64,000 nucleotides of DNA from Tepidiforma sp. (GTDB taxonomy: Bacteria > Chloroflexota > Dehalococcoidia > Tepidiformales > Tepidiformaceae): NCBI GenBank assembly GCA_026003935.1, contig BPIE01000001.1, forward strand, positions 806,001 through 870,000, in the 5' to 3' direction. The notes below the pieces were generated by a model that searched no databases, was not told where the DNA came from, and was given only the letters and a program-made list of their open reading frames with translations. Position 1 is the first letter of the stretch. Every line of letters starts with the position of its first letter. The position numbers and the translations under genes were made by a program. This document shows, piece by piece, positions 1 to 64,000 of the stretch.

Positions 1-2
1 GG

Positions 3-92
3 ACGGGCGGGAAGGATGGGCACAAGGGGGAGGAGGCGGCGCTTGCGGCGCTGGAGATGGCGAGGCTCCGCCGGCTGCTCACAGGTGGATGA
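3..92 (+). CDS. C-terminal end of an unidentified protein (partial)
   Basis: One + strand frame stays open from the window edge to a TGA at 90-92 and gives 29 residues ending LEMARLRRLLTGG. The tail is rich in Ala, Leu, Arg and Glu and would form a charged helix. It would run convergent to the lipoprotein gene that ends at 108. The stretch is too short to name a family, and the other two + frames are also open here, so the reading frame itself is only a best guess. Confidence 0.35.
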   Translation, partial: TGGKDGHKGEEAALAALEMARLRRLLTGG

Positions 93-107
93 GCGCACGG
101 GCGCTGG

Positions 108-1343
108 CTACAGCGGACAGATGTCGCGGTAGGTGTAGCGCGGGTTGGCGTAGCCGTGGTCCATGAGGCGCTGGACGTACCCGGGCGTATCGACGCCGGG
201 GCCGGTGATGGCGAGGTAGCGGGTCACTTCGAGGCAGCCGCCGACGACTGAGCCGCGCTCCTGGTAGCCCTTGCGGAAGGCCTCGGCGGCGTTGAGGAAG
301 ACGGGTTCTTTGCCTTCGAGGATGACACGGTCGATGAAGGGGTTGGCATCGCGGCCGTCGGCGGCGGCGGCGATGGCGATGCGCAGGAGCGCGTAGGTGA
401 CGAGTGCGCTGCGGCTTTCGCCGCGGTCGGTCTCGGCCTTCCAGTCGCGGAGGCTGGGGTTGGCGATGGCCTGTTCGTAGGCGGCGATGGCTTCCTCCCA
501 GAGGCCGCGGGCGAAGAGGGCATCGGCATCGAGGATGGCGTGGAAGAGGTATTCCGGGGGGTCGTAGGTGATGTCGCGGGCGCTGAATCGGCCGTCGCGC
601 AGGGTGTAGCGGTAGGTTCCGCCGCGGATGGGGCCCGAAGCGGGGCTGGCGGACGGCCGGGTGTGGAGCACGATGGCGGAACTGGCTCCGGTTCCTTCGA
701 GGGTGACACGGTCGATACCGACGACACCTTCGTCGGCCGGGCCGATGTCGCGCCAGGCGGAACCGTCCCAGGTGTAGACGCGGACGAGGCTGGCGCAGCG
801 GCTGGCGGTGCAGAGGTTTTCGAGGAAAGCGACCTCGGGACGGGGAAGGCCATCGCGGTCGGCGATGGAGAAGACGGCGCGGCCGAGGATGGAGGTATCG
901 GCTGCGCCCGGGGGCGAGAGGGCGACGTAGCCGGGCGCGGTGGAGAGGCTGACGAGGACGGCGCCGGGGTGAGGTCCGACGGGAGCGGACTGTTGGAGGG
1001 GCAGGAGCACGGCTGCATCGGGCGCGAGGTCGCCGTCGATGTCGGCGCGGAGGCAGGAGGTATTCCAGCGGTCGGCGACGGCCGGGTTGCAAGGGCCGAG
1101 CGCGGCATCGAGGCGGTCGAGGGCGGCGCGGGCGGCGGCGAGGTCGCCGGGCGGAGGGCCAATGGGGTCGGGGGTAGGTGTGGGGGTTGGCAACGGGGTT
1201 GGTGTGACGGCGGTTAGGGATGCCGCGGGCACGGTCGGCGTGGAGACAGCCTGGCCGCCGCAGGAGCAGCCCCCGGCGAGAAGGGGAAGCAATGCGATGA
1301 GCGCCGCTAGGGCGCGGGGGTGAGGTAGTTTTCGACCGCCCAT
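108..1343 (-). CDS. Secreted lipoprotein with helical repeat C-terminus, function unknown
   Basis: 411 residues. Residues 1-25 form a lipoprotein signal peptide: Lys/Arg near the start, a Leu/Ala-rich core and LLAGGC, with C26 as the lipidation site. A Thr/Pro linker of about 15 residues follows (near 45-60). The middle part has alternating hydrophobic strands, and the C-terminal third (FARGLWEEAIAAYEQAI and what follows) looks like TPR-type helices. The ATG at 1343 lies inside the preceding SH3 protein gene (37 bp overlap), so the two are probably cotranscribed and translationally coupled. An extracytoplasmic, membrane-tethered role is inferred; the substrate is unknown. Confidence 0.7.
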   Translation of the reverse strand: MGGRKLPHPRALAALIALLPLLAGGCSCGGQAVSTPTVPAASLTAVTPTPLPTPTPTPDPIGPPPGDLAAARAALDRLDAALGPCNPAVADRWNTSCLRADIDGDLAPDAAVLLPLQQSAPVGPHPGAVLVSLSTAPGYVALSPPGAADTSILGRAVFSIADRDGLPRPEVAFLENLCTASRCASLVRVYTWDGSAWRDIGPADEGVVGIDRVTLEGTGASSAIVLHTRPSASPASGPIRGGTYRYTLRDGRFSARDITYDPPEYLFHAILDADALFARGLWEEAIAAYEQAIANPSLRDWKAETDRGESRSALVTYALLRIAIAAAADGRDANPFIDRVILEGKEPVFLNAAEAFRKGYQERGSVVGGCLEVTRYLAITGPGVDTPGYVQRLMDHGYANPRYTYRDICPL

Positions 1344-2227
1344 CCTTCACCCAGCGCTGTTTGGACTTTCCACCACGTGAAGTTCCCGGCCTGTTGCGGG
1401 CCGCCGGTGACGCGGACCTCGGCGCCATCCTGGAGGCAGACGATGGCGTCGTTTTCCGTGCCCGGGTTGGTGCGTACGTTGAGGCAGTCGCCGGTTCCGG
1501 TGACGAGGAGGCGCTGACCGGCGGTGAATCGCCCGGGGCCGACGGAGGGGCTAACGGAAGGCGTTGGGAGGCCGGGCGACGGTGATGGGGCCGGGGTGGC
1601 GAAGGCGGGGCTCGTGGGGGTCGGGGTGCCGGGAATTGAGGTCGGGACCGGGGTGGGCTCGGGGGTCGCGGCTTCGTCGCCGGTGAGCTGGCCTGCGACC
1701 CAGATGATGCCGAAGGCGACAGCGATGGCGAGGAGCACGGCAACGGGGATGTACCAGTAGCCGAGCCAGCGGTGGCGGTCGTAAATGCGCGGGAGCGGCT
1801 TCCGGGGGAGCGGTTCGTCGCGCGGGGGATGGTAGCGGCGGGGGCCGCTGCCGATTGGCGGAGCGACATCCTCGGGGAGCTGGCGGCGAACGAAGCCGGT
1901 GCCGATGGCGGGCTCAGCGGGGGCGGGCGATTCGGGGTCCCGCTGGGTCGGGGTCGGGGGCGGGGGAACGGGGGAGGGGGCCGGCCGCGGCGGCGCGACG
2001 CGCGTTCCTTCGCCGGGATGGGGTGCAGGCTCGCCGGGCTGGCGCTCGCCGGTGCCGTAGGCCATGGCCTGGGGTGCGGATTGGTGGGCGCCCTGGGTGG
2101 CGCAGCCGTTGTTCGCGACCCAACAGCCGGGGTGGTGGAGGACGCCGCAGCCGGTACAGCGGAGGACGGCCTCGCCTTCTTCGAATGCTCGGTCACAGAG
2201 GGGACAGAAACGCTGCTGAACGCTCAA
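1307..2227 (-). CDS. RING-like zinc finger, transmembrane, bacterial SH3 protein
   Basis: 306 residues starting at TTG. The N-terminus carries Cys/His pairs at C8, C11, C24, C27, H31, H32, C35 and C42, the spacing of prokaryotic RING-type fingers. A long Pro/Glu-rich disordered linker follows. One membrane helix lies near residues 162-182 (GYWYIPVAVLLAIAVAFGII), then a second Pro/Thr linker, then a C-terminal SH3b domain from about 235 (TGDCLNVRTNPG, GEGWAVENYL). The expected topology is a cytoplasmic zinc finger with an external SH3 domain near cell wall or envelope polymers. It overlaps the downstream lipoprotein gene. The domain combination is clear; the role is not. Confidence 0.75.
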   Translation of the reverse strand: MSVQQRFCPLCDRAFEEGEAVLRCTGCGVLHHPGCWVANNGCATQGAHQSAPQAMAYGTGERQPGEPAPHPGEGTRVAPPRPAPSPVPPPPTPTQRDPESPAPAEPAIGTGFVRRQLPEDVAPPIGSGPRRYHPPRDEPLPRKPLPRIYDRHRWLGYWYIPVAVLLAIAVAFGIIWVAGQLTGDEAATPEPTPVPTSIPGTPTPTSPAFATPAPSPSPGLPTPSVSPSVGPGRFTAGQRLLVTGTGDCLNVRTNPGTENDAIVCLQDGAEVRVTGGPQQAGNFTWWKVQTALGEGWAVENYLTPAP

Positions 2228-2311
2228 GCTGGGACCCCGGGGCGCCTCCCAGTATCGGCCTCGCGAAGGGCTTCTACAAGGCGAAACGCATGAGCGGGGG
2301 GAAAGGTTCCA

Positions 2312-3229
2312 TCAGGCCGGCGGACCGGTGTGGGCGGCTTCGACTTCCGCCAGGGTGGGGAGGGAGGCGGCGGCACCGGGGCGGGTGCAGGCGAGGGAGG
2401 CGGCGCGGCAGGCGAACTGGGCGGCAGAGGCTAGGGGTTCGCCGGCGGCGAGGCGAACGGCGAGAGCGCCGCAGAAGGCATCGCCGGCGCCGACGGTATC
2501 GACGGCCGGGACGGGCGGGGCGGGGATGTGCAGGGGAGGGGCGCCCGGCTCGGAGACGAGGGCGCCGGCCTCGCCGAGGGTGATGATGACGGCAGCCGGG
2601 CCAAGCCGAGCGAGCGCAGCGGCCTGCTCGGCGGGCGGCGCCGCGGGCTGGCCGGAGAGGGCGGCGGCCTCGACTTCGTTGGGGACGAGGAGGTCAGCGA
2701 GCGGGAAGACCTCAGGCGGATGGGGGGCGACGGGAGCGGGGTTGAGGAGGGTTCGAACGCCGGCGCCCCGCGCGATGCGGAGGGCGGCGAGAGTCGCCTC
2801 GGGGGCAACCTCGAACTGGACGAGGAGGAGGTCGGCTGCTTCGATGGCGGGCCGGGCGGCTTCGACATCGGCAGGCTGGAGGGCGAGGTTGGCGCGCGGG
2901 AGGGCGTAGATGAGGTTGGACCCATCGTCGAAGACGACCGGGACGGCGACGCCGGTGCCTTCGGTGTCGAGGCGGCGGACGAAGGCGGTATCGACGCGGT
3001 CGGCGGCGAGAGCGGTGAGGATGGTCTCGCCGAAGGGGTCGGCGCCGACCGCGCCGACCATGGCGACGCGGGCGCCAAGGCGGGCTGCGGCGACGGCCTG
3101 GTTGCCGCCCTTGCCGCCGGTGAAGGTTGAGAAGGAGCGGCCGATGAGGGATTCGCCGGGGAGGGCGGGCCGCGGTGCCCGGACGACGAGGTCCATCATG
3201 AGGGAGCCGACGACCGCGATGCGCACCAC
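2312..3229 (-). CDS. rbsK: PfkB-family carbohydrate kinase, probably ribokinase
   Basis: Phosphorylates a sugar using ATP; ribose is the likeliest substrate given the ribokinase-like length of 305 residues. Both PfkB signatures are present: GGKGGNQAVAAARLG near residue 38 and VDTVGAGDAFCG near residue 245, whose Asp is the catalytic base. An ATG far upstream (3403) would run into the divergent FMN reductase gene. I chose the GTG at 3229 because a TACACT -10 hexamer lies six bases before it, which fits a leaderless transcript. No sugar transporter lies next to it, so substrate assignment rests on family resemblance only. Confidence 0.85.
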   Translation of the reverse strand: MVRIAVVGSLMMDLVVRAPRPALPGESLIGRSFSTFTGGKGGNQAVAAARLGARVAMVGAVGADPFGETILTALAADRVDTAFVRRLDTEGTGVAVPVVFDDGSNLIYALPRANLALQPADVEAARPAIEAADLLLVQFEVAPEATLAALRIARGAGVRTLLNPAPVAPHPPEVFPLADLLVPNEVEAAALSGQPAAPPAEQAAALARLGPAAVIITLGEAGALVSEPGAPPLHIPAPPVPAVDTVGAGDAFCGALAVRLAAGEPLASAAQFACRAASLACTRPGAAASLPTLAEVEAAHTGPPA

Positions 3230-3235
3230 GGGGGA

Positions 3236-3277
3236 AGTGTAGCGCGGCTCGCCCGGGGGGCGGCGCGGGGGTAGGCT
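3236..3277. promoter_or_regulatory. Divergent leaderless promoters for rbsK (-) and the FMN reductase (+)
   Basis: TACACT on the - strand (3236-3241) ends six bases before the rbsK GTG. TAGGCT on the + strand (3272-3277) ends seven bases before the ATG at 3285. This spacing puts transcription start at or next to the start codons. No convincing -35 element is visible for either. Confidence 0.5.
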
Positions 3278-3284
3278 TGCGGGC

Positions 3285-3833
3285 ATGGTGAAGATACTCG
3301 GGGTCAACGGGGCGATTCGGCCGGGAAGTACGGCAGACCGGGCGCTGCAGTTCACGCTGGCGCGGCTGGCGGAGCTTGGGGCGGAGTGTTCGACGTTCGA
3401 CATTGGGCAGCTGCCGCTGCTGGACGGGCGGCCGCCGGAGCAGTACCCGGGCGCGGTAGCTGCGTGGCAGGCCGCGTGCCGGGAGGCGGACGGGCTGGTC
3501 GTCGCGGTGCCGTCGTATCACGGGGCGATGCCGGGCGGGCTGAAGAACGCGCTGGACTTCGTCGATGCGCCCGAGGCGGGGGGCAAGCCGTTCCTCGTGC
3601 TGGCGATTGCGGGGGGTGACGCGGAGCCGGCGGGGACGGATGTGACGCGGGTGATGCGGCACATCGGCGGCATTGCGGGCGGGCCGGAGGTGGCGATTTC
3701 GCGCGCGGGAGAGCGGTGGGGCAAGGGAGCGGAGCCGGCGGACGATGGCGTGGGCGAGCTGATTCGACGGGCGGCGGCGGCGCTGTTGGCGCTGGCGCGG
3801 CTGCGGGCCGAGGGGAAGCTCCCGGAGCCGTGA
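3285..3833 (+). CDS. NAD(P)H-dependent FMN reductase family protein
   Basis: 182 residues with a flavodoxin-like fold. The FMN phosphate loop is at the N-terminus (LGVNGAIRPGSTADRAL, the SxRxxS-type loop), followed by a PSYHGAMPGGLKNALDFVD segment typical of the FMN_red family. Predicted to be a soluble oxidoreductase passing electrons from NAD(P)H to FMN, quinones or small aromatic acceptors. Its stop overlaps the GTG of the Nudix gene by 4 bp (GTGA), so the two are translated together. The physiological acceptor cannot be read from the sequence. Confidence 0.85.
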   Translation: MVKILGVNGAIRPGSTADRALQFTLARLAELGAECSTFDIGQLPLLDGRPPEQYPGAVAAWQAACREADGLVVAVPSYHGAMPGGLKNALDFVDAPEAGGKPFLVLAIAGGDAEPAGTDVTRVMRHIGGIAGGPEVAISRAGERWGKGAEPADDGVGELIRRAAAALLALARLRAEGKLPEP

Positions 3834-4333
3834 GCGGGTGGCGGTTTTGCCCGGCGTGCGGGCTCCAGCTGGGCGAAGGGCCGGTGGACCCGACGCTGCC
3901 GTGCCCGCGGTGCGGCCACCGCGAGGTTCGCTACCCGGGCGCGGGGGTGGCGGTCATCGTGCGGGATGGGGCTGGACGGGTGCTGCTGGGTCGGCGTGCG
4001 GGGGGACGGCGGGCCGGGTTATGGTGCATCCCGTGCGGGCGGCTGGAGTGGGGGGAGGCGGTGCGGGACGCCGCGGTGCGAGAGTTCCGCGAAGAGACGG
4101 GGCTGGAGGTTGTCCTCGAAGGGGTGTACGAGGTGCACTCGAACTTCCACGACCCGGACCGGCAGACGGTCGGCATCTGGTTCCGGGGGCGCGTCGTGGG
4201 GGGCGAGCTGCGGCCGGCGGACGGTGAATTGAGCGAGCTGGGCTGGTTCGACCCGGCTCAGCCGCCGGAGCTGGCGTTTCCGACGGATGCGCTGGTGCTG
4301 CGGCGCCTCGCGATGGAGGGCCACGGCCAGTAG
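3830..4333 (+). CDS. Nudix hydrolase with N-terminal zinc ribbon
   Basis: 167 residues. A zinc ribbon (C7, C10, C25, C28) precedes a Nudix fold with a perfect Nudix box at residues 70-92 (G70, E76, R84, E85, E88, E89, G91). This architecture resembles NudC-like and ADP-ribose/NADH pyrophosphatase-like enzymes, which hydrolyse nucleoside diphosphates linked to another group. The GTG at 3830 is chosen because it overlaps the FMN reductase stop and starts just before the ribbon. The pairing with a flavin reductase suggests, without proof, a role in nucleotide or flavin housekeeping. The 3' end overlaps the convergent S26 protease gene by 76 bp. Confidence 0.85.
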   Translation: MSGWRFCPACGLQLGEGPVDPTLPCPRCGHREVRYPGAGVAVIVRDGAGRVLLGRRAGGRRAGLWCIPCGRLEWGEAVRDAAVREFREETGLEVVLEGVYEVHSNFHDPDRQTVGIWFRGRVVGGELRPADGELSELGWFDPAQPPELAFPTDALVLRRLAMEGHGQ

Positions 4334-4677
4334 CGGCCGATGACCCGGCCTTCGATGGCGTAGGGCGGGATGGGGCCGAAGTGGCGGCTGTCGGTGCTGT
4401 GGGGCTCGTTGTCGCCGCGAAGGTCGGCGGAGCCGTCGGCGTGGATGCGCGCGACGCGCTTGACGAGGAGGCGGTCGAAGTCGCGCGGGTCGTGGGCGAC
4501 GACGATGTCGCCGGGTCGCGGGGGGTGTGCCCGGTAGGCGCGCCGGTCGGCTATGACCCAATCGCCGGGACGGAACGCGGGGCGCATGCTTTGGCCGCTG
4601 ACCTCGAGGCGGAGGAAGCGGCGGGGGACTGCGAGCGCGGCGACGAGGAGTGCGGCGAGGAGCGGGACGCGCAGCAT
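4258..4677 (-). CDS. S26-family signal peptidase, candidate nickel-SOD maturation protease
   Basis: 139 residues. One N-terminal membrane helix (residues 4-17) is followed by the S26 Ser/Lys dyad: S30 in SGQSMRP and K73 in LLVKRVARI. The late motif GDNEPHSTDSRHFGPIP is the box found in signal peptidase I. The protein is much shorter than a normal LepB and matches the size and motif order of the small S26 proteases linked to NiSOD maturation. A nickel SOD precursor needing N-terminal trimming is encoded at 33.9-34.3 kb, so that role is plausible. It is also possible that this is a minor general signal peptidase. It follows the VOC gene by 10 bp; its 3' end overlaps the convergent Nudix gene. 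Confidence 0.7.
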   Translation of the reverse strand: MLRVPLLAALLVAALAVPRRFLRLEVSGQSMRPAFRPGDWVIADRRAYRAHPPRPGDIVVAHDPRDFDRLLVKRVARIHADGSADLRGDNEPHSTDSRHFGPIPPYAIEGRVIGRYWPWPSIARRRSTSASVGNASSGG

Positions 4678-4687
4678 GGTGGGGGCC

Positions 4688-5548
4688 TCAGTGGACGGTC
4701 GGGGTGTCGGCGGGGACGCCGGCGAGGTCGGGGCGGCCGCTCCAGAGCCAGCCGAAGTTGGTCCTGGAGACGCCGACGAGCATGCCGAAGAGGCCCCTGG
4801 GGTGGATGAACAGGTTGGTGCCCGGCGGGCGGCCTTCGGCGGGTGCCCAGGGGAGACCGAGGGCCTCGAGGCGCGATTGGAGGCCGGGAACGTCGTCGGT
4901 TTCGAGGTAGCACATGTAGAGGGATGGGCCGCGCCGGTGGAAGAAGCGGTCCATGGCGCCGCCGCCGAAGGTTTGGGTGATTTCGATGCGGTCGAGGCGA
5001 TGGGGCGGGTCGAAGAGGGTGAGGACGCCTTCGTAGCCATAGAGCTGGCTGCGGATGGGACAGAAGCGGGAGGCGTCGAGGCCGAAGATGCGGGTGTAGT
5101 AGTCGGCAGCGGCGCGCCAGTCGGGGACGGGGTTGGTGACTTCGTAGATGGAGCGGATGTGCCCCACAGGTTCGCGGGGGACGTCCTGGACGATGACGGC
5201 GGGCATGCCGAAGGGGGCTTCGCGGAGGTAGAGGGCGCCGTGTTCGGCGGTGTAGGGGACGCCGTTGGCGTCGAGGCGGGCGGTCATGGCGTCGAGGGAG
5301 GGCGTAGCGAAGCCTGCGCCGTAGAGTCCCTGGCGCCAGCGGCCGGCGAAGTCGTGTACGGGGCCGGGCCCGGCGGGCGAGAGGAGCTCGATGAGGGAAG
5401 CGCCGGCCTGGAGGGTGGTGCGGCGTGCGCCGAGGGCGGCGGAGGCGTCGCGGGAGACGGTGCGGGCGCCGAAGAGCGCGGCGAAGCGGGATTCGGCTTC
5501 CGAGCGGTCTTCGACGACGAGCTGGATGCGGTCGAGGCGAGTGAGCAT
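4688..5548 (-). CDS. VOC superfamily protein (glyoxalase/dioxygenase fold)
   Basis: 286 residues made of two paired VOC modules: one from about residue 3 (RIQLVVEDRSEAESRFAALFG) and one from about 130 (IYEVTNPVPDWRAAADYYTRIFG). This layout is seen in two-domain glyoxalase, bleomycin-resistance and extradiol dioxygenase relatives, as well as 4-hydroxyphenylpyruvate dioxygenase-like proteins. Metal ligands cannot be assigned with certainty by eye. GGGAGG lies upstream of the ATG at 5548, and the downstream S26 protease gene follows closely. The substrate is unknown. Confidence 0.75.
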   Translation of the reverse strand: MLTRLDRIQLVVEDRSEAESRFAALFGARTVSRDASAALGARRTTLQAGASLIELLSPAGPGPVHDFAGRWRQGLYGAGFATPSLDAMTARLDANGVPYTAEHGALYLREAPFGMPAVIVQDVPREPVGHIRSIYEVTNPVPDWRAAADYYTRIFGLDASRFCPIRSQLYGYEGVLTLFDPPHRLDRIEITQTFGGGAMDRFFHRRGPSLYMCYLETDDVPGLQSRLEALGLPWAPAEGRPPGTNLFIHPRGLFGMLVGVSRTNFGWLWSGRPDLAGVPADTPTVH

Positions 5549-5606
5549 GGAGTCCTCCCGGCGTGGTGGTATTGAACCACAGGGAGGCGGGGCCGCGGCA
5601 GAGGCG

Positions 5607-6926
<1,320 letters not shown>

Positions 6927-6947
6927 GGCGGTGGTGTCCCCTCTGCG

Positions 6948-7577
6948 TTAGTTGGAATCGGCTGCCGGGCGGAGGATTTCGTCAACGAAGCCGTACTCTT
7001 TGGCGCCTTCGGCGTCGAGGTAGAAGTCGCGGTCGAAATCGCGGGTGACGCGTTCGACGGGCTGCCCGGTGTGGCTGGCGATGATGTTTCGGATGATTTC
7101 GTTGTTGCGAAGGATTTCCTTCGCGGCGATTTCGATATCGGCGGCCTGTCCGCGTGCGCCGCCGAGGGCCTGGTGCATGTGGACGGTGGCGTTGGGGAGG
7201 GCGTAGCGCTTGCCGCGGGCGCCTGCGCAGAGAAGGACGGTGGCCATGGAGGCAGTTTGTCCGACGGCGATGGTGGAGACGTCGGGTTCGATGAGCTGCA
7301 TGGTGTCGTAGATGGCGAGGCCTGCGGTGATGACGCCGCCGGGGGAGTGGATGTAGAGGGAGATGTCTTTCTCGGGGTCTTCGCGCTGGAGGAAGAGGAG
7401 CTGAGCGACGATCAGGTTGGCGATCTGGTCGTCGATGGGGGTGCCGAGGAAGACGATGCGCTCTTTGAGGAGGAGGGAGAAGATGTCGAAGGCGCGCTCG
7501 GAGCGCGGGCCGGATTCGATGACGGTGGGGATGACGTCGTAGATGAGGGGGTGGACACGCGGGGGCTGCTGGGTCAT
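6948..7577 (-). CDS. clpP: ATP-dependent Clp protease proteolytic subunit ClpP
   Basis: 209 residues. The serine protease triad is recognisable: S110 in [15 protein letters not shown]135 in [10 protein letters not shown], and an Asp near 185 ([14 protein letters not shown]). ClpP forms the two-ring degradation chamber that works with ClpX. The N-terminus, [12 protein letters not shown]..., is a conventional ClpP start. The ATG overlaps the trigger factor stop by 4 bp (ATGA), so chaperone and protease are translationally coupled. Confidence 0.97.
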
Positions 7578-8866
7578 GCCGGTTCCTCCTGGAGTTCGCC
7601 CCGGGCGAGGGCGCTGAGGCGTTCGAGGGTCTTCCGCGAGAGGAGATTTCTGCGGATGGTGGCGACCCCTTCCTGGGTGGCGAACATCTGGCGGAACCGT
7701 TCGGCGTCGTCGCCCATGGGTGCGACGAGCGAATCGAGCTCCTGTTCTATCTCTTCGGCCGAAACGTCGATGCCTTCAGCCTCGGCGAGTTTTTCGAGGA
7801 CAAGGGAGCGTTTGACGCGGGTTTCGGCGGCTTCGCGCCAGGTTTCGCGGAATTCCTGTTCGGAACGGCCGATGGTCTGGAGGTAGGCGAGGTACTGCTG
7901 GCGGTCGTTCCCCATCGCGTCGCGGATGAGGTGGTCGATTTCGTGCTCGACGAGGATGCGGGGATATTCGATGGTGGCGATTTCGACGAGCTTGTCGACG
8001 GCTGCGGTGCGGAAGCGGTTTTCGGCGGCTTCTTCAAGGGAGCGGCGGAGGTCGGCTTCGATGCGGTCGCGCAGGGCCTGGAGGGTGGGGAACTCGTCGG
8101 CGTTGATGGACTGTGCGAAGTCGTCGTCGAGGGCGGGAAGCTGCTCTTCTTTGATCTCGTGGACGGTGATGGTGAAGGTCGCCGTTTTGCCCTGGAAGCG
8201 TTCGATGCGGAAGTCGGGCGGAAAGGTGATGTCGAAGGTGCGGGATTTGCCTTTTTCGAGGCCGAGGAAGGCTTCGGCGAGGCCCTCGACGAAGAGGGTC
8301 TCGCCTTCGCGGAGCTGGAATTCAGCGCCGTCGTCGCGGAGGACTTCTTCGCCGTCGATGGTTGCGGTGACGTCGGCGATGAGGATGTCGTTCCACTGGG
8401 CGGGGCGGTCGACGGGGACGTGGGTGGCGTGGCGTTTGCGCAGGAGGTCGAGCTGCTCGTCGACCATTTCGGGGGTGACTTCGACGGCTTCGGGTTCGAC
8501 GCGGATGGAGCGGTAGTCGTTGAGTTCGACGGTGGGGCGAACGGGGACGATGGCCTTGAAGCGGAGCGGCTCGAGGGAATCGATTTCGAGCTCGGGCTGG
8601 CCGATGGCGGGGACGTCTTCGGCTTCGATGGCTTCGTTGTAGACGTCGGGGACGAGGGTATCGAGGGCTTCGCGGATGAGGCCCTGGCGGCCGTAGGCGC
8701 GTTCGACGATGGCGCGGGGGGCTTTGCCGGGGCGGAATCCGGGGAAGCGGTTGCGGCGGGCGATGCGGCGGTAGGCGGCATCGAGGGACTTCTCGAGCCG
8801 TTCTTCGTCGACTTCGATTTCAAGCTGGACGCGGCTTTCGGGCAGCCGCTCGAGGGTGACCTTCAC
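7574..8866 (-). CDS. tig: Trigger factor, ribosome-bound chaperone and prolyl isomerase
   Basis: 430 residues. The ribosome-docking loop is present in the N-terminal domain ([16 protein letters not shown], where FRKGK-type residues bind uL23), followed by an FKBP-like PPIase domain (about 150-240) and a helical substrate cradle. The open frame extends upstream to 9028, but the GTG at 8866 begins right at the conserved VKVTLERL start and has a GGAGG ribosome site upstream. It is first in the tig-clpP-clpX operon. Confidence 0.95.
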
Positions 8867-8891
8867 GGGCTGAAACGTTCCTCCGTGAACG

Positions 8892-8897
8892 AGTATA
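8892..8897 (-). promoter_or_regulatory. -10 element for the tig-clpP-clpX operon
   Basis: TATACT on the - strand, 25 bases before the tig GTG, with GGAGG between them. The -35 region is not recognisable. Unlike several promoters in this window, this one leaves a true leader with a ribosome binding site. Confidence 0.5.
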
Positions 8898-8927
8898 GCA
8901 AACGGACCGTGTGGGGCCTTCGGGGCA

Positions 8928-9905
8928 TCAGCGGAGGGCCTGGGTGCGCGGCTCGAGGAGGTCGACGAGGGCATCGCCGAGGAGGTTCCAGGCAAAGAAG
9001 AAGAGCGTGACGGGGATGGCGGGGGCAAGCAGGAGGTGAGGGTAGCGTTCGAACGTCTGGGGCCCGGCGCCGGCGGCGATGAGGGAGCCGAAGCTGGCGG
9101 TTGGGGGGTCGATGCCGAGGCCGAGGAAGCTGAGGGTGACCTCGGCGCCGGCGGTGCCGGCCATGCCTGCGGAGACGCCGACGACGAAGAGGGGGAGGAC
9201 GCCGGGGAGGATGTGGCGGGTGATGATGCGCCAGGTGGAGGCGCCCATGGCCTCGGCGGCGAGCACGTAGGTTTCTTCGCGGATGGCGAGGGCCTGGCTG
9301 CGGACGATGCGGCTGGTGCCGATCCAGGCGAAGGGGACGGTGGCGAAGACGATGATGCTGAATTTGACGAGGGTGCGGGCGTCGCCGCCGAGGAAGGTGT
9401 TGTCCTGGAGCCAGAAGGCGACGTCGTTGATGCGGGTGCGGAAGGCGGCGGTTATGGCAAGCATGAGGAGGAGGGTGGGAAGGCCTGCGAGGACTTCGCC
9501 GACGCGCATGATGAGGGTATCGACCCAGCCGCCGCGGTAGCCGGCGAGGAGGCCGAGGCCGAGGCCGAGAACGAGGCTGCCGCTGACGAGGACGACGACG
9601 GTGAAGACGACGGTGGTGCGGGCGGCGTAGATGACGCGGCTGGCGAGGTCGCGGCCGAGGGCGTCGGTGCCGAGCCAGTGTTCGGACGAGGGGCCCTGGC
9701 GGGTAGCGCCGGGGGTGAGGTTTTGCTCGTAGGGGTCGTGGGGGGCGATGAGGGGGGCGAAGATGCCGCAGGCGTAGAAGATGGCCAGGTAGATGATGGC
9801 GAGCATGGCCAGCTTTTTGCGCGCGAGCTGGCGGAAGAAGCGGCGCCTGGGGGACGCGGCGGCGCGTTCGAGGGAGACGGGGTCGGCGGCGACTGCGGCG
9901 CTCAT
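8928..9905 (-). CDS. Peptide ABC transporter permease, DppC type
   Basis: 325 residues. After a short cytoplasmic N-terminus comes a membrane helix (LAMLAIIYLAIFYACGIFAPLIAPHDPYEQN, cited from about residue 35) and the OppC/DppC periplasmic segment. The binding-protein-dependent transport signature (EAMGASTWRIITRHILPG) follows, and five further helices can be traced. The ATG at 9905 overlaps the dppB-like stop by 4 bp. With the upstream permease it forms the membrane channel of a di- or oligopeptide (or nickel/opine) importer. No ATPase gene follows. Confidence 0.9.
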   Translation of the reverse strand: MSAAVAADPVSLERAAASPRRRFFRQLARKKLAMLAIIYLAIFYACGIFAPLIAPHDPYEQNLTPGATRQGPSSEHWLGTDALGRDLASRVIYAARTTVVFTVVVLVSGSLVLGLGLGLLAGYRGGWVDTLIMRVGEVLAGLPTLLLMLAITAAFRTRINDVAFWLQDNTFLGGDARTLVKFSIIVFATVPFAWIGTSRIVRSQALAIREETYVLAAEAMGASTWRIITRHILPGVLPLFVVGVSAGMAGTAGAEVTLSFLGLGIDPPTASFGSLIAAGAGPQTFERYPHLLLAPAIPVTLFFFAWNLLGDALVDLLEPRTQALR

Positions 9906-10852
9906 CCGCGCTGGGCTCCGAGGCGGATGCGGGGGTCGATGATGGCGTAAAGGATGTCGATGAGGATGTTGGCGACGATGAAGAGGACGGAGCCGAAGAG
10001 GACGAGGGCGAGGATGACATCGAAGTCGGGGGCGAGGACGGCTTCGAAGCTTTCGGCGCCGATGCCGGGGATGCCGAACATCTGCTCGATAATCAGGGAG
10101 CCGCCGGCGACGCCGGGGAGGGAGAGGCCGATGATGGTGATAAGGGGGAGGAGGGCGTTGCGAGCGATGTGGCGGAAGACGACGATGCGCTCGGGGAGGC
10201 CCTTGGCGCGGGCGGTGCGGACGTAGTCTTCCTTCATGACGCCGAGGACGGAGGCGCGGACGAAGCGGGCGATGCCGGCCGTGCCGGGGAGGGAGAGGAT
10301 GAGGATGGGGAGAATGATGTTGGGGCTGGTGAAGCCCTGCCAGCTGAGGCCGATGAGGTCGAGCTTGACGGCGAAGAGCCACTGGAGGAAGGGGATGGCG
10401 ACGAAGATGGGGACGGCATCGATAGCGAGCCAGAAGGAGATGGTGAGGGGGTCGAGGAAGGTGCCGCGGGCGAGTGCGGCGTAGATGCCGGCGGCGATGC
10501 CGAGGAAGAAGCTGATGACGAGGGCGATGAAGCCGAGGCGGGCGGAGACCCAGATCTTGGGGAGGATGATTTCGGAGACGGTGAAGGACTGGTGGCGGGT
10601 GGACACGCCGAGGTCGCCCTGGAGCAGGTGCCGCATGTATTTGACGTACTGGATGTGGATCGGCTGGTCGTAGCCGTATTTCTTGCGGATGAGGGCGGCT
10701 TCTTCTTCGCGGTAGCGCTGGCCGAGGAGGGAATCGACGGGGTCTCCGGGGGCGAGCCGGAGCATGTAGAAGACGATGACGGAGATGGCGAAGAGGACGG
10801 GGATAGCCCAGAGCAGCCGACGAACGATGTAGCCGGCGAGTCCGGGTGCCAC
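9902..10852 (-). CDS. Peptide ABC transporter permease, DppB type
   Basis: 316 residues starting with GTG. It has the DppB/OppB N-terminus (YIVRRLLWAIPVLFAISVIVF) with the typical RLAPGDPVDSLLG motif just after the first helix. Six helices are visible, with the EAA-type loop EDYVRTARAKGLPERIVVFRHIARNA that docks the ATPase. It starts 3 bp after the binding-protein stop. It pairs with the DppC-type permease in the same operon. Substrate preference cannot be deduced. Confidence 0.92.
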   Translation of the reverse strand: MAPGLAGYIVRRLLWAIPVLFAISVIVFYMLRLAPGDPVDSLLGQRYREEEAALIRKKYGYDQPIHIQYVKYMRHLLQGDLGVSTRHQSFTVSEIILPKIWVSARLGFIALVISFFLGIAAGIYAALARGTFLDPLTISFWLAIDAVPIFVAIPFLQWLFAVKLDLIGLSWQGFTSPNIILPILILSLPGTAGIARFVRASVLGVMKEDYVRTARAKGLPERIVVFRHIARNALLPLITIIGLSLPGVAGGSLIIEQMFGIPGIGAESFEAVLAPDFDVILALVLFGSVLFIVANILIDILYAIIDPRIRLGAQRG

Positions 10853-10855
10853 GGG

Positions 10856-12523
10856 CTAGGGCTCCTTGATTTCGACGTACCGGTACCTGGGGATGGTCAT
10901 AGGGGCGTTGGGGAGACCCTGGACGCAGGGTTTGACGAGGAGGTGTTCGACGGACCAGAAGGTGGGGATGATGGAGGCATCGTCGATGATTTTCTGCTCG
11001 GCCTGTGCGTAGAGCTGGTAGCGGCGTTCGCGGTTGGTTTCGACGCGGGCCTGTTTGAGGAGGGCGTCGACTTCGGGGTTGTTGTATTTGGTGTAGTTGA
11101 GGGGGCTATCGCTGGCGAAGAGTTTGCCGAGGAAGTTTTCGGGGTCGGGATAGTCGGCAGACCAGCCGTCGCTCTGGATTTGGAAGTTACCCTGGCGCTG
11201 CTCGCGGAGGAAGGCTGCGGTATCGATGGCCTGGAGTTCGACGGTGACGCCGAGAACCTGCTGCCAGTTTTCCTGGATGGCGACGAGGACGTCGCCGGGG
11301 GCGGCGCCGGAGCCGGCGTAGGTGAGGACGATGCGGGGCATGTTGCCGGCGTATTTGGATTCGGAGAGGAGCTGTTTTGCGCGGTCGGGGTCGTAGGGGT
11401 AGGTCCTGACGGTACCGGAGCGTCCGGGCATGGCGCCGGGGACGATGCCCTCGGCGACGTCGTAGTAATCGAAGAGCAGGACGGAATTGATCGTTTCCCG
11501 GTCGAGGGAGAGGGCGAAGGCCTGGCGAACCTTGGGGTCGTCGAAGGGCGGCTTGTTGGGGTTGAGGGTGAAGTAGAAGGTGGCGAGGGCGGGGTAGGAG
11601 CGGTAGTCCTTCGCGAGGGGATTGCTCCCGTCCTTGATGGAGTCGAGGAGGGAGGCAGGGACAGGGGTGGTGTGGATTTCGTCGTTCTGGTACTGGGTGA
11701 GGAGGGAGCCGCCGCCGAGCTGGAAGATGACTTCGTCGAGCTTTGGGGCACCGAGGTGGTAACGGGGGTTTTTGACGAGGCGGATGCGTTCGGCGGGCTT
11801 GAACTCGGCGAGGCGGAAGGGGCCGGTTCCGTTGGGGTTGCGGGTCCAGTTGCGGGGGTCGGATTCGATTTGCTGGCGGTCGACGACGAAGGAGACGGGG
11901 TAGGTGAGTTCGTAGATGAAGTAGTCGGAGGGTTCGAGGAGGTCGATTTGGAGGGTGCGTTCGTCGATGACTTTGACGCCGGAGACGGAGGGTGCGCGGC
12001 CTTCGAAGCGGTCTTTGAGGCCGACGATGTTGCCGAGGTAGGCGACGACGGTGGGGGAGGCGTTGGCCGGGTCGGCGGCGCGTTCGATGGAGTATTTGAC
12101 GTCTTCGGCGGTGACGCGGCGCTGGTTGCCGGTGTGGAAGACCACGTTGTCGCGGAGGGTGAAGGTATAGGTTCGGCCGCCGTTGGAGACTTCCCATTTT
12201 TCGGCGATGTCGCCGACGACTTGGAGCTGTGGGTCGAGGGTGACGAGGCCGCCGAAGATTTCGACGACGTATTCGCTGGTGGAGACATCGACAACCTGGA
12301 TGGGGTCGAGGACGGTGTTGGGCTGGGAGCCGGGAATGACGAGGGAGTTGCCGTTGCAGATGCCGCCGGCAGAGGTGGAGGGCCGAGAGTCGCCATCGCC
12401 GCTGGCGGGGGTGGTGTTTTCGTCGTTTCCACCGCCGGCGAGTGCGATGACGAAGACGACGCCCACGGCGAGGATGAGGAAGGCGACGACGCCCATCATG
12501 AGGGCGAGCATGCGGTTCGACAT
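10856..12523 (-). CDS. Peptide ABC transporter substrate-binding protein (SBP family 5)
   Basis: 555 residues. A membrane helix at residues 5-30 (MLALMMGVVAFLILAVGVVF) anchors the protein. There is no lipobox cysteine, which is less usual for a Gram-positive-type binding protein. The family 5 fold follows, including the signature VTAEDVKYSIERAADP and the conserved LNPNKPPFDDPKVRQAFAL region. It captures peptides or similar ligands for the two downstream permeases. The ATG at 12523 was chosen because it starts at the membrane helix; the frame is open further upstream, but only as antisense of aspS. Confidence 0.9.
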   Translation of the reverse strand: MSNRMLALMMGVVAFLILAVGVVFVIALAGGGNDENTTPASGDGDSRPSTSAGGICNGNSLVIPGSQPNTVLDPIQVVDVSTSEYVVEIFGGLVTLDPQLQVVGDIAEKWEVSNGGRTYTFTLRDNVVFHTGNQRRVTAEDVKYSIERAADPANASPTVVAYLGNIVGLKDRFEGRAPSVSGVKVIDERTLQIDLLEPSDYFIYELTYPVSFVVDRQQIESDPRNWTRNPNGTGPFRLAEFKPAERIRLVKNPRYHLGAPKLDEVIFQLGGGSLLTQYQNDEIHTTPVPASLLDSIKDGSNPLAKDYRSYPALATFYFTLNPNKPPFDDPKVRQAFALSLDRETINSVLLFDYYDVAEGIVPGAMPGRSGTVRTYPYDPDRAKQLLSESKYAGNMPRIVLTYAGSGAAPGDVLVAIQENWQQVLGVTVELQAIDTAAFLREQRQGNFQIQSDGWSADYPDPENFLGKLFASDSPLNYTKYNNPEVDALLKQARVETNRERRYQLYAQAEQKIIDDASIIPTFWSVEHLLVKPCVQGLPNAPMTIPRYRYVEIKEP

Positions 12524-12663
12524 CTGCGGTTCCCCCCAGCGGCGGCGAGGTTCGGGCCGTCCCCGGCTGCCGGAGGGGATCCGGCGGCCGGATGGCCTAC
12601 AAGCGTACACGCCGCGGCGGCCTGAGGGGATCTGTACGGGCGCGGCGGGGGGAAAAGCGGGCT

Positions 12664-14427
12664 TTACGCGGGGGCGATGACGCGGATGCCGAGCTCTTCG
12701 AGCTGGCGCGGGTCGACGGGGCCGGGGGCGCCCATGAGGGGGTCGAATCCGGAGGAGGCCTTGGGGAAGGCGATGACGTCGCGGATGTTCTCGGTGCCGA
12801 TGAGGGACATCATGAGGCGGTCGATGCCCATGCCGACGCCGCCCTCGGGCGGGACGCCGTAATCGAGGGCATCGAGGATGACGCCGAAGCGCTCCTGCTG
12901 TTCTTCGGGGGTGTAGCCCATGAGGCTGAAGACTTTTTCCTGGTGGCGGCGCTTGTTGATGCGGATGGAGCCGCCGCCGATTTCGACGCCGTTGAGGACG
13001 AGGTCGTACTGGCGGGCGATGACGGCGCCGGGGTCGGTGTCGAGGAGGGGTTCGTGCTCGGGGAGGAAGCCGGAGAAGGGGTTGTGGGTGGCATCCCAGC
13101 GGTTCTCCTCGGGGCGCCATTCGAGCAGCGGGAAGCCGGTAACCCAGGCCATGCGGTAGACGGAGGGGTCCTTGAGGCGGAGGCGGGTGCCGAGCTCGTC
13201 GCGGACTTCGTGGAGGGAGCGGGCAACGACGTCGGGCTGGTCGGCGACGATGAAGACCATGTCGCCGTCGCGGGCGCCGGTGCGGTCGCGGATGGCGGCG
13301 AGCTCTTCGTCGGTGAGGAAGCGGGCGACGGGGGAGCGGAGTTCGCCGGGCGTGAAGCCGATGTAGGCGAGGCCTTTGGCGCCGCCGCCGCGCGCGACGG
13401 CGGTGAGTTCGTCGATTTCGCGGCGGGACATGCCGGCCTGGCCTTCGACGCGGATGGCTTTGACCTGGCCGCCGGCGGCGAGGGCGCCCGCGAAAACCTG
13501 GAAGCTGGTGGCGCGCAGCGGGTCGGAGATATCGACGAACTCGAGACCGTAGCGGAGGTCGGGCCGGTCGATGCCGTATTTTTCGATGCACTCGGCGTAG
13601 GTGAGGCGGGGGATGGTGCGGGAGGGGAGGCTGGCGTTGCCGAAGCGGGAGAGAAGCTCGACGTAGAGGTCTTCGACGAGGCCCATGACGTCGTTTTCGT
13701 CGACGAAGGCCATTTCGAGGTCGAGCTGGGTGTGTTCGGCGACGCGGTTGGCGCGGAAGTCTTCGTCGCGGTAGCAGCGGGCGAGCTGGAAGTATTTCTC
13801 GAAGCCGGCTGCCATGAGGAGCTGCTTGAGGATCTGGGGGGACTGGGGGAGCGCAAAGAAGGTGCCGGGGCGGATGCGGGCGGGGACGAGGAAGTCGCGC
13901 GCGCCTTCGGGGGTGCTTTTGACGAGGGTGGGGGTTTCGATTTCGTAGAAGCCGCGGGCGCTGAGGTAGTCGCGGATGAAGCGGACGACTTCGTGGCGGA
14001 GCTTGATGACGCTGGCGACTTCGGGGCGGCGGAGGTCGAGGTAGCGGTACTTGAGGCGGAGCTGTTCGTCGACGTCGGCGGGTTCGTTGATGTAGAAGGG
14101 CGGGGTGTTGGCCTCGGCGAGGACGGTGCAGTGCTCGGGGATGACCTCGATTTCGCCGGTGGGGATGTTGGGGTTGACGGTGGAGGGGCTGCGCAGGGCG
14201 ACGGTACCGGTAACCTGGAGGACCCATTCGGTGCGGGCGCGGTGGGCGACGGCGTGGGCTTCGGGGGTATCGGGGTTGAAGACGAGCTGGACGATGCCGG
14301 AGGTATCGCGGAGGTCGATGAAGATGAGGCCGCCGTGGTCGCGGCGGCGGTGGACCCAGCCGGCGAGGGTGACGCGGCGGCCTTCGTCGGTGCGGCGCAG
14401 TTCGCCGCAGTAGGCATCTTTGAGCAT
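12664..14427 (-). CDS. aspS: Aspartyl-tRNA synthetase, bacterial type, possibly non-discriminating
   Basis: 587 residues. It has the OB-fold anticodon-binding domain (residues 1-110), class II motifs (FRDEDFRANR-type motif 2 as CYRDEDFRANRVAEHTQLD; motif 3 GVGMGIDRLMMSLIG) and the bacterial GAD insertion domain (about 300-420). Residue 31 is His in RRRDHGG, the residue found in non-discriminating AspRS enzymes; discriminating bacterial enzymes usually have Leu there. If so, it would also charge tRNA-Asn, with GatCAB completing Asn. TACCCT lies six bases before the ATG, suggesting a leaderless mRNA. Confidence 0.97.
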   Translation of the reverse strand: MLKDAYCGELRRTDEGRRVTLAGWVHRRRDHGGLIFIDLRDTSGIVQLVFNPDTPEAHAVAHRARTEWVLQVTGTVALRSPSTVNPNIPTGEIEVIPEHCTVLAEANTPPFYINEPADVDEQLRLKYRYLDLRRPEVASVIKLRHEVVRFIRDYLSARGFYEIETPTLVKSTPEGARDFLVPARIRPGTFFALPQSPQILKQLLMAAGFEKYFQLARCYRDEDFRANRVAEHTQLDLEMAFVDENDVMGLVEDLYVELLSRFGNASLPSRTIPRLTYAECIEKYGIDRPDLRYGLEFVDISDPLRATSFQVFAGALAAGGQVKAIRVEGQAGMSRREIDELTAVARGGGAKGLAYIGFTPGELRSPVARFLTDEELAAIRDRTGARDGDMVFIVADQPDVVARSLHEVRDELGTRLRLKDPSVYRMAWVTGFPLLEWRPEENRWDATHNPFSGFLPEHEPLLDTDPGAVIARQYDLVLNGVEIGGGSIRINKRRHQEKVFSLMGYTPEEQQERFGVILDALDYGVPPEGGVGMGIDRLMMSLIGTENIRDVIAFPKASSGFDPLMGAPGPVDPRQLEELGIRVIAPA

Positions 14428-14433
14428 GGGGAA

Positions 14434-14439
14434 AGGGTA
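14434..14439 (-). promoter_or_regulatory. -10 element of a probable leaderless aspS promoter
   Basis: TACCCT on the - strand with six bases (TTCCCC) between it and the aspS ATG. There is no ribosome binding site and no room for a leader. The promoter would lie in the 25 bp gap after the ModE-like gene. Confidence 0.4.
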
Positions 14440-14452
14440 GCGGAGCCGGTGC

Positions 14453-14821
14453 TTATGCGGTTGGAGTGCCGGTTTGTGCGAGAGGGGCGAGTTCTTCGGC
14501 GAAGGCCTGGCTGACGGCAGCTTCGACGCGCCGGCGGAAGCGGTCGTAGGCTTCGACGAGCTGGCGTCCTTCGTCGGTGAGGGTCGTGTGGCCGCCGCCG
14601 GCGCCGCCGACCTCGGAGCGGACGAGGGGGAAGCCGAGGTTGGCTTCGAGCTCTTTGATTTTGCCCCAGGCGCGGCGGTAGGAGAGGTGCATGGCGGACG
14701 CTGCGGAAGCGAGGGAGCCTGTCTCGGCGACGAGCGCGAGGAGGCGGAGGCGGTAGTCGGACATGACGAGGCCGCTGTCGGATTCGAGCCAGAGCTTGCA
14801 GCGGGGTACGAGGTCGGCCAT
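14453..14821 (-). CDS. ModE-like winged-helix regulator (N-terminal domain only)
   Basis: 122 residues. The winged helix shows the ModE/LysR-type motif (SLASAASAMHLSYRRAWGKIKELE) followed by the ModE-typical wing (GGAGGGHTTLTDEGRQLVEAYDRF). The C-terminal molybdate-binding (TOBE) domains of full ModE are missing, so ligand sensing, if any, is different. Such short forms often regulate molybdenum or tungsten uptake or cofactor genes. No molybdate transporter is nearby; a MobA-like gene lies 14 kb away. It precedes aspS by 25 bp and follows the methyltransferase-like gene by 9 bp. Confidence 0.8.
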   Translation of the reverse strand: MADLVPRCKLWLESDSGLVMSDYRLRLLALVAETGSLASAASAMHLSYRRAWGKIKELEANLGFPLVRSEVGGAGGGHTTLTDEGRQLVEAYDRFRRRVEAAVSQAFAEELAPLAQTGTPTA

Positions 14822-14830
14822 GGGGAGAGC

Positions 14831-15562
14831 CTAGCCTGCGGGGGTGTCCGCTTCCAGCGGGGCAGGGTGGAAGGCGAGGGTGGCGGCGATGAGCATGGCC
14901 GCGGGGACGCGGAGGCGGAGCTCCCACTGGAGGCCAGGGAGGGCATCGAGGGCTGTGGAGTACCGTTCGGAGCCGGGGAATTCGTCGAGGAGGTCGAGGG
15001 CGAAGCCGGCTTCTGCGAGGGCAGTGAGGAGGTCGCCGAGGGTCCAGGGGTTGTCGGCGGGGCGGAAGGGGAAGTACCCGCGGGCGACGACGAGGAGACC
15101 GCGGTGAAGGCCGACCACGGAGGCGAAGGGGTGGCGGTCGTAGAGGACGAGGCGGCCGCCGGGCGCGAGCAGCCGGGCAAGATGCGCGGCGCGGGTGTCG
15201 GGGTCGAGGGTGGGCTGGAGGCCGCCCCACGCGTGGTAGATGAGGTCGAAGGGGCCGGCGTCGATGGTCTCGAGCGGGCCGATGCGCCAGTCGAGCTCGA
15301 TACCGGCGGCGCCCGCGAGGGTGCGCGCGGGGTCGGCGGCGGCGGGGTCGGGGGACCATGCGGTGACACGGGCGCCGAGGTTTGCGAGGGAGAGGGCTTC
15401 TTCGCCGCGGTTTTCCGGGGTGATGGGCCCGACGAGGGCGGCGAGGCCGGCGGGCTCACCAAGGGCGGCGAGCTCATCGTCGGAGAAGCAGGTGCCGCCG
15501 TGGGCGTAGAAGGCGGGGTCGATTTCGAACCAGGCGGGGGAGGGTTCGAGGACCCGGCTCAT
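14831..15562 (-). CDS. SAM-methyltransferase-like protein with degenerate motif I
   Basis: 243 residues. The order of elements follows a class I methyltransferase: an acidic strand end after ARVTAWSPDP (motif II position), FDLIYHAWGGL (post II), and LARLLAPGGRLVLYDRHPFASV (motif III). The usual glycine-rich motif I is replaced by GPITPENRGEEALSLA. SAM binding is therefore uncertain; it could be a divergent or inactive member. Its ATG overlaps the histidine phosphatase stop by 4 bp. The function is unknown. Confidence 0.6.
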   Translation of the reverse strand: MSRVLEPSPAWFEIDPAFYAHGGTCFSDDELAALGEPAGLAALVGPITPENRGEEALSLANLGARVTAWSPDPAAADPARTLAGAAGIELDWRIGPLETIDAGPFDLIYHAWGGLQPTLDPDTRAAHLARLLAPGGRLVLYDRHPFASVVGLHRGLLVVARGYFPFRPADNPWTLGDLLTALAEAGFALDLLDEFPGSERYSTALDALPGLQWELRLRVPAAMLIAATLAFHPAPLEADTPAG

Positions 15563-16269
15563 GCGTTGAGGTCGGAGCGGGAGGACTGGATGGGCATGAC
15601 GTGGGAGTAATCGTTGATGGTGAGGATGACGCGGCGGGTGTCGGCGGCGCGCATGACGGAGATGGAGGTGTGGTGGACGGGGACGAGGTGGTCGAAGGGG
15701 GAGCCGAAGACGCGGGCGAGGATGGCGTTGATCACTCCGCCGTGGCAGACGACCGCGACGCGCATGCCGATCGACTCTTCGATGATGCGGTCGATGGCGT
15801 TGAAGACGCGGGTTTTGAAGGCCTCGACGTCTTCGCAGAAGGGGTAGGCGCTATGTTTGCGGGTGCGGGTGACTTCGCGGTAGACGTCGGCGAGCTGCTC
15901 GCGGGTGTAGATGTCGAGGAGGCCCTTGTCCTGCGGGGCCCGCTGCCAGAGGTCGATTTCGCGAAGGTCGGGGATGACGATAGGTTCGAGGCCGTGGTGG
16001 ACGGCGATGGCCCTTGCAGTATCGAGGGCGCGGCGCATATCGGAGGCGTAGACGCGGCCGAGGCGGGCGGGTGCGAGGCGGAGGCCCACGGCCTCGGCCT
16101 GTTTCTGGCCGAGCTCGGAGAGGGGCGCGTCGTAGGCCTGTCCGAGGGGGATGTTTTCGAAGAATTTTTGTTCGCCGTGGCGGATGAGGAGGATTTCGAC
16201 CATGCCTTCGAACGATTCGACGAAGGGGTTTTCGAGGTCGATGGTGCGAACGCGGCGGACAGCGGTCAT
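15559..16269 (-). CDS. Histidine phosphatase family protein (phosphoglycerate mutase-like)
   Basis: 236 residues. The catalytic RHG motif is in EILLIRHGEQ near residue 30. The second arginine follows in ASDMRRALDTARAI, and the C-terminal catalytic His is in VVCHGGVINAILA. This is a branch-1 phosphatase acting on phosphorylated small molecules or acting as a mutase. The ATG at 16269 overlaps the MarR stop by 4 bp; a second ATG at 16203, right before EILLIRHGE, is a possible alternative start. The substrate is not determinable. Confidence 0.88.
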   Translation of the reverse strand: MTAVRRVRTIDLENPFVESFEGMVEILLIRHGEQKFFENIPLGQAYDAPLSELGQKQAEAVGLRLAPARLGRVYASDMRRALDTARAIAVHHGLEPIVIPDLREIDLWQRAPQDKGLLDIYTREQLADVYREVTRTRKHSAYPFCEDVEAFKTRVFNAIDRIIEESIGMRVAVVCHGGVINAILARVFGSPFDHLVPVHHTSISVMRAADTRRVILTINDYSHVMPIQSSRSDLNA

Positions 16270-16766
16270 GCGAGGTTCACCCCGGGCATTGCGACGGCTG
16301 CAAGGTTGGGTTCAACGCGCTGGACGTATTCGCTGGCGGTGACGAAGGCGGTGAGGCCGCGGACGAGGGCTTCGAGGTCTTCGTGGTGCATTTCGATGAG
16401 GATGCGGCGGGTGAAGATTTCGCTGCCGGTTTCGAGGCGGGAGCAGGTAGCTTCGCCGTGGGGGGTGAGGAAGTTGCGCACGAGGCGGCGGTCGGCTTCG
16501 TCGTCTTCGCGGCGGATGAGGTCGGATTTGACGAGGCGGTCGACGATGCCGGAGATGGTGGGCGGGGTGACGCCGAGGCGGCTGGCGAGCTCGCCGGCGG
16601 TGACGCCGGGTTCTTCGCGGACGAGGAAGAGGACGCGGAGCTGGGCGGTGGTAAGGCCCATTTCGGCCCATGTGCGGAAGCGGAGGGGGTCGAAGAGGTT
16701 GACGACTTCGCCGAAGAGCCGGATGGCGGCGTCGACGGCGTTTTCGGATGCGGGGGGAGACTGCAC
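16266..16766 (-). CDS. MarR-family transcriptional regulator
   Basis: 166 residues starting with GTG at 16766. The winged helix includes TAGELASRLGVTPPTISGIVDRL as recognition helix region and DRRLVRNFLTPHGE as the wing. It is first in an operon with the histidine phosphatase and methyltransferase-like genes, and divergent from midA, whose start is 94 bp away. MarR proteins commonly repress themselves and the adjacent divergent gene. GAGG sits about eight bases before the GTG. The ligand is unknown. Confidence 0.88.
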   Translation of the reverse strand: MQSPPASENAVDAAIRLFGEVVNLFDPLRFRTWAEMGLTTAQLRVLFLVREEPGVTAGELASRLGVTPPTISGIVDRLVKSDLIRREDDEADRRLVRNFLTPHGEATCSRLETGSEIFTRRILIEMHHEDLEALVRGLTAFVTASEYVQRVEPNLAAVAMPGVNLA

Positions 16767-16847
16767 GGCAGGCCTCGAATTGGGTTCGTTCGTTCGAGGG
16801 CAACTGTACCACCGTCTGCGGCTTGCCTCCTCCCCGGAGGGGGCGCG

Positions 16848-16853
16848 CATACT
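16848..16853 (+). promoter_or_regulatory. -10 element of the midA promoter
   Basis: CATACT on the + strand, three bases before one ATG (16857) and six before the next (16860). The spacing seen at other genes here favours the second ATG and a leaderless mRNA. A GGAGG at 16836-16840 is too far upstream to serve as a ribosome site. Confidence 0.45.
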
Positions 16854-16859
16854 GAAATG

Positions 16860-17936
16860 ATGGCACTCGACCTCGACCCCGGGACGGCTGCGCTGGGGAA
16901 CCCGCGCCTCGTGGCGGCGATCGTTGCCGAGATGGACGGGGGGGCGATCCCGTTCCAGCGGTTCATGGAGCTGGCGCTGTACCACCCGGAGCACGGGTAT
17001 TACCGGAAACGGGGGCGGATTGGGCGACAGGGCGACTTCCTGACGAGCCCGGTGATTCATCCGATGTTCGGCTGGGCCGTGGCGGGGTGGTGCCGGCACG
17101 TTTGGGAGGAGCTGGGACGGCCGCGGGAGTTCACGGTGTTCGAGCCGGGCGCGGGCGAAGGGCATCTTGCGCGGGCGGTGCTGGACTGGGCTGCGGGGCG
17201 CGACCCGGCGTTTGCGGCGGCGCTGCGGTACGTGGCGATCGAGCCGAACGGCGCGGGGGATGACCCGAGGGTCGAGTGGCGAACGCCGCCGGTAGCGCCG
17301 GCGGAGGCGGGCGTGGTGGTCGCGAACGAGCTGTTCGATGCGTTTCCGGTGCGGCTGTTCGAAGGGTCGCCGCGGGGGCCGGTGGAGGTGTTCGTGCGGT
17401 GGGACGGCGAGCGGTTCGTGGAGGAGCGGGGGCCGGTTGCGACCATCGACGATGCGCCAACGGAGGGGCGGTTCGAGGTGAACCCGGCGGCGTACCCGGC
17501 GATGGTGAGCCTTTGCGGGCTGGTCGAGCGGGGAGCGGTGCTCGTGTTCGACTATGGGTATCCGCAGGAGGAGCTCTGGGCGCCGTGGCGGAGGCAGGGG
17601 ACGCTGTTGTGCTTCTACCGGCATACGGCGCACGAAGACCCGTACATCCATGTGGGGGAGCAGGACCTGACGGCGCACGTGAACCTTTCGGAGCTCCTGG
17701 CGGCGATTGAGGATGGCGGCATGCGGCCGTGGGGGCCGGTGTCGCAGCAGGAGTTCCTCTACAGTGTCGGGCTGCCGGGGCTGGTGGAGACTGCGCGGGG
17801 GGACCTGCAGGAGTACTTCACGCGGCGGCGCGCGCTGGAGCAGCTGACCGACGGGGCGGGGCTCGGGCGCATCCGGGTGATTGCCGGCACGCGGGGCTTC
17901 GAGGGCATGCCGCCGGGGTTCGAGCCGCTGCCATGA
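16860..17936 (+). CDS. MidA/NDUFAF7-type SAM-dependent methyltransferase
   Basis: 358 residues. The MidA signature is visible: FMELALYHPEHGYYRK near residue 35, then GDFLTSPVIHPMFG. A class I SAM loop follows (FEPGAGEGHLARAVL), with the family motif VVVANELFDAFPV and FDYGYPQEELW. The eukaryotic relative NDUFAF7 methylates an arginine in complex I; the bacterial substrate is not established. It starts divergently from the MarR regulator and overlaps the peroxiredoxin gene by 4 bp (ATGA). Confidence 0.88.
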   Translation: MALDLDPGTAALGNPRLVAAIVAEMDGGAIPFQRFMELALYHPEHGYYRKRGRIGRQGDFLTSPVIHPMFGWAVAGWCRHVWEELGRPREFTVFEPGAGEGHLARAVLDWAAGRDPAFAAALRYVAIEPNGAGDDPRVEWRTPPVAPAEAGVVVANELFDAFPVRLFEGSPRGPVEVFVRWDGERFVEERGPVATIDDAPTEGRFEVNPAAYPAMVSLCGLVERGAVLVFDYGYPQEELWAPWRRQGTLLCFYRHTAHEDPYIHVGEQDLTAHVNLSELLAAIEDGGMRPWGPVSQQEFLYSVGLPGLVETARGDLQEYFTRRRALEQLTDGAGLGRIRVIAGTRGFEGMPPGFEPLP

Positions 17937-18445
17937 ACGAGGGCGCGAACGGCCGGGAGCCGGGGCTGCGGGAGCCGGTCAGGCCGGGCGAACCGGCGCC
18001 GGACTTCGAGCTGCCCGCCGTGCCGGACGGGGGCGAGCCGTTTACGGTGCGGCTCCGGGAGCTGCTCCCGCGTGGGCGGGTGCTGCTGGTGTTCTACCAG
18101 GATGATGGGATGCCCATCTGCACCAGCGAGCTGAAGGCCTTTGCGCAGGAGTATGCGACGCTGCGGGGTGCGGGCGTGCAGGTGTTCGGGATCAACACGA
18201 ACGGGGTGAACTCGCACGCGAAGTTCCAAGAGCGGGACCATTTCCCGTTCCCGCTGATCAGCGATTTTTACGGGGAAGCGGTGAAGGCGTACGGCTTTTG
18301 GGATGCGGAGGAGCGAAAGTCGCGGCGGGGGGTCGTGGTGGTGGGCCGGGATGGACGGGTGGAGTATGTGGTGCCGCACTTCAACCCGGGGAGCATCGCG
18401 GCCTTCGAGGGGGTCTTCCGCGCACTCGGCATCCTCGGCGACTGA
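17933..18445 (+). CDS. Peroxiredoxin, BCP/PrxQ-like, single cysteine
   Basis: 170 residues with an AhpC/TSA thioredoxin fold. The peroxidatic Cys is C63 in MPICTSEL. It is the only cysteine, so no intramolecular resolving Cys exists and reduction must come from an external thiol. The usual P-x-x-x-T before the Cys reads QDDGM here, a departure from the family motif that may alter activity. The ATG overlaps the midA stop, making a methyltransferase-peroxiredoxin operon. A 7-bp hairpin at the stop may terminate it. Confidence 0.85.
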   Translation: MNEGANGREPGLREPVRPGEPAPDFELPAVPDGGEPFTVRLRELLPRGRVLLVFYQDDGMPICTSELKAFAQEYATLRGAGVQVFGINTNGVNSHAKFQERDHFPFPLISDFYGEAVKAYGFWDAEERKSRRGVVVVGRDGRVEYVVPHFNPGSIAAFEGVFRALGILGD

Positions 18446-18452
18446 CGCCGAG
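18434..18452. terminator. Small hairpin between convergent genes
   Basis: CTCGGCG and CGCCGAG, separated by ACTGA (which contains the peroxiredoxin stop), form a 7-bp stem. It sits between the + strand peroxiredoxin and the - strand peptidase-like gene and could act in both directions. No T-run follows. Confidence 0.35.
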
Positions 18453-18454
18453 CG

Positions 18455-18839
18455 TCACGCCGGGTAGCCGCGCTGGCGGAGGGCATCCCGGATGAGGCGC
18501 TGGCGTTCGATGCAGGGGACTTCGAGGGGATGGCGGTCGTGGCGGAAGCCGGAGCGGAGCTGGCCGATGATGTACCGGGTGTAGAACCGCGGGCGCCCCA
18601 TCTCGCGGACTTGGGTGATGTGGAGGGCCTCATGTGCGATGAGGGCGAGCCCGGCGGCGGAAGCGGGGCGGTAGCCGCCGTCGCGGAAGATGACGAACGG
18701 GGCGAAGGTCACGGCGGTCATGCCGAGGAGCGGCGGGGAACCAGCGCCAGGGCCAGCCCTGGACGATGCGCATGGCTTCGAGGTCACGGCGGGGAACCCA
18801 CTCGGCGAGGAGGTCGATGACGGCCGGGTCAGGGCGCAC
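18455..18839 (-). CDS. Small HExxH metallopeptidase-like (DUF4157-like) protein, frameshifted here
   Basis: Two frames must be joined. The first starts at GTG 18839 and reads DLLAEWVPRRDLEAMR and IVQGWPWRWFP. The second carries LLGMTAVTFAPFVIFRDGG, ALIAHEALHITQVREMG and FRHDRHPLEVPCIERQ. HEALH is an HExxH zinc motif. The length is one base over a multiple of three, and the switch lies at a G4 run (18735-18738). Removing one G gives a continuous protein of about 127 residues. It overlaps the end of the glycosyltransferase gene by 11 bp. Either an assembly error or a recent pseudogene; proteolytic activity is not proven for this family. Confidence 0.65.
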
Positions 18840-21800
18840 TGGCGAGGTCCCGGGCGAGGATGTCGGCGAACAGACGGTCCTGGTCGACGCGATAGATGAC
18901 ACTGTCGCCGCTGCGGAAGACCTCGACCAGGGCGGGCATGGCAGCGAACTTGGCGAGGCCGGCTTCGGTGCCGTGGACGCGCTCTTCCGTGCCGACGATG
19001 ACGTACTGGACGTTGTAGGTGCGGAGGAAGCGCTCGGCGAAGTCGGTGGAGGGGTCGGTGTAGAAGCGCTGGGTTTCGGTGCGGCGCTGCTGGACGAGGT
19101 GGGCGTAATCGGTGCGCTGCTGGATTTGGTGCCAGTCCCAGCCGATGACGGCAGGGAGGCCGGTGTATTCGCTGATACGGCCGGTCCAGCGGTAGAGGGG
19201 GCCGACGGCTTCGACGATGACGGGTGAGCCCTCGACGTTGCGGCGGAGCCACTGGATGAGGGGGAGGTCTTCGTCGAGGCGGAAGGCGACATCGTCGGCG
19301 GTGGTGTTGTCGGCGCGCGGTTCGGTAAACGTGCCGTGTTCGAAGAAGGCGAAGCCATTGAGGGTGAGGGGGGTATCGCCGAAGCGTGCCTGCTGGCGGG
19401 CCCGGGTGCCGGAGACGAGGAAGAGGCTGGATGCGAGGACGACGAGCGCGAGGCTGCCGAGGCCTGCGCCGAGGGCGGCGCGGCGCAGCGGCGATGCACC
19501 GGGCCAGCGGATGGCAGCGAATCGGACGACATACCAGGCCCCGTAGGCGGAGCCGAGCGCGAAGAGGTGCCAGGCCTGGAGGCTGAACTTGAAGACGGTG
19601 TTCATGCGGACGATGTCGTTTTTGAGGGTGACGACGTCGACGCCGGCGGCGATGGCGAGGGCGAAAGCGAGGATCAATGTGGCGAGGAGCCGGGCGACGT
19701 CGCGGGCGGGGGCGCGGAGCTCGAGCCACGCGAGGGTGAGGAGGAAGATTTCGCCGACGAGCGCGACGGCGATGGTGGCGAGCCCGAAGGGCCAGGCGAA
19801 GGCAATGAGGCCGGCGAGGAAGATGGCGAGGGATGCGACTTCGAGGCGGCCGGCGACGATGGCGAGGACCGGATTGCGGCCGGGGTCGAATGCACGGGCT
19901 TCGAGCTCTTCGCGGCAGCGGACCGCGATGAAGGCTGCAGCGAGGGCGAGGAAGACGCCGAACTGGACTGCGAACTGGTGGAGGGGGGTGGTCTCTGGGG
20001 CGCGGGTGATGCCGGGGTCGAAGGTTTCGAAGCGGGCGTTGTAGGGGGCGAAGGGGACGAGGGCGGCGGCGGCGGCGAGGGCGAGCTGGCCGAGGGCGGT
20101 CCAGGTGCGCCGTTCGATGGGGCCGGGGCTGAGGATGGCCGCGAGGAGGATGGCTGCTACAGCGAGCAGTGCGGCGGTGGGGAAGTCCCAGGTGTGGATG
20201 GTGCGGATGAGGCCGACGAAGAGCCCGGATGCGGCGGCGAGGGCCCAGGCGCGGGGAGTTTCGCGGCGGGAGGCGGCGACGACGAGGGCGGCGCCGATGC
20301 CGGCAAGGCCGGTGAAGAAGGGGATGCCCATGAGGTGAGGGTGGAGGTCGGCGAAGAGGAAGGACCAGTAGGGGAATTCGGTGATGTCGAAGCTGCCGAA
20401 GTGGACGCGCGAGCTGCGCCACCAATCGAATGGGGGGAGCGCGGCACCATCGAAGAGCCAGCGCCAGAGGCCGCCGGCGATGCCGACCGCCCCTCCGATG
20501 ACGGGGGTGCCGGAGGCGAGCGACCACTGGTTGAGGGCCTGCAGGCGTTCGACCCACTGGTGGGCGGCATCGAGGTTGCCGATGGCGACGAGCAGGAAGG
20601 CGGCAAAGGCGCCGGCGAGGAGGGGTTCGAGGGCGCGGCGGCGGGCGGCGGAGGCGGGACCTTCCGCGAGGCCGACGAGGCCGCTGATGATGGCGAAGGC
20701 GACGCTTGCGGCGGTGGCGGCGAAGGTGGGGACGCCAAGGTTGAAGGCGTACTCGGGCAGGATGCCAAGGGCGCGGACGGGCACGGCGAGATAGAACCAG
20801 CCCATGTAGTAGTAGTTGAGGCTGCCGCCGGCGAACCAGGGGTCGTAGGGGGGGAGGATGGTGGAGCGCACGACTGCGGTGAAGTAGGCGATCTCCATGG
20901 GTTTTTCGCCGCCCTGCGGGTGGTGCCAGAGGTCGGGGTTGGCGGCGCGGAGGAGGAGGAAGGCGGCGTAGGCGGCGAGGAAGACGCATTCGGCGGCGAG
21001 CCAATGGCGCCAGCTGTTTCGGAGGTCGTGGAGGATGGCGCTGCGCCGCGCAACGCCGACAACGATGCCGAGGGCGATGGCGACGGCGAAGGCGGCCCAT
21101 GCCGTGAGGTCGGAGAACTGGACGAGGCCCCAGGCAACGGCGGACCACGCGATGAGGACGACGGCGAGGGGGCCGAGGAGCTTGGCGAGGCCGTAGCCGC
21201 GGCCGGGGAAGGGCCGGAAGAGCCAGGTGACCCACGGGAGGCTCGCGATGGCAGCGACCTCGAGCCAGAGCAGCCACCAGAGCCAGGCGGTGCGGTTGAG
21301 CCAGCCGGGGGCATCGAAGACGTCGGTGAAGGTGCCGCCGGACTGCTGGGCGGCAGCTTCTTCCGAGGTGAACTGGAGGCCGTTGGAGCGGCCCTGGCGG
21401 GGCAGGAGGTTGACGGCGGATTCTGGCCGGGCCTCGAGGAGGAGCGCGTAGGCGCGGTCGGGGTCGAAGGCGGCCGTTTTGCGGTAGATGCGCACTTCGG
21501 GGTGGTCGTAAACGGTGAATGATTCTTCGGCGGAGGCGTCGTCGATGGAGATGCCGAGGAAGGAGGGGTGGACGCGGAAGGTGGCGACGCGTTCGAAGCC
21601 AAGCTCGCCGGAATCGAGGAGCTGGTAGTAGCGGATGGTGGCGGGGTATTCGCGTTCGAGTTTGGGGACGGAGTCGCGGATGCGGTTCGAGGTGACGGCG
21701 ACGTAGTCGGCGCCAGCGAGGCCGGCGCGGGCCGGTTCGCCCGGGGTGCCGTAGACGAGGTCGCGGATTTTTTCGGGGGAGTCGGTTCGGTAGAGGTCGA

Positions 21801-23382
21801 GCTCGACGAGGCGGTACTGGCGTTCGCGGCCGGGGAAGTCCCAGGGGACGGGGTCGTCCCAGATTTCGGTAGTGATGCTCTTGCCGGGGAGGATGTTGGC
21901 GTAGACCCAGCGGGTGGCGGCGATGCGGGGGTGTTCTTCGAGGTAGACACGCTGGAAGGCGAGGGCCCACCAGGCCGCGGAGCCGAGGACGAGGACGACG
22001 GCGGCAATGGCGAGCGGCCTCGCGCGAGCGGGCTGGAGGACCAGGGAGGAGCGCGGCCACGGGATGGCAATCCCGGCGCGGGCGCGTTCGAGGAGGCGGA
22101 GGAGCCCCCATGCGGCGAAGAGCGCGAGGACGGGGTACATCGGGAGGAAGTAGCGCATGAAGGCGACGAAGCGCGGGCCCCAGAAGCCAAGGACGAGGAG
22201 TGCGAAGGCGGCGGGGAGGAGGAGGGCGAGGTCGCGGGTGCGGGCTGCCCGGAGGAGGGCGGCGGCCAGGCCAAAGCATGCGGCGGCCGCGACGGCGGGG
22301 CCAAGGCCCCAGAGCGTGATGTTGCGAAGGGCAGTGAGGAACGGGGTGGTGCCGGCGAACTGGATGAAGGGAGGGTAGTCGGCGTTGCCCTGCTGGAAGT
22401 CGCGCTCGCGCTGGATGTCGTCCCACCATTGCTGATTGAGGGCGAAGTCCCACGGGTGGGGGCCGGCGAAGGCGTAGGGCTGGGCGATGCGGAAGACGAT
22501 GAGTGAGACGGCGCCGGCGAAGCAGAGCATCGAGAGGTCGCTGAGCCAGGCGGAGCTGTGGCGGGGGGCCGGGCGTTCGCCGGCCCAAGCTGCCTCGACG
22601 CGGCGGAGGTCGTAGAGGAGGATGCGGAGGGCGAAGGCGAAAACGGGGATGGCGGCGAAGATGGCGCCGTTGACTTTGCAGGCGGTTGCGAGGCCGATGC
22701 TGACACCGATGCCGATGGCGAGCCACCATGCAGGCGGTCCGTGGGCGCGGGTCCAGTGGACGCTGAGGAGGAGGGTGAGCAGGGCGAAGACGTTGAGGAA
22801 GGGGTCCATAGCCCAGAAGTGGGCGAGCTGGGTGGGGAGGACGGCGAGTGCGTAGAGCAGGGCAGCAAGGAGGCCGACCCGTCGGCCCGCGACGGCGGCA
22901 GCGAGGAGAAAGGTGAGGAAGATGGCGAGGACATCAAAGGCCGCGGTGACCTGGCGCCCGGAGACGACGGTCGCGGCGTAGGAGTTGTTGGGGCCGGCCG
23001 GGTCGTCGCCGCGGAGGGTGGCGACGGCCTTGACGAGGAAGAGGGGGAAGGTGCCGTAGACGTAGGAGTTGGTTTCGCCGTCGTTGTAGGGGTTTAGGGG
23101 GGAGCGGGCGGTATCGAAGTAGGCGGAGGGCGAGGATGGCCAATCGAGGCGGTTGGCGACGAGGGAGAGAAACCGCTCATCGGGGTGCATCTGGAGGGGG
23201 TAATCGGCCTCGGGGGGCTGGTCCCAATCGAGGCCGTGGAAGCGGAGTGCTGCGCCGAGAACGAGGATGAGGGCGAGGGCAAGGCGCCAGTCGGCGAAGC
23301 GGAGGAGCTGGGAGGGCGCGGCCAGGCGCCTTCGTTCCGGCGCTTGCGAGGGTGGAAACGTGTCTCCGGCGCGCTCCTCCAT
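18829..23382 (-). CDS. Giant membrane glycosyltransferase fused to YYY (DUF2298) domain
   Basis: 1517 residues with more than 20 predicted membrane helices. The N-terminal half resembles GT39/PMT-type dolichyl-phosphate-sugar transferases, with the acidic pair in MHPDERFLSLV (about residue 67) in the first external loop. The C-terminal half carries GGSLNYYYMGWFYLAVPV near residue 855, the YYY motif of DUF2298, found mostly in Chloroflexi and Archaea. It probably moves a lipid-linked sugar onto an external acceptor, but donor and acceptor are unknown. TATCCT lies ten bases before the ATG. The stop overlaps the start of the peptidase-like gene. Confidence 0.85.
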   Translation of the reverse strand: MEERAGDTFPPSQAPERRRLAAPSQLLRFADWRLALALILVLGAALRFHGLDWDQPPEADYPLQMHPDERFLSLVANRLDWPSSPSAYFDTARSPLNPYNDGETNSYVYGTFPLFLVKAVATLRGDDPAGPNNSYAATVVSGRQVTAAFDVLAIFLTFLLAAAVAGRRVGLLAALLYALAVLPTQLAHFWAMDPFLNVFALLTLLLSVHWTRAHGPPAWWLAIGIGVSIGLATACKVNGAIFAAIPVFAFALRILLYDLRRVEAAWAGERPAPRHSSAWLSDLSMLCFAGAVSLIVFRIAQPYAFAGPHPWDFALNQQWWDDIQRERDFQQGNADYPPFIQFAGTTPFLTALRNITLWGLGPAVAAAACFGLAAALLRAARTRDLALLLPAAFALLVLGFWGPRFVAFMRYFLPMYPVLALFAAWGLLRLLERARAGIAIPWPRSSLVLQPARARPLAIAAVVLVLGSAAWWALAFQRVYLEEHPRIAATRWVYANILPGKSITTEIWDDPVPWDFPGRERQYRLVELDLYRTDSPEKIRDLVYGTPGEPARAGLAGADYVAVTSNRIRDSVPKLEREYPATIRYYQLLDSGELGFERVATFRVHPSFLGISIDDASAEESFTVYDHPEVRIYRKTAAFDPDRAYALLLEARPESAVNLLPRQGRSNGLQFTSEEAAAQQSGGTFTDVFDAPGWLNRTAWLWWLLWLEVAAIASLPWVTWLFRPFPGRGYGLAKLLGPLAVVLIAWSAVAWGLVQFSDLTAWAAFAVAIALGIVVGVARRSAILHDLRNSWRHWLAAECVFLAAYAAFLLLRAANPDLWHHPQGGEKPMEIAYFTAVVRSTILPPYDPWFAGGSLNYYYMGWFYLAVPVRALGILPEYAFNLGVPTFAATAASVAFAIISGLVGLAEGPASAARRRALEPLLAGAFAAFLLVAIGNLDAAHQWVERLQALNQWSLASGTPVIGGAVGIAGGLWRWLFDGAALPPFDWWRSSRVHFGSFDITEFPYWSFLFADLHPHLMGIPFFTGLAGIGAALVVAASRRETPRAWALAAASGLFVGLIRTIHTWDFPTAALLAVAAILLAAILSPGPIERRTWTALGQLALAAAAALVPFAPYNARFETFDPGITRAPETTPLHQFAVQFGVFLALAAAFIAVRCREELEARAFDPGRNPVLAIVAGRLEVASLAIFLAGLIAFAWPFGLATIAVALVGEIFLLTLAWLELRAPARDVARLLATLILAFALAIAAGVDVVTLKNDIVRMNTVFKFSLQAWHLFALGSAYGAWYVVRFAAIRWPGASPLRRAALGAGLGSLALVVLASSLFLVSGTRARQQARFGDTPLTLNGFAFFEHGTFTEPRADNTTADDVAFRLDEDLPLIQWLRRNVEGSPVIVEAVGPLYRWTGRISEYTGLPAVIGWDWHQIQQRTDYAHLVQQRRTETQRFYTDPSTDFAERFLRTYNVQYVIVGTEERVHGTEAGLAKFAAMPALVEVFRSGDSVIYRVDQDRLFADILARDLASAP

Positions 23383-23510
23383 GGTGGGCTACAGGATACG
23401 CGGGCCGGGGGTTTGGCCAAGGCAACGGCCTGGGAAACGATTCGCCGGGGACCGCTGCGGAAGTGCGGTCCTCGGCGGGGGCGAGGCGACGACCGGGGAG
23501 GCCGGCCGGG

Positions 23511-24338
23511 TCAGTCGCTCGCGGCTTCGTTCATGGGGAGGGGGCGAGGGGCGGGCGCGGAGGCGCTGGGGAGGCGGGTGTTGGCGAGGAGGTACGCGCC
23601 GGCGACGAAGAGGGCACCGCTGACGATGTTGCCGAGGGTGACCGGGACGAGGTTGTGGACGAACCCGGACCAGGAGACGGGGTCGGCGTGCGGCTGGAAG
23701 AGTGCGATGCCGAGGAGGGTCATGTTCGCGATGGAGTGTTCGAAGCCGGCGCCGATGAAGGCGAAGAGGCACCAGAAGATCATGATGAGCTTGCCGGCTT
23801 CCGATTGCTGCCGCATGGCCGACCAGACGGCGAGGCAGACGAGCCAGTTGCAGAGGACGCCGCGGAAGAACGCGTCTTCGAAGGAGAGGGTCATCTTGGT
23901 GGCGGCGACCTTTTGGATGAAGTCGGACTGGGGTGCTGTGCCGAGGGCGCCGCTCTGGGCGACGAGCCAGGCGAGGGCAAGGGAGCCGGCGAGATTGCCG
24001 CCGAAGCTGAGGACCCAGGAATTGGCCAGTGCGGCGGGGGAGATGGTTCGGCGGAGTGCGCCGACGGTCATGACCATGGTGTTGCCGGTGAAGAGCTCTG
24101 AGCCGGCAATGATGACGAGGGAGAGGGCGATGCCGAACGAGGCGCCCATGATGAATTTGAGGAAGGGGGAGCCGGCTGCGGAGAGCGGGGCTCCGATCGC
24201 GAAGATGAGGACGATGCCGAAGCCGACGTAGACGCCGGCGAGGGCGGAGAGGATGAGGTAGCCGTGGGGCTTTTCGCGGAGGTACGCGGCCTTTGCGGCG
24301 GCAGCTTTGCCAACGGTTTCCAGGGTATCGGCGGTCAT
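23511..24338 (-). CDS. Formate/nitrite transporter family channel
   Basis: 275 residues with six membrane helices. FNT motifs are visible, including FLKFIMGASFGIALSLVI, GSELFTGNTM and the central NWLVCLAVW helix. FNT proteins are pentameric channels for formate, nitrite or hydrosulfide. The ATG overlaps the nitrite reductase stop by 4 bp, so nitrite (NirC-like) is the likely cargo. Confidence 0.9.
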   Translation of the reverse strand: MTADTLETVGKAAAAKAAYLREKPHGYLILSALAGVYVGFGIVLIFAIGAPLSAAGSPFLKFIMGASFGIALSLVIIAGSELFTGNTMVMTVGALRRTISPAALANSWVLSFGGNLAGSLALAWLVAQSGALGTAPQSDFIQKVAATKMTLSFEDAFFRGVLCNWLVCLAVWSAMRQQSEAGKLIMIFWCLFAFIGAGFEHSIANMTLLGIALFQPHADPVSWSGFVHNLVPVTLGNIVSGALFVAGAYLLANTRLPSASAPAPRPLPMNEAASD

Positions 24339-25915
24339 GCGGTCACCTCTTCAGTTTCGACTGCATCGTCGGATGCGGGGCTGGACTTCGTTTCGAGTTT
24401 GAGGAGGGAGAGGGGGACGGTCTGGGCGAAGCGCTGGCGGACCAGAGCTTCGACGAGGACGGGGAGGTCTTCCCAGTGGACGTTTTCGAGGATACGGGAG
24501 GCGAGGCGCGGTTCTTCGCCGAGGCGGCCGCCGACGAAGACGTCGGCCGCTTCGTCGACGCGGTTGCCAAGGCGGATGTTGGTGCCCTGGAGACCGATGT
24601 CGGCGATGTGGTGCTTGCCGCAGGCGTGGATGCAGCCGGAGACGTGGATGCGGGTGCCGCGCGGGACCTGGACGCCCTTGCGTTCGAGCTCGATGCCGAG
24701 CTGGTAGGCGTGGCGCTTCGTGTCGATGAGGGAGAAGTGGCAGTAGTCGTTGCCGGTGCAGGCGACGAGGTGGCGCCAGATGTTGGAGGGGTTGGGCTTG
24801 AGGCGCTCGAGGAGCGGTTCGGCGAGGAGGGCGGAGAGGCTGGCATCGGGGACGTGGGGGATGACCACGTTTTGGTCGACGGTGAGGCGGAGCTCGCCGC
24901 GGCCGTATTCGTCGGCGAGGCGGGCGACGCCTTCGAGGTCTTCGGCGGTGATGCGGCCGACGGGGACGTGGAGGCCGATGTAGTTGAGGCCGACCTGCCG
25001 CTGGGGATGGATGCCGAGGTGGTCGCCGGCGACCTGGAGGCGCTCATCGAGGCCGGCGCGGGGGAGCTGGATGCCCATTTCGCGCTCCAGCTCGTCGCGC
25101 AAGCGTTCTTCGCCCCATTCGGCGATGAGCCACTTGAGACGGGCCTTTGTGCGGACATCGCGCGGGCCGCTGTCGCGGTAGATGCGGAGGAGGGCGAGGA
25201 AGAGGGGTACGACCTGGTCGGGGGTAACGAAGACATCGAGGGGGGAGGCAAGGCGGGGGCTGGTACCGCCGAGTGCTCCGCCGACGAGGACGTTGAAACC
25301 GGCCACTCTTCGGCCGCCGATATCCCGGGTGGCGGGGACGAAGCCGAGGTCCTGGGACTGGGCATCGCCGCAATCGTCGCGGCAACCGGCGATGGATACG
25401 TTGAACTTGCGGGGCAGGTTGGAGAACTCCTTCCCGGCGGCCAGGTGTGCGGCGGCGAGGGCATCGACGAGCGGCGTCGAGTCGAACAGCTCCATCCCGT
25501 CGATGCCGGCGAGGGGGCAGCCGATGAAGTTGCGGACGTTGTCCATGCCGGTCTGGCGGGTGGAGATTCCGGCTTCGCCGAGTCGACCGATGATGCCGGG
25601 GATATCGGGGAGGAGGAGGTCGCGGAGCTGGAGGTTTTGGCGGGTGGTGATGTCGCAGGTGCCGCCGCCAAAGTCGCGGGCGATGGCGGCGATGGCACGC
25701 GCCTGGTCAGAGGTGAGGCGCCCGCCGGTGATGCGGAGGCGCATCATGAAGGTGCCTGGCTTTTGGGGCCGGTGGAAGACGCCGTACCACTTCATGCGCT
25801 GGAGGTCGTCTTCCGGGATGGCGTCGACCGGTGTCCGCTCGTCGGCGTAGCGGAGGAGGTCCGGCCAAACGTCGAGACCGTCTTTTTCTGCCTTGAGCGC
25901 TTCGAATTTGTTCAT
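24335..25915 (-). CDS. nirA: Siroheme nitrite reductase, ferredoxin-dependent type
   Basis: 526 residues. It has two ferrodoxin-like half domains (TFMMRLRITGG; GTCDITTRQNLQLRD) and the siroheme/4Fe-4S cysteine set: C-x5-C in ACTGNDYCHFS and C-x3-C in SGCIHACGKHH. It reduces nitrite to ammonia with six electrons from ferredoxin. Sulfite reductases share these motifs, but the coupled FNT channel gene supports nitrite. No nitrate reductase gene lies in the window. Position is first in the two-gene operon. Confidence 0.85.
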   Translation of the reverse strand: MNKFEALKAEKDGLDVWPDLLRYADERTPVDAIPEDDLQRMKWYGVFHRPQKPGTFMMRLRITGGRLTSDQARAIAAIARDFGGGTCDITTRQNLQLRDLLLPDIPGIIGRLGEAGISTRQTGMDNVRNFIGCPLAGIDGMELFDSTPLVDALAAAHLAAGKEFSNLPRKFNVSIAGCRDDCGDAQSQDLGFVPATRDIGGRRVAGFNVLVGGALGGTSPRLASPLDVFVTPDQVVPLFLALLRIYRDSGPRDVRTKARLKWLIAEWGEERLRDELEREMGIQLPRAGLDERLQVAGDHLGIHPQRQVGLNYIGLHVPVGRITAEDLEGVARLADEYGRGELRLTVDQNVVIPHVPDASLSALLAEPLLERLKPNPSNIWRHLVACTGNDYCHFSLIDTKRHAYQLGIELERKGVQVPRGTRIHVSGCIHACGKHHIADIGLQGTNIRLGNRVDEAADVFVGGRLGEEPRLASRILENVHWEDLPVLVEALVRQRFAQTVPLSLLKLETKSSPASDDAVETEEVTA

Positions 25916-26041
25916 GCCGCCTCACGGAGGATGTGCTGGGGGGATTGTTGGGGGCGGCGGTTACGGGGCGATGGCGGGCGGATGACTTTTGAGTTGCGCG
26001 GAGATGTCGTCCTGTTTGCGGGGTGGTTTCGGGGAGATGAC

Positions 26042-26077
26042 GCGCGGCGCCCCCGGTGTGTACCGGGGGCGCCGCGC
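26042..26077 (-). terminator. Strong hairpin after gap
   Basis: A perfect 15-bp inverted repeat of G and C (26042-26056 with 26063-26077) with a six-base loop lies about 30 bp after the gap stop. No T-run follows, as with the other hairpins here. It separates gap from nirA. Confidence 0.75.
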
Positions 26078-26105
26078 TGTGTTGGTCCGGGTTGAAGGGG
26101 CCGGG

Positions 26106-27122
26106 CTAGAGGCCTTTCTCGGCGACGAAGGCTGCGAGGTCGCTGAGGCGACAGGCGTAACCCCATTCGTTGTCGTACCAGGCTGCGACCTTGACGAGGT
26201 TGCCGCCGACGACGTTGGTGGAGAGGCCATCGACGATGGAGGAGCGTTCGTCGCCTTTCATGTCCATGGAGACGACGGGGTCCATGGTGATGCCGAGGAT
26301 ACCTTTCATTTTTTCGGCGGCAGTTTCGCGGATGATGTCGTTGAGGGCGTCTTTGGTGGTGTCTTTTTCGGTGAGGGCGACGACTTCGACGATGGAGACG
26401 GTTGGGGTGGGGACGCGGTAGGCGAGGCCGTCGAGGCGGCCCTCGACCTCGGGGATGACGAGTTTGAGTGCGCGGGCGGCGCCGGTGGAGGTGGGGACGA
26501 TGTTGAGGGCGCCGGCGCGCATTTCGCGGAGGTCGCTGCCGGCGGCTTTGTCGAGGATTTGCTGGGAGTTGGTGTAGGAGTGGATGGTGGTCATCTGGCC
26601 TTTGACGAGGCCGAGGTTGTCGACGATGACTTTGACGACGGGTGCGAGGCCGTTGGTGGTGCAGGAGGCGTTGGAGATGACGTGATGGCTGGCAGGGTCG
26701 TACCGGTCGTGGTTGACGCCGAGGACGATGGTGACGTCTTCGTTCTTGGCGGGGGCGGAGATGAGGACCTTTTTGACGGAGTCGCGGCGGTGGGCGACGG
26801 CTTTGGTGGCATCGGTGAAGAGGCCGGTGGATTCGATGACGATGTCGGCGCCGACGCTGCCCCAGGGGATAGCGCCGGGGTCGCGCTCGGCGAAGACGCG
26901 GACGGTGCGCCCGTCGACGATGATGGCGTCCTGTTCGGCGCGGATGTCGCGTTCCCAGCGGCCGTAGTTGGAGTCGTATTTGAGGAGGTTGGCGTTGACG
27001 TCGGTGGCGACGAGGTCGTTGATGGCGACGACTTCGAGTTTGCCGGCGTGGCGTTCGGTGATGGCTTTGAAGACCTGGCGTCCGATGCGGCCGAAGCCGT
27101 TGATGCCGATCCTGGTGACCAA
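26106..27122 (-). CDS. gap: Glyceraldehyde-3-phosphate dehydrogenase, type I
   Basis: 338 residues. The NAD-binding GINGFGRIGRQVFK is at the start. The catalytic cysteine is in SNASCTTN near residue 150, and the sugar-phosphate motif TGAAR and the terminal WYDNEWGYACRL are in place. It catalyses the phosphorylating oxidation step of glycolysis, or its reverse. The start is TTG at 27122, with GGAGG seven bases upstream. No other glycolytic genes are adjacent. It ends at a strong hairpin. Confidence 0.97.
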   Translation of the reverse strand: MVTRIGINGFGRIGRQVFKAITERHAGKLEVVAINDLVATDVNANLLKYDSNYGRWERDIRAEQDAIIVDGRTVRVFAERDPGAIPWGSVGADIVIESTGLFTDATKAVAHRRDSVKKVLISAPAKNEDVTIVLGVNHDRYDPASHHVISNASCTTNGLAPVVKVIVDNLGLVKGQMTTIHSYTNSQQILDKAAGSDLREMRAGALNIVPTSTGAARALKLVIPEVEGRLDGLAYRVPTPTVSIVEVVALTEKDTTKDALNDIIRETAAEKMKGILGITMDPVVSMDMKGDERSSIVDGLSTNVVGGNLVKVAAWYDNEWGYACRLSDLAAFVAEKGL

Positions 27123-27196
27123 GGCGATGCCTCCGGGTGGGGGGTTCGTGTTCGTAGCCTAGCGGGCGGGGACTAATGTGCCAGCCGCGGGCGGCT

Positions 27197-27517
27197 TCAG
27201 GCGAGTTTCACGGCGGTGCCGGAGGCGGTGATCATGAGCATCTGGCCGCCGACGGTTTCGTAGTCGATTTTGATGCCGATGACGGCATCGGCGCCGAGCT
27301 GCTGAGCGTACTGGAGCATTTCGGCGATGGCACCGTCGCGGCCTTTGCGGAGCTCTTCTTCGTATTTGCCGGAGCGGCCGCCGACGATGTTGCGGAAGCC
27401 TGCGGCGATGTCTTTGAAGACGTTGACGCCGAGGATGACTTCGCCGGCGACGATGCCGAGGTACTGGGCGACCTGGCGGCCTTCGACGCCGTTGGTGGTG
27501 GTGAGGATGATGGACAT
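27197..27517 (-). CDS. YbjQ/UPF0145 family protein
   Basis: 106 residues, close to the family norm. It has the N-terminal [19 protein letters not shown] and the central motif [28 protein letters not shown] typical of YbjQ proteins, which form a pentameric heavy-metal-binding-like fold of unknown function. AAGGAGG lies before the ATG at 27517. A palindrome and a TACACT -10 lie about 80-100 bp upstream. Divergent from a 41-residue zinc-ribbon protein gene. Confidence 0.88.
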
Positions 27518-27593
27518 GGGTGCCTCCTTGGAGGGGTGGCGGTTCGATGTCCAGTCTACCGGAGGGCGGCTGTACCCCGTTTGTTCACTCAGT

Positions 27594-27617
27594 CTATCGA
27601 TCGATAGTGCCAGTGTA
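27594..27617. promoter_or_regulatory. Perfect palindrome beside a -10 element, candidate operator
   Basis: CTATCGATCGATAG (27594-27607) is a perfect 14-base palindrome in the region between the YbjQ gene (-) and the small zinc-ribbon gene (+). TACACT on the - strand lies at 27612-27617, which would place the palindrome over the YbjQ transcription start. On the + strand TTGTTC and ATAGTG, 17 bases apart, could form a weak opposite promoter overlapping it. A shared dimeric repressor site is inferred. Confidence 0.45.
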
Positions 27618-27707
27618 TGGATTTCCGGGAATCGATGGGCAATTGGGGCTACCTCAGGGTGGCGGGACGGCCGATGCTGGGGGTGAACCCCGCAAAGGAG
27701 ATGAAAG

Positions 27708-27833
27708 ATGAAGCGGAAGCTGGTGACCTGCCCGAAGTGTGAGCTGGAGTTCACGTCGGCGCGGGAGCTGACGTATTGCCCGGGCTGCCATGCGCTGGTG
27801 GAGCCGCGGGCGCGGGCGGCGGCTTCGCGCTGA
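27708..27833 (+). CDS. 41-residue double-CxxC zinc-ribbon protein
   Basis: Starts [15 protein letters not shown] and continues to [11 protein letters not shown], giving two CxxC knuckles (C8/C11 and C24/C27) 12 residues apart, the layout of a minimal zinc ribbon. The ATG at 27708 has AAGGAG seven bases upstream; a competing ATG at 27701 reads only 13 codons. Convergent with the HAD gene, 12 bp apart. Too short for common gene callers. Function unknown; rubredoxin-like or nucleic-acid-binding roles are both conceivable. Confidence 0.7.
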
Positions 27834-27845
27834 GCTTCCCGTGCT

Positions 27846-28514
27846 TCAGGGCTGGGGGCGGCCCTCCCAGCGCCGGAGGATGGCCTCCTTCATGCCGGCG
27901 GGGGAGGTGATGGTGAGTTCGCCGGGGTCGGGTTCGACGGACCAGGCGGAGACGAAGGCGATGGCGCCGGCGCGCTGGGCGGCCTGGCGTTCGATGCGCC
28001 CGGGTCCGACGAAGGCGGACCCGGCGGGGTCGGTTTCGAGGAGCCGGTAGCATTCGGCGAGCTGGGCGGCGGGGTCGAAGGCGGCAGCCGGGGGGATGAC
28101 GACGGCGAGGAAGCGGTCGAGCCCGGTTGATTCGATGTGTTTGCGTGCGAGGGGGTAGGGGAGGCGGGTGATGGCGGCCATGTCGATTTGCTCGGCGCGG
28201 AGCTCGTCGAGCGCCATGCCGATGCCTTCGAAGACGAGGAGGCGTTTGAGGGCGCTGCGCTCGGCGTACTGGAGGCAGAGGGCCTCGGCGGCGTCGCGCT
28301 GGCGGGGGTCGTCGAGGAGGACGCGGAGGGCGTCGCGCCAGGGGCGGGTGTGGTAGGCGTCGGCAAGGTCGCGGGCGGAGAGGCGGCGGCCGGTGACGGC
28401 GGCGACGGCTTCTTCGATGGTGTAGGCGAAGGCGGGGCGGCTGTCGACGAGGGCCCGGTCGAGGTCGAAGACGACGAGGCGGGGACGCGGCCGCCCGCTG
28501 CCGACGAGGGGCAT
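27846..28514 (-). CDS. HAD-superfamily hydrolase-like protein
   Basis: 222 residues. HAD motif I is [13 protein letters not shown], with both Asp kept but the usual DGT altered to DRA. A motif II-like strand ends [17 protein letters not shown], where the usual Thr/Ser and the following Asn are changed, and the late acidic motif is [15 protein letters not shown], lacking the normal GDxxxD. It may be a catalytically weakened phosphatase. Its ATG overlaps the stop of the MobA-like gene by one base, so the two form an operon. Confidence 0.65.
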
Positions 28515-29107
28515 TAGCGGGCGGCGGCGAAGTAGCGGCTGCGGGCGGCCTCGTATTCTTCGGGGGTGTTGAAGGTGAGGTCGAGGAGGTCGCCGGCGTC
28601 GACTTCGGTGTGGCGGTCGGCGTGGGCGCGGAGGATGCCGCGGAGGCCTTCGGCGGCGTCGTCGGCGTGCATGAGCTCTTCGCGGAGGCGGCCGGCGACG
28701 ACGACGGGGTGGCCGTGCTTGCCGTTGCGGACGGGGACGGCGTAGTCGTCGGCGGGGCCGAGGGCTTCGTAGAGAGTGCGGAGGAAGGCCGGGGGCCGGG
28801 GCTGGTCGACGTCCTGGACGAGGATGCGGTCGGCGTCGCGGCTGGCGGCCTTGGCGCCGATGCGAAGCGAGCCGGCGCGCCCGAGCTGGTAGCGGGGGTT
28901 GAACATGAGGCGGCAGCGGATGCCGCGGAGCTGGCGGGAGACGTCGTCGGCGCGGAAGCCGAGGACGACGATGACTTCATCGGCGCCGGCGTTCCAGGCC
29001 TGTTCGACTTCGTAGCGAACGAGGGGCTGGCCGCCCCAGTCGAGGAGGGGCTTGAGGGTGCCCATGCGCTGGGAGATGCCGGCGGCGAGGATGATGGCGG
29101 AGTTCAT
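28514..29107 (-). CDS. MobA/MocA-like nucleotidyltransferase
   Basis: 197 residues. The nucleotide-binding signature is AIILAAGISQRMGTLKPLL at the N-terminus, and the catalytic acidic motif is ILVQDVDQPRP. It resembles MocA and MobA enzymes that transfer CMP or GMP to molybdopterin, but other NTP-transferases (for example sugar-related) share these motifs. Position 60 bp after a LysR regulator and directly before a HAD protein suggests a small cofactor or metabolite operon. TACACT lies 29 bases upstream of the ATG at 29107. Confidence 0.8.
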   Translation of the reverse strand: MNSAIILAAGISQRMGTLKPLLDWGGQPLVRYEVEQAWNAGADEVIVVLGFRADDVSRQLRGIRCRLMFNPRYQLGRAGSLRIGAKAASRDADRILVQDVDQPRPPAFLRTLYEALGPADDYAVPVRNGKHGHPVVVAGRLREELMHADDAAEGLRGILRAHADRHTEVDAGDLLDLTFNTPEEYEAARSRYFAAAR

Positions 29108-29168
29108 GGGGTGGTGGTGCTCCGTTCTTGGAGTGTAGGTGCGGTTGGCGGTTGGGGCGAGGGCCGGG

Positions 29169-30095
29169 TCAGCTCCGGGAGGTGGCGGCGGTTTGGAGGG
29201 TGTTTTCGACGCCGAACTCCTGGGTGAGGATGCGGAGGAATTCGTGGATGGGCGGGGCGAAGATGCGGTTGCGGAGGATGTGGACGCCGACTTCGCGCTG
29301 GGCTGGCTGTTCCATTTCGCGGATTTCGACGCGGGCGAGGGTGCCGCGTTCGCGTTCACGCTCGAAGGAGACGACGGGGAGGATGGCGACGCCGAGACCG
29401 GCTTCGACCATGTGCTTGGTGGTCTCCATGTCGTCGAGCTCCATGACGGATTCGGGGACGACGCCGGCGCGGAGGAACATGGAGTAGACGAGGCTGTGGT
29501 AGCTGGAGCCGCGTTCGAAGAAGAGGAATGGCTGGCGGGCGGCCTCGGCTATGGAGACGCGGGTTTTTTGGGCGAAGGGGTGGTCGGGGGGCACGACGAG
29601 GGCGAGGTCGTCGTTGTAGAGGTGGAGGGACTGGATTTCGGGGTGCTGGGCGAGGCGTGTGACGGCGACGTGGAATTCGCCGGCGAGGAGGGCGTCGATA
29701 ATGTCTTCGGTTTGGCCGGTGGCGAGGTGGATGTGGACGCGGGGGCGGATTTCGCGGAACTTTTTGAGGATGCGGGGGAGGACGTAGGTGGCGATGGAGG
29801 TGGAGGCGCCGATGCGGATGGTGCCGACTTCGCCGTGGCGGACGGCTTCGATGGCATCGGTGCCTTCCTGGACTGCCGTGAGCGCGCGCTGGGCGTGGGG
29901 CATGAAGGCGCGGCCGGCGTCGGTGAGGGTGACGCTGCGGCCGGTGCGTTCGAAGAGGCGTTCGCCGAGCTCGCGCTCGAGTGACTGGATGCGGGCGGTG
30001 ACGGATGGCTGGGTGAGGAAGAGTGCTTCGGCAGCACGGCTGAAGGATCGGTGGTGAGCGACCTGGATGAACGCTTCGAGCTGTGCGAGTTCCAC
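29169..30095 (-). CDS. LysR-family transcriptional regulator
   Basis: 308 residues starting with GTG at 30095, which gives the standard LysR N-terminus ELAQLEAFIQVAHHRSFSRA. The helix-turn-helix is AAEALFLTQPSVTARIQSLE, and the remaining 220 residues are the two-lobed effector domain (IRIGASTSIATYVLP onward). It lies between the ferredoxin pair and the MobA-like gene, all on the same strand. Target genes and co-inducer cannot be inferred. Confidence 0.92.
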   Translation of the reverse strand: MELAQLEAFIQVAHHRSFSRAAEALFLTQPSVTARIQSLERELGERLFERTGRSVTLTDAGRAFMPHAQRALTAVQEGTDAIEAVRHGEVGTIRIGASTSIATYVLPRILKKFREIRPRVHIHLATGQTEDIIDALLAGEFHVAVTRLAQHPEIQSLHLYNDDLALVVPPDHPFAQKTRVSIAEAARQPFLFFERGSSYHSLVYSMFLRAGVVPESVMELDDMETTKHMVEAGLGVAILPVVSFERERERGTLARVEIREMEQPAQREVGVHILRNRIFAPPIHEFLRILTQEFGVENTLQTAATSRS

Positions 30096-30141
30096 AGGGA
30101 TTACTCCGCGGCGGGGTGCCGTCCGCTCTTTAGGGTAGCGC

Positions 30142-30384
30142 TTAGGAGCGGTAGAAGTTGGCGTTGATCTCGATGTAGCGGCGCATATCGCCCTCGAGGG
30201 AGGCGTCGTGGGCGATGGCGCTGACGGGGCAGGCGAGTTCGCAGGCGGCGCAATCGATGCACTGGTCGGGGTTGATGTAGTACTGGGGGGCATCGTCGGT
30301 GGTGTGGATGCAATCGACGGGGCAGACGTCGACGCAGGAGGCGTCTTTGACGCCGATGCAGGGTTCGGTGATGACGTAGGGCAT
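30142..30384 (-). CDS. Seven-iron or 2[4Fe-4S] ferredoxin
   Basis: 80 residues. The second cluster motif is canonical, CIDCAACELACP. The first motif is C9-x7-C17-x3-C21 followed by CP at 25 (SCVDVCPVDC), the pattern of 7Fe ferredoxins where one cluster is 3Fe-4S. This is a low-potential electron carrier in the cytoplasm. It sits 3 bp after a [2Fe-2S] ferredoxin gene. Possible partners in the window include ferredoxin-dependent NirA. Confidence 0.92.
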   Translation of the reverse strand: MPYVITEPCIGVKDASCVDVCPVDCIHTTDDAPQYYINPDQCIDCAACELACPVSAIAHDASLEGDMRRYIEINANFYRS

Positions 30385-30387
30385 GGG

Positions 30388-30722
30388 TCAGTGAGCCTCC
30401 TGGTGCGTGAAGGGGTCGGGGTAGACGCCGTTTTTTTGGACGATGATGTCGCCGAGGACGCGGGCCTGGCAGGCGAGGCGGAGGCGGGGGTCTTCGATGG
30501 AGCGGGGGCCGCGCTGGCGGACGAGGTTGGCGCGTTCGAAGCGACCCATGGCGGAGAGGCGGGCGATGCCCGAGATGACGTGCATGGCGCAGTTGGTGCA
30601 TTCGCCGTTGCGGTTGCAGCCGACGGGCCAGTAGAGGCCAGCGGCGTTGGCGGCATCGAGGACGGTTTGGTTGTGGGAGGCGGGAAGAGAAAGCCCCCGG
30701 GCTCGACGCGGACGCGGTGCAC
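30388..30722 (-). CDS. [2Fe-2S] ferredoxin, frameshifted in this sequence
   Basis: The C-terminal part reads ASHNQTVLDAANAAGLYWP, then GCNRNGECTNC, which gives C-x5-C-x2-C, and later RLACQARVLGD with the fourth Cys. No start codon exists in this frame back to the tRNA. The other frame supplies a fitting N-terminus from GTG 30722: VHRVRVEPGGFLFP. One base is missing at a GGG run (30682-30684); restoring it yields about 111 residues. The intact form would be a plant/adrenodoxin-like electron carrier paired with the adjacent 7Fe ferredoxin. Assembly error or genuine loss cannot be separated here. Confidence 0.75.
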
Positions 30723-30769
30723 GGCGGGTATTGTGCGGCGAGGTGCGGGGGCTGTCGATGTTGGGTGGG

Positions 30770-30845
30770 TGGTGGAGACGAGGGGACTCGAACCCCTTAC
30801 CTCAGCAATGCGAATGCTGCGCTCTCCCAGATGAGCTACGTCCCC
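30770..30845 (-). tRNA. tRNA-Ala, anticodon CGC
   Basis: 76 bases fold into a full cloverleaf. The acceptor stem GGGGACG pairs with CGTCTCC and includes the G3-U70 wobble that marks alanine tRNAs. The D stem is GCTC/GAGC, the anticodon stem CAGCA/TGCTG with loop TTCGCAT (anticodon CGC, reading GCG), and the T arm contains GGTTCGAGTCC. The 3' CCA is encoded. GCG is a favoured codon in this GC-rich genome. Confidence 0.97.
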
Positions 30846-30852
30846 ACGGACA

Positions 30853-30884
30853 GCGAGCCGCTTCCATCGTAGGAAGCGGCTCGC
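30853..30884 (-). terminator. Hairpin after the 56-residue zinc protein gene
   Basis: GCGAGCCGCTTCC (30853-30865) and GGAAGCGGCTCGC (30872-30884) make a perfect 13-bp stem with a six-base loop, 24 bp after the stop of the gene at 30909. It also separates that gene from the tRNA. Confidence 0.7.
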
Positions 30885-30908
30885 GGCTGGGTCAACTGGG
30901 CTGAGGGG

Positions 30909-31079
30909 TCAGGAGCGGTGGGAGGAGCCCCGGCCGATGCGGTAGGAGGTTTCGCCGGTGAACTCGCGTTCTTTGCCGCACTTTTTACACCGGCCTGGCG
31001 TCAGCTCTCCGCGGGGAGGTTCGAGGACCCAATGGTGGACGCATTCGGCCACCACCTGGAGCGCTTCTGCCTTGGACAT
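30909..31079 (-). CDS. 56-residue CHH/CxxC zinc-binding protein, function unknown
   Basis: The protein is MSKAEALQVVAECVHHW followed by PGRCKKCGKEREF and a basic Ser-rich tail. One Cys with two His (C13, H15, H16) plus a CKKC knuckle could bind one zinc. It has its own good promoter (TTGAAT, 17 bases, TACACT) about 70 bp upstream and its own hairpin downstream, so it is a stand-alone gene, apparently well expressed. AGGGGG lies before the ATG. No family recognised. Confidence 0.7.
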   Translation of the reverse strand: MSKAEALQVVAECVHHWVLEPPRGELTPGRCKKCGKEREFTGETSYRIGRGSSHRS

Positions 31080-31152
31080 GCAACTACCCCCTGGGACGTT
31101 TCGGGTTGGGATGTTTGGCCAGGGGCTAATTACCCCGCCACCGGCCGGGGTC

Positions 31153-31181
31153 AGTGTAGTCGGGGTTATAGACGGATTCAA
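31153..31181 (-). promoter_or_regulatory. Sigma-70-type promoter for the 56-residue zinc protein
   Basis: TTGAAT (31176-31181) and TACACT (31153-31158) on the - strand are separated by exactly 17 bases. This is the best -35/-10 pair I see in the window. It predicts a leader of about 65 bases. Confidence 0.65.
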
Positions 31182-31185
31182 TCGT

Positions 31186-31755
31186 TTATGGCGATTCGTC
31201 CAGCATGCCGGGCAAAGGTGTAATGACCACGAGGCGGGCGGTGAGGTCGACCTGGTGTACGACGTCGGCGATGGCGGGGACGAGGATTTCGCCGCGCTGG
31301 CCGTGGACGACGTAGACGTCGTTGGCGCCGGGCTGGAGGACTTCGACGAGTGTGCCGAGGGTTTCGCCGGAGGTTGTGACGACGGTGAGGCCGATGAGCT
31401 CGTGAATGAAGTAGGACTCGGCGTCGTCGCGGAGGACGTCGGCGTCGAGGGCTTCGATGAGCTCGCCGTGGAGGGTTTCGACGTCGGTGCGGGTGTCGAG
31501 GCCTGAGAGTTTGATGATCCAATCGTCGCCGGCCTGGCGGGCGCGCTGGACGATGCGCCGGGTGCCCTGGAGGTAGACGGGGCGGCCGCGCTGGATGTTG
31601 CGTGCGGTGGGGTTGAAGACCTGGACGCGGAGCTCACCGCGGAGGGCGTGGGGCCGGAGGACGCGGGCGACGGCGGTGAAGCCGGGGCGAGGCTCGGCGG
31701 GGAGGGTAACGGGGTTGCGGGGGCGCCGGGGGGCAGGCTCCGGGGTGGCGCTCAG
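31186..31755 (-). CDS. rimM: Ribosome maturation factor RimM
   Basis: 189 residues. The RimM N-terminal beta-barrel has VARVLRPHALRGELRVQVF, and the PRC-barrel half has the HELIGLTVVTTSGETLGTLVEV segment and VPAIADVVHQVDL near the end. RimM binds uS19 and assists 30S head assembly. No ATG, GTG or TTG occurs in frame before the conserved core; the best start is a CTG at 31755, overlapping the khpA stop (CTGA), with GGAG eight bases upstream. It follows rpsP and khpA as in many bacteria. Confidence 0.9.
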   Translation of the reverse strand: MSATPEPAPRRPRNPVTLPAEPRPGFTAVARVLRPHALRGELRVQVFNPTARNIQRGRPVYLQGTRRIVQRARQAGDDWIIKLSGLDTRTDVETLHGELIEALDADVLRDDAESYFIHELIGLTVVTTSGETLGTLVEVLQPGANDVYVVHGQRGEILVPAIADVVHQVDLTARLVVITPLPGMLDESP

Positions 31756-32003
31756 TGGCCAATCTCCAGGTTGACGCGGATGTCTTCGCGGACAGCGGCG
31801 ACCTTGGCGAGGGCGCGGAGGGAGGTGGCGATGCGGCCGCCCTTGCCGATGACTTTGCCGTAGTCGTCTTCGTGGACGTTGAGGTGGACGGTGACGCGGT
31901 CGCCCTGGATGGTCTCGGAGACCTGGACGTCGTCGGGGTGGTCGACGAGGGCTTTGGCGAGGTATTGGACGAGCTCGCCGGTCAACGTCTCTGGCATGGT
32001 CAT
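31752..32003 (-). CDS. khpA: KH-domain RNA-binding protein KhpA
   Basis: 83 residues forming a single KH domain with the GKVIGKGGRIATSLRAL loop that contacts RNA. KhpA proteins bind many RNAs and in several Gram-positive bacteria partner with KhpB to control cell elongation. The ATG overlaps the rpsP stop by 4 bp; a second ATG two codons later is possible. Its place between rpsP and rimM is conserved. Confidence 0.92.
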   Translation of the reverse strand: MTMPETLTGELVQYLAKALVDHPDDVQVSETIQGDRVTVHLNVHEDDYGKVIGKGGRIATSLRALAKVAAVREDIRVNLEIGH

Positions 32004-32383
32004 TCGCTGCTTTCGGCGGCGGGTTCGGTGGATTCAGCGGCTTCGGCTTCAGCCTTTGCGCGGGCGGCTGCGCGGGCCTCGGCGGCCTTGGCCTGTTCGG
32101 CGCGGCGCGCTTCGAGCTTTGCCTTGACGATGGGGGGCTTTTTTTCGATGACGCCGGCGCGGACGAGGATCTTTTCGGCGGCTTCGGAGGGCTGGGCGCC
32201 TTTGCTGATCCACTCGCGGGCGCGTTCTGCGTTGAGGGTGATGGCGGGCGGGTCCTGGTGGGGGTCGTAGGACCCGAGGGTTTCGATGAAGCGGCCATCG
32301 CGGCGGTCGGGCTGATTTGCGACGACGACGCGATAGAGGGGGTAGCCTTTTTTGCCGGTGCGCCGGAGGCGGATGCGAATCAT
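32000..32383 (-). CDS. rpsP: 30S ribosomal protein bS16 with extended tail
   Basis: 127 residues. The bS16 core is MIRIRLRRTGKKGYPLYRVV and RDGRFIETLGSYDP. After about residue 85 there is an Ala/Glu-rich helical tail (KAAEARAAARAKAEAEAAES) that makes it longer than the usual 80-90 residues; such tails are common in Chloroflexota-type bS16. It is first of the rpsP-khpA-rimM operon and has a recognisable promoter. Confidence 0.97.
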   Translation of the reverse strand: MIRIRLRRTGKKGYPLYRVVVANQPDRRDGRFIETLGSYDPHQDPPAITLNAERAREWISKGAQPSEAAEKILVRAGVIEKKPPIVKAKLEARRAEQAKAAEARAAARAKAEAEAAESTEPAAESSE

Positions 32384-32436
32384 TGGAGCTCCTGCGAAAC
32401 GCCCGCCTGGGGCGGACGGGATTGGCGGTGGTTCTG

Positions 32437-32465
32437 AGGATACGGCATGTCGGCGTTAGTGCCAC
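32437..32465 (-). promoter_or_regulatory. Promoter of the rpsP-khpA-rimM operon
   Basis: GTGGCA (32460-32465) and TATCCT (32437-32442) on the - strand, 17 bases apart. The -35 matches the consensus at four of six positions. AGGAG precedes the rpsP ATG at 32383. Confidence 0.5.
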
Positions 32466-32481
32466 GCCGGGGCCGGCATGG

Positions 32482-33798
<1,317 letters not shown>

Positions 33799-33806
33799 CT
33801 GGTTTT

Positions 33807-33812
33807 AGTGTA
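33807..33812 (-). promoter_or_regulatory. -10 element of a probable leaderless ffh promoter
   Basis: TACACT on the - strand with eight bases between it and the ffh ATG. A Shine-Dalgarno sequence is absent. Confidence 0.45.
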
Positions 33813-33843
33813 GCGGGCGAGCAGCGAAGGGGGCAGAGCGTGA

Positions 33844-33870
33844 GCGGGGCCCCGTTTTCCGGGGCCCCGC
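33844..33870 (-). terminator. Hairpin between the nickel SOD gene and ffh
   Basis: An 11-bp perfect stem of G and C (33844-33854 with 33860-33870) with loop TTTTC, 28 bp after the sodN stop. It should end the sodN transcript before the ffh promoter. Confidence 0.7.
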
Positions 33871-33897
33871 GGGTGATGTTTGCAGGTGGTGAGGCGC

Positions 33898-34344
33898 CTA
33901 CGGGTTGGCGCGGTAGAAGGGGACGTCGGTGCGGTTCTTGGTGGCCCAGAAGATGTTGTGGATTTCTTCGATGGCCTTGAGGAGGGCTTCGCCGTTGGCG
34001 GGGTTAGATTCGTGCTTGCACTTGGAGGCTGCCTTGGCGGCTTTCCAGAAGGTGTCGTGGAGGTTGGGGTATTTTTCGAGGTGTTCGGGCTTGAAGTAGT
34101 CGTGCCAGAGGATGTCGAGCTCTTTCTTCACGAGCTCGGCCTGCTGTTCTTTGATGGCGATGAAGCGGGTGCGGGTGTTGATGGTGGCGAGGTCCTGGGC
34201 GTCGCCGAGGGCGGCGATCTTCTTTTCCATGGAGAGAACGGCTTCGGCGGCGATGCGTGCGGCCGCCGGGTCGTAGACGCCGCAGGGGCCATCGCAGTGG
34301 GCGTGGGCGATGGTCGATGGGCGAAGAAGGCGGAGAAGGTTCAT
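33898..34344 (-). CDS. sodN: Nickel superoxide dismutase precursor
   Basis: 148 residues. The nickel hook HCDGPCGVYDP is present: H16, C17, C21 and Y24 become His1, Cys2, Cys6 and Tyr9 after cleavage of a 15-residue propeptide ending AHA. The remaining four-helix body (KHESNP, NIFWATKNRTDVPFY) matches NiSOD. It dismutates superoxide. Cleavage must expose H16 for nickel binding, so a protease is required; an S26 protease candidate lies at 4.3-4.7 kb, not adjacent as in many genomes. A TATAAT -10 lies 45 bp upstream. Divergent from a peroxiredoxin gene. Confidence 0.95.
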   Translation of the reverse strand: MNLLRLLRPSTIAHAHCDGPCGVYDPAAARIAAEAVLSMEKKIAALGDAQDLATINTRTRFIAIKEQQAELVKKELDILWHDYFKPEHLEKYPNLHDTFWKAAKAASKCKHESNPANGEALLKAIEEIHNIFWATKNRTDVPFYRANP

Positions 34345-34388
34345 GGCCTGTGGTTACTCCTGGTGGGATGGTGCGAGTGCCGCCGACG

Positions 34389-34394
34389 ATTATA
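34389..34394 (-). promoter_or_regulatory. -10 element of the sodN promoter
   Basis: A consensus TATAAT on the - strand, with no clear -35. It lies in the 160-bp region shared with the divergent peroxiredoxin gene, so the two oxidative-stress genes may be co-regulated. Confidence 0.45.
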
Positions 34395-34505
34395 GGGGCG
34401 GTCGCGAGGGGGCTGCACCCGCCGGGGGAGCGGGGGAGCGGGGCAGACGGGGGAGGGACGGAGCCTGTACGATCGGAGTTATCACCTGAGGAATGGGGGT
34501 TACCT

Positions 34506-34979
34506 GTGGCTGAGACAGCGACGTTGAAGGTTGGCGATGAGGCGCCGGACTTCGAGCTGCCGATGAGCCCAACGGGGGAGAAGTTCCGGCTCTCGGACTA
34601 CCGCGGCAAGAATGCGGTCATCATCAATTTCGTGCCGGCGGCGTTTTCGCCGGTGTGCAGCAACCAGTTGCCGCTGATTGAGCAGAAGCGGAAGGAGTTC
34701 GAGTCGCAGGGTGCGGTCCCGGTGGTGATTTCGAGCGATGGGCCGTGGGCGCAGCAGGCGTGGAAGAAGGAGCTGGGGGTGGACTTCCCGATCCTGAGCG
34801 ACTTCAATCCACTCGGGGAGACGGCGCGGAAGTACGGGGTGCTGATCGAGTCGCGGGGGATTGCGAACCGTGTGGTGATTGTGGTGGGGAAGGATGGGAA
34901 GGTGGCGTGGATACAGCCGACGGAGAAGATTACGGACATCCCGGACTATGACCCGGTGGTGGCCTGCGCAAAGGGCTGA
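34506..34979 (+). CDS. Peroxiredoxin, AhpE-like
   Basis: 157 residues starting at GTG 34506. The thioredoxin-fold motif is P44-x3-S48-x2-C51 (PAAFSPVCSNQL), which carries the peroxidatic Cys. A second Cys near the end (VVACAKG) could act in resolution. It reduces hydrogen peroxide or organic peroxides. Divergent from nickel SOD, which generates peroxide, so the pair plausibly forms a superoxide-peroxide defence unit. The start is supported by the conserved ETATLKVGDEAPDFELP beginning. Confidence 0.88.
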   Translation: MAETATLKVGDEAPDFELPMSPTGEKFRLSDYRGKNAVIINFVPAAFSPVCSNQLPLIEQKRKEFESQGAVPVVISSDGPWAQQAWKKELGVDFPILSDFNPLGETARKYGVLIESRGIANRVVIVVGKDGKVAWIQPTEKITDIPDYDPVVACAKG

Positions 34980-35004
34980 GCTGCGCGCGGGACGGGTACG
35001 ACGA

Positions 35005-35032
35005 GCGCCCCTCCGGAATCCCGGGGGGGCGC
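35005..35032. terminator. Bidirectional hairpin between peroxiredoxin and alcohol dehydrogenase
   Basis: A 12-bp stem with one G-T wobble and a four-base loop lies between these convergent genes, 25 bp after the peroxiredoxin stop. It could serve both. Confidence 0.65.
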
Positions 35033-35100
35033 TGCGGTGTGGGCGAACTGGCGACCGGTGCCCGCCTGACCGAGACGGGCGGCGACCGGGCTCAGCGGTT

Positions 35101-36192
35101 TTAGTTTTCGTCGAAGACGATGACGGAGCGATTGACTTCGCCCTTTTTGAGGGCGTCGTAGGCTTCGTTGACCTGGTCGAGGGAGTAGCGGCGGGAGATG
35201 AGCTCGTCGATCTTGAGGCGCTTCTGGCGGTAGAGCTCCATGAGCCAGGGCATGTCGTAGGTCTGGCGGGTGGAGCCGTAGAAGCTGCCGACGATGCCTT
35301 TTTCGCCGAGGAAGGCCATGCCGGCGTTGGGGATGGTGAGCTGTTCGGTGAGGGGGAGCATGCCGACGATGACGGCCTGGCCGCCGCGGCGGGCCATTTC
35401 GAAGCACTGCTGGGCGGTTTTCATGAGGCCGATGGCTTCGAAGGCGTAGTCGACGCCGCCGTTGGTCATGGCGATGACCTGCTGGACGGCATCGCCTTTG
35501 GAGGCATCGACGACATCGGTGGCGCCGAATTCTTTGGCTGCGGCGAGCTTGGACTCGACGAGGTCGACGGCGATGATGCGGGATGCGCCGGCGATCTTGG
35601 CGCCCTGGATGATGTTGAGGCCGACGCCGCCGCAGCCGACGACGGCGACGGTCTGGCCGGCCTGGAGCTTGACGGTGTTGGTGACGGCGCCGACGCCGGT
35701 CATGACGCTGCACCCGACGAGGGCGGCGGCGTGCATGGGGACGCCTTCGGGGACGTGGACGCAGGCATGGGCGCTGACGAGCTGGTACTCGGCGAAGGCG
35801 GACATGCCGGCGAACTGCATGATGGGCTGGCCCTTGAGCTTGACGCGGCCCATGCGGTTGAGCGCCTGGGTGTTTTCGCAGAGGTTGGGGCGGCCGGTGA
35901 CGCACCGGTTGCAGGTGCCGCAGGACTGGACGAAGGCGACGACGACGCGGTCGCCTTCTTTGACGTTGGTGACCCCGGGGCCGACTTTGGCGACGACGCC
36001 AGCGCTTTCATGGCCGAGGACGACGGGCATGGGGTAGAGCCACTTGCCTTCCATGAAGTGGAGGTCGGAGTGGCAGACGCCGGTGACGGAGGTTTTGATG
36101 AGGACCTCACCGGCCTGGGGCTCGTCGAGCTCAATCTCCTCGATGCTGAGGGGCTGGTTGGGGGCGTAAAGGACCGCTGCTTTGACGTTCAT
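35101..36192 (-). CDS. Zinc-dependent alcohol dehydrogenase (MDR family)
   Basis: 363 residues. Catalytic zinc ligands appear in GVCHSDLHFMEG and GHESAG. The structural zinc lobe is CGTCNRCVTGRPNLC, and the cofactor loop is VVGCGGVGLNIIQGAKIAG, followed by an acidic residue favouring NAD (IAVDL). It is closest in layout to class III/NDMA-type dehydrogenases acting on alcohols or thiol-formaldehyde adducts. The ATG at 36192 starts the conserved MNVKAAVLYAPNQPLSIEEI; AAGGAGG lies upstream. Substrate not known. Confidence 0.9.
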   Translation of the reverse strand: MNVKAAVLYAPNQPLSIEEIELDEPQAGEVLIKTSVTGVCHSDLHFMEGKWLYPMPVVLGHESAGVVAKVGPGVTNVKEGDRVVVAFVQSCGTCNRCVTGRPNLCENTQALNRMGRVKLKGQPIMQFAGMSAFAEYQLVSAHACVHVPEGVPMHAAALVGCSVMTGVGAVTNTVKLQAGQTVAVVGCGGVGLNIIQGAKIAGASRIIAVDLVESKLAAAKEFGATDVVDASKGDAVQQVIAMTNGGVDYAFEAIGLMKTAQQCFEMARRGGQAVIVGMLPLTEQLTIPNAGMAFLGEKGIVGSFYGSTRQTYDMPWLMELYRQKRLKIDELISRRYSLDQVNEAYDALKKGEVNRSVIVFDEN

Positions 36193-36276
36193 GGGGTGTA
36201 GGGCTCCTCCTTCTCGAAGCATGGGGATTTTTCCGCCCGGTAGGTGAGGCGTCAAGCGGACGTGCCGGCGGCGGCC

Positions 36277-37266
36277 TCAGGCGAGGCGGACGAGGGTCCG
36301 GCCGCGCACCTTGCCCTGGAGGATGTCGGCGCAGACGGCGGGGACGCCGTCGAGGTCGGTTTCGACCGCGATGGAGTCGAGGAGGCCGCGGGGCTTGAGG
36401 TCGGTCGCGAGGCGCTGCCAGGTGCGCTGCCGCTTCTCCATCGGGGTGAAGACGGAGTCGATGCCGAGGAGATTCACGTTGCGGAGGATGAAGGGGTAGA
36501 CGGTGGTCGCGATGGCGTTGCCGCCGGTGAGGCCGGAGAGGGCGATGCCGGCGCCGTACTTCATGGTGCGGATGAGGTAGGCGGTGGTTGCGCCGCCGAC
36601 GGGGTCGACGGCGCCGGCCCAGCGCTCGGATTCGAGCGGCCGGGAGCTTTCGGCGCTGACTTCTTCGCGGGTGAGGATTTCGGAGGCGCCGAGTTCGCGG
36701 AGGTAGGCGTGCTCGGACGCCTTGCCGGTGCTGGCGGCGACGGTGTAGCCGGCCTGGGCGAGCATGGCGACGGCCGTCGAGCCGACGCCGCCCGTGGCGC
36801 CGGTGACGATGACGGTACCGTTTGCGGGGCGGAGGCCGTTGTGTTCGAGCGCCTCGAGCGAGAGGGCAGCCGTGAAGCCGGCGGTGCCGATGGCCATCGC
36901 CTCTTTCAGGGTGAGGCCGGCGGGAAGCGGCATCACCCAGTCGGCCGGGACGCGTGCGAGTTCGGCGAAGCCGCCGGGGTGGCTGACGCCGACGTCGTAG
37001 CCGGTGACGACGACCTCCTGGCCGGGTGCGAACCGGTTGTCTTTGGATTCGAGGACGACGCCGGCGAGGTCGACGCCGGGAACCATGGGGTAGGAGCGGA
37101 TGACGCGGCCCGTTGGGGAGAGGGCGAGGCCATCTTTGTAGTTGATGGAGCTCCAGTGGACACGGATGGTGACGTCGCCAGGCGGGAGGTCCGCCTCGGA
37201 GAGTTCGCGGACGGCGACTGAGAAGGCGTCGCCCTGCTTATCGACGACGAGGGCTCGGTAGGGCAT
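36277..37266 (-). CDS. YhdH/AcuI-type quinone oxidoreductase-like reductase
   Basis: 329 residues of the zinc-free MDR family. The YhdH/AcuI features are SSINYKDGLALSPTGRVIRSYPMVPGVDLAG near the start and GATGGVGSTAVAMLAQAGY for NADPH. AcuI enzymes reduce acrylyl-CoA to propionyl-CoA in DMSP or 3-hydroxypropionate metabolism; that is family knowledge and not shown here. The ATG at 37266 gives a normal N-terminus. Divergent from the alpha/beta hydrolase gene. Confidence 0.85.
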   Translation of the reverse strand: MPYRALVVDKQGDAFSVAVRELSEADLPPGDVTIRVHWSSINYKDGLALSPTGRVIRSYPMVPGVDLAGVVLESKDNRFAPGQEVVVTGYDVGVSHPGGFAELARVPADWVMPLPAGLTLKEAMAIGTAGFTAALSLEALEHNGLRPANGTVIVTGATGGVGSTAVAMLAQAGYTVAASTGKASEHAYLRELGASEILTREEVSAESSRPLESERWAGAVDPVGGATTAYLIRTMKYGAGIALSGLTGGNAIATTVYPFILRNVNLLGIDSVFTPMEKRQRTWQRLATDLKPRGLLDSIAVETDLDGVPAVCADILQGKVRGRTLVRLA

Positions 37267-37399
37267 GGAGCTGCTCCGGAAGGTGGGGTGTGAGGGGAAG
37301 GGTGGGGCGCGGGGGCGAAAGTGACAAGCGGGGTAGGAGGTGGGAGCTGGGAGATTGGGGGTAGACTGCGGGGCAGTTCGATGGCGCGAGGTTGTGTGC

Positions 37400-38329
37400 A
37401 TGAGCGAGGAGTTGCGAGCGGACCGGTTTCGGGTGGAGAGGGCTGCGCCCCGGGGGTTCATGCAGGCGTTCATCCGGGAAGGGGTCGGCGGCGTCCCGGT
37501 CCTCCTGGTCCACGGCTGGCCGGAAACGAAGCGCATCTGGTGGCGGAACATCGAGCCGCTGGCAAGGGCGGGGTTCGAAGTCATCGTTCCCGACCTGCGC
37601 GGGTTCGGAGACTCGGAGGTCGGCCCCGACGGCTTCCACGATGTGCCGTCGCATGCGCGGGACCTGTATGCGCTGGCGCACGACTACCTCGGGCACGAGC
37701 GGGTGGTCGCGGTTGGGGGCGACCTCGGCGGCCCGGTGGTCCAGGACCTCTCCCTCCGGTTCCCGGGGTTCGTGGAGCGGATGGTGCTGTTCAATTCGCC
37801 GTTGCCGTTCGACCGGGAGCGGATGGCGGGGATGCGGACGCGGCCCCCGCGGGAGGCGTCGGACTATTTCGTGCGGCAGGGGACGGACGCAGACGCGCTG
37901 GCGGCGGAGCTGGCAACGCCGGAGATGCGGCGGCGGTACATCGCGACGTTCTACACGTCCCGGTTCTGGGCACACCCGGGTGCGTTCTCGCCGGAGGCTG
38001 TCGACTTCATGACGGAGCCGTTCGCCGATGGCGCGAAGCTGCGGGCGAGTTTTGGCGCGTATGAGTCAACGTTCCAGGAGCGTGCGCGGAGCGAACCCCC
38101 GGCGATGGCGTGTCCGAATCCGACGCCGACGCTCATCCTCTTCGGGCCGAGCGACCACGTCATCTACCCGGACTTCGACTTGATGGCGGCCCGCGTCTTC
38201 CCGAACCACGCCGGGCCGTTCCTGCTGCGGGACTGCGGGCACTTCGTACAGTGGGAAGCGGCGCACGCACTCAACTCGGCGGTGACGGCGTGGTGCGGCG
38301 ACCTGCTGGCGGGACGGCGGCGTCAGTAG
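37400..38329 (+). CDS. Alpha/beta hydrolase, epoxide hydrolase or dehalogenase-like
   Basis: 309 residues. The oxyanion motif is VHGWPET (38-43). The nucleophile elbow GGDLGGP places an Asp (D108) as nucleophile, the hallmark of epoxide hydrolases and haloalkane dehalogenases. The catalytic His is H281 in DCGHFVQWE. WWRNIEPLARAGFEVIVPDLRGFGDS is typical of the epoxide hydrolase group. Its 3' end overlaps the X1 gene on the other strand by 7 bp. Pieces of a related 3' end recur twice in the array that follows. Confidence 0.88.
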   Translation: MSEELRADRFRVERAAPRGFMQAFIREGVGGVPVLLVHGWPETKRIWWRNIEPLARAGFEVIVPDLRGFGDSEVGPDGFHDVPSHARDLYALAHDYLGHERVVAVGGDLGGPVVQDLSLRFPGFVERMVLFNSPLPFDRERMAGMRTRPPREASDYFVRQGTDADALAAELATPEMRRRYIATFYTSRFWAHPGAFSPEAVDFMTEPFADGAKLRASFGAYESTFQERARSEPPAMACPNPTPTLILFGPSDHVIYPDFDLMAARVFPNHAGPFLLRDCGHFVQWEAAHALNSAVTAWCGDLLAGRRRQ

Positions 38330-38976
38330 TTCCAGGTCCAGGATTGCTGGTACTGCCAGTTTGCCGGGTTCTCGATGTCGTAGGTGCCGAGGGTCCCGAA
38401 ATTCGTCCAGTTGGCGGACCAGAACGATGGTTCCGCCCCTTGATGCAGGTGCTGGCCGGCCCAGGGACAGGACGCGCTCTTCTCTTGCGCGACGGAGAAG
38501 CCGACTTCGGACTTGCTGAAGGACCAGGACGGGCTCCCGCTGGCGTACACCCACCACCCCGGCGTCCACGTTCGGCTGTGGACGTAATGGACTACGCCCT
38601 TTGGGAATTGGAATACGTCTCTGACGGCGAGCGTTACTCGGTAACAGGCGTCAGTATCGTTCTGCTGGATGAATGCTTCGGCGATGGTGCCGGTTCCGCC
38701 GGAGCGGTAGCCGTACGAGCGCCAGAAGATGGGACGGTTGGGCGCCCACGACTGGTGTCCGTTCGCCCAGTCGAGTGCGTTGCCAGGCGTCGGCGGGTTC
38801 AAACACGTTTCGTGCCAGCTGCAGTTGAGGGCGGCGAACCGGGCCTCCGGACCGGGGTGAACCCGGAGTGTGAGGTATTCGGTGACGGCCGCGGCCTGGC
38901 GGGGGCCAGGCAGTGAGGTGGCGAATCCTGCGATGAACCCGGCGGTGAAGGTGAGCAGGGCGAGTAAGCGGGTCAC
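38323..38976 (-). CDS. X1 copy I: secreted Trp-rich protein of unknown function
   Basis: 217 residues starting with GTG at 38976, overlapping the X2(I) stop by 4 bp. Residues 1-30 form a signal peptide or anchor (LLALLTFTAGFIAGFATSLPG). The body has SLTLRVHPGP-like VTEYLTLRVHPGPE, a Cys pair (CSWHETC), then NALDWANGHQSWAPNRPIFW, a HYVHSRTWTPGWW segment and the C-terminus NWQYQQSWTWNY. It has many Trp and Tyr. Four more Cys suggest disulfides outside the cell. I recognise no domain. It is the only undamaged X1 copy. Confidence 0.7.
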   Translation of the reverse strand: MTRLLALLTFTAGFIAGFATSLPGPRQAAAVTEYLTLRVHPGPEARFAALNCSWHETCLNPPTPGNALDWANGHQSWAPNRPIFWRSYGYRSGGTGTIAEAFIQQNDTDACYRVTLAVRDVFQFPKGVVHYVHSRTWTPGWWVYASGSPSWSFSKSEVGFSVAQEKSASCPWAGQHLHQGAEPSFWSANWTNFGTLGTYDIENPANWQYQQSWTWNY

Positions 38977-39780
38977 GGCCGGGTCTCCCCGAGGATCGCC
39001 TCGGCGAACTGGAGCAAGAGCGGCAGCGGCATGTTGCCCTGCATCCACGTGAGCACGCCATCGCGATAGGTGACCAGCGCGGTGATGCCGACGCCGAGGT
39101 CCGGGAGGATGGGGACCGCTACCGCCGCAGGGGCACCCGCCACCTCCATCTCGCGCACCCGGGGCGCGGGCAGGTGCAGCGACACCGCGGGCGGCTCCCG
39201 GTCGACCACCACCCGGTTGACCGACAACGCTCCACCAAACGGGGCCAACCCGGGGATGACCGGCAGGGAGTACGACGCACTCGCGCCGACCGGGCCGCGG
39301 CCGCTGCAGGAGAGCACGTAGATGGCGTCGGGGAGGCAACCCGCCCGGGTTCGGATGGACCAGCGGGAGCTCGACCCGGCTCCCGCGCGTGACGGAGAGC
39401 TCGGAGTACCAGGCGGGGTCGTCGCACCACGCCGTCGGGTCGTAGAAGTCCCCTGCACCGGGGCCGATGTGGACCCCGGCGATCACTCCATCGAACCGCG
39501 GCAGCCGGAGGTCCGCCTCGTGGTAGGGGTCCGCCCAAAACGGCTTGCTCGTGTCCGGGTCGAGCGAGAGCCCGGTATGCGGGTCAACGGCAGCCGTTGG
39601 GGTCGCGGTTGGGGCGGCGGCTGTCGGGGTTGCGGTTGGGGCGGCAGGCGTCCCCGCAGCGGCCGCGGGCGGTGAGCCCTCCTCCCCGCCAATTTGGCGG
39701 CCAAGCGCGAATCCCGCCGCTCCCAGCACGAGGGCGACGAGCGCCGCTCCGATGACGACGCGTGCACGCGACATCGTCAT
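38973..39780 (-). CDS. X2 copy I: membrane-anchored protein, frameshifted
   Basis: Starts MTMSRARVVIGAALVALVLG, a membrane helix, then GRQIGGEEG and a Thr/Pro/Ala linker. The ectodomain begins DPHTGLSLDPDTSKPFWADP. Relative to the intact copy II, nine bases (39329-39337) replace a run of eight G, so the frame shifts after LPLVHPNPGG. The remainder, ending GVLTWMQGNMPLPLLLQFAE and ILGETRP, continues in another frame and is otherwise nearly identical to copy II. Length is one base over a multiple of three. As written it would produce a truncated protein. Confidence 0.7.
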
Positions 39781-39830
39781 GCCACTCCTCCTCTTCAAGC
39801 TATAGCGAAGCCTAGCACGCGGGGGGGGCG
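39781..39830 (-). promoter_or_regulatory. Conserved X2 leader, copy I (also at 40724-40770 and 42417-42462)
   Basis: The 45-50 bases before each X2 ATG are almost identical in the three copies. They contain GAGGAGGAG just before the start (ribosome site), then TTGAAG, CTATAGC and TAGGCT, from which a -10 hexamer could be chosen, and end in a run of seven or eight G. Conservation of this leader across copies whose genes have diverged suggests a kept promoter. Confidence 0.5.
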
Positions 39831-39853
39831 TCAACACCGGCCGGCCGCCAGCG

Positions 39854-39900
39854 CGCTTCGCGAAGGCGCCGTACCCGCGGCGGGACTGCGGGCAGTTCAT
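39854..39900 (+). pseudogene. Truncated 3' fragment of an alpha/beta hydrolase gene (unit I/II junction)
   Basis: Reads RFAKAPYPRRDCGQF in the frame of the hydrolase C-terminus and then breaks directly into the first codons of an X1 copy. It corresponds to the region around the catalytic His (RDCGHFVQWE in the full gene), here with Gln in place of His. A remnant of the tandem duplication. Confidence 0.7.
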
Positions 39901-39920
39901 GGGGCGAGCAGGCGGGTCAC
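39897..39920 (-). pseudogene. X1 copy II remnant: seven codons
   Basis: GTG at 39920 overlaps the X2(II) stop exactly as in units I and III. The reading VTRLLAP then stops at a TGA created by fusion to the hydrolase fragment. The rest of X1 is deleted in this unit. Confidence 0.75.
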
Positions 39921-40723
39921 GGCCGGGTCTCCCCGAGGATCGCCTCGGCGAACTGGAGCAAGAGCGGCAGCGGCATGTTGCCCTGCATCCACGTGAGCAC
40001 GCCATCGCGATAGGTGACCAGCGCGGTGATGCCGACGCCGAGGTCCGGGAGGATGGGGACCGCTACCGCCGCAGGGGCACCCGCCACCTCCATCTCGCGC
40101 ACCCGGGGCGCGGGCAGGTGCAGCGACACCGCAGGCGGCTCCCGGTCGACCACCACCCGGTTGACCGACAACGCTCCACCAAACGGGGCCAACCCGGGGA
40201 TGACCGGCAGGGAGTACGACGCGCCCGCGGCGACCGGGCCGCGGCCGCTGCAGGAGAGCACGTAGATGGCGTGGGGGGGGAACCCGCCCGGGATCGGATG
40301 GACCAGCGGGAGCTCGACCCGGCTCCCGCGCGTGACGGAGAGCTCGGAGTACCAGGCGGGGTCGTCGCACCACGCCGTCGGGTCGTAGAAGTCCCCTGCA
40401 CCGGGGCCGATGTGGACCCCGGCGATCACTCCATCGAACCGCGGCAGCCGGAGGTCCGCCTCGTGGTAGGGATCCGCCCAAAATGGCTTGCTCGTGTCCG
40501 GGTCGAGCGAGAGCCCGGTATGCGGGTCAACGGCAGCCGTTGGGGTCGCGGTTGGGGCGGCGGCTGTCGGGGTCGAGGTTGGGGCGGCAGGCGTCCCCGC
40601 AGCGGCCGCGGGCGGTGAGCCCTCCTCCCCGCCAATTTGGCGGCCAAGCGCGAAGCCCGCCGCTCCGAGGACGAGGGCCGCGAGCGCCGCTCCGATGACG
40701 ACGCGTGCACGCGACATCGTCAT
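39917..40723 (-). CDS. X2 copy II: intact membrane-anchored protein of unknown function
   Basis: 268 residues, the only intact X2. One N-terminal membrane helix (residues 8-27), a Pro/Thr linker to about residue 65, then an external domain with AWCDDPAWYSELSV, YVLSCSGRGPV and LHLPAPRVREMEVAG. The end, TYRDGVLTWMQGNMPLPLLL, recalls the tail of DUF4367-like domains in which a short strand is followed by a helix (eeLlkiAesi), though this likeness is weak. Two Cys in the ectodomain may pair. Its X1 partner is deleted. Confidence 0.75.
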   Translation of the reverse strand: MTMSRARVVIGAALAALVLGAAGFALGRQIGGEEGSPPAAAAGTPAAPTSTPTAAAPTATPTAAVDPHTGLSLDPDTSKPFWADPYHEADLRLPRFDGVIAGVHIGPGAGDFYDPTAWCDDPAWYSELSVTRGSRVELPLVHPIPGGFPPHAIYVLSCSGRGPVAAGASYSLPVIPGLAPFGGALSVNRVVVDREPPAVSLHLPAPRVREMEVAGAPAAVAVPILPDLGVGITALVTYRDGVLTWMQGNMPLPLLLQFAEAILGETRP

Positions 40724-40795
40724 ACCACTCCTCCTCTTCAAGCTATAGCGAAGCCTAGCACGCGGGGGGGCGTCAAGACCGGCGGGCCGGCAGCA

Positions 40796-40921
40796 CGCTT
40801 CGCGAAGGCGCCGTACCTGCTGCGGGAGTGCGGGCACTTCGTACACTGGGAAGCGGCGCACGCACTCAACTCGGCGGTGACGGCGTGGGGCGGGGGCCTG
40901 CTGGCGGGACGGAGGCGTTAG
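40796..40921 (+). pseudogene. 3' fragment of an alpha/beta hydrolase gene (unit II/III junction)
   Basis: 42 codons reading RFAKAPYLLRECGHFVHWEA and on to LLAGRRR with a stop, clearly homologous to the last 45 codons of the hydrolase at 37400. The first part differs more (AKAPY versus NHAGPF), so the fragment may come from a paralogue. It keeps the catalytic-His motif but no start or fold. Its stop overlaps the X1(III) stop as in the intact locus. Confidence 0.8.
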
Positions 40922-41600
40922 TAGTTCCAGGTCCAGGATTGCTGGTACTGCCAGTTTTCTGGGAATGAGATGGCGTAACTTACACCGGCGCTAGTGAAAA
41001 TTGCCCAGTTTACCGCCCACCATCCGGTGAAGTCCCTGTCCTGGTGGAGGTGTTGCCCGGTCCAGTACCCGCCAGCCACGCACGAGGGAAACTCGGTCGA
41101 CCGGCTAACCCGACCTGTTCAACCGACCATTGCCAGGAAGACGACCCGTTGATCGAGAACTGCCAGCCGGGCGTCCACGTTCGAGAATGGACGTAGCTGA
41201 TGTAGCCTTTCGAGAATCCGAACACGTCGATGACAGCAACGCGAAGCGCGGCACAAACCCCGTCGGCCTGGATGATTTGTCCGGTGGCGATGGCTCCAAA
41301 CTGATTAGGGTTTGACCTAAAGCCGCGTGACCGCCAAAGGATCGGGCGGTCGGGTGCCCAGCTCGCGTGTCCGTTGGCCCAGTCGAGCGCCGAGCCCGCG
41401 GATGGGGGGTTCGTGCAGGCGGCATGCCACGAGCAGGTCAACGCAGCGAGCGACTGCTCTGGGCCCGGATGGACCCGCAGGGTGACCGATTCCGAGGCGG
41501 CTGCAGCTGGGGGCGGCGGCCGGTCCAAGACGAGCGGGAGATTGCCGAGCCAGAACCCGCCAGCGAGGGCAACTGCGTACACCAGCACCCGCGGGTTCAT
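40918..41600 (-). CDS. X1 copy III: diverged secreted protein, frameshifted
   Basis: ATG at 41600 overlaps the X2(III) stop by 4 bp. It has a signal peptide (VLVYAVALAGGFWLGNLPLVL) and the X1 landmarks VTLRVHPGPEQS, CSWHAAC, SALDWANGHASWAPDRPILW and YVHSRTWTPGWQ. The frame is lost near a GGG run (41086-41088). One added base restores CVAGGYWTGQHLHQ and the shared NWQYQQSWTWNY end. Total length is one base short of a multiple of three. Overall it is clearly diverged from copy I, so the duplication is not recent or selection varied it. Confidence 0.65.
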
Positions 41601-42416
41601 TTCAGGAGCTCCTCCGCGGCGGTGAGGAGCGCCTCCTCAGTCAAACCCTGGCTGGTGATGACCGTCACGACACCGTCCCGGACGGCGACCACGGCACCGG
41701 AGCCGAATCCGATACGGGGGAGAGGCGGCACCGCTAGGACGGCGGGGCCGCCGCCGACCCGGACTTCGCGGACGCGGGGAGCGCGGAGCTGGACGAGGGC
41801 GATCGGGGTTCGACGGGTCACCGGCAAGGTAGCGAAAGACCCAGAGGTCCCCGCCGCGCGGAGCGCCACCCGGGTGGGGCAACAAGGAGAAGGTGGCCTC
41901 GGCCGCGACCGCTCCTCCGTCAGCGCACGCCACGACGCGAACCTCGCCCGGCTGCGCGACGACGCCCGGAATCCCGGGCGTGCGGATAGCGACCGGCGAA
42001 TCCGCGATATCAGCCAGCGAGCGCGAACCGGGCGGGAGATACGATGCGCACGGCGCGATGCGGGAGCTGGCGCCGCCGACTCCGTCGGCGGGGGACGGCT
42101 CGATACGAACCCCTGCCAGCGTTCCTTCGAAGAGCGGCAGCCGGGATTCCGCTTCGGTGTATGGCACGTGCCACAGAGGCCTGGTCGTATCTGGCTCGAG
42201 CGAGAGCCCGGTATACGGGTCAACGGCAGCGGCCTGGGTCGCGGTTGGGGCGGCGGCCGTCGGGGTTGCGGTTGGGGCGGCAGGCGTCCCCGCTGCGGCC
42301 GCGGGCGGTGAGCCCTCCTCCCCGCCAATTTGGCGGCCAAGCGCGAATCCCGCCGCTCCCAGCAGGAGGGCGACGAGCGCCGCTCCGATGACGACGCGTG
42401 CACGCGACATCGTCAT
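41597..42416 (-). CDS. X2 copy III: same head, different ectodomain, frameshifted
   Basis: The first 60 or so residues match copies I and II (MTMSRARVVIGAALVALLLG, then the Thr/Pro linker). After VDPYTGLSLEPDTTRPLW the sequence diverges: SRIAPCASYLPPGSRSLAD and PGEVRVVACADGGAVAAEAT. The C-terminal quarter (LVQLRAPRVREVRVGGG, VVAVRDGVVTVITSQGLTEE) lies in another frame. One base is extra, probably in the GGGG at 41876-41879. The tail resembles a DUF4367-like ending more clearly than copy II does. Confidence 0.65.
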
Positions 42417-42549
42417 ACCACTCCTCCTCTTCAAGCTATAGCGAAGCCTAGCACGCGGGGGGGGCGTCAAGACCGACGGGTGATTATCCGGGAGTCCGGA
42501 ACCCGGGGTTGCGCTGCGAGTTCGCCGGTCTTTCCTGGTGTCACGGGTG

Positions 42550-42587
42550 TGGCAGGCCGCCCGCACGGAGCTTCGGCCGGCCTGCCA
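42550..42587 (-). terminator. Hairpin after uvrA
   Basis: TGGCAGGCCG (42550-42559) pairs with CGGCCTGCCA (42578-42587) around an 18-base loop, starting 5 bp after the uvrA stop. The rest of the 42463-42591 spacer shows nothing else recognisable. Confidence 0.6.
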
Positions 42588-42591
42588 GGCG

Positions 42592-45500
42592 TCAGGCGGA
42601 CGGGTCGGCCGCGCGCTTCGAGCGGAGTTCGCGCTCGGATGCGGTTTCCGGACGGGGCAATCGGCGGGGCTTTGCCTGTGCGGCGGGCCGGGTGTCCGGG
42701 GCGGCCTCGCGGGCGGCCCTGGCGTCGATGCGCCCGGCAGCGGCGGCTGCACGGCGGGCGACCGTTTCGGCGCCGGCGCGGCCGTTGGCGGCGGGGGCCG
42801 CGGCCGGGACGAGGCCGTCGGGTGAAGCCGGTGCGCTGTACGTCCCGGCGGCTTCGAGGATCGGCCGGAGGTAGCGCCCGGTGAAGCTCGCTTCGCAGCG
42901 GGCGACTTCCTCCGGGGTGCCGGTGACGACGACCTGGCCGCCGCGGTCCCCGCCGAGGGGGCCGAGGTCGATGATGTGGTCGGCGGACTTGATGACATCG
43001 AGGTGGTGTTCAATGACGACGACGGTGTTGCCAGCATCGACCAGGCGGTGGAGGACATCGAGGAGGTGGGCGACGTCCTGGAAGCTGAGGCCGGTCGTCG
43101 GTTCGTCGAGGACGTAAAGGGTGCGGCCGGTGGAGCGGCGGGAGAGCTCGCTGGCGAGTTTGATGCGCTGGGCTTCGCCGCCGGAGAGGGTGGTGGCGGG
43201 CTGGCCGATCTTGATGTAGCCGAGGCCAGTGGCTTCGAGGGTGTCGAGGATGCGCTTGATGCGGGGGAACCGTTCGAAGAATTCGACCGCCTCGGAGACG
43301 GTCATGTCGAGGACCTCGGCGATGTTCTTGCCGCGGAAGGTGATTTCGAGCGCCTCGCGGTTGTAGCGCCTGCCGTGGCAGGCCTCGCAGGGGACGGTGA
43401 CATCGGGGAGGAACTGCATTTCGACGATTTTGTAGCCGTCTCCGGCGCACTCTTCGCAGCGGCCGCCTTTGACGTTGAAGGAGAAGCGGCCGGCCTTGTA
43501 GCCGCGGGCGCGCGCTTCGGGGACGGAGGCGAAGAGCTCGCGGATGAGGGTGAAGGCGCCGGTGTAGGTGGCGGGGTTGGAGCGGGGAGTGCGGCCGATG
43601 GGGGACTGGTCGATATCGACGACCTTGTCGATGTGCTCGAGGCCCTCGATGGTGTCGTGGGCGCCGGGGCGCTGGCGTGCTCCGTGGAGGACCTGGAGGG
43701 CGCGGGGCACGAGGATGTCGGTGATGAGAGAGGATTTGCCGGAGCCGGAGACGCCGGTGACGGCGACGAGCTTGCCGAGGGGGATGTCGACGGTGATGTT
43801 GCGGAGGTTGTTTTCGCGGGCGCCGACGATGCGAATCGTTTTGCCATTGCCAGGGCGGCGCTGCGGCGGGACGGGGATTTGGCGGCGACCGGAGAGGTAG
43901 GCGCCGGTGATGCTCTCGGGGTGGTCGAGGATGGCTGGGAGCGGCCCCTCGGCCACGACGCGGCCGCCGTGGATGCCGGCACCGGGGCCCATGTCGATGA
44001 TCCAGTCGGCGGCACGCATCATCGCTTCGTCGTGTTCGACGACGAGGACGGTGTTGCCGAGGTCGCGGAGCCGTTCGAGGGTGCGGATGAGGCGGTCGCC
44101 GTCGACGGGGTGGAGGCCGATGGAGGGTTCGTCGCAGATATAGAGCACGCCCATGAGGGCGGACCCGATCTGGGTGGCGAGGCGGATGCGCTGGGATTCG
44201 CCGCCGGAAAGGGTGCCGGAGACGCGGTCGAGGGTGAGGTAATCGAGGCCGACGTCGACGAGGAACTCGAGGCGGGAGCGGATCTCCTTGAGGACCTGGA
44301 CCGCGATCGTTCGCTCGCGGGGGGAGAGCGGGGTTTCGGGGCCGGCGAGGCGGTCGAACCAGGCGCGGGCCTCGGCGATGCTCATGGCGCTGACGTCGGA
44401 GATGGGTCGGCCGTCGACGAGGACGGCGAGCGCCTCGGGCCGGAGGCGGCGCCCGCGGCACTCGGGGCAGGGGATGGCGGCCATGTATTTTTCGATCTCG
44501 GCGCGGACGTAGTCGGAGTCGGTTTCTTTGTAGCGCCGCTGCAGGTTGGGGATGACGCCTTCGTAGCGGGTGTCGTAGACCTGGGTTCGGCCGTATTGGT
44601 TGGTGAAGCGGAGGCGAAGGAGGCGGTCGCCGGTACCGTAGAGGAGGGCGTGGAGCTGGGCGTCGGTGAGCTCGCTGATGGGGGTGTGGATGTTGAAGCC
44701 CTGGTCTTCGGCGACGGCCTCGAGCTGGCGGAGGTACCAGCCGGCGATGCTGGGGGATTTGGACCAGGGTTCGACGGCGCCCTCGGCGATCGACTTCGTC
44801 CGGTCGGGAATGACGAGGGCGGGGTCGATCTGCATTTCGACGCCGAGCCCGGTGCAGCGGGGGCAGGCGCCGTGGGGGCTGTTGAAGGAGAAGGTGCGGG
44901 GTTCGATTTCGCCGATGGAGGTGCCGTCGTAGGGGCAGGCGAAGTGCTCGGAAAAGATGCGCTCGGCGGGCGGCTCGGGGGCGCCTTCGGGAGCGCCGCC
45001 GGCGTAGCCGACGATGATGACGCCCTGGCCGACTTTGAGGGCCTGCTCGACGGAATCGGCGATGCGGCTGGATGCGGCGGGATCGGCGCCGGGCTCGGGG
45101 ACGACGAGGCGGTCGACGACGACGTCGATGTCGTGGCGTTTTTTCTTGTCGAGGCCGGGGAGCTCGTCGATGTCGTAGACCTGGCCGTCGATGCGCACGC
45201 GGACGAAGCCGGCGCGGCGGGCCTCGTCGAAGATGCCGGCGTGCTCACCTTTCTTGGCGCGGGCGACGGGGGCGAGGAGGAGGAGCCGGGAGCCGGGTGG
45301 GTAGGCGAGGATGGCGTCGGCGATTTGCTGGACGGTCTGGCGCTCGATGGGTCTGCCGCAGACGGGGCAGTGGGGGCGGCCGATGCGGGCCCAGAGGAGG
45401 CGCATGTAGTCGTAGATTTCGGTAACGGTGCCGACGGTGGAGCGGGGGTTGTTGGAGGTGGATTTCTGGTCGATGGAGATGGCCGGGGAGAGCCCGTCGA

Positions 45501-45732
45501 TGTGGTCGACGTCGGGCTTTTCCATGAGGCCGAGGAACTGCCGGGCGTAGGCGGAGAGGGATTCGACGTAGCGGCGCTGCCCTTCGGCGTAGATGGTGTC
45601 GAAGGCGAGGGAGGATTTGCCGGAGCCGGAGAGGCCGGTGATGACGACGAGCCGGTCGCGGGGGATGCGGACGTCGATGTTCTTGAGGTTATGTTCGCGT
45701 GCGCCGCGGACGAGGATGTGGTCGAGTGGCAC
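42592..45732 (-). CDS. uvrA: Excinuclease ABC subunit A
   Basis: 1046 residues from GTG 45732. Two ABC modules: Walker [15 protein letters not shown] and [13 protein letters not shown]; signatures [17 protein letters not shown] and [16 protein letters not shown]. Zinc modules include [12 protein letters not shown] and CEECAGDG with CEACHGRR. It scans DNA for bulky lesions and loads UvrB. The frame is open to 45837, but the GTG starts the usual [18 protein letters not shown]. The last 100 or so residues are an Ala/Arg-rich low-complexity extension beyond normal UvrA length (about 940). A possible LexA box lies upstream. Confidence 0.97.
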
Positions 45733-45782
45733 GGGGGGCCTTTCGCGGGTGTCGGTGACAGGCGGCGGGGCGCCTATGTTCG

Positions 45783-45788
45783 AGTGTA
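45783..45788 (-). promoter_or_regulatory. -10 element of the uvrA promoter
   Basis: TACACT on the - strand, 50 bp before the uvrA GTG. No good -35 is visible. Confidence 0.4.
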
Positions 45789-45817
45789 GCGCGGGTGCGC
45801 GGTGATGATGGTAGGGC

Positions 45818-47165
45818 GTGTTCGAACGTTTGTTCAATGGCGGCGGGGAAGGGGCGGCTACCGCGGAAGGGCCCGCGGCCCGATGCTTACGGCTCGTGCA
45901 GGCGGTGCTTCTCGGGCTGGTGCTGCTGCTGACGGTGGCCGCGCTCTATGTGCGGCCGTTCGGTGCCCGGGACTGGCAGGTGGCGGTCGGGGGTGCGCTG
46001 GCGGCGTGGGCGCTGGGTCCGCTGGGGTTCCGGGAGGGGCTCGAGGCGGTGGCGGCATTCGGCGAATCTGCTGGCCTTTTTCTTCGGGCTGATGCTGGTC
46101 GCGGCGGGTGCTGAAGCCGCGGGGCTCTACGGCAGGGTGGCGCGGCTGCTGGCGCGGAGGGGGACCGTGCGGGGCCGGGTGTTGATGGTACTGCTGACCG
46201 GTTCGGGCGTGACGGCCGTGCTTTCGAACGATGCAACGCCGCTGGTGCTGACGCCGGCGATTTTCGCGGCGGGACCGGCGGGTGCGCGGGCCACGACGGA
46301 TTCGGCGTTTGCGGCGACGTTCATCGCTGATGGAGCGAGCCTGCTTCTCCCGGTCAGCAACCCGGTGAACTTGCTGTTTTTCGAGCGTTTCGAACTCGGG
46401 TTCTGGGGGTACCTTGCGATGGTGACGCCGGCTGCCGCAGCGGGGGCAGCGGTGTTGGCGGCGGTGACGATGCGGCAGGCAGCGGGAGAGGAAGCAGCGA
46501 GCGCCCCGGTGTGGACTGCGTCGGCCCGGCCGGTCGGCCCGGCGCTGGTGGTGGTGGCAGGGCTGGGGGCGGCCTATGTCGGTGCCGGGGTGGCGGGCTT
46601 TCCGCTGGGCCTCGTGACGCTGGCTGGCGGGCTGGCGATGGCGGCGGCAGCGCGGCTGGGCGGCCCGGTCGATGGGCGGCAGTTTCGCCGGCATATTGCG
46701 CCGGGAGTGCTGGCGTTCGTGGCGGGGCTGGTGCTGCTGGTGGAGAACGTGGTGGCGGCAGGAGCGCTGGACTGGCTCGCGGGGCTGCTCGGGTGGCTGG
46801 AGGGTGGGCCGGCGCTGGTGACGGTCGGGGGTGCGGCGGTCGTTGCGGCGGTGCTCGCGAACCTGATGAACAACTGGCCTGCGGCGCTGGTGATTGCTGC
46901 GGCGATTGGTTCGCGGCCGGGTGAGCACGAGGCGCTGGTGACAGGGGCGCTCATCGGCTCGACGCTCGGCGCGAATTTCACGATGGTGGGCTCGCTCAGC
47001 ACGGTGTTTTGGGTGAGCCTGTCGCGGCAGTACGGCGCCAGCTACGGGGTTTCGGAGTATGCGCGGCGGGCCTTCGTGCCGACGCTGGCGGGGATGGCTG
47101 CGCGGCGGCGGCGGGGCGCTGGCGGTGAGCGCGCGCTGCTTCGGCTGGCGGTGAGCGCGCGCTAG
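45818..47165 (+). CDS. ArsB-type (arsenite/Na+ antiporter family) transporter, frameshifted
   Basis: The first frame runs from GTG 45818 (alternative GTG 45896) through two membrane helices to [13 protein letters not shown]. The second frame begins [20 protein letters not shown] near 46065. It holds the ArsB motifs [37 protein letters not shown] and [21 protein letters not shown]. Joining them needs removal of one base around 46045-46065. The complete protein would have about 10-11 helices and export an oxyanion such as arsenite, though no arsR or arsC is nearby. The 3' end meets the RibD-like gene convergently with a 4-bp overlap. Confidence 0.75.
45823..45836. promoter_or_regulatory. Possible LexA/SOS box upstream of uvrA
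   Basis: CGAACGTTTGTTCA contains GAAC-N4-GTTC, the Gram-positive/actinobacterial LexA core. It lies 35 bp upstream of the uvrA -10 and overlaps the first codons assigned to the divergent transporter. A core of eight fixed bases is expected about once by chance in 64 kb, so position next to uvrA is the main argument. Confidence 0.4.
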
Positions 47166-47893
47166 CTTCGGACGCGGTAGCGGCAGTAGAGCTCGCCGGT
47201 TTGTTCGTTGGGGACGGCGGAGAGGAGGTCGAGGTGCTTCATGGTGCGGCGGGTGAAGGGGCGCTCGCCTTCGACGGGGGTGAGGGATTCACGACCGGCA
47301 ACGATGCGGGGTCCAACGGTGATGAAGAGTTCGTCGACGGCGCCGATGGCGAAGAGCCCGGCGTTGAGGGTGGGGCCGCCTTCGCAAAGGAGGAGGCCAG
47401 CGCCGAACTCGGCGCGCATGTGGCGGAGCATGGCGCGAAGGTCGTCCCGTTTCGGGAGGATGACGACTTGCCGGCCGGTGGCGCGGATGGCTTCCACGCG
47501 CCGGGCGGGGGCGCCTCGGGCGACGTAGACGACGGCGTCGAAGTCGCTCGCGGTGAAGAAGATGCGGTCGAGGGGGAGGTCGGCGGTTGCGGTGATGGTG
47601 GCGGCGATGGGCAGTCCGGGTTTGCCGCGGGCTGCGCGGACCTGTTCGAGCAGGGGGTCGCCGAGGCGGGAGGAGGAGCCGCTGACGCGGAGGGTGTTGG
47701 CGCCGTTGAGGACGACGTCGGCGTGGACGCGGAGCTCGCGCATGAGGCGCTGGTCGACCTTCGAGCCGAGGCCCTGCTCGGTGCCTTCGACGACGATTTT
47801 GCCGTCGACGGACATGACCATGTTGACGATGACGTAGGGGCGGTCGTCCGGGGGCGGCGGGAATTCGAGGACGGTGTAATCGGGCTTGGGCAT
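47162..47893 (-). CDS. RibD C-terminal domain (DHFR-fold) reductase
   Basis: 243 residues. The family landmarks are RPYVIVNMVMSVDGKIVVEG at the start, LNGANTLRVSGS, and GAGLLLCEGGPTLNAGLFAIGAVDELFIT, the NADPH/substrate motif of pyrimidine reductases. The deaminase half of full RibD is missing. It may reduce the riboflavin pathway pyrimidine, or a related substrate; stand-alone members are often uncharacterised. Followed by DUF2905 and his genes on the same strand in the reverse order of transcription. Confidence 0.85.
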   Translation of the reverse strand: MPKPDYTVLEFPPPPDDRPYVIVNMVMSVDGKIVVEGTEQGLGSKVDQRLMRELRVHADVVLNGANTLRVSGSSSRLGDPLLEQVRAARGKPGLPIAATITATADLPLDRIFFTASDFDAVVYVARGAPARRVEAIRATGRQVVILPKRDDLRAMLRHMRAEFGAGLLLCEGGPTLNAGLFAIGAVDELFITVGPRIVAGRESLTPVEGERPFTRRTMKHLDLLSAVPNEQTGELYCRYRVRS

Positions 47894-47902
47894 GGGTGGA
47901 GG

Positions 47903-48124
47903 TTACTGGAAGCGGCGGAGGATGGCTGCGAGGAGCGAAAGTGCAATAGAGAGGAGGAGCATGGTGGTGATGGGGATGTAGACGCGGGTGGAGCCGGTTT
48001 CGATGCGGATGTCGCCGGGGAGGCGGCCGAACCAGGAGAAGGCGCCGGCGGCGATGAGGCCGCCCGCGAGGACGAGGGCGAGGCCGACGATGATGACGAG
48101 GATGCCGAGGTTGCGGGGCTCCAT
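47903..48124 (-). CDS. DUF2905 small membrane protein
   Basis: 73 residues with two membrane helices: GILVIIVGLALVLAGGLI and TTMLLLSIALSLLAAIL. Between them lies the family signature FGRLPGDIRIETGSTRVYIP. Found widely in Chloroflexi, Firmicutes and others, function unknown. It starts 7 bp after hisI and 9 bp before the RibD-like gene, so it is cotranscribed with both. Confidence 0.88.
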   Translation of the reverse strand: MEPRNLGILVIIVGLALVLAGGLIAAGAFSWFGRLPGDIRIETGSTRVYIPITTMLLLSIALSLLAAILRRFQ

Positions 48125-48131
48125 CGCGGGG

Positions 48132-48479
48132 TCAGGGCTCCGGGGGCAGGTCGCGGGCGGGGTCGAGGGGGCGGTAGAAGCAGGTGGGGTTGCCGGTGTG
48201 GCAGGCGGGGCCGGCGGGCCGGGCCGTGATGAGGAGGGAGTTGGCTTCGCAGTTTTTGCGGATGGCCACGAGGGCGAGGGTATTGCCGGACGTTTCGCCT
48301 TTTTGCCAGAGCTGGCCGCGGGAGCGGCTCCAGAAGGTGACGAGGCCGGTCTCGAGGGTGCGGCGGAGGGCTTCGGCGTTCATGTAGGCGAGGATGAGCA
48401 CGTCGCCGGTGTCGGCGTCCTGGACGACGGCCGGGAGGAGGCCGTCGGGGCCGAAGCTGAGGCGTTCGACCTCGCTCAC
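48132..48479 (-). CDS. hisI: Phosphoribosyl-AMP cyclohydrolase
   Basis: 115 residues from GTG 48479, overlapping the hisF stop by 4 bp. Conserved blocks: [48 protein letters not shown] and [14 protein letters not shown], with the Cys residues that bind zinc. It opens the purine ring at step 3 of histidine synthesis. The HisE pyrophosphatase domain is not fused. Confidence 0.95.
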
Positions 48480-49264
48480 GGGGCGGGCTCCGGGGCGGGG
48501 ATGGGGCGGACGGGGATGCCGCGAGCCGCGAGGTAGTCCTTGACCTGGCGGATGGAATAGGTGCCGAAGTGGAAGATGCTGGCGGCGAGGACGGCATCGG
48601 CGCGGCCGTCGGTGAGGGCGGCGGCCATGTGTTCGGGGCCGCCGGCGCCGCCGGAGGCGATGACGGGGATGGGGACGGCATCGGAGATGGTGCGGAGGAG
48701 CTCGACGTCGTACCCCTGCTGGTGGCCGTCGGTGTCCATGCTGGTGACGAGGAGTTCGCCGGCACCGCGCCTGGCGGCTTCGACGGCCCATTCGACGGCG
48801 TCGAGGCCGGTGGGCATTCGGCCGCCGTGGGAGTAGACCTCCCAGCGGCCGGGGAGCCCTTCGACGCGGCGGGCGTCGATGGCGACCACGATGCACTGGC
48901 TGCCGAAGCGGTCCGCGCCGGCGTCGATGAGGGTCGGCTCCTGGATGGCGGCGGTGTTGATGCTGACCTTTTCGGCGCCGAGCTCGAGCATGATTTTCAT
49001 ATCGGCGGTGGTGCGGATGCCGCCGCCGACGGTGAAGGGGATGAAAACCTGTTCTGCGGTGGCGGCGACCATGTCGTAGGTGGTGGTGCGGTCTTCGGCC
49101 GAGGCGGTGATGTCGAGGAAGACGAGCTCGTCGGCGCCTTCTTCTTCGTAGCGGCGCGCAAGCTCGACGGGGTCGCCGGCATCGCGGAGCTGGACGAAGG
49201 AGACGCCTTTGACGACGCGGCCGCGGTCGACGTCGAAGCAGGGGATGATGCGCCGGGTGAGCAT
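48476..49264 (-). CDS. hisF: Imidazole glycerol phosphate synthase, cyclase subunit
   Basis: 262 residues from ATG 49264, giving the standard [20 protein letters not shown]. The (beta/alpha)8 barrel carries the catalytic Asp pair: D in CFDVD and the later [13 protein letters not shown]. It uses ammonia delivered by HisH to form imidazole glycerol phosphate. AACAAT six bases before the ATG may mark an extra leaderless promoter. The gap to hisA is 50 bp. Confidence 0.96.
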
Positions 49265-49314
49265 GGTTCGATTGTTGCGCGGTGCCGCGGGGGTGTCGAC
49301 CGGGGGCAATAGGG

Positions 49315-50036
49315 CTACGGCGTAGCCACCGCGTCGAGGGCTTCGCGGAGGGTGAAGCGGCGTTCGTAGAGGGAGGTACCGACGATAGCGCCTTCGCAGC
49401 CGATGGCGGCGAGCTCGCGGAGGTGGCGGAGGGCGGAGATGCCGCCGGAGGCAACCACGGGGCAGCGGACAGCGGCGAGGAGGTCGCGGTAGGCCTGGAA
49501 GTTGGGTTCGGAGAGGGTGCCGTCGCGGGAGATGTCGGTGAACATGAGGCGGGCGACGCCGGCGGCATCGAGCTGGCGGGCGAGGTCGATGGCGCGGACG
49601 TTGCTACCCTGTAGCCACCCGTCGGTGCGAACGAAACCGTCGCGGGCGTCGATGCTGATGACGATGGCGGGGCCGAAGCGCTGGATGGCGGCGCGGGTGA
49701 GGGCGGGGTCCTTGACGGCGGCGGAGCCGAGTTGGACGCGTTCGGCGCCGCGTGCGAGGGCGGCTTCGATGGCCTCGAGGGAACGGATGCCGCCGGAGAC
49801 TTCGACGGGGATGGCGACGGTGCGGCAGATGGCCTCGATGGTCCCGGCGTTGACGGGCCGCCCTTCGCGGGCACCGTCGAGGTCGACGACGTGGAGGCGG
49901 GGCGCGCCTTCGGCTTCCCAGGCGCGTGCGACGGCGACGGGGTCGTCGCTGTAGGCGGTTTCCTGCGCGTAGTCGCCCTGGCGGAGGCGGACGCAGCGGC
50001 CGCCGCGGATATCGATGGCGGGGATGACTTCGAACG

Positions 50037-50040
<4 letters not shown>
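49315..50040 (-). CDS. hisA: Phosphoribosylformimino-AICAR-phosphate isomerase
   Basis: 241 residues from GTG 50040, overlapping the hisH stop (GTGA). Conserved residues: the Asp base in [15 protein letters not shown] and the acid in [26 protein letters not shown] is a phosphate-binding loop. It performs the Amadori rearrangement before the HisHF step. Confidence 0.96.
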
Positions 50041-52839
<2,799 letters not shown>

Positions 52840-52878
52840 TCAAACGGCGGCGGGTTCGCGGGCGGGGGTCATGGCGGG

Positions 52879-52884
52879 TATACT
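52879..52884 (+). promoter_or_regulatory. -10 element of the mreBCD-mrdA-rodA operon
   Basis: TATACT on the + strand, 54 bp before the mreB TTG, giving a leader of about 48 bases. No clear -35. Confidence 0.5.
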
Positions 52885-52938
52885 CTGAGTCTGACTACCC
52901 CGCGGTTTTTCGCGGCTTTCTGTGACAGGTCCACGCCC

Positions 52939-54000
52939 TTGGCGTTTCCCAGTATTTTCGGTTCGTTATTTGGGTTTCTCTCGCACGATATCGCCATCGA
53001 CCTTGGGACGGCGAACACGCTGGTGATGGTGAAGGGCCGGGGGATCGTCATCGATGAGCCCTCGGTGGTGGCCATCGACCGTACGACCAAGAAGATCCTT
53101 GCCATCGGGGCGGAGGCGAAGCGGATGGTGGGGCGGACCCCGGCGAACATCGTTGCCGTGCGGCCGCTGCGGGACGGTGTGATCTCGGACTTCGAGGTCA
53201 CGGAGAAGATGCTGAGCTACTTTATCCGGGCGGTGCACGACCGGAGCTTCCTCGCGCAGCCGCGGGTGGTGGTGGGCATCCCGAGCGGGGTGACGGAGGT
53301 GGAGAAGCGGGCGGTGCACGATGCGGCGCTGAACGCGGGGGCGCGGGCGTGCTACCTGATCGAGGAGCCGATGGCTGCGGCGATTGGGGCCGGTTTACCG
53401 GTGATGGACGCGGCGGGGTGCATGATTGTGGACATCGGCGGCGGGACGACGGAGGTGGCGGTGATTTCGCTCGGGGGGATGGTCGTGAGCACCTCGATCC
53501 GGGTGGCGGGCGACGAGATGGACCAGGACATCATCGCCTATGCGCGGCAGGTTCATAACCTGCTGATTGGCGAGCGCACGGCGGAGGAGATCAAGAAGCT
53601 GGCGGGCTCGGCGGCGCCGCTCGACCCGGAGGAGACGATCGAAATCCGGGGACGGGATCTTGCGACGGGGCTGCCGAAGTCGGTGGAGGTGAGCACCGTA
53701 GAAATTCGCGATGCGCTGGCGGGCTCGATTGCGGCGATTGTGGAGGCAGTGCGGTCGTCGATCGAGATTACGCCGCCGGAGCTGGTGAGCGACCTGATGG
53801 CGCACGGGATTGCGCTGGCCGGGGGCGGGGCGCTGCTGCGGGGGTTGGACCGGCGGCTGTCGCAGGAGACGCGGTTCCCGGTGTACGTGGCGGAGGACCC
53901 GCTGCTCTGCGTGGTGCGTGGTGCTGGGGAGGTGCTGGAGGAGTCGGCGCTGCTGGAGAAGGTGCAATCGCAGCTGGTTTCGCGGCGGCCCGGGCGATAG
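52939..54000 (+). CDS. mreB: Rod-shape-determining actin homologue MreB
   Basis: 353 residues starting at TTG 52939. Actin-fold nucleotide motifs: DIAIDLGTANTLV (phosphate 1), MIVDIGGGTTEVAVISLGG (phosphate 2) and GIALAGGGALLRGL (adenosine). It polymerises under the membrane to guide side-wall synthesis, pointing to a rod-shaped cell. The N-terminal MAFPSIFGSLFGFL may be an amphipathic membrane-binding helix. First gene of the shape operon. Confidence 0.97.
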   Translation: MAFPSIFGSLFGFLSHDIAIDLGTANTLVMVKGRGIVIDEPSVVAIDRTTKKILAIGAEAKRMVGRTPANIVAVRPLRDGVISDFEVTEKMLSYFIRAVHDRSFLAQPRVVVGIPSGVTEVEKRAVHDAALNAGARACYLIEEPMAAAIGAGLPVMDAAGCMIVDIGGGTTEVAVISLGGMVVSTSIRVAGDEMDQDIIAYARQVHNLLIGERTAEEIKKLAGSAAPLDPEETIEIRGRDLATGLPKSVEVSTVEIRDALAGSIAAIVEAVRSSIEITPPELVSDLMAHGIALAGGGALLRGLDRRLSQETRFPVYVAEDPLLCVVRGAGEVLEESALLEKVQSQLVSRRPGR

Positions 54001-54027
54001 CATGCGGGTGCGCCCCGAGGGAGCGTT

Positions 54028-54864
54028 ATGCTCATCCTGAACCGGTATTCGTGGTGGCTGGGAGCGATGGTGGGGCTGGCGATCCTGCTCGGCATCGCGG
54101 GGCAGGTGGGTGTGCTGACCCCGGTGCAGGGGGTGTTCCTGCGCGTCACGTCGCCGTTCGAGGCGTTGCTCACGGGCATATTCCGGCCGGTTGCGGGGGT
54201 GCTTTCGAGCGCGGGGGAGATTGACGACCTGCGGGCTGAGAATGCGCGGCTGCGGGTGGAGAACGAGGGGCTTCGGAATGAGCTGGCGCAGCGCCAGCAG
54301 GATGCGCAGCGCATCCGGGAGCTGGAGGCCGCGCTGGGGCTGGCGGAGGGCGACACCTCGCAGAGCCGGCTGGCGGCGAACGTGGTGCACCGGGACAGTT
54401 CGCCGTTCACGGATGTGATCACGATTGACCGGGGTTCGAACGATGGGGTGGTGAAGGGGATGGTGGTGACCTCGACGCAGGGGTCGCTGATGGGGACGGT
54501 GACGCGGGTGACGCCGACGCGGTCGTTCGTGCGGCTGATCACGGATACGCGGAGCAACGTGCGGGCGGCGGTGCTGGGGGGTGAGGGTGCGGACGGCATC
54601 CTGCGGGGGAACCCGGGGCGGACGCTGACGCTGGACCTTGCGCAGGGCGACATCAAGGTCGGGGACACGATCATCACGGCGGGACTTGGCGGGGCCTTCC
54701 CGTATGGAATCCCGATTGGGACGGTGACGTCGGTCGAGGGTTCGAGCCAGGACCTGTTTCCGAAGGTGACGGTAGAGCCGATGACCCGGCTGGGCACGGC
54801 TACGACGGTGCTGGTGCTGATGAGCTTCGTGCCGGAGACGCTGGACACGGGGACGGGACCGTGA
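54028..54864 (+). CDS. mreC: Rod-shape-determining protein MreC
   Basis: 278 residues. One membrane helix (WWLGAMVGLAILLGIAGQVG), then a coiled coil at about 62-100 (IDDLRAENARLRVENEGLRN), then the beta-rich periplasmic domain with TIDRGSNDGVVKGMVV. MreC bridges MreB and the PBP2-RodA synthase. It begins 27 bp after mreB. Confidence 0.95.
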   Translation: MLILNRYSWWLGAMVGLAILLGIAGQVGVLTPVQGVFLRVTSPFEALLTGIFRPVAGVLSSAGEIDDLRAENARLRVENEGLRNELAQRQQDAQRIRELEAALGLAEGDTSQSRLAANVVHRDSSPFTDVITIDRGSNDGVVKGMVVTSTQGSLMGTVTRVTPTRSFVRLITDTRSNVRAAVLGGEGADGILRGNPGRTLTLDLAQGDIKVGDTIITAGLGGAFPYGIPIGTVTSVEGSSQDLFPKVTVEPMTRLGTATTVLVLMSFVPETLDTGTGP

Positions 54865-55385
54865 AGGGGCTGGCGCAGCTAGGGGCGGTATTTCTCGCGG
54901 CGATTGCCCAGGTGACGGTCGCGCCGCTCTTCCCGATTGCGGGGGCGAACCCGCAGCTGGTGCTCTTGATGCTGTGCCTGGTGGCGGCGTTCAGCGGGCC
55001 GGTGCCGGCGATGGTGCTGACGCCGGTAGGTGCCGTGATGCTGGGGATGCTTTCGGACCGCGATGCGGGGCTGCTTCTGCTGGCGTATCTGCCGGTGGTG
55101 GCGCTCGGGGCGCTGCTCGAAGATGCGCCGGTGCCGCTGAGCCATGCGGCGAAGACGTACTCGATGACGCTGGGGGCCGGGCTGGTCGCGAGGTCGGTCC
55201 TTGCTGCGGGGGCGATGCTCGGCGGCGCGCCTGCGGCGATTGGGGCGCTGGTGAGCGACGTGCTGGTGCCGGGGGTGTTCATCGACATGGTGCTGCTCAC
55301 GTTATGCTATGTTCCGCTGCGGCTCGCCGGGCTGAGGGGGAGCGGGTTCCGGCTGCAGCGGGGAAGGTACTTCGCGAGCCTATGA
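54861..55385 (+). CDS. mreD: Rod-shape-determining membrane protein MreD
   Basis: 174 residues with five or six membrane helices. The start is GTG, overlapping the mreC stop by 4 bp. The MreD pattern is weakly conserved but visible (PIAGANPQLVLLMLCLVAAF with later DVLVPGVFIDMVLLTLCYVPLRLA). Its position between mreC and mrdA settles the call. Confidence 0.9.
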   Translation: MKGLAQLGAVFLAAIAQVTVAPLFPIAGANPQLVLLMLCLVAAFSGPVPAMVLTPVGAVMLGMLSDRDAGLLLLAYLPVVALGALLEDAPVPLSHAAKTYSMTLGAGLVARSVLAAGAMLGGAPAAIGALVSDVLVPGVFIDMVLLTLCYVPLRLAGLRGSGFRLQRGRYFASL

Positions 55386-57310
55386 GTCTGCTGGACGAAG
55401 GACTGCGAACGCCGGCCGGGCCATCCCGCAACCGCCCGCACGGGAACGTGGCGGTGCTGCGGTGGTTCATCCTGCTGCTGTTCGGCATCCTGACCATTCG
55501 GCTGGCGGACATGCAGATCTTGCGGGGGGAGGAGTTCGCGCAGCGTTCGCTGGAGAACCACATCGTGCGGACGAACATTCTCCCGACGCGGGGGCTGATC
55601 ACGGACCGGAACGGGGAGCCGCTGGTCAAGAACGTCGGGCTGTACTCGGCGACGGTGGTGCCGGAGCAGCTGCCGGCCTCGCAGGAGGCGCGGTACCGGA
55701 TCTATCTGCGACTGCAGGAGCTGATCGGTGTTTCGCCGCTGGAAGTGCAGACGAAGGTGGACGAGGCGATCGCGGCGGGGCGGGACTACATTGCTATCCG
55801 GGTGGCGACGAACCTGCCGCGGGAGGCGGCGCTGGCGCTGGAGGAGGCTTCGGCGGACCTGCCGGGGGTGAGCCTCGAGGTGACGCCAGGGCGGGAGTAC
55901 ATCGCGGGGCCGGCGTTTTCGCACATTCTTGGGTACATCGGGCCGCAGACTGCGGAGGAAGCGAAGCTGCTGCGCGAAAAGGGCTACCAGCTGAATGAGC
56001 CGGTCGGGAAGGACGGCATCGAGGCGTGGTATGAGTCGGACCTCCGCGGGCAGATCGGGTACACGGCGGCGGAGCAGAACGCGGAGGGGCGGCTGATCAC
56101 GCTGCTCGGGCGAGAGGACCCGGTGCCCGGCAATACGGTGCGCTTGAACATCGATGCGGGGCTGCAGGCGTACGTGGCGGACCTGCTGGAGCGTTCGATG
56201 CCCGACAACGGGACGGGGTGGGGCGATGCGAAGCAGGCGGCGGCGGTGGTGATGAATGCGAAGACAGGGCAGGTGTACGCGCTGGTCTCGATCCCGACGT
56301 ATGACAACAACATTTATGCGGATGCGGAGCGGAGGGCGGCGGAGCTGGAGCGTATCCAGAACGATACGGTGACGTACACGCTGCTGAACAAGGCGCTGAG
56401 CCCGGCAGCGCCGGGGTCGACCTTCAAGCTGGTGACGGCGACGGCGGGCCTGGCGGAGGGGAGCATCACCCCGAACACGGCGTTCCAGATTGGGTGCAGC
56501 CTCGATATCAAGGGCGAGAACGATGTGATCTACAACTACCCCGACTGGCGCTGCCACAACATGGTGATGGACGTCCGGTCGGCGATTGCGTGGTCCTCGA
56601 ACGTGTTCTTTTTCCTGACGGCGGGCGGGGATTTGGAGCGGCAGCGGGGTCTTGGGAAGGACGTCGAGACGTCGGGTGCGGTGCTGGCGGCGTGGGCGCG
56701 GAAGTTCGGGTTTGGGAAGCCGACGGGCATCGACCTGTACGGGGAATCGGCGGGGCGGGTGCCGGACCCGCAGTGGAAGCGGCGGACGAAGGTTGGGGAG
56801 GGCTTTGCGCCGGGTGAGAACGAGTGGTTCCTCGGCGATACGTACAACAGCGCGATTGGGCAGGGCGACGTGCTGGCGACGCCGCTCCAGATTGCGCGGA
56901 TGACGGCGGCGATTGCGAACGGCGGGACGCTGCCGGTGCCGCACATTGCGGACGCCGTCATCGGGCCCGACGGCAAGGTGGTGCGGACGATTGCGCCGGA
57001 GGGGGAGCGGGTGGATGTAGACCCCCAGTGGCTGCAGGTGGTGCGTGAGGGGATGCTGGGCTCGGTGCAGTACGGGGCGGGTGCGCGGGCGGCGAGCTCG
57101 AAGACGACGGTCGCGGGGAAGACGGGCACGGCGGAATTCTTCAAGCCGGACGGGACGAAGTCGCAGCACGCGTGGTTCACGGGATTTGCGCCGTACAACG
57201 ACCCGGAGATTGTGGTGACGGTCTACTTCGATATCGGCGTGGGCGGCGACAAGGCGGCGCCGGTGGCGGGGAAGATTTTCGAGTACTTCATGGAGCACGT
57301 TCAGCCATGA
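55382..57310 (+). CDS. mrdA: Penicillin-binding protein 2, elongasome transpeptidase
   Basis: 642 residues. An N-terminal membrane helix (VLRWFILLLFGILTIRLADM) is followed by the PBP dimerisation domain (ILPTRGLITDRNGEPL). The transpeptidase has catalytic Ser in PGSTFKL (about 344), SSN (WSSNVFFFL) and KTGTAEF (about 580). It crosslinks peptidoglycan together with RodA. An ATGA overlap joins it to mreD and another to rodA, so all five shape genes are coupled. Confidence 0.96.
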   Translation: MSLLDEGLRTPAGPSRNRPHGNVAVLRWFILLLFGILTIRLADMQILRGEEFAQRSLENHIVRTNILPTRGLITDRNGEPLVKNVGLYSATVVPEQLPASQEARYRIYLRLQELIGVSPLEVQTKVDEAIAAGRDYIAIRVATNLPREAALALEEASADLPGVSLEVTPGREYIAGPAFSHILGYIGPQTAEEAKLLREKGYQLNEPVGKDGIEAWYESDLRGQIGYTAAEQNAEGRLITLLGREDPVPGNTVRLNIDAGLQAYVADLLERSMPDNGTGWGDAKQAAAVVMNAKTGQVYALVSIPTYDNNIYADAERRAAELERIQNDTVTYTLLNKALSPAAPGSTFKLVTATAGLAEGSITPNTAFQIGCSLDIKGENDVIYNYPDWRCHNMVMDVRSAIAWSSNVFFFLTAGGDLERQRGLGKDVETSGAVLAAWARKFGFGKPTGIDLYGESAGRVPDPQWKRRTKVGEGFAPGENEWFLGDTYNSAIGQGDVLATPLQIARMTAAIANGGTLPVPHIADAVIGPDGKVVRTIAPEGERVDVDPQWLQVVREGMLGSVQYGAGARAASSKTTVAGKTGTAEFFKPDGTKSQHAWFTGFAPYNDPEIVVTVYFDIGVGGDKAAPVAGKIFEYFMEHVQP

Positions 57311-58470
57311 CGAGCGTGACGATTGGGGGGCTGGGGAGGTCGCGGGCCGGGGCGTCGTTCTGGCGCGGTTGGGACCGCTTCGACTATGTGATGGTGGCGG
57401 CTGCGCTGGCGCTGGTGGGGTGCGGGCTCGCGCTGATCCACAGCGGTTCGCGCCCGTGGTACGACGGGCCGATTACGAGTCTCGCAAGCCCGGTGGCGAA
57501 ACAGGCGCTGTTCGCGGCGGTCGGCATCGCGGTGATGCTGGGTGTTTCGCGTATCGACTACCACCGGTTCCTGCATTTCGCCTGGCTGCTGTACGGGCTG
57601 TCGATTCTTTCGCTGCTGGCGCTGTTCGCGCTGGGGAGCACGGCGTACGGGTCGACGCGGTGGTTCGACCTTGGGCCGGTGCAGGTGCAGCCTTCGGAGT
57701 TTGCGAAGGTTGCGGCGATCCTGTGCCTGGCGCGGTTCTTCTCGGAGCATGGGGGCGATGCGCGTGACCTGCGTTCGCTCCTGCTTTCGATGGCGGTGGT
57801 GGCGCCGCTTGCGGGGCTCGTGTTCGTGCAGCCGGACCTCGGGACGAGCATCGTGTTTGGCGGGATTTGGCTGGGCATCGTGGTGATTGCGGGGGCAAAC
57901 CGGAGCCACCTGCTGGTGATGGGGGCGATTTTCCTTGCGATTCTGCCGTTCGCGTGGACGTTTGCGATTGCGGACTACCAGGTCGAGCGAGTTGCGGTGC
58001 TGGTGGACCCGAACGAGGACCCGCTGGATGCGGGCTACAACGTGCTGCAGTCGCAGATTGCGCTCGGTTCGGGGCAGCTGTTTGGGAAGGGGTACATGCA
58101 GGGGGACCAGACGCAGCTGGAGTACCTGAAGGTTTCGACGAAGGACTTTATTTTCAGCCTGCTGGGAGAGGAGTTTGGGTTCGCAGGGGCGATGGTGGTG
58201 TTTGGGCTGTTCATCTTGCTGCTGATGCGAGGGGTGCGGGCTGCTCAGCTGGCGGGAGACACTGCGGGGCAGCTCATTGCGGTCGGCATCACGATGCTGA
58301 TCCTGATGCAGACGTTCATCAATGTTGCGGTGAACGTGAGCCTGTTCCCGGTGACGGGGATTCCGCTGCCGTTCGTGAGCCAGGGGGGTTCGTCACTGGT
58401 GAGCCTGTTCGCTTCGCTGGGGCTGTTGCAGAGCATCGTGATGCGGCACCGGTCGTACCGGCAGACCTGA
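57307..58470 (+). CDS. rodA: Peptidoglycan glycosyltransferase RodA
   Basis: 387 residues, about ten membrane helices, SEDS family. Conserved motifs: STRWFDLGPVQVQPSEFAK, FVQPDLGTSIVF, and TGIPLPFVSQGGSSLVS near the end; an Asp of the family in the STKDFIFSLLGEEFGF loop. It polymerises lipid II strands with PBP2. Its 3' end overlaps the convergent radA gene by 78 bp, an unusually long convergent overlap. Confidence 0.96.
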   Translation: MTSVTIGGLGRSRAGASFWRGWDRFDYVMVAAALALVGCGLALIHSGSRPWYDGPITSLASPVAKQALFAAVGIAVMLGVSRIDYHRFLHFAWLLYGLSILSLLALFALGSTAYGSTRWFDLGPVQVQPSEFAKVAAILCLARFFSEHGGDARDLRSLLLSMAVVAPLAGLVFVQPDLGTSIVFGGIWLGIVVIAGANRSHLLVMGAIFLAILPFAWTFAIADYQVERVAVLVDPNEDPLDAGYNVLQSQIALGSGQLFGKGYMQGDQTQLEYLKVSTKDFIFSLLGEEFGFAGAMVVFGLFILLLMRGVRAAQLAGDTAGQLIAVGITMLILMQTFINVAVNVSLFPVTGIPLPFVSQGGSSLVSLFASLGLLQSIVMRHRSYRQT

Positions 58471-59817
58471 GAGCCCGGCGGCATCGAGGGCTTCGGAGAG
58501 GGTGGCGGCGCGGAGGAGGCGGAGACCTTCGACATCGGGGGTGCCGGGGGGCACGACGGCGGCAGCGATGCCGAGGCGGGCAAGCTCGGCGAGGCGGCGG
58601 CTGGACTGGTGGATGGGCCGGACGGCCCCGGAGAGGGCGAGCTCACCGAGGAACGCCATGCCGGCGGGCAGGGGGCGGTCGCAGATGGCGGACGCGAGGG
58701 CGAGGCAGGCGGCGAGGTCGGCGGAGGTGTCGCGGAGGCGAAGGCCGCCGGAGACGCTGGCGACGATATCGAGCTGGCCCGAAGGGATGCCGCCGCGGCG
58801 CGCAAGCACGGCGAGGAGGAGGTGGAGGCGGGCGGGTTCGATGCCGGCAGCGATGCGGCGGGGGGCAGCCAGCGCGGTGGGTACGGCGAGCGCCTGCACC
58901 TCGACGGCGAGGGGCCGGGAGCCTTCCATGACGGCGGTGATGGCGCAGCCGGAAGCGCCGGGGGTGTGGGGGGCGAGGAGGACGGCGCTGGGATTTTCGA
59001 CGCTCTGGAGGCCGGCGCCGGTCATTTCGAAGAGGCCGATTTCATCGGTGGCGCCGAAGCGGTTCTTGACGGCACGAAGGAGGCGGAGGACGCCGCCTTC
59101 GGCGGATTCGAAGTAGAGCACGACATCGACGAGGTGTTCGAGGAGGCGGGGGCCGGCGACGTCGCCGCTCTTGGTGACGTGACCGGTGACGAGGGTGGCG
59201 GTGCCCGTGCTCTTGGCGAACGCGAGGAGGCGCGCGCCTGCCTCGGCGAGCTGGGCGGGGCCGCCGGCGCGCGATTCGAGGCCTTCGACGGTGACGGACT
59301 GGATGGAGTCGACGACGAGGACGTCGATGGCAGCGGCCTCGGCCGCGGCGAGTGCGGCATCGAGCCCGGGCTCGGCGATGAGGTCGATGGGGGCTGCGGC
59401 GACGCCGAGGCGCTCGGCACGCATGCGCACCTGGCGGGGCGATTCTTCGCCGCAGAGGCAGGCGACGCGGAGGCCGCGGTCGGTGAGACGGGCGGCGGCC
59501 TGGAGCATGAGGGTGGATTTGCCGATGCCGGGGTCGCCGCCGACGAGAATGAGCGAGCCGGGGACGATACCGCCGCCGAGGACGCGGTCGAATTCGGGGA
59601 TGGCGGTAACGAAGCGTGTAGCGGTGTCGTGTTCGACGTCGGCGAGGCGGAGGAGGGGGGCGGGGCCGGCGGCAGGGCGGCGGGAGGCGGCGGCGCGGGG
59701 TGCCTCTGCGAAGGGCTGGAGGGTGTTCCACGCCTGGCAGGCGGCGCAGCGGCCAACGTAGGCGACGCTCGTCCAGCCGCAGGCGGAGCAGCGGTAGCCG
59801 CGTTCGGTCCGGGGCAC
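58393..59817 (-). CDS. radA: DNA repair protein RadA (Sms)
   Basis: 474 residues. A C4 zinc finger (YRCSACGWTSVAYVGRCAAC), a RecA-like ATPase with Walker A GGDPGIGKST and LVVDSIQSV, the RadA-specific KNRFGATDEIGLFEM, and a Lon-like C-terminal domain. It drives branch migration of recombination intermediates. TATACT six bases before GTG 59817 fixes the start and suggests a leaderless mRNA. The last 26 codons overlap the rodA 3' end. Confidence 0.96.
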   Translation of the reverse strand: MPRTERGYRCSACGWTSVAYVGRCAACQAWNTLQPFAEAPRAAASRRPAAGPAPLLRLADVEHDTATRFVTAIPEFDRVLGGGIVPGSLILVGGDPGIGKSTLMLQAAARLTDRGLRVACLCGEESPRQVRMRAERLGVAAAPIDLIAEPGLDAALAAAEAAAIDVLVVDSIQSVTVEGLESRAGGPAQLAEAGARLLAFAKSTGTATLVTGHVTKSGDVAGPRLLEHLVDVVLYFESAEGGVLRLLRAVKNRFGATDEIGLFEMTGAGLQSVENPSAVLLAPHTPGASGCAITAVMEGSRPLAVEVQALAVPTALAAPRRIAAGIEPARLHLLLAVLARRGGIPSGQLDIVASVSGGLRLRDTSADLAACLALASAICDRPLPAGMAFLGELALSGAVRPIHQSSRRLAELARLGIAAAVVPPGTPDVEGLRLLRAATLSEALDAAGLSGLPVRPVPHHDALQQPQRSEQAHQ

Positions 59818-59823
59818 CGTGGG

Positions 59824-59829
59824 AGTATA
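59824..59829 (-). promoter_or_regulatory. -10 element of a probable leaderless radA promoter
   Basis: TATACT on the - strand, six bases before the radA GTG. No ribosome site. Confidence 0.5.
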
Positions 59830-59842
59830 GGTTGGGAACGCG

Positions 59843-61251
59843 TCAGGGGGCGATGAAGAGCACGTCGCCGGGCCCGGGGCGGGGCTGCTCGCCAGGCGGG
59901 ACGTAGACGGCGCCGGCGGCCTCGGGGTAGTACCAGCGAACCGCGGGACCGAGGTTGACGCCGTCGAAAACAGTGAGCCAGCCGGGAACGTTCCCGGCAG
60001 CGTAGAGGGTGGCGCCGGGAGGAAGCTCGGGGTGGGCGGCACGAAGGGCATCGACCCAGCGCTGCTGTTCGCCGGGGCCCCAGCGGGTCCAGTCGGCGAC
60101 GCGGTCGGCGAGGACCCACGAGCCCAGGACGAGGACGAAGATGCCCGCGGCGGCGGGTAGAGCAGACGGGAGGCGGAGGGGACGCGCTGGAAGAGGTCGG
60201 CGAGGAGGATGGCGAGGCCGAGAGCGAGCCAGGGAACGGTGAAGTAGAGGTAGCGGGGACCGACTCCGACCTGGTTGGGCGCGACGGCAAGGAGGGAGAG
60301 GAGCGCGCCTGCGAGGAGGACCGCGGGCTCCCAGCGGCGGAGGATGATGGCTGCGAGCGCGAGGGCGGGAACGACGGGGAGGGAGAGCTGCTGGACGGCC
60401 TGGCGCCAGCCGGAGACGCCGAAAAGCTGCTCGCGGAAGGGAACGAGGAGCTGTTCGAGGAGGGCGCGGTAGTTCTGGAGGGCTTGCTCGTTCCAGGCGA
60501 AGATGTCGGGGTTGGCGAGCGGTTCGGTAAAGAGGCGCGTACGGATGAGTACGTAGGCGGCGGCGAGGAGCGGGAAGGGGAGGAGCGGGAGCCAGGTTTC
60601 GCGGCGGCGGAGCTGCCAGCGCGAGGTGACCGCGAGGTGCCAGCCAACGATCAGCGGCAGGGCGACCCAGGCGCTTTCGCGGGCCATGGCGCCAAGGGCG
60701 AGGAGCGCCGCGGCGAGGGTGATGCGGCGCCAGCGTACCGTTGCGCCGGAAGTGCCGGCGAGGAAGGCAAGCCATGCGCCGAGCACCAGGGGAAGGGCGA
60801 GGCTGTTGATGGAGGAGACCCACGCGACGGCCTGGTAGCTCCCCGGGTAGAGGGCAACGGTCCCTGCGGCGATGGCGCGCACCGCGGGACGGGGGTCGAC
60901 CCGGGCAGCGATGGACCAGGTCAGGACGACGGCTGCGAGGTGGCCGGCCAGCACCGCGAGGTGGTAGGGGAGGGGCCGGCCGCCGGCGAGGGGTTCGAGC
61001 AGCTCGAAAACGAGGAACGCGAGGGGCCGCCAGAAGTCGCGGGTGAAGGGGAGGAGCGGCTCGCTCCCCCACGGGGTGAAGACGGCGCGGATGTAGTCGG
61101 GGGTCGGGAGGTCGCGGGCGGCGACGAGGTAGAAGTAGTCGTCGAGCCAGAACGGGGCGGTGAGCGCGGGAAGGTAGGCGAGGGCGGCGGCGGCAAGGAT
61201 GATGGGGAGGGGCCAGCCCTGGCGGGCCGCTCGCAGGAGCCTGGCGCGCAT
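59843..61251 (-). CDS. Membrane glycosyltransferase-like protein (GT39/PMT-like), frameshifted
   Basis: From ATG 61251: a cytoplasmic start, then membrane helix, then FWLDDYFYLVAARDLP, which carries the acidic pair in the first loop expected of GT-C enzymes. About ten helices follow, including GPRYLYFTVPWLALGLAILLAD. The frame breaks after SASRLLYP at a GGG run (60155-60157), one base missing, and resumes AAAGIFVLVLGSWVLADRVA. It ends with an external domain (GNVPGWLTVFDGVNLGPAVRW). The repaired length is about 469 residues. Donor and acceptor unknown. TACAAT lies seven bases before the ATG. Confidence 0.75.
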
Positions 61252-61258
61252 CGGCGGG

Positions 61259-61264
61259 ATTGTA
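61259..61264 (-). promoter_or_regulatory. -10 element of the membrane glycosyltransferase gene
   Basis: TACAAT on the - strand, seven bases before the ATG at 61251, between this gene and the recG stop. Confidence 0.4.
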
Positions 61265-61280
61265 ACGGACGGCGGGGGTG

Positions 61281-63719
61281 TCAGTTGGCCTCGGCGGCGC
61301 GTTCGAGGAAGGGGCGGACGGCGGCGGCGAGGGCGGCGTGCTCGGGGCGTTCGAGGCGGGGGTCGCGTTCGAGGACCCGGGCAGCGAGGGTCCGGGCGCG
61401 GAGCAGGAGGTCGCGGTCGGTGAGGCGTGCCACGCGGAGCATGGTATTGGTTCCGCTCTGGAGGCGGCCCCAGGTTTCGCCTTCGCCGCGCATGCGGAGG
61501 TCGACTTCGGCAAGGGCGAAGCCGTCGGTGGTTTCGCACATGGCGAGGAGCCGCTCGCGGGCGTCGGGGCCGGGGTCTTCTTCGCTGGAGAAGAGGATGC
61601 AGTAGCTTTGCTTTTCGCCACGGCCGACGCGCCCGCGGAACTGGTGGAGCTGGCTGAGGCCGAAGCGCTCGGCGCCTTCGATGACGATGACGGTGGCGTT
61701 GGGCACGTCGATGCCGACTTCGATGACGCTGGTGGAGACGAGGACGCGGGCTTCGTTGCGGGCGAAGCGGGCCATGACTTCGTCCTTTTGGCGGGCCGAC
61801 ATGCGTCCGTGGAGGAGCTCGACGTCGTAGCCGGCCAGGGGGCCGTTGCGGAGGAATTCGAACTCTTCTTCGGCGGAGCGGATATCGAGGGATTCGGATT
61901 CTTCGACGAGGGGGCAGATGACGTAGACCTGTTCGCCGGCGTCGAGCCGCTTGCGGAGGAAGCGGTAGGCGTCTTCGCGTTCGTCGGGGCGGTACCAGCG
62001 GGTGCGGATGGGCTGACGGCCGGGCGGGAGCTCGTCGAGGGTGGAGACTTCGAGGTCGCCGTAGACGGTGAGGGCGAGGGTGCGGGGAATGGGGGTGGCG
62101 GTCATGACGAGGAGGTGCGGGTTGGCGCCCTTTTGGCGGAGCTTCGCGCGCTGCATGACGCCGAAGCGGTGCTGCTCATCGACGATGGCGAGCCCGAGGC
62201 GGGGCAGCTGGAGGTCATCCTCGAGCAGGGCGTGGGTGCCGATGACGATGTCGGCTCCGCCGTGAGCGGTGTCGCCGCGGACCTGCGCTTTCTGGGCGGG
62301 GGTGAGGGAGCCGGTGACGAGGAGGACGCGCAGGGGCCGCCCGAGCCATGGGGGGCTGAAGACGCCGTCGAGGGCGGAGATTTCGCCGCCGAGGAGCCGG
62401 GCGAGGGAGCGGTAGTGCTGTTCGGCGAGGATTTCGGTGGGGGCCATGAGGGCGGCCTGCCAGCCGGAGCGGACGGCTGCGAGCATGGCAGCGAAGGCGA
62501 CCACGGTTTTGCCGGAGCCGACGTCGCCCTGCAGGAGGCGGAGCATGGGGTTGGGCCCGCGGAGGTCGCGCTCGATTTCGGCCAGGGCGCGCTGCTGGGC
62601 GGCCGTGAGGGGGAAGGGGAGCGCGGCGAGGAGGCGGTCGCGGAGGGGCCCGAGGTCGAGGGAAGGGGCGTCGTTGTTGCGCTGCCACTCGGCCCGGCGG
62701 ATGAGGACGGCGCACTGGACAGCGAGGAATTCGCCGAGGGCGAGGCGCTGGCGCGCGCGCTCGGCATCTTCCGGACGTGCGGGTGCGTGGTAGGTGCGGA
62801 TTGCCTCGGCGATGGGGGGGATGGCTTCGGCTTCGCGGAGCCACGCGGGGATGGGGTCGTCAACGAGGCCCGCAGCTTCGCCGACGGCGCGGGTAACGAC
62901 GGCGCGGATGGTCTTCTGGCCGAGGCCTGCGGTGGCGGGGTAGACGGGCTCGAGGCGGGCGAAGGAATCGCCGGCGCGCTCCAGCTTTTCGAACTCGGGG
63001 TTTTCGAGCTGGAGGCGGCCCCGGTAGCGGCGAACCCGGCCGGCGAGGACGACGCGGTCGCCTGCGCGGAGATTGCGGGCGACGTAGGGCATGTTCCACC
63101 AGACGACGGGGAGAGCGGCTGAACCGTCGGAGATGAGCGCGCGGGCGCCGCGGATGCGGCCGCGGACCCGGAACTCGGCGACATCGAGGACTTCGCCGAC
63201 GATGGTCTGGAGGGCCGACGACGGCTCGAGGTCGGCGATGCGGCGGAGGTTGGTGTAGTCGTTGAAGCGGCGGGGGAAGAGGTACACGGCATCGCCAACC
63301 GTGCGGACACCGAGGTTTTCGAACCGGGCGGCGACGGTGCGGGTCACACCGGGGAGGGCGGTCAGCGGGGATACGGGGGTGATGGGCGGCGGGGCCGGGG
63401 GAGCGGCGGCGGCGGGGCGGGCGCGGGGGGCAGAACGGCGGGGGGCTGGCGGCGCGGGGGCGGCTGGGCCGCCGAGGACGTCGAGCACAGCGCTGACCCA
63501 ACGTTCGCGGTCGGGGCCGGGGAGGGAACGGTAGCCGGCGGCGGGGAGCTGCCGGGCGAGGGGTTCGATGGGGGAGCCGCGGAGGAGACCGTCTTCATCG
63601 AGCTGCACGAGGAAGCGGTCGAGGCCGCCGACGACGGCGGTATTGCGGCAGCCGCCCTGCCGTTCGAGCTCGAAGAGACGGCGCAGCCGTGCGGTGTCGA
63701 GGGTGCGGGGAGCGTTCAT
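61281..63719 (-). CDS. recG: ATP-dependent DNA helicase RecG
   Basis: 812 residues. The wedge (OB) domain is around 150-250 (FPRRFNDYTNLRRIADLEP; VVWWNMPYVARNL). Superfamily 2 motifs: GDVGSGKTVVA, DEQHRFG, TATPIPRTL, and QFRGRVGRGEKQSYC. It remodels stalled forks. An N-terminal extension of about 110 residues with an Ala/Pro-rich linker precedes the wedge. The ATG overlaps the DegV stop by 4 bp. Confidence 0.96.
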   Translation of the reverse strand: MNAPRTLDTARLRRLFELERQGGCRNTAVVGGLDRFLVQLDEDGLLRGSPIEPLARQLPAAGYRSLPGPDRERWVSAVLDVLGGPAAPAPPAPRRSAPRARPAAAAPPAPPPITPVSPLTALPGVTRTVAARFENLGVRTVGDAVYLFPRRFNDYTNLRRIADLEPSSALQTIVGEVLDVAEFRVRGRIRGARALISDGSAALPVVWWNMPYVARNLRAGDRVVLAGRVRRYRGRLQLENPEFEKLERAGDSFARLEPVYPATAGLGQKTIRAVVTRAVGEAAGLVDDPIPAWLREAEAIPPIAEAIRTYHAPARPEDAERARQRLALGEFLAVQCAVLIRRAEWQRNNDAPSLDLGPLRDRLLAALPFPLTAAQQRALAEIERDLRGPNPMLRLLQGDVGSGKTVVAFAAMLAAVRSGWQAALMAPTEILAEQHYRSLARLLGGEISALDGVFSPPWLGRPLRVLLVTGSLTPAQKAQVRGDTAHGGADIVIGTHALLEDDLQLPRLGLAIVDEQHRFGVMQRAKLRQKGANPHLLVMTATPIPRTLALTVYGDLEVSTLDELPPGRQPIRTRWYRPDEREDAYRFLRKRLDAGEQVYVICPLVEESESLDIRSAEEEFEFLRNGPLAGYDVELLHGRMSARQKDEVMARFARNEARVLVSTSVIEVGIDVPNATVIVIEGAERFGLSQLHQFRGRVGRGEKQSYCILFSSEEDPGPDARERLLAMCETTDGFALAEVDLRMRGEGETWGRLQSGTNTMLRVARLTDRDLLLRARTLAARVLERDPRLERPEHAALAAAVRPFLERAAEAN

Positions 63720-64000
63720 TCGCGTTCGAGGGCGGCGACGCCGAATGCGCCGGGGCCGGTATAGGTGCCGACGACGGGGCCGAGGAAGGCGGTATGGAGG
63801 GTTGTGTGGGGAAGCGCCGGGCGGAGGCGGTCGAGGGCGGCGGCGGCCTCTTCGGGGAGGTCGCCGTGGGCGATGAACATCTCCCTGGCGCGGGGCATAC
63901 CGGCGGCGAGCTCGAGGATACGCTCGTGGGCGCGGGTGCGGGTGCGCACGCGTTCGAACGGAGCGACCTCGCCCTGGTCGACCATGAGGATGGGCTTGAT
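63716..64000 (-). CDS. DegV-family fatty-acid-binding protein, C-terminal part
   Basis: The gene runs off the window; only the last 94 residues are seen. IKPILMVDQGEVAPFERVRTRTRAHERI is cited in part: KPIL, then RVRTRTRA, is the DegV lobe-2 motif, and TAFLGPVVGTYTGPGAFGVAA is the family's C-terminal lipid/phosphate loop. DegV (FakB) proteins present fatty acids to a kinase for activation. It is coupled to recG by an ATGA overlap. Confidence 0.85.
   Translation of the reverse strand: MKPILMVDQGEVAPFERVRTRTRAHERILELAAGMPRAREMFIAHGDLPEEAAAALDRLRPALPHTTLHTAFLGPVVGTYTGPGAFGVAALERE

What the first reader, a model, noticed from the sequence alone, without database searches (positions are those of the whole stretch)
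41597..42460. X2 copy III keeps a near-identical head but has a different ectodomain
From the leader through the anchor and linker (about 42240-42460), unit III DNA matches unit I with very few differences. Downstream of the linker the protein is largely different. A conserved head with a variable tail suggests gene conversion limited to the 5' part, or exchange of ectodomain cassettes, as in surface-antigen variation.
Basis: partly seen in the sequence, partly recalled or inferred. Interest (0 to 1): 0.6.

Follow-up and report, generated by a model that had tools for sequence, protein, structure and literature searches.

The report
Mosaic duplicated envelope-protein gene in Tepidiforma
In a hot-spring bacterium, the start of one duplicated envelope-protein gene has been overwritten with that of its neighbour while its outer part kept a very different sequence; recombination patchworks like this are well known in outline, but here they occur in an unnamed gene pair that related species seem to swap.

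Summary
X2-III (minus strand, ATG at 42416, stop at 41597) matches X2-I/II at 92-99% from 42477 to about 42203 (60 bp of leader, anchor, linker), then drops to 52% across its 580-bp ectodomain. Outside copies settle the cause. X2-III of Tepidiforma sp. KatS3mg064 is the orthologue: 94.5% in the body but only 83-93% in the head. At 276 diagnostic sites the window's X2-III is copy-I-type at the first 21, then almost wholly III-type, switching at +213/+221. That is recombination of the 5' part.

It is one of several mosaics. X2 and X1 form an overlapping two-gene operon. Between the two units the X2 head and the X1/hydrolase 3' ends are alike, while the 1.2 kb between is about 50-65% identical. 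In T. flava and KatS3mg064 (flanks 94% identical) unit 2 is not alignable. Unit 1 is 98-100% identical across species except a ~140-bp foreign patch in X1A.

Cassette-wise homologous recombination is well supported. Surface-antigen switching is not: no silent array or expression site was found, and the host is a free-living thermophile. Three copies carry frameshifts that may be assembly errors. Function of X2-X1 is unknown; secreted protein plus anchored partner is inference.

The parts
42203..42477 (-). Recombined head of X2-III: 61 bp upstream region with ribosome-binding site, start, membrane anchor, Pro/Thr/Ala linker; copy-I-type sequence
   Evidence: 92-99% to X2-I/II, 21 of 21 diagnostic sites copy-I-type; first III-type site at 42195
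41597..42195 (-). Body (extracytoplasmic domain) of X2-III, 52% identical to X2-I, 94.5% to X2-III of KatS3mg064; 1-nt insertion near 41803
40921..41600 (-). X1B, small secreted protein; start ATG overlaps the X2-III stop (ATGA); frame broken near 41100
   Evidence: intact 227-aa orthologue in KatS3mg064
40810..40925 (+). Remnant of the hydrolase 3' end (part of the 168-nt repeat 40810-40977, 90% to 38215-38382): scar of the tandem duplication
   Evidence: family D4; present at the same place in KatS3mg064
39917..40723 (-). X2-II, intact 268-aa copy, no X1 of its own; recent tandem duplicate (943-bp spacing)
   Evidence: single I-type copy in both relatives
39840..39905 (+). Shorter hydrolase 3' remnant at the junction of the X2-I/X2-II duplication, fused to the first codons of X1
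   Evidence: family D5
38973..39780 (-). X2-I, frame broken by 1 nt near 39326; body 98-99.5% identical to T. flava and KatS3mg064
38323..38976 (-). X1A, intact 217-aa secreted protein; GTG start overlaps the X2-I stop (GTGA)
38560..38700 (-). Patch in X1A, about 70% identical to both relatives inside a 98-100% identical gene; donor not found
37340..38329 (+). Alpha/beta hydrolase (Abhydrolase_1) on the 3' side of the cluster, source of the remnants

Best explanation
X2 (single-pass, membrane-anchored, about 190-residue extracytoplasmic domain) and X1 (small secreted protein) form a translationally overlapping two-gene operon that was tandemly duplicated together with the 3' end of the neighbouring hydrolase gene. 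The two units now differ by ordinary homologous recombination acting piece by piece. In the window's lineage a tract of about 275 bp (promoter region, ribosome-binding site, anchor, linker) of X2-III was overwritten by a copy-I-type donor, and the exchange stopped where homology between the units collapses, at the start of the ectodomain. An older event of the same kind, or import of a divergent X2-body/X1 cassette between conserved ends, made the chimera in the common ancestor with KatS3mg064. Unit 1 spread recently between Tepidiforma species. SHOWN: breakpoint, orthology of the body, non-orthology of the head, interspecies near-identity of unit 1. INFERRED: gene conversion rather than a double crossover with imported DNA, direction of the older event, membrane topology, and any selective reason.
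For: Sliding identity: X2-III to X2-I 92-99% in the head, 52% in the body; X2-III to KatS3mg064 X2-III 83-93% in the head, 94.5% in the body. Switch of all diagnostic sites between +213 and +221. Head and body topologies reject each other. T. flava's second copy has no shared head: 50% in head and 53% in body. Units share both ends (X2 head; X1 and hydrolase 3' ends 84-96%) around a 50-65% interior in the window and in KatS3mg064, not in T. flava. Four-fold sites of the X2-I body: 140/140 with T. flava, 144/144 with KatS3mg064; neighbouring genes 67-90%. Hydrolase remnants mark the duplications. X2-X1 pairs recur in the family and diverge together (Mantel r 0.83, P 0.0004).
Against: Only three genomes carry the duplicated locus, so the number and order of events rest on few branches; the head tree is weakly supported (49-79%). 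X2-III's linker resembles the T. flava copy I (97%) more than the window's own copy I (94%), so the donor may have been an imported allele rather than the neighbour. The window is a 72% complete draft with several frameshifted genes; assembly chimerism in near-identical repeats is not fully excluded, although X2-III's head carries differences found in neither X2-I nor X2-II.
Confidence: 0.8

Rival explanations
1. Selection alone: the anchor and linker are kept by purifying selection while the ectodomain evolves fast after an old duplication.
For: Anchors and linkers can be under composition constraint; the body is divergent in all copies.
Against: Identity extends to synonymous sites and to 61 bp of non-coding DNA; the orthologous head in KatS3mg064 is more different than the paralogous head; T. 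flava's second copy has a wholly different head (50%).
Confidence: 0.04
2. Assembly artefact: reads of the copy-I head were placed on X2-III in a draft genome with near-identical repeats.
For: Draft of 6 contigs, 72.55% complete; several window genes are frameshifted relative to T. flava; three of five X genes are frameshifted.
Against: X2-III's head differs from X2-I and X2-II at sites including the linker CAGG change, which T. flava's copy I shares; KatS3mg064, assembled separately, has the same kind of chimera in milder form (94% then 82% head, 53% body).
Confidence: 0.08
3. A programmed antigenic-variation system like vls or pilin switching, in which silent cassettes feed an expression site.
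For: Tandem copies, a conserved head with variable body, partial copies lacking X1.
Against: Each intact copy has its own start and ribosome-binding site; only three copies; no other head-bearing cassettes in the genome; variation seen is between species, not shown within a population; the organism is a free-living thermophile. In vls the silent cassettes are about 90% identical to the expressed cassette (PMC11499132), here the interiors are 52%.
Confidence: 0.03
4. Functional rival: X1 is a secreted antagonist and X2 its membrane-anchored immunity or anchor partner, and cassettes are exchanged as in polymorphic toxin-immunity loci.
For: Obligate-looking pair with overlapping genes, co-divergence, patchy distribution (13 of 294 genomes of the class), X2 copies without X1 at this locus in two congeners and X2-II here, transfer between species.
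Against: No match of either protein to toxin, immunity or defence families or solved structures; the X1 motif HLHQ resembles peptidase M23 only over 10 columns; no activity tested.
Confidence: 0.2

Closest known systems
Gene conversion between tandem bacterial paralogues (segmental, RecA-dependent)
   Same: Short tract copied between neighbouring paralogues, ending where homology drops
   Different: Donor may be an imported allele; the enzymes were not examined
Rhs core/tip diversification by C-terminal displacement (PMC2935791)
   Same: Conserved N-terminal part joined to divergent C-terminal parts, homologous recombination with laterally acquired alternatives
   Different: X2 has no Rhs core; here a second gene and its 3' end are included in the exchanged interior; no array of dissociated tips
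Effector-immunity replacement in Vibrio cholerae T6SS clusters (PMC5361080)
   Same: Two-gene cassette exchanged between conserved flanks, leftover partner copies
   Different: Function of X1/X2 unknown; no secretion system at the locus
vls antigenic variation of Lyme Borrelia (PMC11499132)
   Same: Segmental recombination of surface-protein cassettes
   Different: No silent array, no single expression site, much lower cassette identity, no demonstrated switching

Membership tests
Gene conversion / mosaic paralogue | Sharp switch of ancestry along the gene | tested here: met
   switch between +213 and +221; topology tests
Gene conversion / mosaic paralogue | Donor identified in the same genome | tested here: inconclusive
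   X2-I/II are 92-99% identical in the head, but the linker is closer to T. flava copy I
Silent-cassette antigenic variation (vls, pilin) | Array of promoterless cassettes feeding one expression site | tested here: not met
   only three copies in the genome, each with leader and ribosome-binding site
Silent-cassette antigenic variation (vls, pilin) | Variants arise within one population | not testable with these tools
   no population or read data
Polymorphic toxin-immunity pair | Recognisable toxin or immunity domain | tested here: not met
   no family match
Polymorphic toxin-immunity pair | Adjacent co-diverging gene pair with orphan partner copies | tested here: met
Peptidase M23 (for X1) | HxxxD and HxH zinc motifs in an M23 domain | tested here: not met
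   HLH present, HxxxD absent; profile comparison aligns 10 columns, probability 1.4%
RseB/LolA-like sensor (for X2) | Fold match | tested here: not met
   best RseB hit probability 0.57, TM-score 0.23, E 0.47

The most novel reading that the evidence does not exclude
X2-X1 is an unrecognised two-gene system of thermophilic Dehalococcoidia in which a secreted effector-like protein and its membrane-anchored partner are diversified by exchanging the 1.2-kb interior between conserved ends, both between tandem copies and between species, as part of competition between close relatives.
Probability: 0.15. Interest if true: 0.65.

Novelty: new member of a known kind. Interest (0 to 1): 0.4.

Why it matters
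It gives a clean, checkable case of recombination confined to the export module of an envelope protein in a phylum with little population genetics, and points to an unnamed gene pair (no Pfam, NCBIfam, PADLOC or PDB match) whose unusually fast transfer between species suggests it is under selection worth testing.

Tried and rejected
Peptidase M23 for X1: suggested by the invariant HLHQ, rejected by profile comparison. X1 structure: model unusable, pLDDT 37. X2 fold: usable model (pLDDT 71) but no significant PDB match. Phage origin: no relative in viral contigs (X1 alignment could not be searched). Defence-gene library: no match. Sigma-70 promoter in the converted leader: none found. Donor of the X1A patch: none in six genomes of the genus.

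Full report
Setting. The window lies in a draft genome of 1.6 Mb (72.55% complete). Its nearest named relatives in the collections are Tepidiforma flava YIM 72310 (L037) and Tepidiforma sp. KatS3mg064 (L036). Reading the minus strand from uvrA (42592-45837) to a plus-strand alpha/beta hydrolase (37340-38329) the order is X2-III, X1B, hydrolase remnant, X2-II, short remnant, X2-I, X1A. X2 stop and X1 start overlap by 4 bases (GTGA in unit 1, ATGA in unit 2), so X2-X1 is an operon. X2 has an N-terminal helix and a Pro/Thr/Ala linker before the body; X1 has a signal-like N-terminus and invariant CxWH, GxxLDW and HLHQ motifs. Neither matches Pfam, NCBIfam (X1 only tested), PADLOC or solved structures.

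Observation. X2-III and X2-I agree at 58/62, 99/100 and 103/110 positions in upstream, +0..100 and +100..210 segments, then 24/30 and 287/552 (profiles). The shared tract runs from 42477 to about 42203.

Cause. In KatS3mg064 the orthologous X2-III has the same body (549/581, 94.5%) but a more distant head (83%, 93%, 86% in the three segments). At 276 sites where copy-I-type sequences agree and KatS3mg064 X2-III differs, the window's X2-III is copy-I-type at the first 21 and then III-type with few exceptions; the switch lies between +213 and +221, and a run of 21 was not reached in 100,000 shuffles. Trees of head and body reject each other (AU p 0.03 for the body tree on head data, 2e-9 for the head tree on body data), although head branches are weakly supported. 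Synonymous and non-coding identity excludes selection on protein alone.

A layered history. KatS3mg064's own X2-III head is still closer to copy I (94% then 82%) than its body is (53%), while T. flava's second copy shows no shared head (50% and 53%). So the chimera began before the split from KatS3mg064 and was refreshed in the window's lineage; this ordering is inference from three genomes. The tract ended 20-30 bases before homology between units collapses in KatS3mg064, as expected for homologous recombination. The donor is uncertain: upstream the tract is closest to X2-II (60/61), in the linker to T. flava copy I (107/110).

Cassette exchange. Comparing whole units, unit 1 and unit 2 are alike at the X2 head and again at the X1 and hydrolase 3' ends (84-96% in the window, 90-92% in KatS3mg064), with a 1.2-kb interior at about 50-65%. 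T. flava and KatS3mg064 flanks are 94% identical, yet their unit 2 interiors do not align at the DNA level. Unit 1 shows the opposite: 98-100% between all three species where the background is 87%; four-fold sites of the X2-I body are 140/140 and 144/144 identical, X1A outside the patch 59/59, neighbouring genes 67-90%. A patch of about 140 bp in the window's X1A (38560-38700) falls to about 70% with sharp edges; no donor was found in the genus. X2-I/X2-II is a further, recent 943-bp tandem duplication with a hydrolase scar at its junction.

Function. X2-X1 pairs occur elsewhere in the family; X1 was found in 13 of 294 genomes of the class. The two proteins diverge together across eight pairs (Mantel r 0.83, P 0.0004), which shared descent could also give. 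Two congeners keep X2 at this locus without X1. A cognate pair is likely; toxin-immunity is one possibility among several and untested. Tepidiforma is monoderm with peptidoglycan and an S-layer (PMC10284905), so X2 would face the space under the S-layer; cell-surface exposure is not shown.

Quality caution. X2-I, X2-III and X1B each carry a frameshift, while orthologues in the relatives are open; several other genes of the window are also frameshifted against T. flava, so sequence errors are as likely as decay.

Noticed in passing
window 43001-44900: Part of uvrA is 95-96% (best 560 bp 99.1%) identical to KatS3mg064 but about 92% to T. flava, a second possible recombination tract near the cluster.
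   Followed up: partly
window 9000-62000: Several conserved genes (for example near 55150, 50200 and 60160) are split between frames relative to T. flava orthologues, suggesting indel errors in the draft.
   Followed up: partly
window 38560-38700: Sharp-edged divergent patch in X1A with no donor in six genomes of the genus.
   Followed up: yes
L036:6001-6831: Copy I of KatS3mg064 has a 27-bp expansion of the linker repeat (an extra TAPTATPAG unit).
   Followed up: no
window 23430-26080: A stretch with no match in the syntenic regions of T. flava or KatS3mg064, whose flanks align on both sides.
   Followed up: no
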